NCBI GenBank assembly: GCA_944376425.1
Contig: CALWCS010000049.1
Span: 1 to 64,000 of the forward strand
DNA length: 64,000 nt
Direction of reading: 5' to 3'
From: an uncultured Lachnospiraceae bacterium
GTDB lineage: Bacteria; Bacillota; Clostridia; Lachnospirales; Lachnospiraceae
Shown here: positions 1 to 64,000 of the stretch, one piece after another
Numbering within the stretch: position 1 is the first letter of the stretch
Layout: each line of letters opens with the position of its first letter
Position numbers and translations under genes: made by a program
The notes under the pieces: model-generated
The model's input: the letters and a program-made list of their open reading frames with translations, nothing else
What the model was told of the DNA's origin: nothing
Database searches by the model: none

Positions 1-104
1 CTAAAATCTGGAATTCCGCTTTCTGTTGATACCCCGGCACCCCCGAAAAATACGATTCTTCTGCTCTTATCAATATATTCTTGAAGTTGTTCTGTCTGAT
101 TCAT
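1..104 (-). CDS. NAD-dependent protein deacylase (sirtuin), N-terminal fragment
   Basis: Only the first 34 codons are inside the window; the rest lies beyond the left edge. The visible N-terminus carries the sirtuin nucleotide-binding signature GAGVSTESGIPDF at about residues 22-34, which in the family binds NAD+ and shapes the acyl-lysine site. A good ribosome binding site (AAAAGGGGGA) lies just before the ATG at 102-104. The product is expected to be a cytoplasmic CobB/SrtN-like lysine deacylase. It is the next gene downstream of the sortase, but a terminator lies between them, so it probably has its own transcript. Confidence 0.85.
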   Translation of the reverse strand, partial: MNQTEQLQEYIDKSRRIVFFGGAGVSTESGIPDF

Positions 105-168
105 AAAAAATCCCCCTTTTTTACCAACGTAAACCGTATCACTTTGTCCCTTTTACTTTCTGTAAATC

Positions 169-195
169 CAAAAAGGAGGCTGAAATCTCAGCCTT
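169..195 (-). terminator. Rho-independent terminator after the sortase gene
   Basis: A 7-bp perfect stem (177-183 with 188-194) with a 4-base loop is followed, on the minus strand, by CC and a run of five T. It sits about 10 bases past the sortase stop codon. Confidence 0.8.
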
Positions 196-204
196 CCCTG
201 TTTG

Positions 205-1290
205 TTATTCCTGTGTATTGTTTGTCGCATCCGGATCTACGATCTGGTATGCTCTGACTAGTTTCCCCTGAACAATGAATCGGACATCAGAGCTTGCCGT
301 ACATGTGGATAGCGTAACGATCTTATCTCCCGCTGTCAGCTCTGTGTCTGTTTTGATAATAGAATTTTCCTGCATTCTTTGCAGATAGTCTCTATAATCA
401 TTTTTTGTTTCAAACTGTCTTTGGTAACTTTCACTGATTGCTCCGACTTCTGCGCATGAAAAAATTTCATACTTATAGTAGAGATCCGGCGTATAGACCC
501 AGAAATATTTACTGTCTTCATACGTCTCTTCATCATAGAAACGGTTCAGTTTCCCAAACATAGAACCATTTCTCATATTATGACCATAGATCACGCTGTT
601 TGTGTCAGTAAAATTCGGTTTTGTGTCGCAGTCCAGAAAAATTGAGCCGGCAATATTATCTGTCTTTTTAAACGTATGCGTCAGATAATATGCATTATCA
701 TCTGTCTGTACGATCGGATAATTGATGGTATCGATAGCCTCCACATACAGCCATCCGATAATATCCGAATTAATTTCCTGAAGTTCCTCAAAGTCTACTC
801 TTTTCTTTACTTTTGCAATTTTTCCAAGAATCTTAACATTTCCGTTTTCATCTTCCATAATTACAGAGGTCTCTTCGTCTGACTCCCCGGCTGAAGATAC
901 TGTCCGTGCGCTGCCTTCTGCCGCCTGCGTCGTTTCGTTTTCATTTTCAACTGCCTGTGCGTCTAAGCCGTCTTCTTCGCTGTCTATAATATCTCCAATA
1001 ATGACGGTTCCAAATTCATCAATACTGGTTTCTTCCATATTGATTTCATCCTCTTGCGATGAGTTCTGGGTATTATCATTTGTCTCACTGTTTTCCTGCG
1101 TACCGCCTTCATTTCCGATATCCACATATTGTTCCAGTTCTTCGTATTCGTCCGTGCCCTGTTTATATTCCAGCACAATATCGATTACATGATATCCGGA
1201 AAAACAGAACACTCCGATTGCCAAAACCAGAACTATATTTCTGATTATGTTCCCGGCAGTTTTTTTCCCTTTTTTCTTATTTTCAGCCAT
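205..1290 (-). CDS. srtB: Class B sortase
   Basis: This is a membrane-anchored cysteine transpeptidase that links proteins to the cell wall or to each other. The order is: short basic N-terminus, one membrane segment at about residues 16-36, a long acidic Ser/Thr/Glu-rich linker to about residue 150, then the class B sortase domain. The domain shows the catalytic His in YGHNMRNGSMFG, the Cys in TLSTC, and the Arg in DVRF. It is longer than usual (about 250 residues) because of the linker. An ATG at 1296 directly abuts the AGGAGGAGG site; the second ATG at 1290 has normal spacing and is preferred. No protein with a sorting signal was seen in the window, so its substrate is elsewhere. Confidence 0.92.
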   Translation of the reverse strand: MAENKKKGKKTAGNIIRNIVLVLAIGVFCFSGYHVIDIVLEYKQGTDEYEELEQYVDIGNEGGTQENSETNDNTQNSSQEDEINMEETSIDEFGTVIIGDIIDSEEDGLDAQAVENENETTQAAEGSARTVSSAGESDEETSVIMEDENGNVKILGKIAKVKKRVDFEELQEINSDIIGWLYVEAIDTINYPIVQTDDNAYYLTHTFKKTDNIAGSIFLDCDTKPNFTDTNSVIYGHNMRNGSMFGKLNRFYDEETYEDSKYFWVYTPDLYYKYEIFSCAEVGAISESYQRQFETKNDYRDYLQRMQENSIIKTDTELTAGDKIVTLSTCTASSDVRFIVQGKLVRAYQIVDPDATNNTQE

Positions 1291-1423
1291 TGACATCCTC
1301 CTCCTCGTATACTTTTTTCTTTACTGCCACTGCCGGCCGCTTCCCTGCTTGCTTTTTTCGTGCTGTCTTTTGCTTTTTGCAATGGCAGTGATTCCCCTTT
1401 TTCTGCCCTGAAAAAGTAAATTT

Positions 1424-2815
1424 TTATAGTTCACAGTTTCCTACTGTTCTTGGAAATGGAAGAACATCTCTGATATTTCCCATACCTGTCAGGTACATTA
1501 CACAGCGTTCAAATCCAAGTCCAAAACCTGCATGTCTTGTCGATCCATACTTTCTTAAATCAAGATAGAATCCATAGTCTTCTTCCTTCAGTCCTAATTC
1601 TTTCATCCGGTTTCTCAGTTTTTCATAATCATCTTCTCTTTGACTTCCTCCAATGATTTCTCCGATTCCCGGAACTAAGCAGTCCATTGCAGCAACCGTT
1701 TTTCCATCTTCATTTAATTTCATATAAAATGCTTTGATTTCCTTTGGATAATCCGTCACAAATACAGGACGTTTAAATACTTCTTCTGTCAGATACCGTT
1801 CATGTTCTGTCTGAAGATCTGTTCCCCAACTTACTTTATATTCAAATTTATCATTGTTCTTTTCCAGTATTTCTATCGCCTCTGTATAAGTTACATGGGC
1901 AAACTCAGAATTCATCACATGATTGAGTCGTTCCAGCAATCCTTTATCCATGAAGGAATTAAAAAACTTCATCTCTTCAGGAGCATTCTCCAGCACATAA
2001 TGAATGACATATTTTAACATACTCTCTGCAAGTACCATATCATCTTTCAGATCAGCAAATGCAATTTCCGGTTCTATCATCCAAAATTCAGCCGCATGAC
2101 GCGTCGTGTTGGAATTCTCTGCACGGAATGTCGGTCCGAAAGTATAGATGTTTCGGAAAGCCTGCGCAAACGTCTCTCCGTTTAACTGACCGCTTACTGT
2201 CAAATTCGTCGGTTTTCCAAAAAAGTCTTTGCTAAAATCGATATTTCCGTCTGATGTCTTTGGAATCTGGTTCAGATCCAGCGTTGTCACCTGAAACATC
2301 TCCCCTGCTCCCTCACAGTCACTTCCTGTAATCAGTGGAGTATGAACGTATACGAAATCTCTCTCCTGGAAAAATTTGTGAATCGCATATGCAATCAGAG
2401 AACGCACGCGAAATACTGCCTGAAACGTATTGGTTCTCGGTCTTAAATGTGAGATTGTTCTTAAGTATTCCAGGCTGTGGCGTTTCTTCTGAAGCGGATA
2501 CTCTGGAGAAGACGCTCCTTCTACAGACACCTCGACAGCCTGAATTTCAAAAGGCTGCTTAGCCTCGGGAGTAGCAACCAGCGTTCCTCTTACAATCACA
2601 GCTGCTCCGACATTTTGTTTTGAAATCTGTGCAAAGTTTTCCATTGTGTCATGATATACCACCTGAAGAGTTTCAAAATAGGTTCCGTCATGCAAAACTA
2701 AAAATCCAAACGTCTTCGAATCACGGATGCTTCTGACCCATCCGCCTACTGTAATTTCATGATCTATATACTTTTCTCTGTTTCGGTAAATTTCTCTAAC
2801 TGTTACTAAATCCAT
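1424..2815 (-). CDS. asnS: Asparaginyl-tRNA synthetase
   Basis: This class II aminoacyl-tRNA synthetase charges tRNA-Asn in the cytoplasm. An N-terminal OB-fold anticodon-binding domain (about residues 15-105, [16 protein letters not shown]) is followed by the class II core with motif 2 ([21 protein letters not shown]) and the C-terminal motif 3 ([15 protein letters not shown]). At 463 residues it has the standard length. The start has AAGGAG about 11 bases upstream. Only 80 bases separate it from the gene upstream, and no T-box leader is seen, so it may be co-transcribed with the two genes before it. Confidence 0.97.
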
Positions 2816-2894
2816 TTGTGTTCTAACTCCTTTGCCCTTTCATTCTCTTTTTTTATACAGTATAGCCCATTCTATCGGCTAACGCAAGCGCAAA

Positions 2895-5363
2895 TCAGTC
2901 ATTTAAATAGGTCATAAACAGATTGCCTGCCGCCGGGAATGTCGCGTCGCTGTCGTCAGAACCCCAATAGACTGTTTCACTCGCCCCTGGATACAGCACC
3001 ATAATATTCTCAAACTGATCATATCCTGTAATCAAAATTACCTGATCATTGAGCTGAGCCAAAACAGGCGATCCCTGATCGATAAAATATAATACCATAT
3101 CCCATGTGCATCCGCTTAAATCCACTACTGTCTTGCCTAGTTCCTGTTCAAGGACTTCTTTATCCATAATCCCCTGCTTCATAATATCAGGAATCTCATT
3201 CAGATCGATCGATGCAGCATCGTTTCTGTTCCCGCGTTCCCAAATATAATTTTGGTTTGCATCTACTACGACACCTTTTAGTTCATCGGCTCTCTGAATT
3301 GCTGTATTTGCTGAAGTGTGAATGCTGTCCAGCATTCCCCTTCCATAAACATAATATACCTCTTTTTCTGTAGTCCGTGTAACAATTGTAACCTCTCGGT
3401 TTTCCTCTACAATTTTTTCTTTGCTGTGGACAACTTTCGGTGTTGTCTGTTCCAGAGTTTCATTGATGTGTAAAACAATCTCACTTAACTTTCGGCTGCT
3501 GTTCTGTGTCGTAATCGTAACATCTTCCAGATCGTTTGTCATATTGCTGACAATTTGATCATCCGTCGCTTCCTGGAATACTCCGTCTGTTTTTACAACC
3601 CGTTTCAGCGTCAGCAGTTTCTCGGAAATAATTCCCTCTGTGACATATCCTCCGCTCGGTATATACTCTTTAACTCGTTCTCCTTGAGTATTTTCTATGA
3701 TCACCTGTTTCATGGGAAAAATTTCGTCTCCCGGATGAGTTGTCTGGATTTCTGATGCATCTGCAATTCCATATACGAGATCTTCTTCCATAAATCCGAT
3801 TACTTGGATACACTCTCCGTCTCCTGCTGAAATCGTTCGAATCTCCTTCGTCTCAAGATCCATTACATTCAAGTTGTAAGACTGATATCTGTCATTTTCT
3901 TCTAACCACGCAAAATATCTGTTTGTATCAGATCCTGCATAACATCCTGTGTTTAATCCTGTAATCACTGTTGAAAGACTTCGGGTGGCAAGCCCTACTT
4001 CATAGACCGTTCCATCCAGCATAAAATAAAATTTTGTTTTGTCTGAGGTGACATAATTCAGCGCTTCTACGTCACGCTTCATCAGCTCATAAGACTCTAA
4101 CGTATCTACGAAAACCAATTCTTCTATCTGTACCAGATCTGCATTATAGTAGTACAGCGCAACTCCTGACTCTCCTTCATGACCGCCCCTGTTCATGTAT
4201 CCGGTCACTGAAAAATAAATATTTCCATTTTCATCCACTTCAATTACTTTGATTGAATTTTGTCTGTAGCTATCTCTTTCATCCGAGTTTTCACTTTGTC
4301 TAAAATCAAATACCTGTGCCATTTTATTTTCCTCGATGTCATAGCTCCAAAGACTGTTGCCTTGTACAAATGCAAGAAACCGGCTCTGATCATCGGTTCG
4401 GTATTCTACTTCTCTGTCACGAATTCCCAGATTAATTCCATTTTCTGTTACGACTCCGTCAAGTTCCGGATTGAAAATCTCATTCGTTGTCCTCTCGAAA
4501 TCGAGCAGATATGTCTGGAGACTCGTATAGCGCAGACGGTAAAATTCCTCAACCTGATAAAGTTCTGTCTGTCCCTCTTCGCTCTGTGCCAAAAGCGTAT
4601 AGTTCAGGACAATTGATGCTGTTGTTCCATTGATCTCTTTAATACTTGGAATGGGTTCTGAATCAATCTGCGGTGCCAACGCTCCCCATGTAAGGACATC
4701 TACATTGTTGTAAATATCAATTTCTGAGAGTGTGCTGTTATCCGCCTCTAAGTCTGTCTCAATCAGATTCGCCAGTATGTTCAAATTTTCCTCTGATCCA
4801 TCCAGACATCTCTGATAAAAATCCAGAACAAACTGTAAATATTCCTGTGTATGTAATCCATCTTGCCGAACCACTCTCGTATAATAGTAGATGTCTTTGC
4901 TTCCCACCGTAACTTGAAGCTGAAGCACATACTCCTGATTCATCAAAAGCTGGTTTTGAAGCTCAAGTGTCGCTTTGACATATTCTCCGTCTGTATAATA
5001 ATTCGTCACCTTTGTTCTTTCCAGAACAGTTTCTCCGTCTAATGTAATCACCTGAAAATTCAAGTCATTGATATTTTGTCCAAAATTTTCAATCTGAATT
5101 TCCAGTGTCCTGTCGGTATTTAGAGGTGTGATCGTATCTCTCATTGCAGTAACTTGCATTGGCTTTGCATAACCGTGAAGGCAGTTAATCTGAATATCCT
5201 GATTTGTCAGATATACAAGTGGAAATGTGGCTGCCTGCATTTCTCGTTCGCTAGAACTGCCTCCTCTGCCCATCCACCAGAAAATGCCTGCCGCTGCTGC
5301 TGCAAATACCAGCACCAGCACTACAATCTTTACAATCATTCCTTTTACTTTGTCTGCTTTCAT
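2895..5363 (-). CDS. Membrane-anchored extracytoplasmic protein with degenerate C39-like C-terminal domain
   Basis: The 822-residue product has one membrane segment at about residues 9-31 and a large outer part. The middle (about 330-560) is rich in beta strands with SxxSLWSYDIEENKM-like patterns resembling WD/beta-propeller repeats. The last 80 residues (GSPVLAQLNDQVILITGYD) resemble a C39/papain-like peptidase domain, but the expected catalytic His before VILITGYD is Gln at about 774 and no catalytic Cys motif is clear. It is therefore likely a binding or structural protein. Its ATG overlaps the stop of the methyltransferase gene by 4 bases, implying translational coupling. The family could not be named with certainty. 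Confidence 0.65.
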   Translation of the reverse strand: MKADKVKGMIVKIVVLVLVFAAAAAGIFWWMGRGGSSSEREMQAATFPLVYLTNQDIQINCLHGYAKPMQVTAMRDTITPLNTDRTLEIQIENFGQNINDLNFQVITLDGETVLERTKVTNYYTDGEYVKATLELQNQLLMNQEYVLQLQVTVGSKDIYYYTRVVRQDGLHTQEYLQFVLDFYQRCLDGSEENLNILANLIETDLEADNSTLSEIDIYNNVDVLTWGALAPQIDSEPIPSIKEINGTTASIVLNYTLLAQSEEGQTELYQVEEFYRLRYTSLQTYLLDFERTTNEIFNPELDGVVTENGINLGIRDREVEYRTDDQSRFLAFVQGNSLWSYDIEENKMAQVFDFRQSENSDERDSYRQNSIKVIEVDENGNIYFSVTGYMNRGGHEGESGVALYYYNADLVQIEELVFVDTLESYELMKRDVEALNYVTSDKTKFYFMLDGTVYEVGLATRSLSTVITGLNTGCYAGSDTNRYFAWLEENDRYQSYNLNVMDLETKEIRTISAGDGECIQVIGFMEEDLVYGIADASEIQTTHPGDEIFPMKQVIIENTQGERVKEYIPSGGYVTEGIISEKLLTLKRVVKTDGVFQEATDDQIVSNMTNDLEDVTITTQNSSRKLSEIVLHINETLEQTTPKVVHSKEKIVEENREVTIVTRTTEKEVYYVYGRGMLDSIHTSANTAIQRADELKGVVVDANQNYIWERGNRNDAASIDLNEIPDIMKQGIMDKEVLEQELGKTVVDLSGCTWDMVLYFIDQGSPVLAQLNDQVILITGYDQFENIMVLYPGASETVYWGSDDSDATFPAAGNLFMTYLND

Positions 5364-6535
5364 AGTTCCTTCTCCTTCTCTTCAAGCAGCTTAACCAGTA
5401 AAGGATGAACGCCTAAAAACTCCATACACTGATTTCTTTTTTGGCTGTCTGTCTTTTTTCCTGTTTTTACAGCACGAATCAAGATATTTTTTGGGGTATG
5501 TTCCATATCAATAAATTCTAAAATCTGAACATGATATCCCGCCGTCTCAAGACAATCTGCACGCAGTGCATCTGTCACCAATGCCGCAATTCTTTCTTTG
5601 ATCAATCCATACTTTAAAATCGGTTCTAACGTCTGACATTGTATCTGTCCGTTTAATTCATGCTGGCAGCATGGAACCGATAAGATTGCTTTTGCGTTCC
5701 AGGACACTGCTTTTGCAATGGCATAATCCGTCGCTGTATCGCATGCATGCAGTGTTACCACAAGATCTACCTTTCCCTTTTTCTCGTAGGATGCAATATC
5801 TCCAACAAAAAACTTTAATTTCTCATATCCGTATTTTCTTGCAAGATCATTGCACAGTTGTATCACATCTTCCTTTAAATCCAGTCCGATGATTTTCACA
5901 TCTCTTTTTTTTAATTCATGCAGGTAATAGTAGATGGCAAACGTCAAATAGGATTTCCCGCATCCAAAATCAATCACTGTCAATTCTCCCTCAGGTTTTA
6001 ATTGAGGAAGAATATCTTCCATAAATTCCAGAAAGCGATTAATCTGCCTAAATTTATCGTACCGTGATTTTACGATTTCTCCGTCGGCTGTCATTACTCC
6101 TAGGTCTTCTAGAAACGGAATAGGAATTCCCTCTTCTAAAATATATTTCTTTTTTCTGTTATGAGACAAGTCCGGACTGTTTTTTTGTTCCTCCTGCCGT
6201 TTCCTTTTTATTGTTGTCTGCCCTTTTTTACTGACCATTGCGCTGTAGCGCCACTGGGTACTTTCCAACTGCATCTGTTTATAATCTTCGCAGAGCCACT
6301 GACAGATCTTGGGGATCAGCTCTTCTTTCTCATAATTCTCATGGAATTCCTTTTTTCCATCTTGAAGCGATACCTGAAAAAAAAGATGATCTTTTTTTAA
6401 GATGGGACGGATCTTACGGTTGCCTGTCACCTCTTTTCGTTTTTTTCCGCTTAAAACGATCTGAAGAAGCTGCTCACTTAACTGCTCTTCCAGTACCTTC
6501 TTTATTTTCTCCATTTGGGATTTTCTCATCTCCAT
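5360..6535 (-). CDS. SAM-dependent methyltransferase (class I)
   Basis: The Rossmann methyltransferase core spans about residues 170-330, with SAM-binding motif I VIDFGCGKSYLTF, the acidic end of strand 2 IGLDL, and a VTLHACDTATDYA motif followed by SVPCCQHEL. These features match the GSTCD-like methyltransferase group, in which a Cys-Cys pair follows the SAM fold. The N-terminal 160 residues are lineage-type sequence with several Lys/Arg-rich stretches, suggesting nucleic acid binding. The substrate is unknown; RNA is possible. AAGGA precedes the ATG. The downstream gene starts within its stop codon. Confidence 0.8.
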   Translation of the reverse strand: MEMRKSQMEKIKKVLEEQLSEQLLQIVLSGKKRKEVTGNRKIRPILKKDHLFFQVSLQDGKKEFHENYEKEELIPKICQWLCEDYKQMQLESTQWRYSAMVSKKGQTTIKRKRQEEQKNSPDLSHNRKKKYILEEGIPIPFLEDLGVMTADGEIVKSRYDKFRQINRFLEFMEDILPQLKPEGELTVIDFGCGKSYLTFAIYYYLHELKKRDVKIIGLDLKEDVIQLCNDLARKYGYEKLKFFVGDIASYEKKGKVDLVVTLHACDTATDYAIAKAVSWNAKAILSVPCCQHELNGQIQCQTLEPILKYGLIKERIAALVTDALRADCLETAGYHVQILEFIDMEHTPKNILIRAVKTGKKTDSQKRNQCMEFLGVHPLLVKLLEEKEKEL

Positions 6536-6639
6536 TCTGTTCCTTCTTTTTTAGACTTTTCTCAATGGTATCTGTTGATCTTCTATCTCAACCATAAAAA
6601 ATACTGTTACGCTTTCTCGTAATCATGTATTTCTATGAT

Positions 6640-6825
6640 AAGAAAAATCAATCCCTCTTTGCGGGATTGCCCGCACAGCCGCAATGCCGCTTTGAAGCGA
6701 CGGCATGACTGCGGCGTGCACATTCTCAATAAAACGTTTCTTTTGCATAGGAGACGAAGTTTCCCATGCGCGGACCCGGGCACAAGTATCTATACTCAGA
6801 AACGCGAGTCCCTTCTACAACTCTA
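6640..6825. repeat. GC-rich intergenic element with hairpins
   Basis: In a 400-base gap without a credible gene, this stretch is much richer in G+C than its surroundings. It contains a GCGGG/CCCGC hairpin (6661-6674), a larger hairpin (GCCGC 6678-6682 with GCGGC 6711-6715, ATGCCG 6684-6689 with CGGCAT 6701-6706), and a CCCATGCGCGGACCCGGG segment near 6764-6781. It lies in the leader of the methyltransferase operon if that is transcribed from here. It could be a dispersed intergenic repeat or a structured leader. Flanks (6536-6639, 6826-6938) show nothing else. Confidence 0.5.
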
Positions 6826-6938
6826 TTGTATCTACTTTATTTTAAAATCACAACTGAAATTTTCCTTAATATCTTTTCTCCTCTTTTTATTGCCTGCCAA
6901 TTGAAAAATATGACCGTCTTTTTCCTTTGTCTTTTTAT

Positions 6939-7469
6939 TTAATACCACCTGCGGCATCTGCGTCTTCTGCATCTTCTTCGATATACTTCCTGATACAACA
7001 TTACTTCAACCAAATCTCCAAGCCAATTTTTTCCGGGCGGATATCTTCGTTGTATTTCCTGATTCATTACAAGATTTTCATCTTTGTCTTCTCCTTCTTC
7101 CACAGGATATTCTTCTTTCATTTTGTCATAGATCATTTTTGCAATGCGCCGCATCATCAGTCTGTCTGGAGATTCGTCAAACATCATACTCCCTTCATAT
7201 TCCATTTTATCGCATTCTTCTTCCACATATCCTGCAATTTTTTTGGCAATTTGCGGATACATCTCTTTTAATCGTTCCATATCCCTTTCATTTTCCTGGT
7301 CTTCCATATAATACTCCGGTATTTGTCCATACGTCTGATAATAAGGCAGCGGCATATCCGTCCCCGGATTAGATGATGCTTTGATCCACTGGTTTGTTCC
7401 TCTGCTATCCCAGAGAATTTTATTCTTCCCTTTCGGCGAAACACGAATGATACGTTCAAAAGAATCCAT
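6939..7469 (-). CDS. Hypothetical protein with Arg/Cys-rich C-terminus
   Basis: This cytoplasmic-looking protein of 176 residues is not assigned to a named family. It has a PLPYY...GQIPEYYM segment near the N-terminus, a helical acidic middle (about 60-140), and a striking basic tail of Arg/Cys/Tyr in the last 12 residues. The chosen ATG (7467-7469) follows GGAGGAGA with close spacing; the longer frame from 7496 has no such site. It is the last gene of the block that runs down from the ATP synthase operon, 123 bases after the YwmB-like gene. The Tyr-rich, proline-containing middle and Clostridial context would fit a spore-related role, but that is a guess. Confidence 0.7.
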   Translation of the reverse strand: MDSFERIIRVSPKGKNKILWDSRGTNQWIKASSNPGTDMPLPYYQTYGQIPEYYMEDQENERDMERLKEMYPQIAKKIAGYVEEECDKMEYEGSMMFDESPDRLMMRRIAKMIYDKMKEEYPVEEGEDKDENLVMNQEIQRRYPPGKNWLGDLVEVMLYQEVYRRRCRRRRCRRWY

Positions 7470-7592
7470 ATCTCTCCTCCACTTTTCAAAATACATTCTA
7501 TTGACAGTAAAATTTTTTCGTTCACTGTCTTCTGCAAAAATATCTTTCCGTTTCTATACTATATGCAGTTTTTTTTTATATGGATACTTATT

Positions 7593-8321
7593 TCAATATT
7601 CCTCATTCATTACGGGAATCCCCAGATAAACGTGTGTCCTGTCTTTTTCTTCATCGTATGTCATTGCCACATTGATATTAATAGCATAATCTCCCTGCAT
7701 AATATAGTCATTGATTGCTCCTGTATATCCATAAACGGTATATAATTGTTCGGTTTTATTTTCTGAAACCACATGTGCCTCCAGAGATTCGAAAATATCT
7801 TCTGTAATTTTCTCTCTTTCCTCCATTGTCAGTTTCCCTTTATAAAATCCATGCGCCGTCGTCGTATTTTGCGGATTGTCCAGCGTGTCTTCCAAAATAT
7901 TCTGAAGCTGTGTCCTATAATACATGGCGCTGTGCAGATCATCTTCAAACTCAATCCTTGCACATAGATATTGGTCTTCTTCATTCATCGTCAAAATTTT
8001 TAATTCTGTCCTTGCCCTTGCACCTTCTTTCACAATCTGAGTCAAACTATGTCCTTCTTTTTGTTCTTCCTGAAGTTCTCCAATATTATCAAGCCCTAAT
8101 TTTTCAGCTGTCTCTGTCAAAAATATTTTTCTCTCCTCTGGATCCATCCATTCTCCTTTTAATTTTCCAAAGTATTCTGTCTGACTGTTTTTCTCTTCTG
8201 TCCCAATGCGTCCAAATACTTCTGTAATCTGCTCTTCCCTCTCTGAAAGACCACTTTTTAAAACTTGTGTTCCGGCAAGAATCCAAAGCATCAAAAAAAC
8301 TGCAATCCATCTTTTACGCAT
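7593..8321 (-). CDS. YwmB-like secreted protein
   Basis: A basic N-terminus and a hydrophobic stretch (about residues 2-18) make a signal peptide or membrane anchor. The remaining 225 residues form a mixed alpha/beta protein with few motifs. The call rests on position and fold-type: in Bacillus, ywmB follows atpC and precedes murA, and this gene directly follows atpC here. YwmB proteins have a TATA-binding-protein-like fold and unknown function. The start used is the ATG at 8319-8321, preceded by GGAGGG; an upstream TTG in the same frame would overlap that site. Confidence 0.6.
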   Translation of the reverse strand: MRKRWIAVFLMLWILAGTQVLKSGLSEREEQITEVFGRIGTEEKNSQTEYFGKLKGEWMDPEERKIFLTETAEKLGLDNIGELQEEQKEGHSLTQIVKEGARARTELKILTMNEEDQYLCARIEFEDDLHSAMYYRTQLQNILEDTLDNPQNTTTAHGFYKGKLTMEEREKITEDIFESLEAHVVSENKTEQLYTVYGYTGAINDYIMQGDYAININVAMTYDEEKDRTHVYLGIPVMNEEY

Positions 8322-8389
8322 AAAAAATCCCTCCAACTGTTTTTTCTAGTATTTCCAGCCGGAGAGTTTTCTATCTCTTTTCTTGCCTA

Positions 8390-11091
<2,702 letters not shown>

Positions 11092-11162
11092 GCATCTGTC
11101 CTTCCTTCCCGTTTTCTGATACGTTTCTGTTTCTATTAACAATAAAAAATAACATTATCATT

Positions 11163-12689
11163 CTATTGCTTTTCTATATTATGCTTTACAAAAGCTTGTT
11201 TGCATTCTTCTATGGCACGAATCAAATTCTGTTCATTTTCTTGTGAAATCTGCTTTTGTGCTGCAATTTCTTCCGGTATTTCCGGAAATCTTGTCTTAAT
11301 CCATTCTGTCAATTCTTTCTCAAAACGTGAAATTTCTTCCACTGGAAGATCTAAAAGATATTTCTTTGTTGCGGCATAGAGGATAATAACCTGATATTCT
11401 ACCGGTATAGGCTCATATTGAGACTGTTTTAAAACTTCCCTGATCCTTTCTCCTTGTCTTAGTTTTTTTCTTGTATCTTCGTCAAGTTCTGAACCAAACT
11501 GAGAAAATGCCGCCAGCTCCCGATACTGTGCCAACTCTACGCGAATCGGAGAAGCAATCTTTTTCATAGCCTCAATTTGTGCTGCACCTCCCACACGCGA
11601 TACAGAAAGTCCTGCATTGACAGCCGGACGAAATCCTGCATGAAAAAGTTCTGTCTCCAGATAGATCTGACCGTCTGTGATGGAAATCACATTTGTCGGA
11701 ATATATGCCGAAACATCACCTGCCAGTGTTTCAATAATCGGCAGTGCCGTCAAAGAGCCGCCTCCTTGTTCATCTGACAATCTTGCAGCTCGTTCTAACA
11801 GTCGGGAGTGAAGATAAAAAACATCTCCCGGATATGCCTCGCGCCCCGGCGGACGTTTTAGAAGCAAGGAGATTGTCCTGTAAGCTGCCGCATGTTTTGA
11901 CAGATCATCATAAATAATCAGCACATCTTCCCCTCGTTCCATCCATTCTTCTCCTATCGCGCATCCTGAATACGGAGCAAGATACTGAAGCGGTGCAATC
12001 TCACTTGCAGTTGAGGCAACTACTGTCGTATAATCCATCGCTTTGTGTTCTTCCAGGATCTTGACAATAGAGGCAACTGTTGATGCCTTCTGTCCGATCG
12101 CTACATAAATACACTTTACATTCTGATTCTTCTGATTGATAATCGTATCAATTGCAATTGCTGTTTTTCCGGTCTGCCTGTCACCGATAATCAATTCTCT
12201 TTGTCCTCTCCCGACAGGTACCATAGCGTCTATGGCTTTGATTCCTGTCTGAAGCGGTGTATCTACTGATTTTCTTGAAATGACACCCGGCGCGCTGCGT
12301 TCCACCGGACGGTATCGAGTCGTCTGAATCGGACCTTTTGCGTCAATCGGCTGTCCGAGTGCATTGACGACTCTTCCGATCATACTGTCTCCTACCGGTA
12401 CTTCAACGATGCGCCCTGTTGTCCTGACCATGTCTCCTTCTTTTATTTCCTCTGAATCCCCAAGCAAAACGGCTCCTACATGATCTTCTTCCAGATTCAT
12501 CACCATACCGAAAACGTCGCCTGGAAATCCAAGCAGTTCTCCCTGTATTGCCTTTTCCAGCCCATAAATTCGTGCCATTCCGTCTGCCGTCTGGGTCACA
12601 GTCCCGACATCGGCAACTATCATTTTAGAAGAATAATTTCTAATCTGTTCTTTAATTACAGAACTGATTTCCTCCGGTTTTAAATTCAT
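11163..12689 (-). CDS. atpA: ATP synthase F1 alpha subunit
   Basis: This is the non-catalytic nucleotide-binding subunit of F1. The Walker A motif is GDRQTGKT (around residues 169-176), and the family signature [17 protein letters not shown] is complete. The N-terminus [19 protein letters not shown] is the helix that contacts delta. At 508 residues the length is standard. The start overlaps the atpH stop by 4 bases, with AGAAGGTG upstream. Confidence 0.97.
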
Positions 12690-13273
12690 AGGACGATATC
12701 ACCTTCTTTCTGCCATTTTTCATTTTGCTCTAAAGAAATTTTCATAAGCTGTGACTGCATACGTTCCAGTCTGCTTTTTATGCTGCTGTCTATCACACGA
12801 TCCTTCAGCCGAATCTTCATTCCTCCAATCAGGCTCGGATCAATGGCATACTGTATTTCCAGTTTCCGATATCCAGTTGTTTTTATCATAATTTCCCTGA
12901 TTTTCTTTTTTTGGAAACTCTTTAATTCTGCTGCTGATATCACCTGAATACGCCCTGTCCCTTGATATTCTTCAATCTGAGTCATCAGTTCAGATAAAAT
13001 TTCCGGCAATTGTTCTGAGCGTTTGTTCTTCACAATCACACAAAAAAATGCCGTCATTTCATTAGAAACTCTTTCTTTCAAAATCTGCTCTGTCGTACGA
13101 AGTTTTTCTTCCATCAAAACCCCTGGGTTTTCCAAAAACTGAATCCATTGCGGATTTTCTTCGACAGCTTTTCGAACTGCCGCAGCTTCTTGGAGCAACC
13201 GGTCTGTTTTTTGGTCTTCTACTGCCAGCTCAAATATTGCTTTTGCATACCTTTTTGATACTAACTGATCCAT
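12686..13273 (-). CDS. atpH: ATP synthase F1 delta subunit
   Basis: The delta subunit connects the top of F1 to the b-subunit stator. The N-terminal six-helix domain is recognisable ([14 protein letters not shown]), as is the C-terminal [28 protein letters not shown] signature. At 195 residues it is slightly longer than the usual 180. It starts 13 bases inside the end of atpF with AGGAGAACAGAC before the ATG. Confidence 0.93.
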
Positions 13274-13776
13274 GTCTGTTCTCCTATTTCCTGCAATGTC
13301 TTTTCGACAAGCTGATCTTGAAATTCTGGTGTCACAGACGATTCCATTACTTTTTTTGCGATAAGAGAGGCAATCGATATCATCTCTTTTTTCTTTTCAT
13401 CCGCCTCTTTTCTTCGCTCGAGTTCTATTTGTATTTTTGCTCTTTCTCTGATTCGTACTGCCTCTTTATTTGCCTCGTTTAAAATTTTTTCTTCCTTTTT
13501 GAGAGCCTTCTGTCTTGCTTTTACCAATATCTCCTGGGCTTCTTTTTCAATATTTTTTATTTTTGCTTCATAGTCTGCTTTTAGTTTCAGTGCTTCTTCC
13601 TTTGATTGTTCGGCAGTCTTTCTGTCATTTTTTATCTGATCTTCTCTTTCTTTGAGTACATTTCTGACAGGCACAAACAGAAAATATGACAGAAATAAAA
13701 ACATGACAAATACTGATAATGCCAGAACTGCTGCATCAAACAAAAGCTGGAAATCCAGATTGAATAATCGTTCCAA
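13261..13776 (-). CDS. atpF: ATP synthase Fo b subunit
   Basis: The b subunit forms the peripheral stator. It has one membrane helix (about residues 10-32, FDAAVLALSVFVMFLFLSYFLFV), followed by a long charged coiled coil rich in Lys, Glu and Ala to residue 150, then a short delta-binding end. The start codon is TTG at 13774-13776, with AAAGGAAG and AAAAGG upstream; no ATG in frame gives the membrane helix. Confidence 0.93.
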   Translation of the reverse strand: MERLFNLDFQLLFDAAVLALSVFVMFLFLSYFLFVPVRNVLKEREDQIKNDRKTAEQSKEEALKLKADYEAKIKNIEKEAQEILVKARQKALKKEEKILNEANKEAVRIRERAKIQIELERRKEADEKKKEMISIASLIAKKVMESSVTPEFQDQLVEKTLQEIGEQTWIS

Positions 13777-13824
13777 CGCCTTTTCTTCCTTTCTCTCTTT
13801 TCTTCTGTTTCCTGATCGTGTTTA

Positions 13825-14115
<291 letters not shown>

Positions 14116-14206
14116 TCATTTTTTTTATTTTTAATCTTTTTATTGTTGCCTCTGTTCTTTTCTTCTGTTTTTGATTTCTTTTCAACCCTATCACTCTGAT
14201 AAAAGA

Positions 14207-14935
14207 TTATGTGGGACGTTGCGGCAGTTTGTCACTGATAAATACCATCGTCAGCATACAAAAAACATAAGTCTGTATCATCCCTGAAAAGATATCAAAA
14301 TAGATATGCAAAAATCCGGGCCATGCCACGGCAAACGGAGAAAGCAGCGAATAAATCAGCGCCATCATAACTGTCCCTGACAAAACATTGCCAAAAAGAC
14401 GCAAAGACAAAGAAAACGGAACAGAAAGTTCTCCGATCAGATTGATCGGAAATAGAAATGGAAGCGGCTGAAACAATCCTGTAAATGCCTTTGTCTTATT
14501 ATATTTGATGTTATTATATTGAATTATCATAAAGGTCAGTAATCCAAGCGGCAATGTCACACCATAATCGGCAGTCGGAGGTCTGATTCCAAATAGTCCC
14601 GATAGATTACTTACGAAAATAAACAAAAAAATACAGCTGATGTAATTTACAAATTTAGGAGCATACCATCCCATACTGTTTTCCGTCATATGATCCAGCA
14701 TCTCTACCATCATCTCTACCGCATTTTGAAACCCTGTCGGAAATTCCTGCGGTGTTTTCATCCTTTTTCTGACTGCAAGCGCAAATATAAATAAAATCAG
14801 CATAATCACCAGCAAACTGACATGAGTTGTTGTGATCCATAGCTCCTGTCCAAACAATTCAAATCGAATCAGTCCATGAATCATAAAATCAACCTCTTTT
14901 GCAGCCAGCATCTGAAAATTACCGGCAGTTTTCAT
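14207..14935 (-). CDS. atpB: ATP synthase Fo a subunit
   Basis: This is the stator half-channel subunit, with five to six membrane helices. The essential Arg is in LSLRLFGNVLSG, and PINLIGELSVPFSLSLRLFGN is the conserved fourth to fifth helix region. At 242 residues it is a typical short Clostridial a subunit. A strong AGGAGGTGAG site precedes the ATG. It opens the core of the operon. Confidence 0.95.
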   Translation of the reverse strand: MKTAGNFQMLAAKEVDFMIHGLIRFELFGQELWITTTHVSLLVIMLILFIFALAVRKRMKTPQEFPTGFQNAVEMMVEMLDHMTENSMGWYAPKFVNYISCIFLFIFVSNLSGLFGIRPPTADYGVTLPLGLLTFMIIQYNNIKYNKTKAFTGLFQPLPFLFPINLIGELSVPFSLSLRLFGNVLSGTVMMALIYSLLSPFAVAWPGFLHIYFDIFSGMIQTYVFCMLTMVFISDKLPQRPT

Positions 14936-14958
14936 ATTTTTATCTCACCTCCTAAAAA

Positions 14959-15372
14959 CTATATCCCGGTTTTTTTCGGCTGTCTCCTTCTTTCTATTTT
15001 TTGAAAGAGGTTATGAATCGGCATTTGCAGAAATGCCCCGCCTTTTAGCGTAATCATTCCCAGAAATAACGCTGCGATATTTCCAAGATTCCAGTACCAG
15101 ACTAGCACGATCAAAAGCAGGGACGCTACGCTGCGCAGTCCATACATGATTTTGATATAACTGACAGCGTTTTTCTCATTTCGGTTCCATGCATTTTGAA
15201 TCGAACGCTCTATATGCACAGCCTTGATCATGGAAAAAAACACTCCAATCCAAAGCCCTGCTGCGTAGGATATTTTATCTTCAAACATCCAAAAGAGAAC
15301 CAACTGAAAAAAAATTCCGCAAATGAAAATGCCAAGCAACAATTCTTTTAATACTCTACTCATTCTTCTCAT
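14959..15372 (-). CDS. ATP synthase I-like membrane protein
   Basis: The 137-residue protein has four predicted membrane helices, separated by a loop with HIERSIQNAWNRNEKNA. It sits in the position of atpI, just before atpB. Proteins of this family assist assembly of the c-ring or transport Mg2+/Ca2+ around it. The sequence is poorly conserved, so the family call leans on topology and location. Its start lies within the end of the preceding AtpZ-like gene (overlap 17 bases). An alternative ATG is nine bases further in. Confidence 0.8.
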   Translation of the reverse strand: MRRMSRVLKELLLGIFICGIFFQLVLFWMFEDKISYAAGLWIGVFFSMIKAVHIERSIQNAWNRNEKNAVSYIKIMYGLRSVASLLLIVLVWYWNLGNIAALFLGMITLKGGAFLQMPIHNLFQKIERRRQPKKTGI

Positions 15373-15598
15373 TTTTCTTTTCCTTCTCCTCCTCTTTTAT
15401 CACCTGGCGCAGGAGAATCCATGTATTTCTTGTTCCTGCCAAAATTCCTAAAATGAGCAGCGGAATCGTAGTATACCAGCCAAATTTCTGTTCCATCCAG
15501 AATCCCAGTGCAACGCATAAGATCACTGGTGCCAGCATACTGATTCCAACTTGTGTCACCATGGCAAGAGAATGAAAAATCTCTTTTTTCTCTTTCAA
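15356..15598 (-). CDS. AtpZ/AtpI-type small membrane protein
   Basis: This small protein has two membrane helices (MVTQVGISMLAPVILCVALGF and a second, LLILGILAGTR), joined by a short loop, and a charged Lys/Glu tail. That is the pattern of the AtpZ family encoded at the head of ATP synthase operons. It probably helps assemble Fo or supplies Mg2+. The start is likely TTG at 15596-15598, behind AAAGGGG; a longer in-frame ATG would overlap the upstream permease gene. Confidence 0.8.
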   Translation of the reverse strand: MKEKKEIFHSLAMVTQVGISMLAPVILCVALGFWMEQKFGWYTTIPLLILGILAGTRNTWILLRQVIKEEEKEKKNEKNE

Positions 15599-15617
15599 TC
15601 TGTCTTCCCCTTTCTTT

Positions 15618-16778
15618 TTACTGTCTAAACAGGCGTGAATCATCTTCTTTTTGATATTTTCTTTCTGCTATCTGCGATCTGCTTTCTTTCACTTTTTTTT
15701 GCCATGGCTCTTCTATTTTTCTCCATGTTTTCCCGGAAGATTCCTCTATTTCATGTTCAATTTCCATAATTAAAAGCAAAGAAGCCGGTCCCTCAATCAC
15801 CCCAAGAGGTCCAAACAGATACAATCCCACATAAACTGTAATCAAAATCACAATCGGATAAATGCCCAGACTTTTTCCAACCAGCTTAGGCTCTAGAAAT
15901 TCTCTCGTCGTATTTGCGATAAAAAAGATCGTCATATATGCAGCTGCATGGAAAAAATCTTTTGATAAAAGACTGATAATTGCCCATGGGATCAAAATTG
16001 TCCCTGTTCCGATAAATGGAAGGACATCCAAAATCCCTATCACGGTTCCAATCAGCAGTGCGTACGGATTTTTCAAAATCCAAAGCCCCGCAACACAGAT
16101 TACAATGACCAGTCCCATAATCATTAACTGTGCCTTGATATAGACTCCTGCCATTCCCCAAATTCTTTGTTCTATACGGACAGCTGCCTGGTAGAGAGGC
16201 TGATGAGATATTTTTTCTTTGATTTCCGGATAGTCTTTCATCAACAGAATCGCTGAGATAAATACTAAAAAAAATGCTCCTGCTGCTTTTACAATTTCTA
16301 CCATATATCCTACAGAATTTCCCACCATAGTTGGAATTACATTGGTCTCAACTTCTTCTTGTATTTTTCCAATATTCGTATATACAAAATTTTTTACGTC
16401 CGAGACGTGCAGTCCTAGGGAACGTTCTAATCCTTCGCAGCAGTCATCCACAAAATATTGAAAATTTTGATAATATACATCAAAATTTTGAACGAAGGCA
16501 CGAAATTGTTCGAGAAGTTTTGTCACCAGAAAATAAACTAAGAGAATCAGAACCCCTGAAAAGATTACTAATAGAAAAGAAAAAATCCACTCTCTTTTTA
16601 TTTTTAAAATACCATGCAGTTTCTCAATCAGAGGACGCACCATTTTTACCAGAATTCCTGCAATTAAAAAAGGAATTACAAGAGGCAGCAGATATTTCAT
16701 ACCTGCATAAACTGCCAACGTAATTCCTATGATTCTAACAATTTTCTTTTTGTTTAATACGGAACGAATTTCTGGCAT
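15618..16778 (-). CDS. AI-2E family permease, YtvI-like
   Basis: The 386-residue protein has about seven to eight membrane helices, with a long soluble loop between the second-third and later helices and the family signature GILDVLPFIGTGTILIPWAI around residues 245-265. The AI-2E family includes the Bacillus sporulation protein YtvI and Na+/H+-type exporters; the exact substrate is unknown. The C-terminal 60 residues are hydrophilic and rich in Lys/Arg. AAGGAG lies before the ATG. It directly precedes the ATP synthase operon (19-base gap to the AtpZ-like gene), so the two may be co-transcribed. Confidence 0.85.
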   Translation of the reverse strand: MPEIRSVLNKKKIVRIIGITLAVYAGMKYLLPLVIPFLIAGILVKMVRPLIEKLHGILKIKREWIFSFLLVIFSGVLILLVYFLVTKLLEQFRAFVQNFDVYYQNFQYFVDDCCEGLERSLGLHVSDVKNFVYTNIGKIQEEVETNVIPTMVGNSVGYMVEIVKAAGAFFLVFISAILLMKDYPEIKEKISHQPLYQAAVRIEQRIWGMAGVYIKAQLMIMGLVIVICVAGLWILKNPYALLIGTVIGILDVLPFIGTGTILIPWAIISLLSKDFFHAAAYMTIFFIANTTREFLEPKLVGKSLGIYPIVILITVYVGLYLFGPLGVIEGPASLLLIMEIEHEIEESSGKTWRKIEEPWQKKVKESRSQIAERKYQKEDDSRLFRQ

Positions 16779-16822
16779 ACTATGTTCTCCTTCTTACTAC
16801 CTTTCCCATAGTATGCGCATTT

Positions 16823-17497
16823 TTATTCGAACCATGCAAAACATGTACCTTCAGGCTTACATGTAAAAACCATCTTTTTTCCTGTTTTTGGATGAATAAA
16901 CGAAAGCTTTACCGCACACAGCCCAATGGTATCTTTCATGCCGACATTTTGATCTTTGATTCCATATTTTCTGTCTCCGTAAAGAGGGCACCCGGCATTT
17001 GCCATCTGTACGCGGATCTGATGGTGGCGTCCTGTTACAAGATGAATCGCTGCTAAGCTATAATTTTCCTGTTCTTTCAAAATATGATACTCTAGTTCCG
17101 CACGCTTTGCTCCGGTTGTCTCTTGATCCACCACACTGGAATGATTCATTCTTTCATCTTTCTTTAGATAATCCACCAAAATTCCTGATTTTGTCTTCAT
17201 CTTTCCACAGATTACGGCTTCATATTCCTTCATAAAGTTATTTCCGCGAAATCCGCCGCTTAACTTTGCAGCAGCCTGCTTTGTCTTTGCAAATACAAGC
17301 AGTCCTTCTACCGGCTGATCAATCCGATGGACTACTCCTAAATAAGGTTCTCCTATACCTGAATTTTTTTCATATAAATATGTCTTTAGCTCACTGACGC
17401 AATCTTTTTCTCCAATTTTTCTGCTCTGCACCGGAAATCCAGACGGCTTTTGACAGACCAGCAGTTCAGAATCTTCATAAATCATTTTCAGTTTCAT
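16823..17497 (-). CDS. RluA-family pseudouridine synthase
   Basis: This cytoplasmic enzyme isomerises uridine to pseudouridine in RNA. The core motif HRIDQPVEGLLVFAKT contains the catalytic Asp. GRHHQIRVQMANAGCPLYGDRKYG is the second signature. No N-terminal S4 domain is present; at 224 residues it is the short form. It starts 3 bases after the stop of the response regulator gene (AAGGTG site between), so it is part of the same transcript. Confidence 0.92.
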   Translation of the reverse strand: MKLKMIYEDSELLVCQKPSGFPVQSRKIGEKDCVSELKTYLYEKNSGIGEPYLGVVHRIDQPVEGLLVFAKTKQAAAKLSGGFRGNNFMKEYEAVICGKMKTKSGILVDYLKKDERMNHSSVVDQETTGAKRAELEYHILKEQENYSLAAIHLVTGRHHQIRVQMANAGCPLYGDRKYGIKDQNVGMKDTIGLCAVKLSFIHPKTGKKMVFTCKPEGTCFAWFE

Positions 17498-17499
17498 TT

Positions 17500-18189
17500 T
17501 TACACCTTAAACCGGTATCCTACCCCCCATATTGTCTCAATGTACTGGGGTTTCGCCGTATTAAATTCAATTTTTTCTCTGATTTTTTTGATATGAACCG
17601 TCACCGTTGCAATATCTCCAACAGATTCCATATCCCAAATTTTATTAAACAATTCTTCTTTTGTAAACACATGATTCGGATTTTGTGCAAGAAAGGTCAG
17701 CAGATCAAACTCTTTTGTCGTAAATGTTTTTTCTTCTCCATTGATCCAGACTCTTCTTGCTGTCTTATCAATTTTAATGCCACGGATCTCTACAATCTCA
17801 TTTTCCTGGACATTGCTGCTTACCAGTCGCTCATACCTCGCCAGATGTGCCTTTACGCGTGCCACCAGCTCGCTTGGGCTGAACGGTTTTGTCATATAGT
17901 CGTCGGCTCCCAGCCCCAATCCTCTGATCTTATCGATATCATCTTTTTTGGCAGATACCATAATAATCGGCGTATTTTTCTTATCTCTCACTTTTCTGCA
18001 AATTTCAAATCCATCTACTTCAGGAAGCATTAAATCCAGAATTACAAGGTCAAACTCCTCTTCTAAAGCTCGTTTCAGTCCGATGTCTCCCTGATTTTCA
18101 ATTTCCACCTCAAATCCACTCAGCTCCAGATAATCCTTTTCCAGATCTGCAATGCTCTCCTCATCTTCGATAATAAGAATCTTACTCAT
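17500..18189 (-). CDS. OmpR/PhoB-family response regulator
   Basis: The receiver domain (1-115) has the acidic pair EDEE at 8-11, the phosphoacceptor Asp in LVILDLMLPEVDG (about residue 52), and the Lys in MTKPF (about 101). The C-terminal winged helix (130-229) is the DNA-binding output. GGAGG precedes the ATG. It overlaps the start of the sensor kinase reading frame's end by 8 bases, so the two form a translationally coupled pair that controls genes elsewhere. No target is evident in the window. Confidence 0.95.
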   Translation of the reverse strand: MSKILIIEDEESIADLEKDYLELSGFEVEIENQGDIGLKRALEEEFDLVILDLMLPEVDGFEICRKVRDKKNTPIIMVSAKKDDIDKIRGLGLGADDYMTKPFSPSELVARVKAHLARYERLVSSNVQENEIVEIRGIKIDKTARRVWINGEEKTFTTKEFDLLTFLAQNPNHVFTKEELFNKIWDMESVGDIATVTVHIKKIREKIEFNTAKPQYIETIWGVGYRFKV

Positions 18190-19675
18190 CTACTTTTACC
18201 TCCTGATATTTTCTAATGACAAAAAACATGATGGTTCCTGTCCCAAGTTTACTGTTGGCCCAGATTTTTCCACCGTGGTCCTCAATAATCTTTCGCACAA
18301 TCGAAAGTCCGATTCCACTGCCTCCAAGTGCCGAATTTCTCGAAGAATCTGCGCGGTAAAATCTGTCAAAAATCAGCGGGAGATCTTTTACGGCAATTCC
18401 CTTTCCGTTATCTTCAATTTCAACCTGGATAAAATCTCCTGCGTCTTTGATTCGGATATTAATGTATCCTTTTGGTTTATCAATATACTTGACGGAATTG
18501 CCAATAATGTTGTTGATGACACGCTTTAGCTGTTCTGCGTCAGCGATAATCATCACGTCTTCATCTACATAGTTAAAGTAGGCAAGATCAATATTCTTAT
18601 CCGCAAGATCAAGGGCAATCTCTTCTTTGCAGTCATTAAAGTAACTTGCCACATTAATTTTGCTGAATGTATAAGGAATGCGGTTCGTATCAATTTTAGA
18701 ATAAAACGTCAGTTCATTGATCAGACGGTCCATTTCATTTGCTTTATTATAAATCGTCTTGATATAACGATCCATTTTTTCCGGTGTATTTGCAACACCG
18801 TCCATGATTCCTTCCACATATCCTTTTACTGCTGTAATGGGTGTTTTTAAATCATGGGAGATATTGCTGATCAGTTCTTTATTTTCCCGGTCATACGCCA
18901 TATTTTCTTCCGCTGACTCTTTGAGTCTTTTTCTCATATCTTCAAAGTCTCTGCAAAGTTCACTGATCTCATCTTCCCCCTTTGCTTCCAATGTAAAGTC
19001 AAGATTTCCTTCCTTTATGCTTTGAGTTGCTTTTCTTAAGCGCTCCAGCGGATTATGAATGCCCCGGTAAATCCAAAGTGTCAAAATTGCAGCTGTACAT
19101 ATTAAAATCACGACGATTGCTATAATCATATCTACAACCAGTTTTCTTACCTGCGGAATCGTCTCTGTGGCAGAAGTCATAATAAAAATACTTCCCTGTG
19201 TATTGTCACTGAACACCACATCCGTCTGTTTTACAAAAGCGTTTACTTCATTTCCGATATAAACGCCTGTATCAGACTCGCCGACATATTCCCCGTAATC
19301 CGGAAGTTCCTCAAACAATTCTGCTATTTTCTCATCGTCTTGAGGATAAAACAGTTCTGTTCCTTTTCGAACAATCAGATAAGAAGATTTCTCATCCAAC
19401 TTTTTATTCCATTCTTCTAAAAAACTCTGTTCCAGAAATTGATCTGGATTTTCTTTTCCTTCTTCCTGAATCTCTTCATAATCCTTCAGGGTTGATTTAC
19501 TGATCATCTGAAGAGAGTTTGATAAATTCTCATACGTAATATTTGGAATATTATAAATCTTCTCAATTGCTTCTAGCTGATAATGTGTAAATAATAGCAG
19601 CGCAATGGTCGTCAATATAACTGGCGCACAGATGATTGCGAAGAACGCAATGATTAATCGGTTCTTTAACTTCAT
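18182..19675 (-). CDS. Membrane sensor histidine kinase
   Basis: Two membrane segments (about residues 6-27 and 160-185) flank an outer sensing domain of about 130 residues. A HAMP domain follows (185-240), then the phosphoacceptor His in ISNISHDLKTPITAVKG, and the ATPase domain with DNGKGIAVKDLPLIFDRFYR and GGSGIGLSIVRKI. The ATG at 19673-19675 has AAGGAGAG upstream; a longer frame from 19702 does not. It phosphorylates the adjacent response regulator. The signal is unknown. Confidence 0.93.
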   Translation of the reverse strand: MKLKNRLIIAFFAIICAPVILTTIALLLFTHYQLEAIEKIYNIPNITYENLSNSLQMISKSTLKDYEEIQEEGKENPDQFLEQSFLEEWNKKLDEKSSYLIVRKGTELFYPQDDEKIAELFEELPDYGEYVGESDTGVYIGNEVNAFVKQTDVVFSDNTQGSIFIMTSATETIPQVRKLVVDMIIAIVVILICTAAILTLWIYRGIHNPLERLRKATQSIKEGNLDFTLEAKGEDEISELCRDFEDMRKRLKESAEENMAYDRENKELISNISHDLKTPITAVKGYVEGIMDGVANTPEKMDRYIKTIYNKANEMDRLINELTFYSKIDTNRIPYTFSKINVASYFNDCKEEIALDLADKNIDLAYFNYVDEDVMIIADAEQLKRVINNIIGNSVKYIDKPKGYINIRIKDAGDFIQVEIEDNGKGIAVKDLPLIFDRFYRADSSRNSALGGSGIGLSIVRKIIEDHGGKIWANSKLGTGTIMFFVIRKYQEVKVDE

Positions 19676-19788
19676 GGTTCTTCTCTCCTTATTTCTTTTC
19701 ATGTAGTATCATATATGATTTATTATAACATACACTTTTTTTGTTTTCATCTAAACAATCCCGTTCAATTCTAAACTTTCTATTAAGC

Positions 19789-19822
19789 AAAAAAACTGAT
19801 GCAGGTTTTGCCCACACCAGTT
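19789..19822 (-). terminator. Rho-independent terminator of metK
   Basis: An 11-bp stem (with a few G-T pairs), loop CAAAA and a run of seven T on the minus strand lie about 45 bases past the metK stop. Confidence 0.85.
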
Positions 19823-19867
19823 TTCTGTTCTCTCTGCCTAAATCTCCCGGCTTTGCCGGTTTGATCA

Positions 19868-21070
19868 CTAAATTTCTTCTTCCTTTAAATAGTTTCTAAG
19901 CTCTTCCACTTTATCCAGTTTCTCCCATGGGAGATCCAGATCATTGCGTCCGAAATGACCGTATGCCGCTGTCTGCTTATAGATCGGACGGCGCAGATCC
20001 AACATCTTAATAATTCCTGCCGGACGAAGATCAAAGTGCTCTCTTACAATTTTTGTCAGCTCTGCATCTGAGATTTTTCCTGTTCCAAATGTATTTACTG
20101 TAACAGAAGTCGGTCGCGCAACACCAATCGCATAAGACAGCTGAATTTCACATTTATCTGCAATTCCTGCCGCAACCAGGTTTTTGGCAACATAGCGTGC
20201 TGCATAAGCTCCCGAACGATCTACTTTTGTACAATCTTTTCCTGAAAAAGCACCGCCGCCATGACGTGCATATCCGCCATAGCTGTCTACAATAATCTTT
20301 CTTCCTGTCAGTCCGCTGTCTCCGTGTGGTCCGCCGATTACAAATCTTCCAGTCGGATTAATATAAAATCTGGTATTCTCATCAATCATATCCGCCGGAA
20401 TCACTTCATCAAACACGTATTTTTTGATATCTGTATGAATCTGTTCCTGAGATACTTCCGGGTTATGCTGAGTAGACAATACCACTGCGTCCAGACGTGA
20501 TGGTCTTCCGGCCTCATCATATTCTACCGTTACCTGTGTCTTTCCGTCAGGTCTTAAATACGGAAGCACTCCATCTTTTCTGACTTTTGCCAGCTGATGG
20601 GCAAGTTTATGAGCAAGTGCGATCGGATATGGCATATACTCTTCTGTTTCATTCGTCGCATATCCAAACATCATGCCCTGATCCCCGGCTCCGATCGCCT
20701 CAATCTCATCGTCCGTCATCTGATTTTCTTTTGCTTCTAACGCTTTATCTACTCCCAGTGCAATGTCTTCTGACTGTTTATCCAAAGCAAGCAGTACTCC
20801 GCATGTATCTGCGTCAAAACCATATTTTCCTCTCGTATATCCAATCTCACGGATTGTATCTCGTACTACTTTCTGATAGTCAATATTTGCCTTACTTGTG
20901 ATTTCTCCCATCACCATAACAAGTCCTGTCGTTGTGCAAGTCTCACATGCTACACGGCTCATTGGATCCTGCTCTAACAAAGCATCTAAGATGGCGTCTG
21001 AAACTGCATCGCACACTTTGTCCGGATGACCTTCTGTTACTGACTCTGATGTAAATAATAATCTTTCCAT
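19868..21070 (-). CDS. metK: S-adenosylmethionine synthetase
   Basis: It makes SAM from methionine and ATP. Diagnostic motifs are [16 protein letters not shown] (ATP site), [12 protein letters not shown] (methionine/P-loop), and [27 protein letters not shown]. At 400 residues the length is standard. The mRNA leader carries a SAM-I riboswitch, so transcription stops when SAM is plentiful. The start has AAGGAG upstream. Confidence 0.97.
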
Positions 21071-21223
21071 TCAAATTCTCCTTCTCTTTTCGTTCCTCTT
21101 TTACTGTTTCCCTTTTTTACTAAAGACATTTCATTGTTTTTCTTTAGAAAACTTTCTTCCAGTTTCACCTGACCATATCCTGTCCGGAGTGTTTTTACAG
21201 AAGATACTCCCGCGAAAAACAGG

Positions 21224-21376
21224 AAAAAAAGCCCGCAATAAGCGGACTTTTTTATCTGTAATCATATAAAATCCCTTATTGTTCGATCAACTCGCTCAGG
21301 TTGGCACCTTCCTCTGCAAGGGGTTGCCGTGACTTCACAGATCCTATGTATCTCCATCACTCTGAATAAAGGTTCG
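21224..21376 (-). promoter_or_regulatory. SAM-I (S-box) riboswitch with terminator
   Basis: On the minus strand, TCAGAGTGATGGAGA and GGATCTGTGAAGTCACGG match the S-box core; the closing stem P1 pairs CCTTTATT near 21370 with AATAAGG near 21276. A GC-rich stem (AGTCCGC/GCGGGCT, 21229-21251) followed by a run of seven T forms the terminator. SAM binding would favour termination. It lies in the leader of metK, about 150 bases before its start. Confidence 0.93.
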
Positions 21377-21413
21377 TAAATAAATTTTTTATTGTTGCTA
21401 TGTTTGCTCCTAT

Positions 21414-21442
21414 AAGATAACGCGTTTTCTTCTATTCGTCAA
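21414..21442 (-). promoter_or_regulatory. Promoter for the metK transcript
   Basis: TTGACG (21437-21442) and TATCTT (21414-21419) are separated by exactly 17 bases on the minus strand, about 30 bases ahead of the riboswitch. Confidence 0.7.
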
Positions 21443-21496
21443 GATAAATCTCTGTCTTTTCTGATTTTTCCATATCGTCTGCTGTTTTCTTTCAGA

Positions 21497-22954
21497 CTAC
21501 ATTCCTGAAATCAGAGAAAGCGAAGATACCGAGCTTTGCTGCGTTATTCCACTATTTAAGCTTCCAATCTGACTTTGACTGCTTACAATATCATATTCCC
21601 AACTCTTAAGCACTCCATTGGATTCTTTCAGGAAAATTGCCTTATGACGATCATTGCTTCTAAATGCATAAGTCGCTGCATCTGTCATGCCAGTGTAAGT
21701 ATAGCCTGACTGCTTAATCTTCCAAATCGCACTTTTTATCGGTTCATCCAGATAAGCGCCATGTAAAACGAGATTCGAATATCCGGTATTATAAATTGAG
21801 ATATGGTAAACTCCTCTTGAAACATTCGCTGTACGTGCAGCTGCAAAAATCATTCCTTTGCCGCCTCTGACATAATCGTAGCCATTTTGATTATAATAGG
21901 TACTCATACCTCCGATTGTTGCTGCCAAAGAATCGATCAGTGACCTTGAAGCCGTATAACTGCTGTAATTTTTAAACGTATCTGTTACTTCCAGCGATTT
22001 CATCTGAATTGATTTCACAGGTGAAAATGCTCCGTAGGTAAATCCTGTACTTTGCTGTTTAAAAGCACGGATTCTATAGTAATATGTTCCGTCTGAAGGT
22101 ACGGTATCTGTCCATGTTACCGTAGATACATTCTGAATCGTTTTTACTTTTTTGTAAGTGCCAGAAGCACTTGTGCTTCTCTGAATCACATATCCTTGAG
22201 CCCCTGTTACTTTTTGCCAGGTCAGCTGTACATGACGTGAGTCTGTACTTTGAATCGATTGAATTTGGGAAGCTCCAAGTGTTGTCTTAACAGGAAGCCC
22301 TTTAATGTGACAAGAACTCAGCACGGTCTGTCCCTGCCAGGTTGCAGTTGCTTTTACGGTATAATAGTACGTAATTCCGGGCTGAGCTGTCTTGTCCGTG
22401 TAAGTCGTGACGTTGCCTGAGAGACGTGCGATCTCACGGAATATTGTGCTGCCGGTTCTGCGGTATACACGATAATTCATCGCATTCGTAACCGCTTTCC
22501 ACTGAACCTTCACCTGATTATAAGATAATGCCGTCACAGAACTCATGCCTGGCGTACTCAGTCCTGTAATCGCAATCGCAACATCAGATTTCGGTCCTTC
22601 TACTCTTCTTCCATTTACATTCTGATAAGCGCGTACAATATATTCATATCTTGTTCCGGGTTCCAGGTAAATGTTAGAATAATGGTCGGTTGCCTGGGTA
22701 TGCAGTTCTTTTAATACCCCCCATTGTCCCGTATTTCCAGGCTTTGAATACACGATATATCCGTCTGCTCCTTCTATTGGCTCCCACATCACCCGGATTC
22801 CTCTTGTCCCGCTTACACGCAGCGAAACTTCAGGTGCTTTCAGAGAAGCCGCCTCTGTCTTGTCCATCCCCACAGCCAGAGACAGGAACAGGCAACATAC
22901 CATCATCAAAAAAATTGTTCCCCAGTTTCTGATTTCTCTTTTCGTCTTTCTCAC
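21497..22954 (-). CDS. Secreted fibronectin type III repeat protein
   Basis: A signal peptide (about the first 35 residues, ending near DKTEA) is followed by three fibronectin-III domains (APEVSLRVSG..., GMSSVTALSYNQVKVQWK..., SQIQSIQSTDSRHVQLTWQ...). Each has the Trp in its second strand and a YYYRIRA or YEYIVRA strand near its end. The last 155 residues are an unfamiliar domain with repeated Tyr/Ser/Gly. It probably binds carbohydrate or protein at the cell surface. GTG at 22952-22954 with GAAGGA upstream is the best start; longer in-frame starts lack a ribosome site. No sorting signal is present. Confidence 0.78.
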   Translation of the reverse strand: MRKTKREIRNWGTIFLMMVCCLFLSLAVGMDKTEAASLKAPEVSLRVSGTRGIRVMWEPIEGADGYIVYSKPGNTGQWGVLKELHTQATDHYSNIYLEPGTRYEYIVRAYQNVNGRRVEGPKSDVAIAITGLSTPGMSSVTALSYNQVKVQWKAVTNAMNYRVYRRTGSTIFREIARLSGNVTTYTDKTAQPGITYYYTVKATATWQGQTVLSSCHIKGLPVKTTLGASQIQSIQSTDSRHVQLTWQKVTGAQGYVIQRSTSASGTYKKVKTIQNVSTVTWTDTVPSDGTYYYRIRAFKQQSTGFTYGAFSPVKSIQMKSLEVTDTFKNYSSYTASRSLIDSLAATIGGMSTYYNQNGYDYVRGGKGMIFAAARTANVSRGVYHISIYNTGYSNLVLHGAYLDEPIKSAIWKIKQSGYTYTGMTDAATYAFRSNDRHKAIFLKESNGVLKSWEYDIVSSQSQIGSLNSGITQQSSVSSLSLISGM

Positions 22955-23127
22955 CCTTTCTTCCTTCAAATACTTCAGTAAGTTTTCTAAACAAACATGC
23001 ATCATACATGCCAGTTTCGCTGTAATTCAGGCAAAATGCTTTCTTCTCATGTATAAAAATAAGGTGCCGCCGCATCAAACAATGTTTTCGATTTTGCTCA
23101 ACACGACACCACCCTGTTATATTTCTC

Positions 23128-24420
23128 TCATCCAACTCTCAATTTAAACTTCTGAATTTCTTTTTCACTGCTGACCCGTTCAATCTCTGCTCCAAGCAGT
23201 CTGAGTTTTCCTTCAAAGTTTTCATATCCCCGCTGGATATATACAATGTCATCTACAATCGTATATCCTTCAGCAGCAAGTCCCGCAATCACAAGCGCAG
23301 CTCCGGCTCTTAAGTCCGGTGCGCTCACACGCGCTCCAGTAAATTTCTCTACTCCGGTGATAATCGCGCTGTTTCCTTCTACCTTTACAATCGCTCCCAT
23401 TCGTGCCAGCTCATCCATATATTTAAAACGATTTTCAAAAATGCTTTCTGTCACAATACTTGTCCCTGATGCGAGCGCCAAAGTAACTCCTATCTGAGGC
23501 TGCATATCCGTCGGATATCCAGGATACGGCAAAGTCTTTACATTTGTACATCCAAGACGTTTTGATGCAACGACACGTACTGCATCGTCAAATTCTTCTA
23601 CTTCACATCCAATTTCTTCCAATTTCGCTGTCGTTGCCTCAAGATGTTTCGGAATCACATTTTTTACCATCACATCGCCCTTTGTCGCAGCTGCTGCAAA
23701 CATAAAAGTACCAGCCTCAATTTGATCTGGTATAATAGAATATTCTGTTTTATGTAATTTTTCCACACCTCGAATTCGAATTACATCTGTTCCGGCACCT
23801 TTGATATTTGCTCCCATACTGTTCAAAAAGCTTGCCACATCTACCACATGCGGCTCTCTCGCTGCGTTTTCAATGATCGTATATCCCTCAGCCATCGACG
23901 CCGCCATCATAATATTAATCGTAGCTCCGACGGATACTGTGTCTAGAAAGATATGTTTTCCAATTAAATGATCCGCCTGGGCGATGATCGAACCATGAGA
24001 AATTTTTACTTTAGCTCCTAGCGCTTTAAATCCTTTTAAATGCAGATCAATCGGTCTGCTCCCTATATTGCACCCGCCCGGAAGGGGAACCTCTGCTCTT
24101 TTATACTTTCCAAGCAAGGCACCTAACAGATAGTAAGATGCTCGAATTTTTTTAATATATTCATAATCAACACTAATGCTTCCTATTTGAGATCCATTAA
24201 TAAGAACTGTGCTTCTGTTCACCCGTTCTACTCTCGCTCCGATCTCCATGATTGCTTCTAACAAAACATTGATATCCTGAACATCAGGAAGGTTTTCGAT
24301 TTTTACTGTCTCATCTGTCATAATTGCGGCGGCCAAGATACCCAGAGCTGCATTTTTTGCTCCTCCGATCTCGACTTCTCCGACTAGCGGATTGCCGCCT
24401 TTGATAATGTATTGTTCCAT
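23128..24420 (-). CDS. murA: UDP-N-acetylglucosamine 1-carboxyvinyltransferase
   Basis: It catalyses the first committed step of peptidoglycan synthesis, transferring enolpyruvate from PEP to UDP-GlcNAc. Key residues are seen in GGAKNAALGILAAAI (Lys/Asn of the active site) and LPGGCNIGSRPIDLH (the Cys targeted by fosfomycin). Start at MEQYIIKGG with GAGGTG upstream; the upstream extension to 24453 is not supported. Confidence 0.95.
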   Translation of the reverse strand: MEQYIIKGGNPLVGEVEIGGAKNAALGILAAAIMTDETVKIENLPDVQDINVLLEAIMEIGARVERVNRSTVLINGSQIGSISVDYEYIKKIRASYYLLGALLGKYKRAEVPLPGGCNIGSRPIDLHLKGFKALGAKVKISHGSIIAQADHLIGKHIFLDTVSVGATINIMMAASMAEGYTIIENAAREPHVVDVASFLNSMGANIKGAGTDVIRIRGVEKLHKTEYSIIPDQIEAGTFMFAAAATKGDVMVKNVIPKHLEATTAKLEEIGCEVEEFDDAVRVVASKRLGCTNVKTLPYPGYPTDMQPQIGVTLALASGTSIVTESIFENRFKYMDELARMGAIVKVEGNSAIITGVEKFTGARVSAPDLRAGAALVIAGLAAEGYTIVDDIVYIQRGYENFEGKLRLLGAEIERVSSEKEIQKFKLRVG

Positions 24421-24527
24421 ATGACACCTCATAACATTTTTATCTATACTCAAGCTTTTTCTGATTCCGTTTTCTCATTCTTAATAGGATCGAAAAACGT
24501 CTCCCCTTTCGAAAACATCTATTATAT

Positions 24528-24555
24528 ATTATACCACAACCCAGCCATTTGTAAA
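24528..24555 (-). promoter_or_regulatory. Promoter for murA
   Basis: TTTACA (24550-24555) and TATAAT (24528-24533) are spaced by 16 bases on the minus strand, about 110 bases before the murA start. The rest of the 228-base gap is AT-rich; an AT-only hairpin near 24590-24635 may end the upstream gene. Confidence 0.6.
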
Positions 24556-24648
24556 CAGTAATAAAAATTTCAGCCAATTTCATACTTTTTTTTGCAAAAA
24601 AAATTTAATATTTTTTTTAAATATCAGTTTTTTTTTGTTATTCTCGAA

Positions 24649-25188
24649 CTATTTTAATGTATTTTCTACTTTTTCTCCTTGGTACTCCCGGTATATTTTC
24701 AGAATATTCTGCAATGTTTCTTCCACTGTAAAATTTTCTTCTTCAACGGTCAAATCTGCATACTTTTCATAAAGAGGAATTCGCTCTTCATAAAGTTCTT
24801 TCAGATTCTGCCCTTTTCTCAATACGACTCCGCGTCCCTGAAGATTATTTAATCGTCTGTCAAGCTCCTCATACCCTAATTTCAGATAGATAATCGTTCC
24901 AATTTCTGACAGGTGTCTCATCGCTTCTTTTCCATACACGACGCTTCCTCCCGTAGCAATCACTGCTTTTTCTTCCTCAATCTGGCTGTTTATTCTGTTT
25001 TCAACTGCAATAAAACCATCCACTCCTTTTTCCTCAATGATTTCATGCAGCAGTTTACCTTCCTGTTCCTGAATCACAAGATCAGCATCTACAAAATGAT
25101 ATCCCAGGACTTTTGCGAGTATAACGCCAACTGTGCTTTTTCCGACTCCTGGCATTCCAATCAGAACAATATTTTTTTTCTTTTTCAT
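24649..25188 (-). CDS. Shikimate kinase-like P-loop protein
   Basis: This is a small P-loop kinase. It has GMPGVGKST (ATP site), DADLVIQ (the DxD-type motif), a lid with QGRGVVL, and ERIPLYEKYADLTV near the end, all as in shikimate kinase. Two substrate residues differ: the FRxxE Arg that holds shikimate is Ile in GFIAVE, and the GGG loop reads GGS. The ATG at 25186-25188 follows GGAGGTAGGA; longer in-frame starts overlap the flavin reductase gene. Annotating it as a dedicated AroK is therefore uncertain. No other shikimate-pathway gene is nearby. Confidence 0.7.
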   Translation of the reverse strand: MKKKKNIVLIGMPGVGKSTVGVILAKVLGYHFVDADLVIQEQEGKLLHEIIEEKGVDGFIAVENRINSQIEEEKAVIATGGSVVYGKEAMRHLSEIGTIIYLKLGYEELDRRLNNLQGRGVVLRKGQNLKELYEERIPLYEKYADLTVEEENFTVEETLQNILKIYREYQGEKVENTLK

Positions 25189-25270
25189 TCCTACCTCCGG
25201 TACACGTCTATCTGCCTTGATCTGTTCTGTTATCCTACCATACTCTTGCTCCTGTGTAAAGAATGCCTGT

Positions 25271-25861
25271 TTAATTCTTCCTTCCTTTTTTCTTTTTTTC
25301 CTTTTTTCTGACACTATATCCAAATGTGCCGATTTTCTTTCCAAGTCCATAGTATTCGCCATGGGAATATACCATCAGTCCGCATTTTCCAAGTTCCAGT
25401 CTCTGATTCCGGTTCAAATATTCTTTATCCACAGTCACACCTGCCACTTCAGCAAGAAACATATGATGAGAGCCCAGTTCGATGATCTGTGTCACTCTAC
25501 ACTCAATATTAACAGGACTTTCTGCAATCCCAGGGGCTTTTACAAATCTTGATTCCAGAGGTGTCAGCTTCATCTGCTCAAATTTATCCACTTCTTTGCC
25601 CGAACGCACACCGCAATAATCGGTGGCATAGGCGAGTTTTTCGGTTGTCAGATTAATCACAAATTCTTTTGTATCCCGGATAATACCGTAAGAATATCTC
25701 TCAGGACGCACTGAAATTGAGACCATAGCCGGAGAACTGCAGATTGTACCAGCCCACGCTACTGTAATAATATTCGGCTTTTCATCAGGACGTCCACAGC
25801 TCACCATCACAGCCGGCAGCGGATACAGCATATTTCCCGGTCTCCATCCCTCTTTTTCCAT
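25271..25861 (-). CDS. Flavin reductase family protein
   Basis: The FMN-binding split-barrel fold is indicated by LPAVMVSCGRPDEKPNIITVAWAGTICSSPAMVSISVRPERYSYGII and FVINL, typical of flavoredoxin-like flavin reductases. It likely reduces FMN or acts in electron transfer in the cytoplasm. The C-terminal 12 residues are almost all Lys and Arg. AGGAG precedes the ATG. Head-to-tail with the shikimate-kinase-like gene (83-base gap). Confidence 0.88.
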   Translation of the reverse strand: MEKEGWRPGNMLYPLPAVMVSCGRPDEKPNIITVAWAGTICSSPAMVSISVRPERYSYGIIRDTKEFVINLTTEKLAYATDYCGVRSGKEVDKFEQMKLTPLESRFVKAPGIAESPVNIECRVTQIIELGSHHMFLAEVAGVTVDKEYLNRNQRLELGKCGLMVYSHGEYYGLGKKIGTFGYSVRKKEKKKKGRKN

Positions 25862-25889
25862 CTTCTTTTCTCCTTTTTTTCATTTTAAT

Positions 25890-27551
25890 TTAATTTTGAA
25901 TTGCAGCCATAAATGCCGGGATCAGCTGTTTCTTTCTTGACACAATTCCCATCAAAGTCACAGACTCGGGACCACATTCTGTATGAAAAGCTTCTTCAAT
26001 CATATTTTCCGCTCCTTTTCCATAAAAGATCAATTCCGTCGACTCTGCAATAATATCCGTCAGCATAAAAAACAGCATTTCCAGATTTTGGTGTTCATAC
26101 GCTTTTTTCATATACGGGATCAAACACTCTTTAATTTCCAAAAGCTCTTTTTTATTCATAGAATTGATCTGTCCGACTCCAAAGGTATGATTGTCAAACT
26201 CAAACGTCTTGAAATCCTGATAAAAAATCTCTTCCGGCGTTTTGCTTTTCAAGTTACTGCCTGCTGCAAACATATCAGATGCAAAATTTTCATAGTCGAT
26301 TTCTGCAATCCCAGAAAGTTCTTCTACCGCATCTTTATCTTTCTGCGTACAGGTAGGAGAGCGGAACATCAGCGTATCAGACAGAATCGCAGCACACAAC
26401 AGTCCTGCAATCTGCTTTGGAATTTCTATATTTCTCTCTTTATAAATCTGAAAGATAATCGTTGCAGTACATCCTACAGGCTGATTTCTAAAAAAAACAG
26501 GAGACATTGTCTCAAGTGACCCGATTCGATGATGATCAATGATCTCCAGAATTTCTGCGCTCTCAATACTGTTGACTGCCTGTGACTGTTCATTGTGATC
26601 TACTAAAATTACCTGTCTTCTTTTTACGCCAAGCAAATTTCTTCTGGAAATCATTCCCACATAAGCCCCATGACTGTCCAGTACGGGAAAATCTCGGAAT
26701 CGTTTGCTTGCCATAATATCTTTAATAGAATCCGTATAATCATCTAATTCAAATGTCAGAAGATTTTTCTTCGTCATAAAATATTTCACAGGCATACTCT
26801 GATTAATCAGGCGTGCCACTGTAAATGTATCGTGAGGCGTACTGATTACCGCACATCCCTTTTCTTCAGCAAGATGCTGAATAGTTCTCGATACAGGTGC
26901 TCCCTCGCACACTACAATGCAGCTTGCATTCATCTCAATTGCACAGAGCTGTGATTCATACCTGTTTCCAAGAATTACCAGGTCATCTTCTTCAATATAA
27001 TTCTCCATCAAATCCGGATTTGCCGCCGCTACTAATACTTTTCCTTTTATAAAATAGGCATGAGGATTGCCCACAATCATTTTTCCGTCCAGAGTCTCTA
27101 TAATATTTTTGTACTGTGTTCTTGCCTGAGAGAGAATTCTGCTGTCATACACATCCATATATGATTTTGTAATATCATTGCTCGTGATCAACCCTTCCAA
27201 CATTTTATTATCTTTTGTAATCGGGATCGTATTGACATGCTCTTCGCTCATCCTCGTCCATGCTTTTTTCAGTGAAATGTTGTTTTTTGCTCCCTCTACA
27301 AAACGAATATCCATATCTTTGACCCGTGTTCCAATATTACTGATATATCCAGGTTCTTCCACACCAAAGTAGTTTAATACAAACTGTGTTTCAGGATTGA
27401 CCTGTCCTGCTCTTTTCGGCACAAAAATATGATCCGGATCTCCAACTTTATTTTTCAAAGCTGCATAAGCAATCGCCGAACAGATAGAATCTGTATCCGG
27501 ATTTTTATGTCCTATTACATATACCCTTCTTTTTCCACTCTTATCTTCCAT
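25890..27551 (-). CDS. ppaC: Manganese-dependent inorganic pyrophosphatase with CBS and DRTGG domains
   Basis: This is a family II pyrophosphatase with a regulatory insert. The DHH-type catalytic region has GHKNPDTDSICSAIAYA at the N-terminus and EIIDHHRIGSLETM further on. Two CBS segments flank a DRTGG domain between about residues 70 and 300; they bind adenine nucleotides and control activity. At 553 residues it is the standard regulated form of Clostridia. AGAGAGGAT precedes the start. It drives biosynthesis by removing pyrophosphate. Confidence 0.92.
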   Translation of the reverse strand: MEDKSGKRRVYVIGHKNPDTDSICSAIAYAALKNKVGDPDHIFVPKRAGQVNPETQFVLNYFGVEEPGYISNIGTRVKDMDIRFVEGAKNNISLKKAWTRMSEEHVNTIPITKDNKMLEGLITSNDITKSYMDVYDSRILSQARTQYKNIIETLDGKMIVGNPHAYFIKGKVLVAAANPDLMENYIEEDDLVILGNRYESQLCAIEMNASCIVVCEGAPVSRTIQHLAEEKGCAVISTPHDTFTVARLINQSMPVKYFMTKKNLLTFELDDYTDSIKDIMASKRFRDFPVLDSHGAYVGMISRRNLLGVKRRQVILVDHNEQSQAVNSIESAEILEIIDHHRIGSLETMSPVFFRNQPVGCTATIIFQIYKERNIEIPKQIAGLLCAAILSDTLMFRSPTCTQKDKDAVEELSGIAEIDYENFASDMFAAGSNLKSKTPEEIFYQDFKTFEFDNHTFGVGQINSMNKKELLEIKECLIPYMKKAYEHQNLEMLFFMLTDIIAESTELIFYGKGAENMIEEAFHTECGPESVTLMGIVSRKKQLIPAFMAAIQN

Positions 27552-27628
27552 TTATTTCTATCCTCTCTTTTTCTGAAATTTACTGTAGCATCTCTTTTCT
27601 TTCTCTTCAATCATCTGGTCATCTTCTC

Positions 27629-28054
27629 TTACTCTTTGTCTGAACAAAGCAGATCATTTCCAAATCCAAACGGAAGCAATTCTTTTAAAAAAAAGATTTG
27701 ATATTCTTCTAAAGAACGAGCCAGAATAATCTGAAATTTTTCCGGATCGCAAAACTCTGCCATCACTTGACGGCACACTCCGCATGGCGGACAATAATCT
27801 GGCGCCATTCCTTTTTGATTCCCGACAATGGCAATCGCCTGAAATGTTCTGCATCCTTGTGAGACAGCCTTGAAAAAAGCTGTCCTCTCCGCACAATTTG
27901 TCGGAGAATATGCTGCATTTTCAATATTACATCCCAGATAGATCTTCCCGTCCTCTCCAAGTAATGCTGCTCCCACTTGAAACTGCGAATACGGAGAATA
28001 AGAATATTTCTGCGCTTCATATGCCGCTTTAATTAACTCTTTTTCTTTTTTCAT
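27629..28054 (-). CDS. cdd: Cytidine deaminase
   Basis: It deaminates cytidine and deoxycytidine in pyrimidine salvage. The zinc motif is complete: CAER (with the catalytic Glu) in PTNCAERTAFF and the PPCGVCRQV pair of cysteines. The C-terminus is about 15 residues longer than usual. Start chosen at MKKEKELIK; an alternative ATG is 30 bases upstream. The gene is divergent from the S1-domain protein gene. Confidence 0.92.
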   Translation of the reverse strand: MKKEKELIKAAYEAQKYSYSPYSQFQVGAALLGEDGKIYLGCNIENAAYSPTNCAERTAFFKAVSQGCRTFQAIAIVGNQKGMAPDYCPPCGVCRQVMAEFCDPEKFQIILARSLEEYQIFFLKELLPFGFGNDLLCSDKE

Positions 28055-28271
28055 TTTTCCGCCATACTCCTTTTCTATTCCCATTTCATCTTTCTTTTCT
28101 CTTATCTCAGACTTCCTCTATGTGAAAAAGTATATCCTTTTGCTCCCAGTATCATCTACATGTTATATGATTTTTTACAAAAAGTATAGATATTACTTTT
28201 AAAATAGGATATAATAAATAATTATGTAAACAGGGGAATGACATGCCCCGGAAATCGAGGTGTATTATATT

Positions 28272-29210
28272 ATGTCAGAAGAATTAAAAAATGAAACATC
28301 AGATGTAAAAAAAGAAACGATGGAAGATTATGCTGAAGAATTAGAAGCATCCTTTCGTCAAATTCGAGAAGGGGACATTCTGACAGGAACTGTCATTGAT
28401 GTCTCTGAAAACGGAATCCTTCTGGATCTTAAATATTATACTGACGGAATGATTCATCTTGAAGATTTTACAGATGATCCTACTTTTAATTTCCGTGAAG
28501 AAGTTCATCCAGGCGATGAAATTTCAGCAACTGTAATTCGTAAAGATGATGGTGAAGGTCATATTCTTCTCTCCCGAAAAGAGGCAAATGAAGTTCTTGC
28601 CTGGGATAAACTGAGACAGTATTTGAATGAAAACACAAATTTGACAGTAAAAGTCTCAGGAATTGTCAATGCCGGCGTCATCGCTTATGTAGAGGGAATC
28701 CGAGGTTTTATCCCTGCCTCCAAACTTGCTCTTCAATATGTCGAAGATCTCAATGAATGGTTAGGAAAAGAACTTCAGGTTCGTGTTATTACAGCGGATG
28801 AACAAAATCAGCGCTTAGTTTTATCCGCCAAAGAGATTCTCAGAGAGCAAGCTGCTGAAGAAAGAAAAAATCTGGTTTCCACAGTTGAAATCGGACTTGT
28901 AACAGAAGGAACTGTCGAATCTCTTCAGTCTTACGGTGCATTTATCAAATTAGGAAATGGACTTTCTGGTCTTGTACATATTTCACAGATTAGTGAAAAA
29001 CGCATCAAGTCTCCTTCCGCAGTCTTAAAAGTAGGCGATACCGTTAAAGTGAAAGTCATCGATGTCAAAGACGGAAAACTCAGTTTAAGCATGAAAGCAG
29101 TCAATGATGTAGCTGCACAGGAAATTCAGGAGGAAACCATCGAATTGCCTGAAACGGAAGGACTTTCCACTACATTGGGATCTCTGTTTAAGAATTTGAA
29201 ATTTGACTAA
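28272..29210 (+). CDS. S1 RNA-binding domain protein (ribosomal protein S1 homologue)
   Basis: Three S1 domains are visible: GDILTGTVIDVSENGILLDL..., a degenerate one around NLTVKVSGIVNAGVIAYVEG..., and GLVTEGTVESLQSYGAFIKL...GLVHISQISEKRI. It probably helps mRNA engage the ribosome, as short S1 proteins of Firmicutes do. The ATG at 28272 follows GAGGTG by nine bases; the track start four codons earlier is weaker. TATAAT at 28210-28215 may be its -10 box. A small hairpin (GGGG 28233-28236 with CCCC 28246-28249) lies in the leader. Confidence 0.88.
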   Translation: MSEELKNETSDVKKETMEDYAEELEASFRQIREGDILTGTVIDVSENGILLDLKYYTDGMIHLEDFTDDPTFNFREEVHPGDEISATVIRKDDGEGHILLSRKEANEVLAWDKLRQYLNENTNLTVKVSGIVNAGVIAYVEGIRGFIPASKLALQYVEDLNEWLGKELQVRVITADEQNQRLVLSAKEILREQAAEERKNLVSTVEIGLVTEGTVESLQSYGAFIKLGNGLSGLVHISQISEKRIKSPSAVLKVGDTVKVKVIDVKDGKLSLSMKAVNDVAAQEIQEETIELPETEGLSTTLGSLFKNLKFD

Positions 29211-29430
29211 GTTCAAAAAATTGAGGAGTATCTTAGAGTTACTCTATATGTTAAAATCTCTAAATTATTTATCAATATTTTCGTTTTTTTGTATATTTTT
29301 ATAATATCTTCATTTAGAGTTCATATTTTATTCATATTTAGATGATATAATTTTATCATCTCTAAAAGGGATAGTATGATCTATGGCGTAATGGTTTTCA
29401 TTACACATATTGATAAATTTTTTCATAATA

Positions 29431-29470
29431 GCCCCGGTAAACCAGATGCCGGGGCACTCCTCATTTTTAT
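29431..29470 (+). terminator. Terminator downstream of the S1-domain gene
   Basis: A strong GC stem (GCCCCGG 29431-29437 with CCGGGGC 29449-29455) is followed by ACTCCTCATTTTT. The T tract is short and set back, and 220 bases separate it from the stop codon. An AGATGATA/TTATCATCT hairpin near 29340-29361 lies between. Confidence 0.55.
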
Positions 29471-29530
29471 GAAAAAATTTTTCAATTTATTTATTTTGGA
29501 TTTAAAATCCAAACGCTATTCACCTAAAAA

Positions 29531-29580
29531 AGAGTTCCGCTTTGCGGAACCCGCGCGCCTGGCGCGGTCGCTATTGCGTC
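29531..29580. repeat. GC-rich double hairpin element
   Basis: Two adjacent GC-rich hairpins (GTTCCGC/GCGGAAC at 29534-29550 and CCGCGC/GCGCGG at 29551-29567) sit in an otherwise AT-rich 450-base gap. The element resembles the GC-rich one at 6640-6825 in character, not in exact sequence. It may be a dispersed repeat. Confidence 0.45.
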
Positions 29581-29586
29581 TATGCA

Positions 29587-29630
29587 GACAAAAAGGAAAC
29601 AGCAGTCCTCGCTGCTGTTTCCTTTTTGTC
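29587..29630. terminator. Bidirectional rho-independent terminator
   Basis: A perfect 19-bp stem with a six-base loop has T-rich ends in both directions. It lies 30 bases past the GH63 stop (minus) and can also catch plus-strand transcripts. Confidence 0.9.
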
Positions 29631-29659
29631 TGTTTCTCTTTCTTTACGTCTGTTTTGAT

Positions 29660-32091
<2,432 letters not shown>

Positions 32092-32160
32092 CCTCTTTTA
32101 TGAACTTTTTCTAAATTTTTCTATTTTTTCGCTGTGATTATGTGCATATTTTATATTAAT

Positions 32161-32182
32161 AAAGTGGTAACGTATTATCACT
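32161..32182. promoter_or_regulatory. Palindromic operator candidate upstream of the GH63 promoter
   Basis: GTGGTAA and TTATCAC form an inverted repeat with a four-base centre (CGTA) and one mismatch. It lies about 70 bases ahead of the -35 box and just after the SPOR gene stop. The shape suits a LacI-type regulator, but it could instead be a weak terminator of the SPOR gene. Confidence 0.4.
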
Positions 32183-32198
32183 TCTCAGTTTTTGCTTT

Positions 32199-33050
32199 CT
32201 ACATCTGGTATTCTATGACAATTGCCTCATAACCTGCCTGAATCAGTCTCTGTTTCAAATTATCTGCATTTGCTTTTTCTTTGAACGTGCCGCAAAATAC
32301 AGTATAATATCCATTCTGCGCAAGAGTCGAATAGGCGTTAAATCCTGCTCTGTTTAACTGTGCGGCATAATTTTGGGCATTTTCATTGCTGCTAAAGGCT
32401 CCCGCCTGAACAACAAAATAGGTCTGTAAAATATCTATCTCAAATTTATTTTCTCTTACATATGCCTCATAGCCCAAAGAATTCAAAAGACCTTTCACAT
32501 ACTCCGCATCTTTTTTTTCTTCATAGGCTCCGCAATATACGTGATACAATCCGTCCTCTTCCTGTACTGAATAACTTCCGAATCCTGCATTCATCAGTTC
32601 TTGAGTATAAAGATCTGCGTTCGTCTTGTTTTTGAAAGCTCCGACCTGAACCAGATATTCCGTCCCGCTCACAGGAACCGGAACTTCCTTTGTTACTTCT
32701 TCAATCCAGCTTTCATATCCTGCATTTTCCAGCAAAGTCTTCTTTGCTTCTGCATCCGAATACTGCTCATACGTTCCGGAGTTCACATGATATCGATTAT
32801 CCGACAATAGTTCAATCTCAGCATAAAATCCTGCATTATTCAACTCTTCTGAAAAGTTGACTGCATTTTGATAGACTGCAAAGGTTCCTGTCCGAACAAT
32901 ATAGACTGTCTTTTGCTGCTGCACATATTCCATTTCCACTCTCGGATAAATTGCCATACTGCTCTCTTCCCGTGCCGCTGCACTTGTGCCTGCTGTAAGA
33001 CACAAAGCTATGATTGCTGCTGCCATTATCATTTTTCTTTTGTTCTTCAT
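32199..33050 (-). CDS. Secreted SPOR-domain protein
   Basis: After a signal peptide (about residues 1-26) come three SPOR repeats of about 70 residues each: VYIVRTGTFAVYQNAVNF, YLVQVGAFKNKTNADLY and YFVVQAGAFSSNENAQNY are their starts. SPOR domains bind glycan strands stripped of stem peptides, often at the septum or spore. The ATG at 33048-33050 follows GGGGGAAGC; the longer frame start is unsupported. Nothing else (membrane anchor, enzyme) is fused to it. Confidence 0.85.
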   Translation of the reverse strand: MKNKRKMIMAAAIIALCLTAGTSAAAREESSMAIYPRVEMEYVQQQKTVYIVRTGTFAVYQNAVNFSEELNNAGFYAEIELLSDNRYHVNSGTYEQYSDAEAKKTLLENAGYESWIEEVTKEVPVPVSGTEYLVQVGAFKNKTNADLYTQELMNAGFGSYSVQEEDGLYHVYCGAYEEKKDAEYVKGLLNSLGYEAYVRENKFEIDILQTYFVVQAGAFSSNENAQNYAAQLNRAGFNAYSTLAQNGYYTVFCGTFKEKANADNLKQRLIQAGYEAIVIEYQM

Positions 33051-33158
33051 ATCTGCTTCCCCCATTCTTTTTCTATTATAGCACCGCTATTTGTCTTATC
33101 TTCATTTGTGCAAATTTGAAACCACACCAGCTGTCATTCTATCTCCCGCCATTCATTT

Positions 33159-34364
33159 TTACAGTTGATTTACTTGTCCCATAAATAAAATCATATTATT
33201 TTCTGTATCCTGAATAACAAATAAAAACGGATGATCCGCTACAAATTCTGGTTTCTCTTCCTCTATGATTGCAGTCGTTCTTGATATCATACCAGTTGCC
33301 GCAGCTGCTTTTGTAGATTCCTCACTGACTTCTATTTTTGCCTTGTGCACCATACTGTCCAGATAAAGTCCCTGCGCAAGACGGCTAAAATCGGCATCAC
33401 TGGAATAAGCCTCTGTCATTCCAAGTATTTTCATAATTTGGTCCAGATTTGGAATACTTTGTTCCAGAGAAAATTTCGGAATTCTTACCACTTCCAGATC
33501 TGTCTGTTGTGCATCATTTAGTTCTTTCCAGATCTCATCCTGATCTTGTTCCAGTTCTTCATACCACTCAGCGAATGTCTGATCCCCCTGATTGAAAGGA
33601 AGTAAAATATTCATTGCCACGCTTCCGTCTCCATATGGAATCTGGATCGCCTGATATTCTTCTGTCTCTAAATATCGAAACATTCCGCTTTGCTGCATCA
33701 TGTCAACTTCTGTATCTTTTTCTTGACCTTTAAAATTATCTTTGCGGGTAAGTTCTTCATCAAAAGGGATGCTCCATTTTCCTTCAAAATAAACTGCATT
33801 AATCAGCATCGATACTGTTTCCTTCGGCAGTTCTTCCAAAAACGGATCAATCATTCCTTCTGTGTGATCACTGACCCATTCATTTACTTCTTCTAGCACT
33901 TTTTCATTTTCATTTAAAATATCCGCCTGAAAAATTTCTGCTTCAAATAAATCCTGCAATGGATTCAAAACATCTTCCTGTGCAGTTTCTGCAAGTTCTA
34001 ATTGATTAGAAAGCCACATCGCATTTGCGGTTTCAATCTTTGCTCCTTCTCTATCGTCAGCTTTCATATACTCTGAAAGCTGGCGGTTCCATTCCTCCTG
34101 CTCTTGGATGCCAAGTATTCCTTCAATCTGTTCTTTCGTCTCTGTGTCTGCCTCTAAATCTAACATTGATAAAGCTACACCGATACTGTATGGTGAGAAA
34201 AAGATGTTTTCTTCTGTATTCATCTCCTGATACAAATTATATGCAAACTGATTCATTCCTTCAGAGAGTATTTCCGTCTGCTCCGACTCCTCTGCATAAA
34301 CACAAAAATTTTGTGTCAATAATACACCTGCCATCATCATAAAAAATATTTTTTTTCTCATCAT
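33159..34364 (-). CDS. Secreted serpin
   Basis: This is a serine protease inhibitor of about 377 mature residues behind a signal peptide (cleaved near residue 24, CVYA). The fold is recognisable throughout: FSPYSIGVALSMLDLEA, NAVYFEGKWSIPF, and the C-terminal ADHPFLFVIQDTENNMILFMGQV. The hinge EESTKAAAATG (348-358) with small residues is the mark of an inhibitory, trapping serpin. The reactive bond lies roughly at residues 362-368 (SRTTAII), four residues longer than in alpha-1-antitrypsin, so its exact position is uncertain. AGGAGG precedes the ATG pair. Confidence 0.93.
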   Translation of the reverse strand: MMRKKIFFMMMAGVLLTQNFCVYAEESEQTEILSEGMNQFAYNLYQEMNTEENIFFSPYSIGVALSMLDLEADTETKEQIEGILGIQEQEEWNRQLSEYMKADDREGAKIETANAMWLSNQLELAETAQEDVLNPLQDLFEAEIFQADILNENEKVLEEVNEWVSDHTEGMIDPFLEELPKETVSMLINAVYFEGKWSIPFDEELTRKDNFKGQEKDTEVDMMQQSGMFRYLETEEYQAIQIPYGDGSVAMNILLPFNQGDQTFAEWYEELEQDQDEIWKELNDAQQTDLEVVRIPKFSLEQSIPNLDQIMKILGMTEAYSSDADFSRLAQGLYLDSMVHKAKIEVSEESTKAAAATGMISRTTAIIEEEKPEFVADHPFLFVIQDTENNMILFMGQVNQL

Positions 34365-34461
34365 TCAGCCTCCTTTTAGATTTCACTCTTTTTGATTTTA
34401 CTTTACCATATTTAGCATCGCTATTCCAATGATTATCCTTAAATATTCTCTTAATATTACC

Positions 34462-34500
34462 AAAAAAAAATCCTCTTCCAATGAAAAAAATGGAAGAGGA
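34462..34500 (-). terminator. Rho-independent terminator of cobO
   Basis: A perfect 10-bp stem (34471-34480 with 34491-34500) is followed by nine T on the minus strand, about 50 bases past the cobO stop. Confidence 0.88.
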
Positions 34501-34550
34501 GAAAAAATCTGACTTTATCAGTTTTTATTTAATATTTTGAAAATTCTTTC

Positions 34551-35084
34551 TTATTTTTCAATTCCGTTTCTTGCCGATTGTCCCTGCTGATACGGATGTT
34601 TCACCATTCGAATTTCAGAGACATAATCTGCGAGCGCTATCATCTCTTGGCTTGGGGTATTTCCTGTCAGAATTACTTCCAGATTGTCCGGTTTTTCTTT
34701 TAAAAACTGTAACACAAGCGACTCATCCAACAGTCCGGCGCTGATTGTATAAATTGTCTCATCTAAAAATAAAACATCGTACTTTTCTTGTGCTGCTTTT
34801 TGAGTCACTTTTTGAAATTCTTCATCATAAAATTTTTTCAGCTCTTCTTTTTCTTTCTGTGTCATCTGAAAACTGAATTTTACCTGTTCTCTTCCGTCAA
34901 CAATCGTAATATTATCCACACATTCGAGTATTTTTCTTTCGCTCGTTTTATTATTTTTCATAAATTGATATAAAAGGACACGATAGCCATATCCCGCTGC
35001 GCGAATACTTAATCCCATACCAGTCGTTGTTTTTCCTTTTCCATCTCCGTAATAAATATGAATTAATCCTGTTCCTTGTCTCAT
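34551..35084 (-). CDS. cobO: Corrinoid adenosyltransferase CobO/BtuR type
   Basis: It adds the 5'-deoxyadenosyl group of ATP to cob(I)alamin precursors. Motifs are the P-loop IYYGDGKGKTTTGMGLSIRAAGYG, LFLDETIY (a Walker B-type position), and the C-terminal KHPYQQGQSARNGIEK. About 178 residues is normal. MRQGTGLIHI at 35084 is the likely start by family alignment, with only a weak site (AGAGG, close). The frame stays open for 336 further bases upstream, where it encodes a decayed TnpB tail. No other cobalamin gene is in the window. Confidence 0.88.
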   Translation of the reverse strand: MRQGTGLIHIYYGDGKGKTTTGMGLSIRAAGYGYRVLLYQFMKNNKTSERKILECVDNITIVDGREQVKFSFQMTQKEKEELKKFYDEEFQKVTQKAAQEKYDVLFLDETIYTISAGLLDESLVLQFLKEKPDNLEVILTGNTPSQEMIALADYVSEIRMVKHPYQQGQSARNGIEK

Positions 35085-35420
35085 CTGCCTCTGCCACTCA
35101 AAATGTAATGAAACATACTCACAAGTTCCTGTATACTCTACAGTCGTAAATTTCTGCAATAGCCCACAGTACCTACTTACATTTGCCTGATTATACAACT
35201 TCGTAAGTTGCAGCACAGCATCTCTTAACTTAACATTCCTGTTTTCTATATAACCACATTCACATTTGTAGATTCTGTGTGAAAGTTTTAAATCTTTCTT
35301 GATGTCTTTGTACTTTGAGCTTTTGTATACTCTTTTGAGTGAACCCTCCTTTCTGGTACTTTCTTTATTTAAGGATTCCTTTTCTTTTTCTGTTTCTGAC
35401 CGTTTTATCCTGGATTCATC
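35085..35420 (-). pseudogene. Remnant of an IS200/IS605-type TnpB C-terminus
   Basis: Read in the cobO frame, this segment encodes SSKYKDIKKDLKLS followed by RIYKCECGY. Intact TnpB/OrfB proteins have here a zinc ribbon of the pattern SSKxCSxCG...LxLSxRxYxCxCGxxxDRDxNA. The second CxCG and the LSxR spacing remain; the first Cys pair (KYKDIK) and the DRDxNA stretch (ENRNVKL) are eroded. It lacks the rest of the transposon gene. The frame opens after a TAA just above 35420 and runs without a stop into cobO, so a fused reading frame exists. Confidence 0.6.
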
Positions 35421-35462
35421 TTAATGATAACCTTTTCACAGTGTTTCCTCTTTCTATGATTT

Positions 35463-36530
35463 CTATAATTCCAGTTTCATGTCGCCTTTTTTAATCCATC
35501 CGCGTTTTCTCATAAATTCTGAAATTCCAAGCGTTACAATCGCAGGCAGCACAAAATGCATGACAATAATTTTAACCAGCACGATCATTCCGCCCTCTAA
35601 AGGCGCCATTGTCTCATACGTCATAATTTGTCCGACTAATCCTGCAGTCCCCATTCCGGAACCGGTCGCATTGCTTGTCATATGAAAAATAAGCGTTCCG
35701 ACCGGTCCTAAGATTGCACTTGACAAAATAGCCGGAAGCCAGATAATTGGTTTTCGGATAATATTAGGAACTTGAAGCATAGACGTTCCAATTCCCTGCG
35801 CAAGAAGCCCTGCCATCTTATTTTCACGATAGCTTGCCACTGCAAAACCTACCATATTGCAGCAACATCCAACCGTTGCCGCGCCTGCGGCAAGCCCTGA
35901 TAAATTCAAAATAATGCCAAGAGCCGCTGAACTGATCGGCAGAGTCAAAATCATTCCCATCAAAACAGATACTACAATTCCCATCAAAAACGGCTGTTGT
36001 TCCGTTCCCCAGTTAATCATCATTCCCAGGCTGTTCATAAATTTCGAAATGGGAGGTCCTACGAGGATTCCAACGGCAGAGCCTGATAAGATACTGCAAA
36101 TAGGCGTCACCAAAATGTCCAGTTTTGTCTTTCCGGATACCAGATGTCCTATCTCAATTCCTATGTATGCAGCAATAAATGCTCCAAGCGGTTCTCCAGG
36201 TCCTGAAAGAATCATCGCCTGTGTATCGTTCATAATCGTCCCTGCGGTAATATTTCCTGCAAATGCACCTACCATGCCGGCAACAGCAGCAGATATAACA
36301 ACAAGGGGACTTTCTTTAAATCGGTATGCTACTCCGACTCCAATTCCCGCACCTGTCACAGCCGCCGCAAATTTTCCGAATAAAAACAGATAATTTCCGA
36401 TTTCTCCTCCTATCAGATTTCCGATCTGCTGAATAATCGTTCCTACAATCAAAGTACAGAATAGTCCCTGTGCCATCCCACTAAGTCCGTCGATAAAGAC
36501 ATGATTTAAATATTTTTTTAATCCTCTCAC
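35463..36530 (-). CDS. PTS EIIC-like membrane protein (PTS_EIIC_2 type)
   Basis: The 355-residue protein is almost entirely membrane helices (about ten), with Gly/Ala-rich motifs such as GVAYRFKESPLVVISAAVAGMVGAFAGN. It has no EIIA or EIIB domain and none is next door. Family members are related to the sugar phosphotransferase permease but often act with vitamins or as regulators. The start is GTG (36528-36530) with AAAGGAAAG upstream. It is 62 bases after the niacin-sensing repressor gene, which suggests co-transcription and a link to niacin. Confidence 0.75.
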   Translation of the reverse strand: MRGLKKYLNHVFIDGLSGMAQGLFCTLIVGTIIQQIGNLIGGEIGNYLFLFGKFAAAVTGAGIGVGVAYRFKESPLVVISAAVAGMVGAFAGNITAGTIMNDTQAMILSGPGEPLGAFIAAYIGIEIGHLVSGKTKLDILVTPICSILSGSAVGILVGPPISKFMNSLGMMINWGTEQQPFLMGIVVSVLMGMILTLPISSAALGIILNLSGLAAGAATVGCCCNMVGFAVASYRENKMAGLLAQGIGTSMLQVPNIIRKPIIWLPAILSSAILGPVGTLIFHMTSNATGSGMGTAGLVGQIMTYETMAPLEGGMIVLVKIIVMHFVLPAIVTLGISEFMRKRGWIKKGDMKLEL

Positions 36531-36592
36531 TTTTTTCTTTCCTTTCTTCGATTTTTCTAAGTACTGTTTTCTGCTCTTTTAACTGCTGTCTT

Positions 36593-37105
36593 TCACCTCT
36601 TGATCAAAAAATTCTTTTTTTCCAGCTCCTTTTCCACTTCATCTAAAATTTCTTCACAGTCTGCCTCTATCATATGATAATGTATTCCATCAGTCAGACA
36701 GTTAAGAGGTCTGCTTCCTTCCTGTTCTGTCTTACGTACAAAATTGTCAACATCCTTTCTCGTAGCAATATTTAAATCAGCTGAAATTTTTCCATAAAGA
36801 CCATGTTCTACTATTACATTGAGTGCTTTTCCTCCGACATCTACAATCGTATACAGTTCTTCCCTGATCTGTTCCTTTGTATGTCTGACACAGACTAAGC
36901 GCTGTATTTTTTCTTTTTGAGGTGCAAGACGATAAAGCAGATATCCTTTATTCGTAGATAAAATCTGATGATTTTCGGCACGCAGCAGAGCAATATCCTG
37001 AACAATCACCTGTCTGCTGACAGAAAATTCTTTTGCCAGCTTTTCTCCTGATATTGGTTTCTGGCTTTGTTCCAAAATTTTCATGATCTGATTTCTTCTT
37101 TCCAC
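36593..37105 (-). CDS. niaR: NiaR-type niacin-responsive repressor
   Basis: A helix-turn-helix 11 domain (1-58, GEKLAKEFSVSRQVIVQDIALLRAE) is followed by a 3H domain. The three metal-binding histidines are in VRHTKEQIREEL, VEHGLYG and GIHYHMIE, as in NiaR proteins that repress NAD genes when niacin is present. GTG at 37103-37105 is used because the frame closes three codons further up; the next ATG is at 37084. A perfect 9-bp palindrome lies directly upstream. It heads an operon with the EIIC-like gene. Confidence 0.88.
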   Translation of the reverse strand: MERRNQIMKILEQSQKPISGEKLAKEFSVSRQVIVQDIALLRAENHQILSTNKGYLLYRLAPQKEKIQRLVCVRHTKEQIREELYTIVDVGGKALNVIVEHGLYGKISADLNIATRKDVDNFVRKTEQEGSRPLNCLTDGIHYHMIEADCEEILDEVEKELEKKNFLIKR

Positions 37106-37116
37106 TTTTCTCTATG

Positions 37117-37137
37117 CTGAAACTTTCCAAGTTTCAG
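37117..37137. promoter_or_regulatory. Candidate autoregulatory operator of niaR
   Basis: CTGAAACTT and AAGTTTCAG form a perfect inverted repeat around a three-base centre, about 12 bases before the niaR start. It does not match the published Bacillus NiaR site closely, so the regulator is inferred from position only. Confidence 0.45.
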
Positions 37138-37243
37138 TAAACCTCCTCTCCAGATTGATTAGGTCATCTTTTCTACGTTCTGTTTTTGGCAATCTCTGTT
37201 GTTTATTATATCATCTTCTTGCCATCATTTCCATGTCCAGATG

Positions 37244-37292
37244 AAAAGAAGGCACTGTTTCAGAAATTCTTTTCCGAACCAGTGCCTTCTTC
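37244..37292. terminator. Terminator between the HPr-like gene and niaR
   Basis: AAGAAGGCACTG pairs with CAGTGCCTTCTT around a 21-base loop. T-rich sequence follows on the minus strand, where it would end the HPr-like transcript. Confidence 0.65.
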
Positions 37293-37384
37293 TCATTGTA
37301 TCATATTTCATCTTCGTTTTCCGTCTCCATTGCCCGCTTTACAGGCAATTTATTTCATTCGTCAAAATCATTGCTGTCCCTGTA

Positions 37385-37603
37385 TTATGCAAGGAAAGGC
37401 TTTACCGTCTCAGGAATCTGTCCTGATTTTGCAGTCAGATGAATCGGTTTCGAAAGATCCAGGCTAAAAATACCCATAATCGATCTGGCATCTGTCGTAT
37501 ATCTTCCGCAAGATAAGGTAAATTCTCCTTCCTGAGTTTTCAAAGCTTCTACAAACTCTTTAATTTTCGTGATTGTATTCAGTCTCACATCACATGATGA
37601 CAT
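37385..37603 (-). CDS. HPr-like protein lacking the active-site histidine
   Basis: The 72-residue protein matches the C-terminal half of HPr well: FTLSCGRYTTDARSIMGIFSLDLSKPIHL, where the Ser in ARSIMG corresponds to regulatory Ser46. The N-terminal GxHARPA segment with the phosphorylated His15 is replaced by NTITKIK. It cannot carry phosphate from EI, so a Crh-like regulatory role is possible. GAGGAGG precedes the ATG. No PTS enzyme genes adjoin it. Confidence 0.75.
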   Translation of the reverse strand: MSSCDVRLNTITKIKEFVEALKTQEGEFTLSCGRYTTDARSIMGIFSLDLSKPIHLTAKSGQIPETVKPFLA

Positions 37604-37823
37604 CTCTGATTCCTCCTCTGTTTATTGTTCCAGGATATCTGACTTTTCAGCATTTTTCTTTTGCCGGATTTTCTCTGCTCTTCTTTGTAGCGAAGTATCA
37701 TTCTTTTATCCCAAATGGATTATAAAATAGCGTTTTTAAAAATTCAACTGTTAGATTGCACGAAAAATTTAGCCCTTATCTTCTATTTTAAACCGATTTC
37801 GTATAATAAACCTTACTTTCTAC

Positions 37824-37852
37824 TTTACTTTGACTCAAAAAAAAAGTATAAT
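37824..37852 (+). promoter_or_regulatory. Promoter for the 87-residue protein gene
   Basis: TTTACT (37824-37829) and TATAAT (37847-37852) are 17 bases apart, 42 bases before the plus-strand start codon. Confidence 0.55.
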
Positions 37853-37893
37853 TCCAACAGATTCCTAATTACAAACTGCAAAGGAGGATTTCT

Positions 37894-38157
37894 ATGTTTC
37901 AGTTGTGGGGAAAAATTATAAAAGGCAACAATCTCATCCGCGATCTGGTTATCTGCGATTCTTCAGAAGATACCCGCACGCATAAAATTTTTCACTGTCT
38001 GGAAAAAATCTGTGTCGAGTTTGATCTGCAAGCTCCGATTTGGTTTGATTCTAATATTCAAATGTTTAAACGATACAAAAAATCAAAATTTTATCAGGAC
38101 AATTTTATAGAATCCATTGACTTTGACTATCTTGAAATTCAGATATTAGAAGAATAA
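37894..38157 (+). CDS. Small conserved-type protein of unknown function
   Basis: The 87-residue soluble protein has no known motif. It contains the segment DTRTHKIFHCLEKICVEFDLQAPIWFDSN and ends with an acidic stretch IDFDYLEIQILEE. A near-consensus AAAGGAGG site and a promoter 5' support expression. It is one of the few plus-strand genes and stands alone, convergent with the hydroxyacid dehydrogenase. Confidence 0.75.
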   Translation: MFQLWGKIIKGNNLIRDLVICDSSEDTRTHKIFHCLEKICVEFDLQAPIWFDSNIQMFKRYKKSKFYQDNFIESIDFDYLEIQILEE

Positions 38158-38186
38158 ACGGTCTTTTTTGCATGGATATTCATTGA

Positions 38187-39143
38187 TCAGCAAACGATAT
38201 TTCTTTTTTCTCCTCTTTGAAAAGCCGCTACATTCTGATAGACTTCTTCTACTAATCTTCGTCTCGCCTCAGTGCTTGCCCATGCAATATGTGGTGTGAT
38301 CACTAATTTTCCGCTGTCTTGAATCCGCATCAGCGGATTATCTGCTCTTATCGGTTCTACTGAAATCACGTCCAGTCCTGCCGCTGCTATCTCCCCTTTT
38401 TCTAATGCCTCTGCTAGATCTTCCTCATTTACAATCGGTCCTCTTCCGACATTAATCAAGACAGCACTGTTTTTCATTTTTTTAAATTGTTCCCGGTTCA
38501 TTAAATTTTCCGTTGCTTCATTCAGCGGTGCATGAATGGAAAGAATATCGGATTCTTTGCAGATTGTCTCCAAATCGACTCTCTGATACCGGTCATTTTG
38601 ATTTTTTCCTGAGGTCGAATAGTAAATCACTCTGCATCCAAATACTTCTGCGATTTCGGCGACCTTTTTCCCTATATTTCCAAGTCCTATAATTCCCCAT
38701 GTCTTTTGGTCCAGCTCATGATATGCCACATCTAAATTCGTAAAGATATCACTTTTGACGTATTCCCCGCTTTTTACATAAGTATCAAAATAATTCATTT
38801 TATGAATCAGATAGAAAGCAAGCGCAAATGTATGCTGTGCCACGGACATGGTAGAATAGCCTCCTACATTTGAAACTGCAATTTTTCGTCTGCTTACATA
38901 CTCTCTGTCAATAATATTAATTCCTGTTGCTGTTACGGCTATCATTTTTAAATGCGCTGCTTTTGCCAATGTTTTTTCATTCATCGGTACTTTATTTACA
39001 ATAATAATATCTGCATCTTTGACACGCTCTGCCGTATTTTCTTCCTCTGATTTTCCATATTGTGTTACATGACCAAGTTTTTCAAAGACAGACAGATCAA
39101 GGTCCCTTCCGAGTGTATCTGCCTCTAATATTACGATTTCCAT
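38187..39143 (-). CDS. D-2-hydroxyacid dehydrogenase
   Basis: This NAD-dependent dehydrogenase has the Rossmann motif GLGNIGKKVAEIAEVFG and the catalytic set Arg (NVGRGPIV), Glu (SVEP) and His (ITPHIAW). It reduces a 2-keto acid to the D-hydroxy acid; hydroxypyruvate, glycerate or lactate are possible. The ATG at 39141-39143 follows GAAGGG. About 318 residues, normal for the family. Next upstream is the Lon-like ATPase gene (36-base spacing between start-proximal ends), perhaps co-transcribed. Confidence 0.88.
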   Translation of the reverse strand: MEIVILEADTLGRDLDLSVFEKLGHVTQYGKSEEENTAERVKDADIIIVNKVPMNEKTLAKAAHLKMIAVTATGINIIDREYVSRRKIAVSNVGGYSTMSVAQHTFALAFYLIHKMNYFDTYVKSGEYVKSDIFTNLDVAYHELDQKTWGIIGLGNIGKKVAEIAEVFGCRVIYYSTSGKNQNDRYQRVDLETICKESDILSIHAPLNEATENLMNREQFKKMKNSAVLINVGRGPIVNEEDLAEALEKGEIAAAGLDVISVEPIRADNPLMRIQDSGKLVITPHIAWASTEARRRLVEEVYQNVAAFQRGEKRNIVC

Positions 39144-39211
39144 TTGATTTTCCCTTCTCTCTTTTGCTCTCTGCATTCGTATCCGTCCATTTTTTCCTAT
39201 GTTTCATATGT

Positions 39212-40696
39212 TTAGGTAAGAAGATTTTCCACCATCTCTGCATCAAAAATAACCTCTGAGACATGATTGACTTCTATCTGATAGAGAGCATTTGCCGCTA
39301 TGTGTTCTGCTGCCTGTTCCAAATCTCTGATACCAGTTGTATCTGCATATTTTTTGACCACAGCATCTAGTGCCTCTTCTGTCATAATACATTCATTTTC
39401 CCGCATTCTCATACGGTCTAAAACCTTTGGCAAAGCGTATCTGGAAAATATAATCTTTTTTTCCTCGGGTGTATAATCCGGAATATCAATGACCGCAAAA
39501 CGCGACATCAAGGGTGCGCTGATCTGTTCCTTGTCATTTGCTGTTGCGATGGGATAAACGCCTACCGTCGGAACCATACACTCCATATAGTTGTCTGTAA
39601 ATCCCAGATTGTCTAAAAGCGTCAAAAGAACATCGGCCGGATTTCCATTTCCCTTTCCTGATGACGCTTTATCGAGTTCGTTGATAATAAAGACCAGATT
39701 GGACTCTCCCGCCATAGAAAACGCTTCCATAATAATCCCCGGTTTTGCATTTGCATAGATACGTGAGCTTCCCGTCAGCTGTTCCGGATCATTGATCGAA
39801 CTCATATCAAGCGTTGTCCACGGCAATTTCAAAATTCTTGCAACAGCATAAGCAATCTGGGATTTTCCGGTTCCTGCCGGACCAATCAGCAAAAGTCCAT
39901 ACGCCGGGAGTGTATGCGTGCGGTTAATCTGTATAATCGTCTCAATAATCCGCTGTTTTACCCGTTCCATGCCATAAAGTTCTTCATCTAAAATCCTGCG
40001 GGCTTCTTTCGGATCAATTGCTTCAAAATAATTATTTTTCCATTGAATATTCATCATAATCGAAAGTGCACGCTGGGCATGGCGTCTTTCTTCAGGAGAG
40101 ACTTCATTGGAACGTGCCACAGCAAGATTTCTTCGTGCCCAGAGACGAATATTATCCGGCAGTGTTCTGCCGGCGCACATCATAAAGTCTGTGATGCTTT
40201 GCAGACTTGTCAGTTTCATATCATCTCCTGCTTCTTCTTTGTCTTCTTCCTCCTCTTCTTCTACGGGAGCGCTGCTTGCCAGCAGTCTGTCAATCATAAA
40301 CTGAAGAAATCCGTCCTCAGCCGAAAGTTTTGTTCCGCCTCCGAATGCAATTTCACGAATCTTATAAACCGCATATCCGTCTTGGCGGTTTTGACCGGAC
40401 AGCCGCACATTGATGTGATTTTCCCCCAGCCATCGAAGCAGGCTGACAAAGCGGGCATCGATCTGTAAAATATCGGCACTGACTGTTCCATCCTCTTCCT
40501 TAAATTCGAACGTTGTCCGTTTGATCGGATTTGTAAAAACACCGCAAGAATGATGTTTCCATTTTCTCTTGCTGTTATCAAGCAGTAAAATCGGTCTGTC
40601 CGGTGAAGTTGCGGTCTCGTTTGATCGAACTATCGTATAAGTACACTCAGAATTATTTTTTTTATCCGGTGTATTGCTAAAATCAAATACTGGCAT
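39212..40696 (-). CDS. Lon-like AAA+ ATPase without protease domain
   Basis: The N-terminal 230 residues are unknown and include an acidic run (145-158). The AAA+ core (232-480) follows the Lon type: DEELYGMERVKQRIIE, Walker A GPAGTGKS (272-279), PEQLTGSSRIY, sensor 1 ATAN, Arg finger near SRF (399) and sensor 2 GIRDLE (457). Walker B reads FIINELDK, so its usual Asp is Asn 339 while the catalytic Glu340 stays. The protein ends after the AAA+ module; the Ser-Lys protease domain is missing. AGGAG precedes the ATG. It may act as a chaperone or remodeller. Confidence 0.82.
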   Translation of the reverse strand: MPVFDFSNTPDKKNNSECTYTIVRSNETATSPDRPILLLDNSKRKWKHHSCGVFTNPIKRTTFEFKEEDGTVSADILQIDARFVSLLRWLGENHINVRLSGQNRQDGYAVYKIREIAFGGGTKLSAEDGFLQFMIDRLLASSAPVEEEEEEDKEEAGDDMKLTSLQSITDFMMCAGRTLPDNIRLWARRNLAVARSNEVSPEERRHAQRALSIMMNIQWKNNYFEAIDPKEARRILDEELYGMERVKQRIIETIIQINRTHTLPAYGLLLIGPAGTGKSQIAYAVARILKLPWTTLDMSSINDPEQLTGSSRIYANAKPGIIMEAFSMAGESNLVFIINELDKASSGKGNGNPADVLLTLLDNLGFTDNYMECMVPTVGVYPIATANDKEQISAPLMSRFAVIDIPDYTPEEKKIIFSRYALPKVLDRMRMRENECIMTEEALDAVVKKYADTTGIRDLEQAAEHIAANALYQIEVNHVSEVIFDAEMVENLLT

Positions 40697-40794
40697 CTCT
40701 ATACTCCTTTTATTTTTAAACTGTTCATTGCAGCGTTTATATCCTTGTCATATTTTGTAGGACATTCAGGACATGTCCTCTCTCTAACAGGTAA

Positions 40795-40824
40795 AAAATC
40801 TATGCTTAGTTTAGCATAGATTTT
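40795..40824 (-). terminator. Second hairpin in tandem after the CBM9-like gene
   Basis: A perfect 12-bp stem (40795-40806 with 40813-40824) is followed on the minus strand by TTTTTT. It lies 150 bases before the AAA+ start and may be a second terminator or an attenuator for that gene. Confidence 0.7.
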
Positions 40825-40883
40825 CAGAGTGGACAATCCGATATCTTATTTTTTATTTCAAAGAAAATCTTTTTTCCATACAG

Positions 40884-40943
40884 CAAAAAAATAAGATTAT
40901 CACAAAATAGATCAAATTCTCTATCTTGTAATAATCCTATTTC
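40884..40943 (-). terminator. Terminator of the CBM9-like gene
   Basis: A 17-bp stem with two G-T pairs and an eight-base loop ends in TTATTTTTTT on the minus strand, starting about 40 bases past the stop codon. Confidence 0.8.
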
Positions 40944-40973
40944 ACATGGATTGCTGCTTCTTGAAAATCTCGC

Positions 40974-41774
40974 TTATTCGAATGTCACACGTCCCCAGCT
41001 GCTTGGGTTTTTATCCGCATCTGATGCGCCCGTCCAGTTCATCTGTACAGAAGACTGCGTATTCGGATATGGATAGTCATTGTCTGTGATACAGAAATTA
41101 AAACTAATCGTGTCGCCGGCAGCCGGTACATACTGTTCAATATAATCATTTGCAAAGTTGCTCCACGGAATCACTGCCTCAAAAATAAAGCCGTCATCCG
41201 TCGTTGTATATCCCTTTTCATATCCTTCCAAAACGTCGGTATTTTCTTCCATGCCTTTAGAAGTAAAGCGCTCCAGCTGTTCTCTTTCAATCATGGAACG
41301 GTCAAAAGCTGAATACCAATTCTGATTATCCATCATTAAATACAGCAGGAAATCATTCGTCTCGTAAGCTGTGCGTGCCGGGTCGGCAGATGGATTTGTA
41401 GAGATATAGATTTTAAAGTTGTCTTCCATATCATGTGCAAGCAGACCTACTGCTCCAAAACTTGAAGCTTCCTTTGTATCTGCTGCAAGGTATAAATTAT
41501 CTTCATCCCACATCAGATAAACAGTACAGCTTACATCTGTTTCTCCCAGCCAGGAATCCGTATCACGGATTACTTGAGACGCATCATTGATTTCTATCGG
41601 AGAAGACAGATTCCACTCGCTTAAATCTCCGTCAGCCGTAATTGGGCTTTCAGCACGATATGCTGTCGCTGATGGCTGTTCTGCGGACTCCTCTGCAAAC
41701 ACTCCGGCAGAACAGGTTCCCAGGCATAACATCATAACACCTGCTATCGATAATACTCTTTTTCTCATTGTCAT
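40974..41774 (-). CDS. Secreted CBM9-like carbohydrate-binding protein
   Basis: A signal peptide (about residues 1-27, ending GVFAEE) is followed by a family 9-type carbohydrate-binding module: ITADGDLSEW, VYLMWDEDNLYLAAD, and GFIFEAVIPWSNF. These modules bind the reducing ends of xylan or cellulose chains. There is no enzymatic domain. It lies after the GH3 gene but a strong terminator separates them. Two ATG codons six bases apart fit the AAAGGA site. Confidence 0.82.
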   Translation of the reverse strand: MTMRKRVLSIAGVMMLCLGTCSAGVFAEESAEQPSATAYRAESPITADGDLSEWNLSSPIEINDASQVIRDTDSWLGETDVSCTVYLMWDEDNLYLAADTKEASSFGAVGLLAHDMEDNFKIYISTNPSADPARTAYETNDFLLYLMMDNQNWYSAFDRSMIEREQLERFTSKGMEENTDVLEGYEKGYTTTDDGFIFEAVIPWSNFANDYIEQYVPAAGDTISFNFCITDNDYPYPNTQSSVQMNWTGASDADKNPSSWGRVTFE

Positions 41775-41836
41775 TCATTCCTTTCTCTATTTTTTTGGAA
41801 ATCTTCTTTTTCGACCTTTCTTACAGTCTCTTACTG

Positions 41837-41869
41837 AAAAATGGGCGCTGCCAAAATAGCAGCGCCCAT
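41837..41869 (-). terminator. Terminator of the GH3 gene
   Basis: A perfect 9-bp GC-rich stem (GGGCGCTGC/GCAGCGCCC) with loop TATTTTG is followed by ATTTTT on the minus strand, 90 bases past the stop codon. Confidence 0.88.
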
Positions 41870-41958
41870 GGGATATTCACCTTATCATGACTTCTTTTTC
41901 TTTTCTGATTTTCTGTTTTTCTACACGATATACTTGTGAAGTCCTGATCTGTTGCGAT

Positions 41959-44490
41959 TTATTCTACAACGATTGTCTCGCTCATATCACCAACAGTAAT
42001 CACATGCTCGCCTGCTTCCAAAGTCAGCTCAACCGTAATTACACGGAACTGATCTGCATCCAGAGCTACGAATTTTTCAGCAGCTACATTTTCGCCGTCC
42101 ATTACCTGAACTGTTACATGTCCGTCTCCGCCATTGTTCTTTGCAACAAAGCTGATTTCAAACGGAACGCCTGCCTGCTGTGTTTCAGTCACTGCTACTG
42201 TCTCCATGCTGGTTCCCCATCTGGTTTCTACTTCTCTTTCTTCTGTTGTCTGCGGTACGCTCAGAAGGCTCAGTTCGATTTCAGCTGGGTCACTATAGTT
42301 CATACCATAGTCTGTTGTCCACAGTACGTCGCCTAAATTGTTCGGCATATCAATCGTTGGATTTTCTTTTGCTAACATTGCCATGTACAGACGAGTTTCC
42401 GTATCTACGCCGATATCATCCTGCAATTCGCCCCAAGACAGTGTATAGTCATCTGCATTGTAAGCTGTCTCATACAGTGTGCTTCCGCCTGGTTCTTGTT
42501 CTCCGAAGAGCATTCCAGCTGTGATGGAAGGTGTTACATAGCGGTAGAAGCTTCCAACGGATGATCCGTGGTCAGGTGTATTTACATATGTCTGCATAAT
42601 CAGTGCATCTGATGCCTGAACCTGCTCTAATCCCGGTTCGGAGCTAACAGTACCTTCGAAAATCAAAACAACTGGTTTTCCGGCTGCCTGTGCATCTTCT
42701 ACCATATAATAATAGTTGTCATCGATTGTTGTTACATGGAAAATGCAAACGTCTGCTTCTTCCATTGTCTCTACGACTGTTCCATGTGCTGCGAGTGCTT
42801 CTTTATCAGCTTCTTTGATATTGTCAGCAGAGCCATCTACATATATATTGATTCCTTCTGCCAGAGGAAGAATATTATTATCATTCTTTAACAGAATTGT
42901 AGATTCTACCATCAGCTGCTCTTCCATCTCTGTGATTTCACTGCGGCGTGCACGATTGATATCATCGTTATTCATTACAGAGAACTGCTCTGCCTGATAT
43001 TCTTCTGAACCGATCAGCGCCAGTGCATCTTCCCAATCTGAATATGGATCTTCAAAAATTCCAAGGTCGAACTTGTTGCGCAGAACGCGTGCTACATGTT
43101 CGTTGAAGTCTTCTTCTGTAACGAGTCCTTCATCAACTGCCTGAACAATAATATCCGGGAATGCACGGTTAGAAACTTCTTCTGCATAAGCTTCAATATC
43201 AGTTCCAAGGATTGCGCCGTAGCAGCTGAACATATCTACGCCTGCATTTAAGATCATTGCATAACGTTCTACTGCTGATAAGGTGGAGATATCTACGCCG
43301 TCAGAAGTAACACCGGTATTGCTCATAATCCGGCTGATATCCAGAGGCCAGTCAAGGCATACAACGCCTTCATATCCCAGATCTTCACGAAGGATATCGT
43401 ACGTATCTTTATCCATATATCCCTGTACGCCATCTGTTACACCAACGTTATTATTTGTCATGATGTAGTCTGTGCCGGCGTCTACAACTGCCTGCCATCC
43501 AACCATCCAGCTATCGATCAGATTTGCAGGAGATTTTGCATTTACATAAGCGTTACGTCCGCCGCGGGCAATAAAGTGTTTCGAATGAGCACTCCAGCCA
43601 TTGTCCTGATAAGCGTTTGTTTCAATAGCTGCCATTTTTGCGATATAATTAGGATCATCGCCATAGAAACTTCCGATTTCATTTCCATAGCCATGGAATA
43701 CCTGATGATATCCGATTGCTGCTGACTCTTTTGAATACTCGGAAACGAGATCGTATAACAAATCTTCGTCATGTGCTATACCAAATGCATAGTGCGGCAT
43801 ATCAATCATACCACCCCAGGTATTATAGGAACGGTCTCCAGAAAATACGCATGGAATACCAAGACGCGAATCTTCTGCGATACCCTGAATGGAGTTGAAC
43901 AAATCAAGCTGATCTTTCGGGTTTCCTGTTAAAGCTGCAATAAAGGTTGTAACATTTGTTTCCTGAATCTGGTAAGCCATAGGAATTACTGTCGTTCCTT
44001 CTACATCTACTGTAGGATCTGTAGAATACAGGCAAGCCTCCGGGTCTGTTACGTAAGGTGCTCCCTTAACAGTAACTCCTGCATGAGACTGATCCTGGTC
44101 TTCTCCGCCCAGATCACTTACTGTACTTCCGTTGCTTCCAAAGATACAAGCAAAGATCAAGGTGCCAGCTTTTTCTTGCGGTGTCATCTGTGATAACAGA
44201 TCCTGAACTCTTTCTTCCTGATCTGCACGCCAGTCTTCATAAACATCTAACTCTCCGTCTTTATCCAAATCACGGAAATATAAACCGTCTGCCTCGATAA
44301 ATCCCTCTGCACTCTTGCTGCTCAGGCGAACCTGCTCACCGTTCTCTTCAATATAATAAAATCCTGATGAACTTTCCTGAATCACAGAACCTGCTTCTGC
44401 CGGGCTTTCTTCTGCCATAGCTGGGATACCGCTTAAAGCGCTCAGAATCATTGCTGACGAAAGCAGCATTGAAATGTTTCTCCTTTTCAT
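41959..44490 (-). CDS. Secreted GH3 beta-glucosidase-type hydrolase
   Basis: A signal peptide (about 1-26) precedes a complete EF-hand-like calcium loop, DLDKDGELDVYED (74-86), then the GH3 N-terminal barrel. The nucleophile is Asp380 in GVVCLDWPLD; the KH pair is at 304-305. The C-terminal GH3 domain (about 520-700) and a final beta-sandwich complete the 843 residues. It should remove terminal sugars, likely glucose, from oligosaccharides at the cell surface. AAGGAGAGG precedes the ATG. The promoter carries AraC-like direct repeats. Confidence 0.9.
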   Translation of the reverse strand: MKRRNISMLLSSAMILSALSGIPAMAEESPAEAGSVIQESSSGFYYIEENGEQVRLSSKSAEGFIEADGLYFRDLDKDGELDVYEDWRADQEERVQDLLSQMTPQEKAGTLIFACIFGSNGSTVSDLGGEDQDQSHAGVTVKGAPYVTDPEACLYSTDPTVDVEGTTVIPMAYQIQETNVTTFIAALTGNPKDQLDLFNSIQGIAEDSRLGIPCVFSGDRSYNTWGGMIDMPHYAFGIAHDEDLLYDLVSEYSKESAAIGYHQVFHGYGNEIGSFYGDDPNYIAKMAAIETNAYQDNGWSAHSKHFIARGGRNAYVNAKSPANLIDSWMVGWQAVVDAGTDYIMTNNNVGVTDGVQGYMDKDTYDILREDLGYEGVVCLDWPLDISRIMSNTGVTSDGVDISTLSAVERYAMILNAGVDMFSCYGAILGTDIEAYAEEVSNRAFPDIIVQAVDEGLVTEEDFNEHVARVLRNKFDLGIFEDPYSDWEDALALIGSEEYQAEQFSVMNNDDINRARRSEITEMEEQLMVESTILLKNDNNILPLAEGINIYVDGSADNIKEADKEALAAHGTVVETMEEADVCIFHVTTIDDNYYYMVEDAQAAGKPVVLIFEGTVSSEPGLEQVQASDALIMQTYVNTPDHGSSVGSFYRYVTPSITAGMLFGEQEPGGSTLYETAYNADDYTLSWGELQDDIGVDTETRLYMAMLAKENPTIDMPNNLGDVLWTTDYGMNYSDPAEIELSLLSVPQTTEEREVETRWGTSMETVAVTETQQAGVPFEISFVAKNNGGDGHVTVQVMDGENVAAEKFVALDADQFRVITVELTLEAGEHVITVGDMSETIVVE

Positions 44491-44623
44491 AATATTCCTC
44501 TCCTTTTTCCATTAAATATAGTTTTGCTGATTGAATATCTTGCTTTTTAGATTCTCTCTTTTCGAGAATCCTTCCCCCGCGCAAGGATCTTTCTTTCATA
44601 AAGTCGACTTCACTGTGATTAGA

Positions 44624-44688
44624 ATTATACCATTCATTTAGGCTTGATTACAAGCTTATTGTCACGAAATGTATCCTTTTGTCATGAA
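44624..44688 (-). promoter_or_regulatory. Promoter with AraC-like direct repeats for the GH3 gene
   Basis: TTGTAA (44648-44653) and TATAAT (44624-44629) are 18 bases apart on the minus strand. Directly upstream, the near-identical 10-mers TTCATGACAA and TTCGTGACAA (44679-44688 and 44659-44668) are in tandem, spaced by 20 bases, i.e. two helical turns. The nearer one ends six bases from the -35 box, a typical position for an AraC-type activator. Confidence 0.6.
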
Positions 44689-44881
44689 TGGTAATCGACA
44701 CTTTCCCTCCTTAAAAATTTATTTTCTCTCATATCTCTGATATTGTTATTTTTAAACTAATATTTCTATTAATTTATAGACATATCTAAAAATTTTTTTT
44801 TAAAAATAAATTTGCCAGATTATCGATATAAAGTAAAAAATTTTTACAATTTTTTCTGTCATTATAGTACTGATCTACAGA

Positions 44882-44928
44882 CAAAAAGCCTGCTCTGACA
44901 ATTCTCTTTTGTCTTTGCAGGCTTTTCT
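44882..44928 (-). terminator. Terminator of pgi
   Basis: AAAAGCCTGC pairs with GCAGGCTTTT around a long loop, with a T tract on the minus strand. It begins 17 bases past the pgi stop. The remaining gap up to the GH3 promoter (44690-44880) is AT-rich and shows nothing else. Confidence 0.75.
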
Positions 44929-44944
44929 CATCATTGCTGTCTCA

Positions 44945-46294
44945 TTACAGTCTCTTCAACAACTCTTCTCTTTCTTTTTCGTATCCTGGTTTTCCAAGTA
45001 ATGCAAACATATTTTTCTTGTAGCTTTCTACTCCAGGCTGGTTAAATGGATTGACACCCAATAAGTATCCGCTGACACCGCATGCAAACTCAAAGAAATA
45101 GAACAGCTGACCTAAAGAATACTCATCCTGTCTTGGAATCGATACCATCAAGTTTGGAACGTTTCCGTCTGTGTGAGCTAAGATCGTTCCATTCATTGCA
45201 CTCTTGTTTACAAAGTCCATATTCTTTCCGGCCAGATAATTTAATCCATCCAGATCGACTGCTTCTTCCTGAATTACGATCTCACATTCTGATTCTTCTA
45301 CGTTTAAAACAGTCTCATACATAATTCTGCTTCCATCCTGAATAAACTGTCCCATAGAATGCAAATCTGTCGTCAGATCCACGGATGCCGGGAAAATTCC
45401 TTTTTGATCTTTTCCTTCACTCTCTCCGTATAACTGCTTCCACCATTCTGCTACATAGTGGAGACCCGGCTCATAATTTGCAAGAATTTCCACGGATTTT
45501 CCTTTTTGATGAAGAATATTTCTGATTACAGCATATTTTACTGCGTCGTTTTCTTCATACGGAGCTTCCAGAGCAAGTTTTCTTCCCTCTGCTGCACCTT
45601 CCATTAATTTGTCAATATCAGCGCCGCTGACTGCAATCGGCAGAAGACCTACTGCCGTGAGGACAGAAAAACGACCTCCCACGTCATCCGGAACCACAAA
45701 TGTCTCATATCCTTCTTCCGTTGCGAGTTTTTTCAGCGCTCCCTTTGCTTTGTCGGTTGTTGCATAGATTCTCTTTGCAGCTTCCTCTTTTCCATATTTC
45801 TTCTCTAACATTTCTTTAAATACACGGAATGCGATAGCCGGCTCTGTTGTCGTGCCGGATTTTGAGATTACATTGACGGAAAAGTCACGGTCGCCGATTA
45901 CATCGATCAAATGTTTCAGATAGGTTCCGCTGATACTGTTTCCTGCATAATAAATCTCCGGCGTTTTGCGGATTTCTTTGGAAACCATATTATAAAAACT
46001 GTGGCGTAAAAATTCAATCGCTGCTCTCGCTCCCAGATAAGAGCCTCCGATGCCGATTACAACCAGCACTTCACTGTCTTCCTGAATTTTCTTTGCAGCT
46101 TTTTTGATACGTGCGAATTCTTCTTTATCATAATCAACCGGCAGATCGATCCATCCTAAGAAATCATTTCCAGCGCCTGATTTTGTTACCAACACTTCCT
46201 TAGCCGCCTCGGCCAACTTTTTCATATTTGCGATTTCGCTTTCACTGACAAATCCTGCAGCTTTTGAATAATCAAATCTTACTCTGCTCATCAT
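44945..46294 (-). CDS. pgi: Glucose-6-phosphate isomerase
   Basis: It interconverts glucose-6-phosphate and fructose-6-phosphate. Diagnostic motifs are [33 protein letters not shown] and [16 protein letters not shown]. The 449-residue length is the short bacterial form. Two ATG codons follow AGGAG; the first is used. The gene stands alone between terminators. Confidence 0.96.
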
Positions 46295-46423
46295 TTCTTT
46301 CGCGCTCCTTATAGGTGTAATTGCAAACGGATTTTCTGTCCATTTTGCGGATTGTTTATGGATGGGCCCTTAATTGGTCTATCCAAATTATCACCTTTAT
46401 TCTATCAAATGTCGTATACTTTA

Positions 46424-47167
46424 TCAAGCCAAAAATTCCTTTAAAACCTCCCTTATAATCCGTTCCTGTTCTTTAGGATCCATCTGTTTTAAAATCTCTG
46501 CATTTTTATCACGCACCTCTTCCGTTTCAGCTGCTACCTCATTCATTCCTTCTTTTACCGTTTCCTTTGCTTCCTGTTTCTCTTTCTTTCCTTTTGACTG
46601 CTCTAACCTTCTGGAAACTTTTTTGTTTTCTCTCTCTCTTTGATCATAAAGAGATACGTCTTCAAACTCTTTCCCGATTCCTGTGTTCTCCAGGTAATCT
46701 TCCAGTCTTGTCTGAAGTTTTTTCTTTTTGTATCGGAAATCCAGTACACCTTCCACAATAAGCAGTAAGGCACAGGTGATAATGCCTCCTTGTAAATATA
46801 AAGTTCTTGCCGTTTCTGCCTGAGCAGTCAGATAATAACCGATTCCTCCTAAAACAGCACAGATCACAAACGCATATGCTCCCATCTTTTGCCACTGATG
46901 CAGATTCATATTCCAGTATTTATATTCCATGATTTGTCTTTTGATAAATACCGATACATTGGAAACCTCATCGTTTAATCTCTGGCAGTTGGCGAATCTT
47001 TGTTTGAGCTGTTTCATGAATTTGCCCCGGGGCACCCCTACATTTCTGGTATCCAGTAATAACTTCGCGTAGACACGATTCAGCAGCAGCTGACTGAATA
47101 TTCCGATTACACATACCACTGTCATTGCATAAAATAACACTCTTTGTTCTGCCATTGTCTGTAACAT
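46424..47167 (-). CDS. Membrane protein of unknown function with charged tail
   Basis: Three membrane segments are seen (about residues 9-29, 92-112 and 118-138). Between the first two lies a basic helical stretch (FMKQLKQRFANCQRL). The last 110 residues are a charged, Glu/Lys-rich coil. No named family was recognised. GGGGG lies nine bases before the ATG. It may scaffold envelope components, which is a guess from topology. Confidence 0.7.
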   Translation of the reverse strand: MLQTMAEQRVLFYAMTVVCVIGIFSQLLLNRVYAKLLLDTRNVGVPRGKFMKQLKQRFANCQRLNDEVSNVSVFIKRQIMEYKYWNMNLHQWQKMGAYAFVICAVLGGIGYYLTAQAETARTLYLQGGIITCALLLIVEGVLDFRYKKKKLQTRLEDYLENTGIGKEFEDVSLYDQRERENKKVSRRLEQSKGKKEKQEAKETVKEGMNEVAAETEEVRDKNAEILKQMDPKEQERIIREVLKEFLA

Positions 47168-47288
47168 CCTTAAAATCCCCCTTTGATTTTCTGACTGATT
47201 TCAGCGGACCGGTCCATTGGGCCTTTCTGAAATTTTGTACCGCCATTATAGCCGATCATCTCGATTTTGCAAAGAAAAATCGTTCGTC

Positions 47289-47326
47289 AAAAAAAGCCCC
47301 AAAATGTCTGATTTTCGGGCTTTTAA
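47289..47326 (-). terminator. Terminator of mtnN
   Basis: AAAAGCCC pairs with GGGCTTTT; the 16-base loop is AT-rich and a seven-T run follows on the minus strand. It is 30 bases past the stop codon. Confidence 0.8.
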
Positions 47327-47355
47327 GGGATTTTATCTTCATGTAGAAGATGCTC

Positions 47356-48072
47356 TTATTTTGTCTGATCTTCAGAAAAACGTTTCATAAGTCCTTTGAC
47401 AAGACGCAGACTGTCAGCTGCTGCCCTTTCCTCAAATACCGGATAATCCATCTTTGCGCTTTCGTCTGCTTTATCTGAAATTGCGCGGATAATCAAAAAT
47501 GGAATATTATTTAGCCATGCCGTATGGCCGATCGATGCCCCTTCCATTTCTGTACAAAATCCTTCAAAAGTATTCTTAATCTGCTTCTTTACCTCTTTGT
47601 CGAAAATAAATTGATCGCCACTTACAATTCTGCCGCGGAAGACATGAATTTCCGGATTCACCTGCTCACTGACTTCTTTTGCAAGTGCTGCTGCTTGTTC
47701 ATCGGCAGGGAAAGACAACACTCCCATCTGCGGAACTTCTCCTATCTGATATCCGAACAAGGTGGCATCCACGTCATGATGCACCACATCTGTCGCAATT
47801 ACAATATCTTCAATATTGATTTCTTTTTTCAGAGATCCTGCCACGCCGGTATTGATAATCAGATTTACTTCGAATTCATCGGCAAGAATCTGTGTGCAGA
47901 CAGCCGCATTGACTTTTCCGACGCCGCTGCGTACTACGACTACTTCTTGTCCGCACAATCTGCCTTCAAAGAATTCCATTTTGGCTTTTTTCAGTGTACG
48001 GTAGACCTCCATTTCTTTTTTCAGCCCTTCCACTTCAATCTCCATTGCTCCGATAATTCCTATCTTTCTCAT
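47356..48072 (-). CDS. mtnN: 5'-methylthioadenosine/S-adenosylhomocysteine nucleosidase
   Basis: It cleaves the adenine from the two by-products of SAM use. Motifs are IGIIGAMEIEVEGLKK, VVHHDVDATLFGYQIGEVPQM and the DQFIFDKE segment; the catalytic Asp lies in RAISDKADESA. At 239 residues it is normal. The ATG at 48070-48072 follows AGGAGA. Confidence 0.95.
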   Translation of the reverse strand: MRKIGIIGAMEIEVEGLKKEMEVYRTLKKAKMEFFEGRLCGQEVVVVRSGVGKVNAAVCTQILADEFEVNLIINTGVAGSLKKEINIEDIVIATDVVHHDVDATLFGYQIGEVPQMGVLSFPADEQAAALAKEVSEQVNPEIHVFRGRIVSGDQFIFDKEVKKQIKNTFEGFCTEMEGASIGHTAWLNNIPFLIIRAISDKADESAKMDYPVFEERAAADSLRLVKGLMKRFSEDQTK

Positions 48073-48166
48073 AAATTTCTCCTGCATTTTCTTTTTTCAT
48101 ATATTTTTCTAATATGTTCCTCTGAGATTATATCAGTTTTTCTTTGTGCGTGTACAGAAAATTTCT

Positions 48167-48194
48167 TTGCATTTTCTTTTTTCTTTGTTATAAT
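48167..48194 (+). promoter_or_regulatory. Promoter for the TSCPD gene
   Basis: TTGCAT (48167-48172) and TATAAT (48189-48194) are 16 bases apart. The transcript would have a leader of about 140 bases, in which nothing clear is seen. Confidence 0.55.
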
Positions 48195-48343
48195 TGAGGC
48201 GCAAATAAAAAATTTAAGCTGTTTGCTTCTCTGCTATGCTATTTGTTGTACGTTACCGCACATATAAAAAACAATAGAGAAATCATACAGCACATACTTC
48301 AGATTCTGAATTTTTTTATTTTATATGGAAAGGAGATTTTACT

Positions 48344-48589
48344 ATGACTAGCTATAAACCATCGGGTGTCTGTGCCAGAGAAATCAAATTTGAATTAAAC
48401 GGAGATACCATTCAAAAAGTAGAATTTGTCGGCGGATGTCCGGGAAATACGATGGGACTGTCCCGTCTTCTGCAAGGAATGGATGTTAATAAGGCAATCG
48501 AACTTCTAAGTGGTGTAAAGTGCGGAAATAAGGCAACTTCCTGTCCTGATCAGCTTGCATGCGCTTTAAAACAGGCAATTGCCAAATAG
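48344..48589 (+). CDS. TSCPD domain protein
   Basis: This 81-residue protein matches the small TSCPD family whose members end in TSCPDQLACAL. It has cysteines in SGVCARE, GGCPGN and SCPD that could bind a metal. Such domains are related to the C-terminal part of class II ribonucleotide reductase-like and MiaA-adjacent proteins; the function is unknown. AAGGAG precedes the ATG. Confidence 0.85.
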   Translation: MTSYKPSGVCAREIKFELNGDTIQKVEFVGGCPGNTMGLSRLLQGMDVNKAIELLSGVKCGNKATSCPDQLACALKQAIAK

Positions 48590-48634
48590 GCAAAATAAAA
48601 GATGAAAACAAATAAAAAGATTGCTACATCATTT

Positions 48635-48761
48635 CTCAGATAGGAATTGACTCTTGGCACTGATGCTATTTTGTTGTTTGCCGTCTATACGATAGAACTC
48701 GAATTTCTATCGCATAGGTGTATAGGTATATAATAGAAACGAAAGTTTTTTCCTGTCTGAG
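48635..48761. repeat. Nested inverted repeat element between convergent genes
   Basis: An outer stem (CTCAGATAGGA 48635-48645 with TCCTGTCTGAG 48751-48761) encloses an inner 13-bp hairpin (48685-48697 with 48705-48717, one mismatch). The 127-base unit lies downstream of two convergent genes and contains no open reading frame. It may be a small RNA or a non-autonomous repeat. Confidence 0.5.
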
Positions 48762-48795
48762 CTAAAGAATGCGGTCTGTAAATAGTAAATCATAC

Positions 48796-48862
48796 GGCAG
48801 AAATAAAAAGTATTTCTTTTTGCTTTTTATTTCTGCCTCTATTTTATATTTCTGCCGTTTTT
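48796..48862 (+). terminator. Terminator downstream of the TSCPD gene
   Basis: A 15-bp stem (GGCAGAAATAAAAAG with its complement, 48796-48810 with 48823-48837) is followed by TCTATTTTATATTT and a later seven-T run. The stem's T-rich arm suits the minus strand also. Confidence 0.65.
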
Positions 48863-50473
48863 TTATCGGTCCCATTTATCACACAATGCCTGAATCTGAC
48901 TTGTAAATTTTGCCAGATCCTTATTTGCCCCATGTTCATTGTGCCAAATTACAGTCAACAGTCTCTGACCTGCTGCGAGCAGTCTTGCAAATACAGTGTT
49001 TGCCTTTAGTGTGGCTGGCGACATATTCTTTGTTTTATCAATCTTGACAGGCTGTGCCTCTTTGATAAATTCTCCGGTCGCCAGATCAAAAATCGTGCCG
49101 CTAAATGGAGCATATGCATTCAATCTCTTTTCTTTCCGTAAACGTTCTGCGAATCCTTCTGCTACCCTATCTTCTCCATGGATAATAAAGACACGCTTTG
49201 GCTTTTTTTCCAGTGCTGATATCCACCTGATCAATCCTTCATTATCCGCATGACCACTGATTCCCGTCAATTGGGCAATCTCTGCATGAATTTCAATTTC
49301 CTCTCCAAAGAGCTTTACTTTGTCCGTACCTTCCGCAATTGCCCTTCCTAAGGTTCCGATTGCCTGGTATCCGACAAATAAAATCGTACATTCTGCTCTC
49401 CACAGATTATGTTTTAAATGATGCTTAATTCTTCCCGCATCGCACATGCCGCTTGCCGATATAATAACCTTTGGTTTTTCGTCACTGTTAATCTTTTTGG
49501 ATTCTTCGCTTGTAACAGAAGTCTTTAATCCCGGAAAGCTGATTGGATTAATTCCTTTTTCAATCAATGCCGCTGCTTCCTCATCAAAGTCATCAAACAT
49601 ATGCTTCATAAAAATCTGAGTTGCCTCAATAGCAAGAGGACTGTCCACATAGACCTCAAATTCTTCATGTCCTTTGATTCTTTTCTCTTCTTTGATCTGA
49701 CGGATAAAATACAGCATCTCCTGTGTTCTTCCTACCGCAAAAGATGGAATTACCACATTTCCTCCTCTGTCAAATGTTCTTTGAATTACGTCGCTTAACT
49801 CTTTCATGTAGTCTGGTCTGGGACCGTGACTTCTGTCTCCGTATGTGGATTCCATCACAACATAGTCTGCTTCTTTGATATATTCGGGATCTTTGATGAT
49901 CGGCTGATTTGTATTACCGATATCTCCTGAAAATACAATCTTTTTTTCTGTTCCATTCTCTTCAATCCATACTTCAATTGAAGAAGAGCCAAGCAGATGT
50001 CCGGCATCCACAAACCGAATTTTTATATGTTCACTAATCCATATTGTTTCGTGATATTCACAGGAGACAAAGCAGGAAATGGCCCCTTGCGCATCTTCCA
50101 TGTCGTAGAGCGGAGTTACTTCTTCTTTTCCGGCACGTTTCCCTTTTCTATTTTTCCACTCTGCTTCAAACATTTGGATGTGAGCACTGTCTCTTAGCAT
50201 AATGTCGCATAAATCAGTCGTTGCTCTTGTGGCAAAGATCGGACCGCGGAATCCTCGCTGATATAAAAGAGGCAGTTTTCCTGAGTGATCAATGTGAGCA
50301 TGTGTCAGGAGAACTAGATCGATCTGACTTGCTGGTACTGGTAAGTCTTCATTTTCATATGTGTCAGGACCTTGTTCCATTCCGCAGTCGATCAGAATTT
50401 TCTTTCCGGCTGCTTCGAGATACGTACAGCTTCCGGTTACTTCATGTGTAGCGCCTAAAAATATCAGTTTCAT
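48863..50473 (-). CDS. Metallo-beta-lactamase/beta-CASP hydrolase, RNA-processing type
   Basis: The N-terminal metallo-beta-lactamase fold has LTHAHIDHSGKLP and DAGHLLGS, with zinc His/Asp ligands, and the beta-CASP cap has STYGDR and SFAVGRTQEMLYFIRQ. The RNA-specificity end HADNEGLIRWI completes the CPSF-like type. About 535 residues; the C-terminal 70 residues are extra. It likely acts as an RNA endo- or exonuclease. A GGGGGAATC site precedes the ATG. Confidence 0.9.
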   Translation of the reverse strand: MKLIFLGATHEVTGSCTYLEAAGKKILIDCGMEQGPDTYENEDLPVPASQIDLVLLTHAHIDHSGKLPLLYQRGFRGPIFATRATTDLCDIMLRDSAHIQMFEAEWKNRKGKRAGKEEVTPLYDMEDAQGAISCFVSCEYHETIWISEHIKIRFVDAGHLLGSSSIEVWIEENGTEKKIVFSGDIGNTNQPIIKDPEYIKEADYVVMESTYGDRSHGPRPDYMKELSDVIQRTFDRGGNVVIPSFAVGRTQEMLYFIRQIKEEKRIKGHEEFEVYVDSPLAIEATQIFMKHMFDDFDEEAAALIEKGINPISFPGLKTSVTSEESKKINSDEKPKVIISASGMCDAGRIKHHLKHNLWRAECTILFVGYQAIGTLGRAIAEGTDKVKLFGEEIEIHAEIAQLTGISGHADNEGLIRWISALEKKPKRVFIIHGEDRVAEGFAERLRKEKRLNAYAPFSGTIFDLATGEFIKEAQPVKIDKTKNMSPATLKANTVFARLLAAGQRLLTVIWHNEHGANKDLAKFTSQIQALCDKWDR

Positions 50474-50489
50474 ATGATTCCCCCAATCT

Positions 50490-50740
50490 TTCCCGTATTA
50501 TTGTATATTTTATTATTGTTTCATTTTATTGTTTTATTATGTTGTCGTATTGTACTATTATATTTTTATATTGATTATTGTTTTGTTTTTTATCTTTTTA
50601 TCTTTTTCATTTTTTCCTGTTTTTATTTATATTTCTTTAACTCTATTTTATTTTTATCAGATTATTTTCTTATATTATTTTATTATACTATATTTTATCT
50701 GAATATATAATATAATATTGTATTTTTAACAAATAATTTA
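50490..50740. repeat. Extremely AT-rich low-complexity stretch
   Basis: This part of the 840-base gap is almost all T and A, with T-rich runs and TTTTAT/TATTATT repeats on the plus strand. No gene or hairpin with GC is seen. It precedes the inverted repeat element. Confidence 0.7.
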
Positions 50741-50990
50741 TATTATGACAATTTGCATAAAAGTATTTGAGACAGAGAGAAAGTCTCCTTCCAGTCGCAG
50801 ACTCAATGATTTTCTTATTTTGCTGCGCCATCTATTAACAGCTGCTTTGCAAATTCGCCTGCAAGCAGGCTCAATAGGCAAAGCAGCCGTAATTAGGCTT
50901 GCAAAATTACGAAAATCATCTAAATGTCTGCGCTTTGGAAGGAGACTCCCTCTCTGTTCAATATAAGTTTCTGCGCAAATTGCTATATTC
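50741..50990. repeat. Long imperfect inverted repeat with internal hairpins
   Basis: Left arm 50741-50814 and right arm 50911-50990 pair over about 75 bases, including AGTCTCCTTCC and CGCAGAC blocks identical in both arms. Inside are a perfect 10-bp stem GCTGCTTTGC/GCAAAGCAGC (50841-50850 with 50878-50887) capped by GCCTGC/GCAGGC, and a hairpin CGTAATT/AATTACG (50888-50911). No open reading frame of note is inside. A promoter-like TTGTAT-17-TATTAT (50718-50746) lies before it on the plus strand and a terminator after it. It may be a structured RNA gene or a MITE-like insertion. Confidence 0.75.
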
Positions 50991-51033
50991 TGTTTTCAAA
51001 AAAACTTTCATCATTTAAATCAGCTTATAAAGA

Positions 51034-51079
51034 AACATACCCTACTGTAATCTCTCTTACAGATAAGGTATGTTTTTTT
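51034..51079 (+). terminator. Rho-independent terminator after the inverted repeat
   Basis: AACATACC pairs with GGTATGTT (51034-51041 with 51067-51074), with an inner CTGTAA/TTACAG stem and a seven-T tract. The strand places it after the inverted repeat element, as if ending a plus-strand transcript. The rest of the gap to 51311 is AT-rich without recognised features. Confidence 0.85.
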
Positions 51080-51311
51080 GCTTTAAAAACCTGTTTTACA
51101 TCCATCATGCTGACAGATGGTAATGAAGAATGATTAACCTTACTTTATTGTTTTCCTCAGTAAATAACTATTGTTTCTTACCTATGTTTACTATTATAGA
51201 CAATAATATCTTACTATTTATATAATCATTTTCTTTTTCTTACTTAATTCCAGATAAATTTTATTTTCACCCAGTTTTATTATTTAATAAAATATAAATA
51301 TTAAAATATCA

Positions 51312-51803
51312 TTATATGTATAGTCCGTCTGTTTCAGATGATAAATTTTCTACTGTATCACCTTTAATCGCTACATGATTAGTGACTGTTCGATAAAAAT
51401 ATCCATGAGTTACTACCACTTCAAATCCATTATGAGAATAATATGTATTATAATCTGTCTGATGGTGATATGCTACTGTTATCCAATTTCCATTTACTAA
51501 TCTCTGTAAAAATACATCTGTTCTTATTTCATCAGCTGTACGATGACAAGTAGTAGTTCCAGAAACATACACTATATTATTTCCCTCATTTGAAATATAA
51601 GAACTTCCATTTGACAAATAATATCCTCTTGATATTGCTTCTCGTGCTGTTCCAGTAGACTCACTCTCATTTGTAAGAACAGAACCGTCTACTACTGTTC
51701 CTAACAACCTTTCCCAATCTTCTTCAGCCGAAACAGTAATTCCTAAACTCATAATACTTGTTAATATTAATAAACATGCAAAAAATTTTTTTATTAATTT
51801 CAT
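51312..51803 (-). CDS. Secreted DUF6147-type protein
   Basis: The 163-residue protein has a signal peptide (about 1-26, ending SLGITVSAE) and a beta-rich domain with TGTAREAISRGYYLSNGSSYISN, TTTCHRTADEIRTDVFLQRLVNGNWI and THGYFYRTVTNH. This layout resembles the DUF6147 family of small secreted Clostridial proteins of unknown role. It uses more A/T than its neighbours. AAGGAG precedes the ATG. It follows the anti-sigma-like gene and may be in its regulon. Confidence 0.75.
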   Translation of the reverse strand: MKLIKKFFACLLILTSIMSLGITVSAEEDWERLLGTVVDGSVLTNESESTGTAREAISRGYYLSNGSSYISNEGNNIVYVSGTTTCHRTADEIRTDVFLQRLVNGNWITVAYHHQTDYNTYYSHNGFEVVVTHGYFYRTVTNHVAIKGDTVENLSSETDGLYI

Positions 51804-51868
51804 ATTATAACTCCTTTATATTCCTCATTACATTAATAAAAACGAATATTTATTTCCAATTTGTCGTA

Positions 51869-52762
51869 TTAAAAAAAAGTAATATTCTCTATAATCTCTA
51901 TAAACTCTTTTTCACTAATATATCCTTGAATAATATATGAGTCATTTGTCCCATCTAATTGTGCTGCATAGTTTTCTTCTGTATCATCTATCTTCCAAAT
52001 TTTCACTTTTTGGTTACTAACTCTTGACGAAATTTCATTAACTATTGTTCCGTCAAATTCTTGTACATATTTGCTATTTGATTCTTTACTTTGCATCAAT
52101 ATAGTAAATAAAGTATCTTTATATTCATAAAATAATGTAGCCTTTTTGTCTTTTTTTTCTATCCTATAATCAAAAAATTTCATTTCTTCTGGACGATATC
52201 TTAATTTTATCGGCTGTATTCCCAGTTCATTCCGTATTGTTTCCATCGCTTCTTCTTCTGCAACTGTCCCTGCCTCTCCGTTTTCTTCATCTTCTACATT
52301 CATTGTGATTCTAAGCTGACTGTCTCCGACAATCTCATTCCATAGTGCAACAATATATCTTCGGTTTGCTCCACTTGTCATACTGACTCCAAACAGACAG
52401 ATCGCTACACATGCTACAATCGCAGCTCTTTTCATGAATATTGTTCTTTTATTGATCTTTTTTATCTTTCTTCCAAGTGCTAAAGCTTCACGATCTTCTT
52501 TTGAAAGCATATCATAAATATTAGGAACGTCGGGTTCAGGCTTTTTATCCCATTCACCTTGCTCTTTTAATTTGTTTACAATATTTTCAAAGAGCTTATC
52601 AGATGGTTTTAAATCCTTGGTATCCGGATTTTCGTTTAATTCTTCTTCATATTGTTCATATGGCTTTTCCATAGACCAAATCAGCATTTGACCGATGTCA
52701 TCGTCTCGGTCAATTTCCTGATTATTTTCCTGAATCGTATTCGTCCTTTTCTTTTCTTCCAT
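51869..52762 (-). CDS. Anti-sigma-like membrane protein with DUF4367-type domain
   Basis: The cytoplasmic N-terminal part (about 1-110) is acidic and helical; a membrane segment follows at about residues 113-132 (AAIVACVAICLFGVSMTSG), then an outer domain (about 175-295) with RYRPEEMKFFDYRIEKKDKKATLFYEY and VQEFDGTIV, typical of DUF4367 sensor domains. Such proteins hold a sigma factor at the membrane. ATG at 52760-52762 follows AGGAAAGG; longer starts are unsupported. The matching sigma gene lies 1.2 kb away, beyond murG. Confidence 0.75.
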   Translation of the reverse strand: MEEKKRTNTIQENNQEIDRDDDIGQMLIWSMEKPYEQYEEELNENPDTKDLKPSDKLFENIVNKLKEQGEWDKKPEPDVPNIYDMLSKEDREALALGRKIKKINKRTIFMKRAAIVACVAICLFGVSMTSGANRRYIVALWNEIVGDSQLRITMNVEDEENGEAGTVAEEEAMETIRNELGIQPIKLRYRPEEMKFFDYRIEKKDKKATLFYEYKDTLFTILMQSKESNSKYVQEFDGTIVNEISSRVSNQKVKIWKIDDTEENYAAQLDGTNDSYIIQGYISEKEFIEIIENITFF

Positions 52763-52845
52763 TTTTGCCTTTCCTAAAGTCTCTTCTTGACTTTTCATTA
52801 TAAGAGTATACACTGTTAATATATTATTAATTTTGGAGGATAAAC

Positions 52846-53919
52846 ATGAAACGAATTATTCTTACAGGCGGCGGAACCGCAGGTCACGTTACCCCTAATA
52901 TCGCGCTTCTCCCTCGTCTGAAAGAGCTCGGGTATGATATTCATTACATCGGCTCTTATGACGGAATTGAAAAAAAATTAATTGAAGAGCTTCATATTCC
53001 CTATTATGGAATCTCTTCCGGAAAATTAAGACGCTATTTTGATGTGAAGAATTTTACCGATCCTTTTAAAGTTTTAAAAGGCTACGGACAGGCAAAAAAA
53101 CTGATGAAGACATTAAAACCAGACGTCGTATTTTCTAAAGGTGGTTTTGTCTCCGTACCGGTTGTGCTTGCCGCAAAGCATCGTCACATCCCTGTCATCA
53201 TCCATGAGTCTGATATGACACCAGGTCTCGCAAACAGACTTGCCCTTCCATCTGCAACAAAGGTCTGTTGCAATTTTCCTGAAACCATCTCGCATCTTCC
53301 GGAAGGAAAAGCCGTTCTGACAGGCTCTCCAATTCGCCAGGAACTTCTTAAAGGCAGCAAAGAGGCAGCGCTCAAATTTTGTGGCTTTTCTGAAGAAAAA
53401 CCAGTTTTGCTGATTATCGGAGGCAGCCTTGGAGCAGTTGCTGTCAACAATGCGATCCGAGGCATTCTTCCAGATCTGTTAAAGGATTTTCAAGTCATTC
53501 ATTTATGCGGAAAAGGGAAATTAGATACCTCTCTGGAAGGCACTAAAGGATATGTACAATACGAATATATTCAAGATGAGCTTGCTGATCTGTTTGCTCT
53601 TGCTGATATCTGTGTTTCCAGAGCCGGTGCCAATGCAATCTGTGAGCTGCTCGCACTGCGCAAGCCAGCGCTTCTTATTCCTCTGTCCGCCAACGCCAGC
53701 CGCGGAGATCAGATTTTGAATGCAGATTCTTTTAAACGCCAGGGATTCTGCGAAGTTTTAAAAGAAGAAGATTTAACTCCCTCTCTTCTTTTAGAAACTA
53801 TTCAAAAGCTTTATAAAAACCGTCAGACTTACATTCAGGCAATGGAAAACAGTAAACAAAGTGACGGTATTTCTTCTGTTATTAAGCTGATCAATGAAGC
53901 CTCCGGACTGAAAGAGTAA
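52846..53919 (+). CDS. murG: UDP-N-acetylglucosamine--lipid pyrophosphoryl-undecaprenol transferase
   Basis: It makes lipid II from lipid I at the cytoplasmic membrane. Motifs are ILTGGGTAGHVTPNIALLP (nucleotide and lipid site), SKGGFVSVPVVLAA and the VSRAGANAICELLALRKPALLIPL donor site. At 357 residues it is standard. GGAGG lies before the ATG. It is on its own, apart from the other mur genes, and stands between the sigma and anti-sigma-like genes. Confidence 0.96.
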   Translation: MKRIILTGGGTAGHVTPNIALLPRLKELGYDIHYIGSYDGIEKKLIEELHIPYYGISSGKLRRYFDVKNFTDPFKVLKGYGQAKKLMKTLKPDVVFSKGGFVSVPVVLAAKHRHIPVIIHESDMTPGLANRLALPSATKVCCNFPETISHLPEGKAVLTGSPIRQELLKGSKEAALKFCGFSEEKPVLLIIGGSLGAVAVNNAIRGILPDLLKDFQVIHLCGKGKLDTSLEGTKGYVQYEYIQDELADLFALADICVSRAGANAICELLALRKPALLIPLSANASRGDQILNADSFKRQGFCEVLKEEDLTPSLLLETIQKLYKNRQTYIQAMENSKQSDGISSVIKLINEASGLKE

Positions 53920-53922
53920 TCT

Positions 53923-53947
53923 ATTCCCCTGCAAAATGCAGGGGAAT
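53923..53947 (+). terminator. Terminator of murG
   Basis: A perfect 11-bp stem (ATTCCCCTGCA/TGCAGGGGAAT) with a three-base loop, just after the stop codon, is followed by TATTATTT. It ends three bases before the stop of the convergent sigma gene. Confidence 0.8.
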
Positions 53948-53949
53948 TA

Positions 53950-54528
53950 TTATTTGTCAAACCATTCGAGATATTCCATATATACCTTTCCGTATCTTTT
54001 ACGGATATAAGTCTTCGCACGATACATTTTTGAATAAAGTCTGCTCACTGAGATGCCAAGTTCTTCCGCTATTTCTTCTATAGAACGTTCTTCCATATAA
54101 ATTCCTGATATAATTCGATACCAAGATCTGTTTTTCCGTTTCAGGTCATGCAGTATCTCACTGGATAATTCTTTTTCTGCCATCGTTTTCATGACTTTAT
54201 CAATGATATCATCTGCATCTTCTCCGGATGCTTTTTCATCTTTCACATCTAAAAGCAATTTCTCATTTCTCGTGCTTGCCTTTTTAAAGTGATCAATCAC
54301 CAAACGCTTCGCTGTTAATAATAACCATGTTTTGTCACATCCCGGAACAATTTTGTCCATATGGATAAAGTATAACATAAAAACATGCTGACAGATCTCT
54401 TCTGCTATATTGAAATCGGAAGTCATATCATATACAGCTTTTATAATTAATGCACTGTATTTTTTATAAATCTCCTCAAACCGCTTTTTCTTCTCTTCCC
54501 CACGTTTCATTGGAATGTCAGACATCAT
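53950..54528 (-). CDS. Sigma-70 family RNA polymerase sigma factor
   Basis: Region 2 (about 15-85) has FNIAEEICQHVFMLYF and TWLLLTAKRLVIDHFKKAS; region 4 (about 130-185) has RSIEEIAEELGISVSRLYSKMYRAKTYIRKRY, the DNA-binding helix-turn-helix. At 192 residues it is an ECF-like, two-domain sigma. It starts within the stop of the HIT gene (4-base overlap), so the two are co-translated. Its likely partner is the DUF4367-type protein at 51869-52762. Confidence 0.88.
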   Translation of the reverse strand: MMSDIPMKRGEEKKKRFEEIYKKYSALIIKAVYDMTSDFNIAEEICQHVFMLYFIHMDKIVPGCDKTWLLLTAKRLVIDHFKKASTRNEKLLLDVKDEKASGEDADDIIDKVMKTMAEKELSSEILHDLKRKNRSWYRIISGIYMEERSIEEIAEELGISVSRLYSKMYRAKTYIRKRYGKVYMEYLEWFDK

Positions 54529-54935
54529 TTTCCAAATCCGGCGAGAATTTCATCTTTATCCTCCGAAGTCAATGTTCCCGGCGTCCATCCTAATCCCACG
54601 CTGTCATTTTTATACCGTGGAATCAAATGGATATGAAAATGAAATACGGTCTGCCCTGCACATGTTCCATTATTCTGTACAATATTAAATCCATCGCATT
54701 TTAGAATTTCTGTCAGTTTCGCAGCTATCTTCTTTGCAAGGACAAGAGCCTTTGATGCAGCTTCATCGGAAAGCTCATACAGATCTGCAAAGTGTTCTTT
54801 CGGCAAAATCAGGGCATGTCCTTTTGAGGCCGGTCCCAAGTCTAAAATCACTCGGAAATCTTCATCTTCATAAAGAGTTGCTGATGGAATTTCTCCGTTT
54901 GCAATTTTGCAGAAAATACAATCTTGATTTTTCAT
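54525..54935 (-). CDS. HIT-family nucleotide-binding protein
   Basis: The 137-residue protein shows the zinc-site-like CIFCKIANGEIPSATLYED start and the catalytic HIT motif HFHIHLIPR. Such proteins hydrolyse nucleotide phosphoramidates or adenylates. The ATG at 54933-54935 follows GGAGG. It is the first gene of a two-gene operon with the sigma factor. Confidence 0.93.
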   Translation of the reverse strand: MKNQDCIFCKIANGEIPSATLYEDEDFRVILDLGPASKGHALILPKEHFADLYELSDEAASKALVLAKKIAAKLTEILKCDGFNIVQNNGTCAGQTVFHFHIHLIPRYKNDSVGLGWTPGTLTSEDKDEILAGFGK

Positions 54936-55098
54936 CTTATTCTCCTCCACTTTAATCTTTCTTCATATGTAAAATTTATATTATTATACACCTATTTTGT
55001 CTAATTATGTCAATAATATTTATTTGATCTTTTCATTTTCGAATGATAAACTAAAGTAAAAAGTCTTACTATATATTTTCAAAAGAAAGGATTACCTT

Positions 55099-55839
55099 AT
55101 GTTAACCGAAAAAGATATGGAAACCATACATATGATTTCCCAGCAAAATCACGATTTTTCTTCTATCATGGACAAATTAAAAGAACAACAGCGCTTTTCC
55201 ATCTCACAGATTTCGCATGAAATCCGTAACCCTGTCACACTCATTAACAGTTCGTTGCAGATTATCGAACAGCAGCATCCGGAAGTCAAAACTTTTCAGT
55301 TCTGGAATGAAACTATGCAAGATCTTGCATTTTTAAAAAATCTTCTTGAAGAACTCTCTTCTTTTAACAATGGGGATATTCTACATCCGGAACCTAAAAA
55401 ACTTCAGGACTGGATTCCTAATTTTTTTGCCTCTTTCAAAAATTCCTCTGCTTTTTCAAATCTTCATCTGGAACTGCAAAATGATCTTCCGATTGTTACG
55501 TGGGATTGTGTTAAAATTCGACAAGTACTGAATAATCTCCTTCGAAATAGTCTGGAAGCTTCTTCTGACAATAGCGAAATTCTCTTTAAAATTTCCTTTG
55601 ACGGTTCTTTCATTGAAATGTCAGTTTCTGACCACGGCTGCGGTATTCCCTCTTCGATCTCTCCGACGTTATTTGAGCCTTTCCATACTACCAAAAGCAA
55701 TGGAACCGGTCTGGGACTTACAATCTGCAAGCGCATTGTTGAGTCTCATCACGGAACAATCCATATTTCCTCTGAATCGAAAAAAGGGACTACGGTCACT
55801 GTCCGTATTCCCCAAAATCCTTTTTCTTCCTGCGAATAA
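55099..55839 (+). CDS. Soluble orphan sensor histidine kinase
   Basis: The 246-residue protein has no membrane segment. After 30 residues comes the His box ISHEIRNPVTLI, then an ATPase domain with NLLRNSLEAS, DHGCGIPSS, LFEPFHTTK and GTGLGLTICKRIV. No response regulator is adjacent. Its shape resembles kinases that feed the sporulation phosphorelay; that is inference. AAAGGA precedes the ATG. Confidence 0.88.
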   Translation: MLTEKDMETIHMISQQNHDFSSIMDKLKEQQRFSISQISHEIRNPVTLINSSLQIIEQQHPEVKTFQFWNETMQDLAFLKNLLEELSSFNNGDILHPEPKKLQDWIPNFFASFKNSSAFSNLHLELQNDLPIVTWDCVKIRQVLNNLLRNSLEASSDNSEILFKISFDGSFIEMSVSDHGCGIPSSISPTLFEPFHTTKSNGTGLGLTICKRIVESHHGTIHISSESKKGTTVTVRIPQNPFSSCE

Positions 55840-56425
55840 TTATTTTTCTGCACAACAGACATGACAATATCATTCCACCGATTAAACCGCCTATATGTGC
55901 ACTGTTATCTACACCTGATGAGGTGAATCCCTGAAATAACATTAAAAATACGATAAGCAGCATTCTTTTTCCAAATGCCTCGCCCATTCTCTCTCGGTTC
56001 CTTAAAACGATGTAAAGCAGCGCACCGATCACGGCAAAGATAGCGCCTGATGCTCCTGCTGAAAGCGCATAGTCGTGTGTTCTCATTTCTACCGCCATAG
56101 AGAGCAAATTTCCCAGAAGTCCGCCGCCCAGATAAATTACGCAGTATCTCCATTTCCCCGCCAGACGTTCCAGCATATCTCCCAGGAAAAGGAGACATAT
56201 CATATTATTGCCCAGATGTTCGATTCCAAAATGGAGGAACATGCTTGTAAATAGCCGATAATACTGTCCATTCAGAATAAACGGTGTATAGCATGCTCCC
56301 TCCACATAGAACCAATCTTGCTGCTGTGTGAGTTCCATAATCACAAAAATAAGAATATTGACAGCGATAAAACTCAAATTTATTTTTTGTCTTGATCTCA
56401 AAAAATCTTTTAACTCTGTTATCAT
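55796..56425 (-). CDS. Rhomboid-family intramembrane serine protease
   Basis: Six membrane helices are predicted. The catalytic Ser is in GASGAIFAVIGAL and the His in DNSAHIGGLIGG; the oxyanion Asn is in EHLGNNM. It cleaves membrane proteins within or next to the bilayer. Start MITELKDFL at 56423-56425 is chosen because the upstream in-frame 30 residues lack homology; the ribosome site is weak. Its end overlaps the end of the convergent histidine kinase gene by 44 bases. Confidence 0.9.
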   Translation of the reverse strand: MITELKDFLRSRQKINLSFIAVNILIFVIMELTQQQDWFYVEGACYTPFILNGQYYRLFTSMFLHFGIEHLGNNMICLLFLGDMLERLAGKWRYCVIYLGGGLLGNLLSMAVEMRTHDYALSAGASGAIFAVIGALLYIVLRNRERMGEAFGKRMLLIVFLMLFQGFTSSGVDNSAHIGGLIGGMILSCLLCRKIIIRRKKKDFGEYGQ

Positions 56426-56565
56426 TTTTTGTCTTTTTCCATTCTGTTTTCTGAAATTATAGCTCACTTTTCTGCCAGATGCAATGAAAATATTTTTCGT
56501 TGTTGTGCTAAGCACAATGGATGCTGCTTTTTTCTTTTGTGTAAGCCTTCATTGTATTATATTCT

Positions 56566-58155
56566 TTATTCCCCATCTGTCACTGTGACAGTCAGTGTGA
56601 TGGATGCGCCTTCATAAGCTTGACCAAGATCTTCACCGCTTTGACGGTCTGTCAGACGTCCTTCTTCCACCGTAAATGTAACTTCAACTGTTCCTGCTGC
56701 TAATCCGGTGAGAATTCCAGTCTCTTCATCATACTCGACTATGCCCTCATCACCGCTGATCTGTGCTTTTATCAATCCGTTTGTGTATCCGCCTCTTCCA
56801 GAAGTATCTGCCATCTGTGTATGGAAATACCACGCATCTCCTGCTGCGATAGTAAGATCGCCCACATAGCCGTCTTCCTGATACTGAGCATTGTTGAAAT
56901 ATTCTGTTACTACCTGTCCCTGACCATTGGTATCTGCTGATCCGTAAACTTCTTCATTCGTCGCGTAAGCAATCTCCGCTTTGCCCGAACTTACAGTAAC
57001 TTCAAATTTAGCTACAACTACGTTCTCTCCGCTATAACCGCCCAGTCTGGTGTTAGAATCCCCTTCTGTACCGCCAGTGCGGATTACGCCGTCATTTACG
57101 CTGCTGTCACGTACCAGTGCAGTAACCGGTACGGTAAAGGTATCTGCATCTAAATCATCGATATTCACAGAAGTGGAATAACTTCCGTTTTCGTTCTGCG
57201 CCGCTTCCGCAGCCAGCGCTTCGGCATCTATCTCTAAACCATAGTCATCTACTAATTCCAGAACGGGATCTTCTCCCTCTGCTGCGGAATTTTCAAAGTT
57301 AAATGTCAGACTGTACTTCGTATTATGCCACTCATTCAGCCATGTACCATCGGTGCTGCTTTTATTGTTTGCCGGCATATACGGACGATCCTGTCCTTCC
57401 AAACGCTCCTCATATCCTGCCTCTTCATTTGCCAGTCTCTGATAATAATCGCCCGGTGTTTCACAAATCACATAAATAAATTTCTGATTCTCACTTCCTG
57501 CTTCCTGCAGACCGATCTTACCGCCGCTGGTTCCAAGATCGTGTGCCAGATAAGAGTATTCTCCGCCATCTTCTAGGCTGGTTGCCATATGGGTAGCAAC
57601 ATATTTATCATCCAAAAGTCCATATCCGCCTTCCCCATCAGTGAAAAGTGAATCTCCGATTGCTACATCTTTGGTGCTGGATACCAGCAGATAATATTTA
57701 TCCGGTGCGTTGTTATCTTTTATATGGACATACAGTCTTCCACCGACTTCTACCGGATGGTTAGCCGTATCATCTGCCATATCTCCAGGCTGCAGATCTG
57801 CAAAATCATCCCAGTTGATCTCCCGTGAACCGGAGATCACATAAATTCCTTCTTCAATGTACTCCTTTTTTATCTGCTCCCAATCAAAATCCTCACCAAA
57901 CTGCTCTTTCAGATATGCTTCCAGGTCTGCATTTTCTACACTTGAACTGCCTTCCTTTATTGTAACCATGGAATTTTCATCTATCTGAGATACATCTCTT
58001 ATTCCCAAGTTTTGTCCATATACACTGTCATAATATTGTGTATCCTCATTCGGATCATATCTGTTTCCCATTGCAAATGCATTCATACCGACTGTCATAG
58101 TCATAGCGAAAGCTACTCCAGCTGCAAAATACCGTTTAACTTTTTTGTTGTACAT
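56566..58155 (-). CDS. Secreted Ig-like protein of unknown function
   Basis: A signal peptide (about 1-28, ending GMNAFA) is followed by about 420 residues with aspartate-rich beta patterns; the C-terminal 80 residues (ISGDEGIVEYDEETGILTGLAAGTVEVTFTVEEG) look like a bacterial Ig-like group 2 (BIG2) domain. No enzyme motif is seen. AAGGAGG precedes the ATG. It lies 43 bases after the ceramidase-like gene and is probably co-transcribed, so it may bind the same substrate. Confidence 0.78.
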   Translation of the reverse strand: MYNKKVKRYFAAGVAFAMTMTVGMNAFAMGNRYDPNEDTQYYDSVYGQNLGIRDVSQIDENSMVTIKEGSSSVENADLEAYLKEQFGEDFDWEQIKKEYIEEGIYVISGSREINWDDFADLQPGDMADDTANHPVEVGGRLYVHIKDNNAPDKYYLLVSSTKDVAIGDSLFTDGEGGYGLLDDKYVATHMATSLEDGGEYSYLAHDLGTSGGKIGLQEAGSENQKFIYVICETPGDYYQRLANEEAGYEERLEGQDRPYMPANNKSSTDGTWLNEWHNTKYSLTFNFENSAAEGEDPVLELVDDYGLEIDAEALAAEAAQNENGSYSTSVNIDDLDADTFTVPVTALVRDSSVNDGVIRTGGTEGDSNTRLGGYSGENVVVAKFEVTVSSGKAEIAYATNEEVYGSADTNGQGQVVTEYFNNAQYQEDGYVGDLTIAAGDAWYFHTQMADTSGRGGYTNGLIKAQISGDEGIVEYDEETGILTGLAAGTVEVTFTVEEGRLTDRQSGEDLGQAYEGASITLTVTVTDGE

Positions 58156-58198
58156 GTTTTTTCCTCCTTCAGACCGTTCCTTATATCCTTTCTGTTTT

Positions 58199-59581
58199 TT
58201 AATAAATGCTTTTTGCTACCAATTCATTTGTAAGTTCTGTGACTGCATCCAGCAGATATCCCGGCAGGTAATTTTTGTTGCGTCCCTGACCGCCTTCTAC
58301 GGTAATAAGATCTGTAGAATGATAACCAGTACTTTGTCCTTCGTGACTCCATACCAGGTTTACCCAGAGTGTGTCCTCCACTGGAGACTCTTCGATTGCG
58401 TTTACACCAATCTCATTGAACATTTCTCCCGGGAAGCCTACGAGCGCTACGCTTCCGATGCGAAGTACCTGCAACGCAACTTCATAATCTCCTCCATCTG
58501 AAGCCGGTATTGCTGTGGTTCCATACTCAAATCCCAGACTGGCGTTTCCGGTTTCCGTATCAATATTCTTGATTGCCTCTTTCGTGTCAAAATACAACAT
58601 CTTGCCCAGCCATTCCAGTACTTCCACCGATCCCTGATTCGTTGTCTCTTTTTCTCCGGTTTCAATACTTGGTGTGAAAATCTCATTTCCAAAGATCGGA
58701 TTTTGATCTCCTGCGGCTCCCATGAGGAACATTGCCACTGCACCCTCATTCTGATCTTCCAGTGCGTTGCAGACATAACCGCCTATATCGCTGGAAATAC
58801 CCGTCTTTCCGTCCAGTACTTGGTTTGCATACATCACTACTCCGTGTACAGCATAGTTAAAAATAAAAGCAACCGGATTTCCTGTCTCGATACTCGTAAA
58901 GCGGATCGCTGCCAATGTTTTATCTGAAAATCCTTCAAAATCATAGCCCTGAGCCCAGTAATACGTTCCGTCCGCATTCGTGTACTTTGCATTGCGGTTC
59001 ACATTTATATAACTGTCGGAATAACCGATGCCCATAGTAACGGGCTCCAGGTTTGCAATCGCCTCATCTGCCGCGTCCATCATCTGATCATAGACCAGAC
59101 GTCCCCATTTCTGCAGATTATCTACTTCTTCATTATCCTCATCGAAAGTAATGTAGCTCATGTCGATCTCACTGGTGATCTCCGGAGTCGCATGCGCATG
59201 GGTAGCGGTGTAGAAAATGTTCTCCAGCGGGACTCCTGTATGGTCACTCAGTTCCTGAGCAAACAGCGGTCCGTAAGGTCCCTTTCCTGTCTCGTTTGAA
59301 ACGATCAGAGCCGTATTTTCCCCATCATTCAGTGCAATAACACGGGTATGCAGCGGATCGATGACTCCCTCTGCTGTGGTACGTCCTACCGCTGCAATAG
59401 GAAGCATTCCGTTCTCTTCTGTGGGCGTAATATCGCGCACCGCTGCTCCTACCTGTAATTCGTAATCGGTCTGCTGGCTGCTCTGTCCCCCTCCCTGTGC
59501 CTCAGCCGCACTTACCATAACGGAAGATGCCAGCAGCATTGCCGCCGCCAGACCTACAGATAATATCTGTTTCATTTTCAT
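58199..59581 (-). CDS. Secreted neutral ceramidase-like protein
   Basis: A signal peptide (about 1-26, ending MVSAAEAQ) precedes an N-terminal ceramidase-type domain. LQVGAAVRDITPTEENG, TATHAHATPE, IFNYAVHGVVMYA and GAAGDQNP are recognised. The zinc His of THAHATPE and VHG are present. The GDVSPN Ser nucleophile of Pseudomonas neutral ceramidase is GDQNP here, so amide cleavage is doubtful. The C-terminal ceramidase domain is shortened. Start ATG at 59579-59581 follows AGGAGA; a further 74 codons in frame upstream have no homology. Confidence 0.8.
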   Translation of the reverse strand: MKMKQILSVGLAAAMLLASSVMVSAAEAQGGGQSSQQTDYELQVGAAVRDITPTEENGMLPIAAVGRTTAEGVIDPLHTRVIALNDGENTALIVSNETGKGPYGPLFAQELSDHTGVPLENIFYTATHAHATPEITSEIDMSYITFDEDNEEVDNLQKWGRLVYDQMMDAADEAIANLEPVTMGIGYSDSYINVNRNAKYTNADGTYYWAQGYDFEGFSDKTLAAIRFTSIETGNPVAFIFNYAVHGVVMYANQVLDGKTGISSDIGGYVCNALEDQNEGAVAMFLMGAAGDQNPIFGNEIFTPSIETGEKETTNQGSVEVLEWLGKMLYFDTKEAIKNIDTETGNASLGFEYGTTAIPASDGGDYEVALQVLRIGSVALVGFPGEMFNEIGVNAIEESPVEDTLWVNLVWSHEGQSTGYHSTDLITVEGGQGRNKNYLPGYLLDAVTELTNELVAKSIY

Positions 59582-59771
59582 ACTCGTTTCTCCTTTCTTT
59601 TGAAAAATGTTTCGATAATTGCCAAACGCCAGAGTCCATATAAATACGGGATTCTTTTTGAAATCAAACAGCTTTCCCAGGCAGATATTTTTACCGGTTG
59701 CCAAAATAAATTTGATATTACATTTGGATACTTGTTTCGCAATTACCTCTTTTTCGATCATTGATGGGTTC

Positions 59772-59800
59772 ATTATATCGGCTGTTTTGCACAGAGTCAA
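59772..59800 (-). promoter_or_regulatory. Promoter of the ceramidase-like operon
   Basis: TTGACT (59795-59800) and TATAAT (59772-59777) are 17 bases apart on the minus strand, 190 bases ahead of the start. Confidence 0.75.
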
Positions 59801-59810
59801 CAAATCCAGG

Positions 59811-59920
59811 TTCCGTTTTTTTGACTATATTTAGATATTTTTCACAGTTTTTTCATCGATATTTCGAATTTATTTTGTAAGTTTTGTATATTTTTCAGAA
59901 AGGGGATCAAAAAAACGGAA
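59811..59920. repeat. 14-bp perfect inverted repeat upstream of the ceramidase-like promoter
   Basis: TTCCGTTTTTTTGA (59811-59824) and its exact complement TCAAAAAAACGGAA (59907-59920) are 82 bases apart and flank an AT-rich block. The near copy starts 11 bases from the -35 box. It may be two operators for DNA looping, or the ends of a tiny mobile element. Confidence 0.55.
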
Positions 59921-59959
59921 TTCATTTTTTAATGTTTTTGCTCGCTGATAAATAATTGA

Positions 59960-60088
59960 AATTCATTTATAGACAGGGAAGAACTCTTACAGGAATATGG
60001 ACTGTTGCTGCGAAATAGCGGAGATGCTATAAAAAGATGGGAACTGAATATAACTAATGATGCAGCATGTTTTACTGTGAAAGCGTAA
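59960..60088 (+). pseudogene. Possible gene remnant (42 codons)
   Basis: A short plus-strand frame ending at TAA (60086-60088) encodes SFIDREELLQEYGLLLRNSG and further coding-like sequence rich in charged and hydrophobic residues. It has no start codon or ribosome site and is closed by TGA upstream. The family was not recognised. An AGCGTAAAA/TTTTACGCT repeat (60082-60090 with 60118-60126) follows. The call is tentative. Confidence 0.25.
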
Positions 60089-60242
60089 AATCTGTCGTTA
60101 TCGCATTTTAGAATCCGTTTTACGCTCATCATAGTTTCTATTGAGAAGTCATTAAAAACTTAAATTCTACGAGAAATCTCGGCTCTGTCAATCTTCTCTT
60201 TACAGATAAGACAAGAACTCTGACAAAGAAATTAGTACACAC

Positions 60243-60285
60243 AAAAAAAGAGACTGCCGCACCCACATGTATGCGGCAGTCTCTT
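60243..60285 (-). terminator. Terminator of the permuted GH3 gene
   Basis: AGAGACTGCCGCA pairs perfectly with TGCGGCAGTCTCT (13 bp, ten-base loop), followed by a seven-T run on the minus strand. It is about 60 bases past the stop. Confidence 0.92.
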
Positions 60286-60341
60286 CTATTTGCTAGAAGC
60301 TAAATTTTTTTCTCTTAATTTTCTTTCCATCGGAAAAGTAA

Positions 60342-63300
60342 TTAGTTTACGCTTCCTTTTGTGATTGTTGAATATTCAACCAGTTTGTCTGCAAACAGTT
60401 CTGTATAGGAACCGTTGTGAATAGCCTGCAGTCCTGCAATTTCTCCAGGAGTTGCGATAGAAGTATCAACATAGTTTGCCATATGATCACCAAACTGATT
60501 TGATCTCATAATACCATACAGAATTGTAATTGCAGAATCCTGAAGATCTCCAAGTGCCATCTGTGGTGTTTCTGCTTCGTTGATCAGTCCGTTGAAGCTT
60601 GCATCTTCTACTACGTTGCCATTTTCATCTGTTTCTGGAAGAATAGAGTTTGTAGAACCACCCATGATCCAGTCATTTCCTGAATGCATGATATTTGCCC
60701 ACATATTCAGACCTAATTCTTCATTTGGCTGTGCTCTGTTTGCTGCGCCGTAATCACTCATGATCAGTCCGTCGAAATCCCATTCATTCTTACAGATATC
60801 TGTACACAGATCATAGTTATTTACTGCATATTCTCCGTTGATCTTGTTATAAGAAGTCATAACTGCCATTGGAGCTGCGCCTTTGATTGCAATTTCAAAG
60901 CCTTTCAGATAAATCTCACGGAATGCTCTTTCAGATACTACGTCATTTACATAGTTTCTTCCGTTTTCATTATTATTTCCGGCAAAGTGTTTAATTGTAA
61001 CACCAACTCCGTCATTGCTCTGGAGACCAAGGATGAAGTTCAATGCTGTGTAACCTGTAACAACAGGATCTTCTGAATAGTACTCAAAGTTACGTCCGCA
61101 AAGCGGTGTTCTGTGAATATTCATACCAGGTCCAAGGAGATAGGTAACGCCCATCTCTGCCATTTCTTCACCGTAAGCAGTACCAACACGTTCCAGTAAT
61201 TCTGTATTCCATGTCTGAGCAAGCATACATCCTACCGGCCATGCTGTACAATACTGATAGTACTGTGTATCTGGTAATGTTTCAATTTCTGCTTCTTTTT
61301 CAATTGATGTACCGTCTTCTGATACTACAACGTCAGATACTACGTTATATAAAGTAGTAACTCCTTCTTTCGTAATACGAGCGCCTGCCGGTCCGTCTGG
61401 TAAGCTTACACTTGGGATTAACAGTGTATTATAATATCGTCCTGTAGATGCCCATACAGTACCCTGTACATAGTTAGCAAGATATCCTAAAGAGGAACCG
61501 CCATCAACTGCATCTTCGCCTTCTCCAAATGTAAAGTCTCCAAGCTGATTGTCGCGTGCATACTGAACACCGTAAACTTCATCTGCATCAACACCATTTA
61601 CAATGTAAGACAGTTCTTCTACGCTTAATCCTGCTACAAACTGTTCCATTGTGCAGTTTCCATTATATACGTCAAGAAGTGTATAGTCTGGATTTGTTGT
61701 CACTGCTTCAAATGTTTCTTCTACCTTATCAGTATCCCATCCGCCTTTTGCTACATATTTTGCGGAATCTGTATTTTCATCGTTCTCACTGTAATATGTA
61801 ATAACACTTTCATCATCTACAGCAGATGCATTATTTACAGTTGTAAAATCTGCGCTTGCAAGGCTGATACGTTCTGCAGCTTCGATTTCCTCTGCTTCCG
61901 TATCATAAGAATACGGAGTAGCTCCCTCATTGGAAACTTTTCCGGATTCAAACTGTTCTACTTTATCTTCTTCCATTGTCAACTGATTGCTCAGCTGTTC
62001 TGTAATGGTATCAGCGTCAAGAGAGATAACAGCTGCAACTTCTGTATTTCTTGAACTATTTCCTACACGGATAATATAGTCCCCGTCTTCCATGATATAA
62101 GCAGCTTTTTCTTCACTGTAAGAAGACATTTCATCTGTCTTAAAGCTTATAGATAATGTCTGGCTTTCCCCTGGTGCCAGTGTATCTGTCTTTGCATAAG
62201 CAGCAAGTTCCTGATACGGTTTTTCCAGTTCTCCATCTGGAGCTGAGAAGTAAATCTGTACAACTTCTTTTCCTGAATAGGTATCTCCTGTATTGGAGAC
62301 AGTTACTTCTACCGTTACATTTTCTGCATCTGCTGTTACGGATACTGGTTCTACATCGAATGTCGTATAAGACAGACCATATCCAAATTCATATGCAGGA
62401 TCTACATTAAATGTATCAAAATAACGATAACCTACATAGATATCATCATAGTAATATTCATCATACGGCTCTCTTGAATTTTCCGGATCATAATTCTCAC
62501 CTAACGTTGCGCTGGATGGATAATCCATAAAATCTACAGGCCATGTATCTACCAGTTTACCGGAAGGACTCACTTGTCCTGTCAGAACATTAGCAAGTGC
62601 TGTTCCGCCATACATACCAGCCTGAGACATCAGAAGCACTGCGTCGATTCCAGGAATCTCTTCGATAAATTTTGTATCAATAACATTTGCAGTATTTAAA
62701 ATAACAACAACATTTTCATAGAACTGTGTCAGAGTTTCCAGATTCTTTCTTTCCATCTCACTTAAATTATAGTCGCCGTCATTTTCTGCTGCCGCACGGT
62801 CAGAACCTTCACCGGATACACGGGAAATTACATAAAATGCGCAGTCGATATCCTGCTGTGACAGACTCTGTGCATCTGTAATTTCTACTTCATTTCCAGT
62901 ATATACCTGGTTAAAGAAAGATGTTGCTACATTGATATAAGGTGTGCTCTCTGTCAGTTCTCCTGCCTGAGCTTTTGCCCAATCTTCAACGTATGGCTGA
63001 AGATAGCTTTCATTTGCAATAGAGTAGACCTCTTTTAAGCCATCATACACATTAACTACATTTCTCTGATTTACATCTCCTGATCCTGTTCCACCTTTAA
63101 TTGTACAAACAGCTCCACTGCCATACAGAGCAACTTTTGAACCTGAGCGCACCGGAAGAACACCATCATTTTTTAACAATACCATTCCTTCCTGTCCTGC
63201 TTCTACAGCAAGTTCACTGCTTCTGATTTCACGTTCACTTACTTCATTGGATGTTGTCCATGCAAAAGCAGTGACAGAGCTTCCAAGTACCATCGATCCG

Positions 63301-63350
63301 GCAAGAGTAGCGGATAACAATCTTTTAGCCCATTTCTTATTCGCGTTCAT
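60342..63350 (-). CDS. Secreted GH3 glycosidase, circularly permuted
   Basis: After the signal peptide (to about 32) the GH3 C-terminal domain comes first (LAVEAGQEGMVLLKNDGVLP, acid/base-type SGEGSDR near 183), then a fibronectin III-like domain (330-450), and only then the barrel (about 645-1000). In usual GH3 enzymes the order is reversed. The nucleophile is Asp868 in IMSDYGA; KHF (789-791) and LPDGPAGAR (652-660) are in place. At 1002 residues it is large. ATG at 63348-63350 follows GGGGG; a TTG two codons earlier is unlikely. Confidence 0.88.
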   Translation of the reverse strand: MNANKKWAKRLLSATLAGSMVLGSSVTAFAWTTSNEVSEREIRSSELAVEAGQEGMVLLKNDGVLPVRSGSKVALYGSGAVCTIKGGTGSGDVNQRNVVNVYDGLKEVYSIANESYLQPYVEDWAKAQAGELTESTPYINVATSFFNQVYTGNEVEITDAQSLSQQDIDCAFYVISRVSGEGSDRAAAENDGDYNLSEMERKNLETLTQFYENVVVILNTANVIDTKFIEEIPGIDAVLLMSQAGMYGGTALANVLTGQVSPSGKLVDTWPVDFMDYPSSATLGENYDPENSREPYDEYYYDDIYVGYRYFDTFNVDPAYEFGYGLSYTTFDVEPVSVTADAENVTVEVTVSNTGDTYSGKEVVQIYFSAPDGELEKPYQELAAYAKTDTLAPGESQTLSISFKTDEMSSYSEEKAAYIMEDGDYIIRVGNSSRNTEVAAVISLDADTITEQLSNQLTMEEDKVEQFESGKVSNEGATPYSYDTEAEEIEAAERISLASADFTTVNNASAVDDESVITYYSENDENTDSAKYVAKGGWDTDKVEETFEAVTTNPDYTLLDVYNGNCTMEQFVAGLSVEELSYIVNGVDADEVYGVQYARDNQLGDFTFGEGEDAVDGGSSLGYLANYVQGTVWASTGRYYNTLLIPSVSLPDGPAGARITKEGVTTLYNVVSDVVVSEDGTSIEKEAEIETLPDTQYYQYCTAWPVGCMLAQTWNTELLERVGTAYGEEMAEMGVTYLLGPGMNIHRTPLCGRNFEYYSEDPVVTGYTALNFILGLQSNDGVGVTIKHFAGNNNENGRNYVNDVVSERAFREIYLKGFEIAIKGAAPMAVMTSYNKINGEYAVNNYDLCTDICKNEWDFDGLIMSDYGAANRAQPNEELGLNMWANIMHSGNDWIMGGSTNSILPETDENGNVVEDASFNGLINEAETPQMALGDLQDSAITILYGIMRSNQFGDHMANYVDTSIATPGEIAGLQAIHNGSYTELFADKLVEYSTITKGSVN

Positions 63351-63803
63351 CTTCAATCCCCCATTCTTAAAATTTTTACATTCGAAATTTTAGATTTCTA
63401 ATATGAAAGATTCCGGAACTCTTCCGTTCTAACCTTTTTTTAATAAACGAATTTTTTTAATTTCCGAAACTAAAATCTATTATTTCGACGTCCTCTGTAT
63501 GATAACGCAAGCACAAACTGTTCGCTATCACAATAGTATATTTTCACTATAATAATTGTATCTTTTATCATTTTATTATATATTTTTTTACTATTATCCA
63601 ATTTTGATTTAATTTTTTTGTGATATTTTATAGTTTTTCCTCTGTTTTTCCGTATATTTTAATATTTTTTCACATCTGTGTGCCTTTTCTTTCTCTTTTT
63701 AATTTTTACGCTGCGGATGCTATATCAGGTTCTGTTCATTATTTATTATTTTTATATCCTTTTTTTTCTTATCACGCTGTCTGTTTTTTGTGTACATAAA
63801 AAA
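63351..63803. other. AT-rich upstream region of the permuted GH3 gene
   Basis: No gene is seen in this 450-base gap. Near 63499-63535 TGATAACGC and GCTATCA form an imperfect inverted repeat that could be an operator, and short AT hairpins are present. A convincing promoter could not be placed. Confidence 0.4.
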
Positions 63804-63844
63804 AACCGGCATATCTATGAAGTTTGTTCCATAAATATGCCGGT
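63804..63844 (-). terminator. Terminator of the gene at the right edge
   Basis: ACCGGCATAT/ATATGCCGGT forms a 10-bp stem extended by CATA/TATG, with a run of eight T on the minus strand. It is about 47 bases past the stop at 63891. Confidence 0.9.
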
Positions 63845-63890
63845 CAGTACTATATTATAAAACTTAGTTGCCGTCTTATTATTCTCTCTA

Positions 63891-64000
63891 TTAATATTGA
63901 TAATCAGGAGCAAGCAATGTCATCAGTTCTTTGTCGTGGTTATATACCAGTTCTGATTCTGTATCGAGAATCATCGTTGCTCCGTTTTCTCGGTCATATG
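63891..64000 (-). CDS. Unidentified protein, C-terminal fragment
   Basis: The last 36 codons of a gene that begins outside the window are read on the minus strand: the fragment has ENGATMILDTESELVYN and ends LAPDYQY. The family was not recognised. A strong terminator follows. Coding status rests on the open frame up to the window edge and the terminator position. Confidence 0.6.
   Translation of the reverse strand, partial: YDRENGATMILDTESELVYNHDKELMTLLAPDYQY

Follow-up and report, generated by a model that had tools for sequence, protein, structure and literature searches.

A long hairpin in a Lachnospiraceae genome is probably a palindromic mobile element of an undescribed family with a conserved core and changeable arms

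A long dyad at positions 50741-51079 of the window (the whole stretch of 64,000 nucleotides analysed here, from an uncultured Lachnospiraceae bacterium) raises the question of whether an RNA gene or a mobile element is encoded at this place. A preliminary description had offered two options, a palindromic mobile element or a non-coding RNA some 330 bases long, encoded on the plus strand between a promoter and a terminator of its own. The structured dyad itself is real. Indeed, the fold of 50741-51079 reaches -126 kcal/mol against a mean of -66.3 (sd 5.3) for shuffled sequences (z -11.3; 0 of 100 shuffles equal), and blastn returned positions 50749-50982 as a match to their own reverse complement. 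The hairpin proper extends over approximately 50745-50985, its arms comprise about 75-120 bases with internal bulges, and the sole frame spanning it is a palindromic ORF of 73 aa (ORFs were called mechanically). In brief, this hairpin includes: a conserved core of 137 bp (50796-50932, minus strand), defined by the covariance model R2 and by an alignment of 44 copies (A5); a left inverted-repeat arm (50749-50795), the outer part of which is specific to the window copy, delimited by the self-match and the fold; a right inverted-repeat arm (50933-50982), delimited by the self reverse-complement match and the fold; and, overlapping these parts, a unit (50769-50960, minus strand) with the ends GGGACAG...CTGTCCC, 191-194 bp long in the seven full copies of the genome that have it in common. 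The core is composed of a terminal stem GCAGAC/GTCTGC, two A/T stems with conserved internal loops, a variable inner stem and, in the window, an apical hairpin TTGAGCC..GGCGAATTT. Model R2 has one match only in the window, the core itself (111 bits, E 1e-22, E-values from custom covariance models being rough).

A terminator-like hairpin (51033-51080) adjoins the element but lies apart from it, and equivalents of it occupy the corresponding position in G001 and G002, the two other genomes of the genus, both of which lack the element; it is therefore host sequence and not the intrinsic terminator of the element, as had been proposed, and it went unreported in a strict terminator scan. The proposed promoter TTGTAT-17-TATTAT before the dyad fared no better, since it is absent from the output of a promoter scan of the AT-rich gap, which returned 9 promoter-like sites for 6.4 +- 2.9 expected. 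In G001 and G002 the site is empty, the intergenic space measuring 323 and 305 bp versus 839 bp in the window. The element accounts for about 260 bp of the extra length and an AT-rich stretch for the rest, the junction being unalignable at this distance. This stretch, T-rich and AT-rich, of about 260 bp (50480-50740), adjoins the element and is missing from both genus relatives.

The hairpin is not unique. A blastn search with the unit, a check suggested in the preliminary description, found seven other places in the genome of the window, at 73-86% identity and over partial or full length, with varied flanks. The covariance model R1 identified seven full copies in this genome and at least three degenerate ones (C53, C85 and C69 remnants). 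The seven aligned full copies have a fixed length and fixed ends, each combine an arm of one type with an arm of a second type, and show matched double changes at 24 of 69 pairs. Beyond this genome, covariance model matches were obtained in 16 of 299 Lachnospiraceae genomes of 16 genera, the genomes compared being species representatives. More than 20 copies are present in the complete genome G283, and G243 carries four copies that share 88-99% identity across about 240-270 bp, their flanks being unrelated. Furthermore, a degenerate core pattern run against 84,980 species genomes gave 29 stretches, in Clostridia only; the names of these records are mostly Lachnospiraceae, Lachnotalea or Blautia, two being just Eubacteriales. 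Copies were collected partly via the structure model, whereas the pattern search used sequence only, and it recovered elements with matching anatomy. The absence of a known family, as first described, is correct for Rfam: at the gathering threshold no Rfam 15 family matches the element, whether in the window or at the other loci scanned, permissive E-values yielded only chance-level matches of plant and animal microRNA type, and a known RNA family was rejected on these grounds. A phage or plasmid origin was also rejected, no match being present in phages, plasmids or viral contigs. No published description of the family was found in the open-access literature.

Empty sites are also found outside the genus. 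In Blautia SUG264, a single copy is located between amtB and a convergent gene, in a gap of 347 bp with the element, while the gap measures 100-141 bp in seven of the eight syntenic relatives recovered and 217 bp in the eighth. The host terminator at this site is intact and separate from the element, and neither arm is recognisable in the syntenic Blautia relatives; most likely, the whole hairpin and not the core alone was inserted at this site. Among the copies, 83 of 86 are intergenic or at contig edges, 55 being in tandem, 20 in convergent and 5 in divergent gene contexts for a background of 181 : 54 : 53. Copies are thus displaced toward gene 3' ends, a bias that may stem from the choice of target or from loss of copies near promoters, and their strand relative to tandem genes is divided 30 : 25. 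No target-site duplication was seen by eye at the G243 and Blautia junctions. Beside the copies there is no recurrent transposase, reverse transcriptase or recombinase, and the only families of neighbour genes that recur are common ones, ABC-transporter and two-component proteins. The ORFs that separate paired copies are those of ordinary genes, and a single tyrosine recombinase gene was encountered among them, solely in G000. This gene (10916-11881, Phage_integrase) belongs to the genome of the window, where it is flanked by two oppositely oriented copies (L073 10341-13168); not recurrent elsewhere, it is a candidate mobiliser. As no mobilising enzyme recurs beside the copies, mobility is deduced from copy number and empty sites, and on this basis the copies very probably form a mobile palindromic family. 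With flank-varied copies, a site empty in relatives and members across Lachnospiraceae genera, the first of the two options offered at the outset is supported.

What is conserved in this family is the centre of the hairpin. In all intact copies, a core of about 120-140 bp forms the tip of a long inverted repeat. On the strand termed B-first (the minus strand in the window), the core reads approximately GCAAACRATAGGCAGATTTTCGCAATTTTGCGAGCATAGCG(inner stem)CTGTCTGAGCC..GGCGAGTTT(inner stem)AATAGGCGGCGCAGCAAAATAAGAAAATCAACGTGTTTGC; it is asymmetric, its internal loops being conserved and not smoothed to a perfect palindrome, and the conserved motifs of these loops include UGAGCC/GGCGA, which is k-turn-like (a resemblance only). 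A second apical subtype reads TGACC..TTTGATGG..AAGC, and a third, in G231 (L066, L067 and L085), shares the core base but has an apical domain of quite another kind (GGTCGGAGACGGGTGC...). Covariation of the stems, the other check suggested, is strong in the core: in alignment A5, double-sided changes occur at 22 of 28 pairs, and the covariation score is 0.488 versus 0.170 +- 0.009 for shuffled and at most 0.131 for slid alignments, with 95% of cells paired. A symmetric arm-against-arm count over 47 copies gave, for the inner stem on the B-first strand, 645 Watson-Crick, 22 G-T and 3 A-C pairs (p 1.6e-4), versus 27 G-T and 15 A-C in the first 20 bp of the arms (p 0.09) and 40 G-T and 48 A-C, that is, no strand bias, in arm bases 20-60; these p-values are guides only, the copies not being fully independent. 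An early wobble count on whole hairpins had indicated no clear strand bias, a result overturned for the core by more copies and separated stems. From these counts, the core seems to be selected as a minus-strand fold, and in all likelihood it folds as a single strand, RNA or ssDNA. The outer arms look like duplex DNA without strand preference. Covariation and strand-specific wobble, which together characterise a structured RNA, are thus found in the core only, and such a signal could equally arise from ssDNA.

The arms beyond the core (20-75 bp) are of near-perfect complementarity beside it. The anchored inverted-repeat score has a median of 21 in 24 G283 and G320 copies, whereas none of 263 random positions exceeds 12, and one G320 copy has perfect arms (54 of 54 paired bases). 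Between copies within G000, G243, JAAWCJ and CAMSZT/JAAWRC the arms are homologous, their differences being matched changes, and between genomes arm sequences are unrelated or weakly related. The arms of G283 copies whose cores reach 97% identity are 45 and 60% alike, no more than expected of shuffled sequences (51 +- 9%). Each G283 arm matched its own locus alone in a whole-genome search, and capture of arms from elsewhere in the genome was rejected, no source being present in G283 or G320. A weak motif, approximately CACAGAAAATTT, read by eye, is nevertheless common to G283 arms and suggests that they are distantly homologous and not wholly new. Some hairpins have lost most of the core and kept the arms with core-end remnants (L069 4447-4552, L071 4426-4512, L151 and L156), and these are internal deletion derivatives. 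At L125 (1816-2091), the core seems to be interrupted by another hairpin-forming insert (GCACTTAGCGA...).

Three other readings were weighed against a mobile element with a conserved core. One of them, a dispersed structured RNA gene or 3'-UTR regulator in which the minus strand would form a long hairpin acting in cis or in trans and spread by duplication, agrees with the strong core covariation, the strand-specific wobble bias, the conserved internal loops with their k-turn-like motif, and the location near gene 3' ends. This reading is nonetheless unlikely: orientation to tandem genes is random and the neighbours are unrelated, the unit carries along no promoter or terminator, the wobble bias does not extend to the outer arms, and Rfam holds no matching family. 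The plus-strand RNA envisaged in the preliminary description is further opposed by flanks that are unconserved between copies, by a terminator that is the host's and by a wobble signal that lies on the minus strand, and this option was abandoned.

The other two readings concern what moves. An ordinary MITE, whose terminal inverted repeats would be recognised by a DDE transposase and whose palindromic interior would be incidental, could account for the ends common within G243 and Lachnotalea-like genomes (e.g. CACGACAAACGCATGAAT and CCACCTGTGCGG) and for the internally deleted derivatives. A conserved middle with ends differing between genomes is, however, the reverse of a MITE, no target-site duplication was seen by eye at the junctions inspected, and the strand-specific structure of the core would be left unexplained, so that such an origin is improbable. 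Alternatively, the core alone might move, the arms being an inverted target duplication made at insertion or a pre-existing host terminator stem hosting the core. The near-identical G283 cores with unrelated arms and the G320 arms that are perfect over 54 bp are in line with this, and at L089, L097 and L105 the inverted repeat extends as far as the stop codon or the ribosome-binding site of a gene, an arrangement more in keeping with arms derived from the target. Against it, the host terminator in Blautia is intact and separate, and both arms are missing from the syntenic relatives; homologous arms occur from copy to copy in G000, G243, JAAWCJ and CAMSZT; and 192 kb of G283 contain only three other inverted repeats of at least 25 bp and no non-core one of at least 39 bp. 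Arms as an inverted target duplication, favoured on the G283 data, are contradicted by the Blautia site and by the homologous arms elsewhere, and movement of the core alone is very unlikely.

The window hairpin is therefore best read as a non-autonomous palindromic mobile element of about 200-290 bp, and it probably belongs to an undescribed Lachnospiraceae family. The copies form a dispersed, protein-free unit in which a conserved asymmetric core tips two long complementary arms of drifting sequence. The core, as ssDNA or RNA, might be recognised by an unlinked mobilising enzyme acting in trans, and a role of the core as the mobility signal is put forward tentatively. The sequence of the arms would not be read; their complementarity would be made or kept by hairpin-templated DNA synthesis (template-switch or snap-back) during replication or movement of the element, and insertion would tolerate intergenic space, mostly right after gene ends. 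Homogenisation of the arms by such copying is quite possible, at a little under an even chance. Template switching between inverted-repeat arms is known to homogenise arms and to invert spacers (PMC8604942, PMC7202029), and would explain both the random orientation of the core and a complementarity without wobble bias. Alone, it is insufficient for the fast change of the arms and for unrelated arms on G283 cores that are 97% identical. The most far-reaching form of this proposal, in which only the self-folding single-stranded core (RNA or ssDNA) is conserved and the arms are remade or rewritten by fold-back copying in each cycle, has a low probability in our estimate; we know of no described bacterial mobile DNA that propagates with arms rewritten each cycle.

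Several known systems share part of this anatomy. ERIC/IRU, YPAL/RU-2, RUP and NEMIS are short, protein-free, intergenic imperfect palindromes, expected to form long stem-loops when transcribed, ERIC/IRU having a 127-bp enterobacterial consensus with a 7-bp TIR and TA ends (PMC2229807). The Lachnospiraceae element is likewise a short, dispersed, intergenic and protein-free imperfect palindrome, but its centre and not its ends is conserved, its arms are hypervariable yet complementary, and no target duplication is seen by eye; it is also set apart by the description of ERIC, with 200-290 bp, a Lachnospiraceae host and no TA-ended TIR. REPs measure 20-40 bp, with GTAG/CGTC tags and stems of 5-13 bp (PMC3733652). 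Like REP/RAYT sequences, the copies are dispersed extragenic palindromes favouring positions downstream of genes, but the core alone has 120-140 bp, lacks a GTAG/CGTC tag, and has no RAYT recurring beside it. The R'/R'' boxes of attC sites have the consensus GTTRRRY / RYYYAAC, whereas the core ends in GCAAAC...GTTTGC without an R-box GTTRRRY, and no cassette array or integrase accompanies the copies. The likeness to integron attC sites is a functional analogy only, that of a one-strand folded hairpin, attC being recognised by its structure, in which unpaired features are conserved and paired stems vary (PMC2727003). Quasipalindrome homogenisation by template switching would give long complementary arms without RNA-level selection (PMC8604942, PMC7202029), but it is a mutational process and not an element, and leaves dispersal unexplained. 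As in bacterial MITEs, multiple dispersed protein-free copies and empty sites in relatives are present, terminal sequences being shared between copies in some genomes only. As the defining features of ERIC, REP/RAYT and attC are lacking, the element falls outside these named families, though it behaves like a palindromic repeat of MITE type such as ERIC.

An undescribed mobile hairpin family is thereby added to the Lachnospiraceae, a dominant gut bacterial family, with an inverted pattern in which a centre folded on one strand is conserved and the arms are changeable but ever-matching. Two questions can be put to the test with it: which agent mobilises palindromic repeats that encode no protein (for ERIC, no such enzyme had been identified at the time of review; PMC2229807), and whether selection or copying keeps the arms of natural palindromes identical. 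In addition, individual copies could be tracked by their unique arms on a common core.

Some copies lie in neighbourhoods with features of their own. HIT and murG genes are encoded between two G283 copies (L166 4357-6631), and the window copy is located 2-4 kb from murG and HIT, a shared neighbourhood that is possibly a coincidence. Another copy directly follows a fluoride riboswitch and a Clostridiales-1 RNA (L080 4205-4856), and that of L058 is just 3' of a T-box leader. A SAM riboswitch (RF00162, 69 bits) was also predicted in the window, at 21273-21372 on the minus strand.
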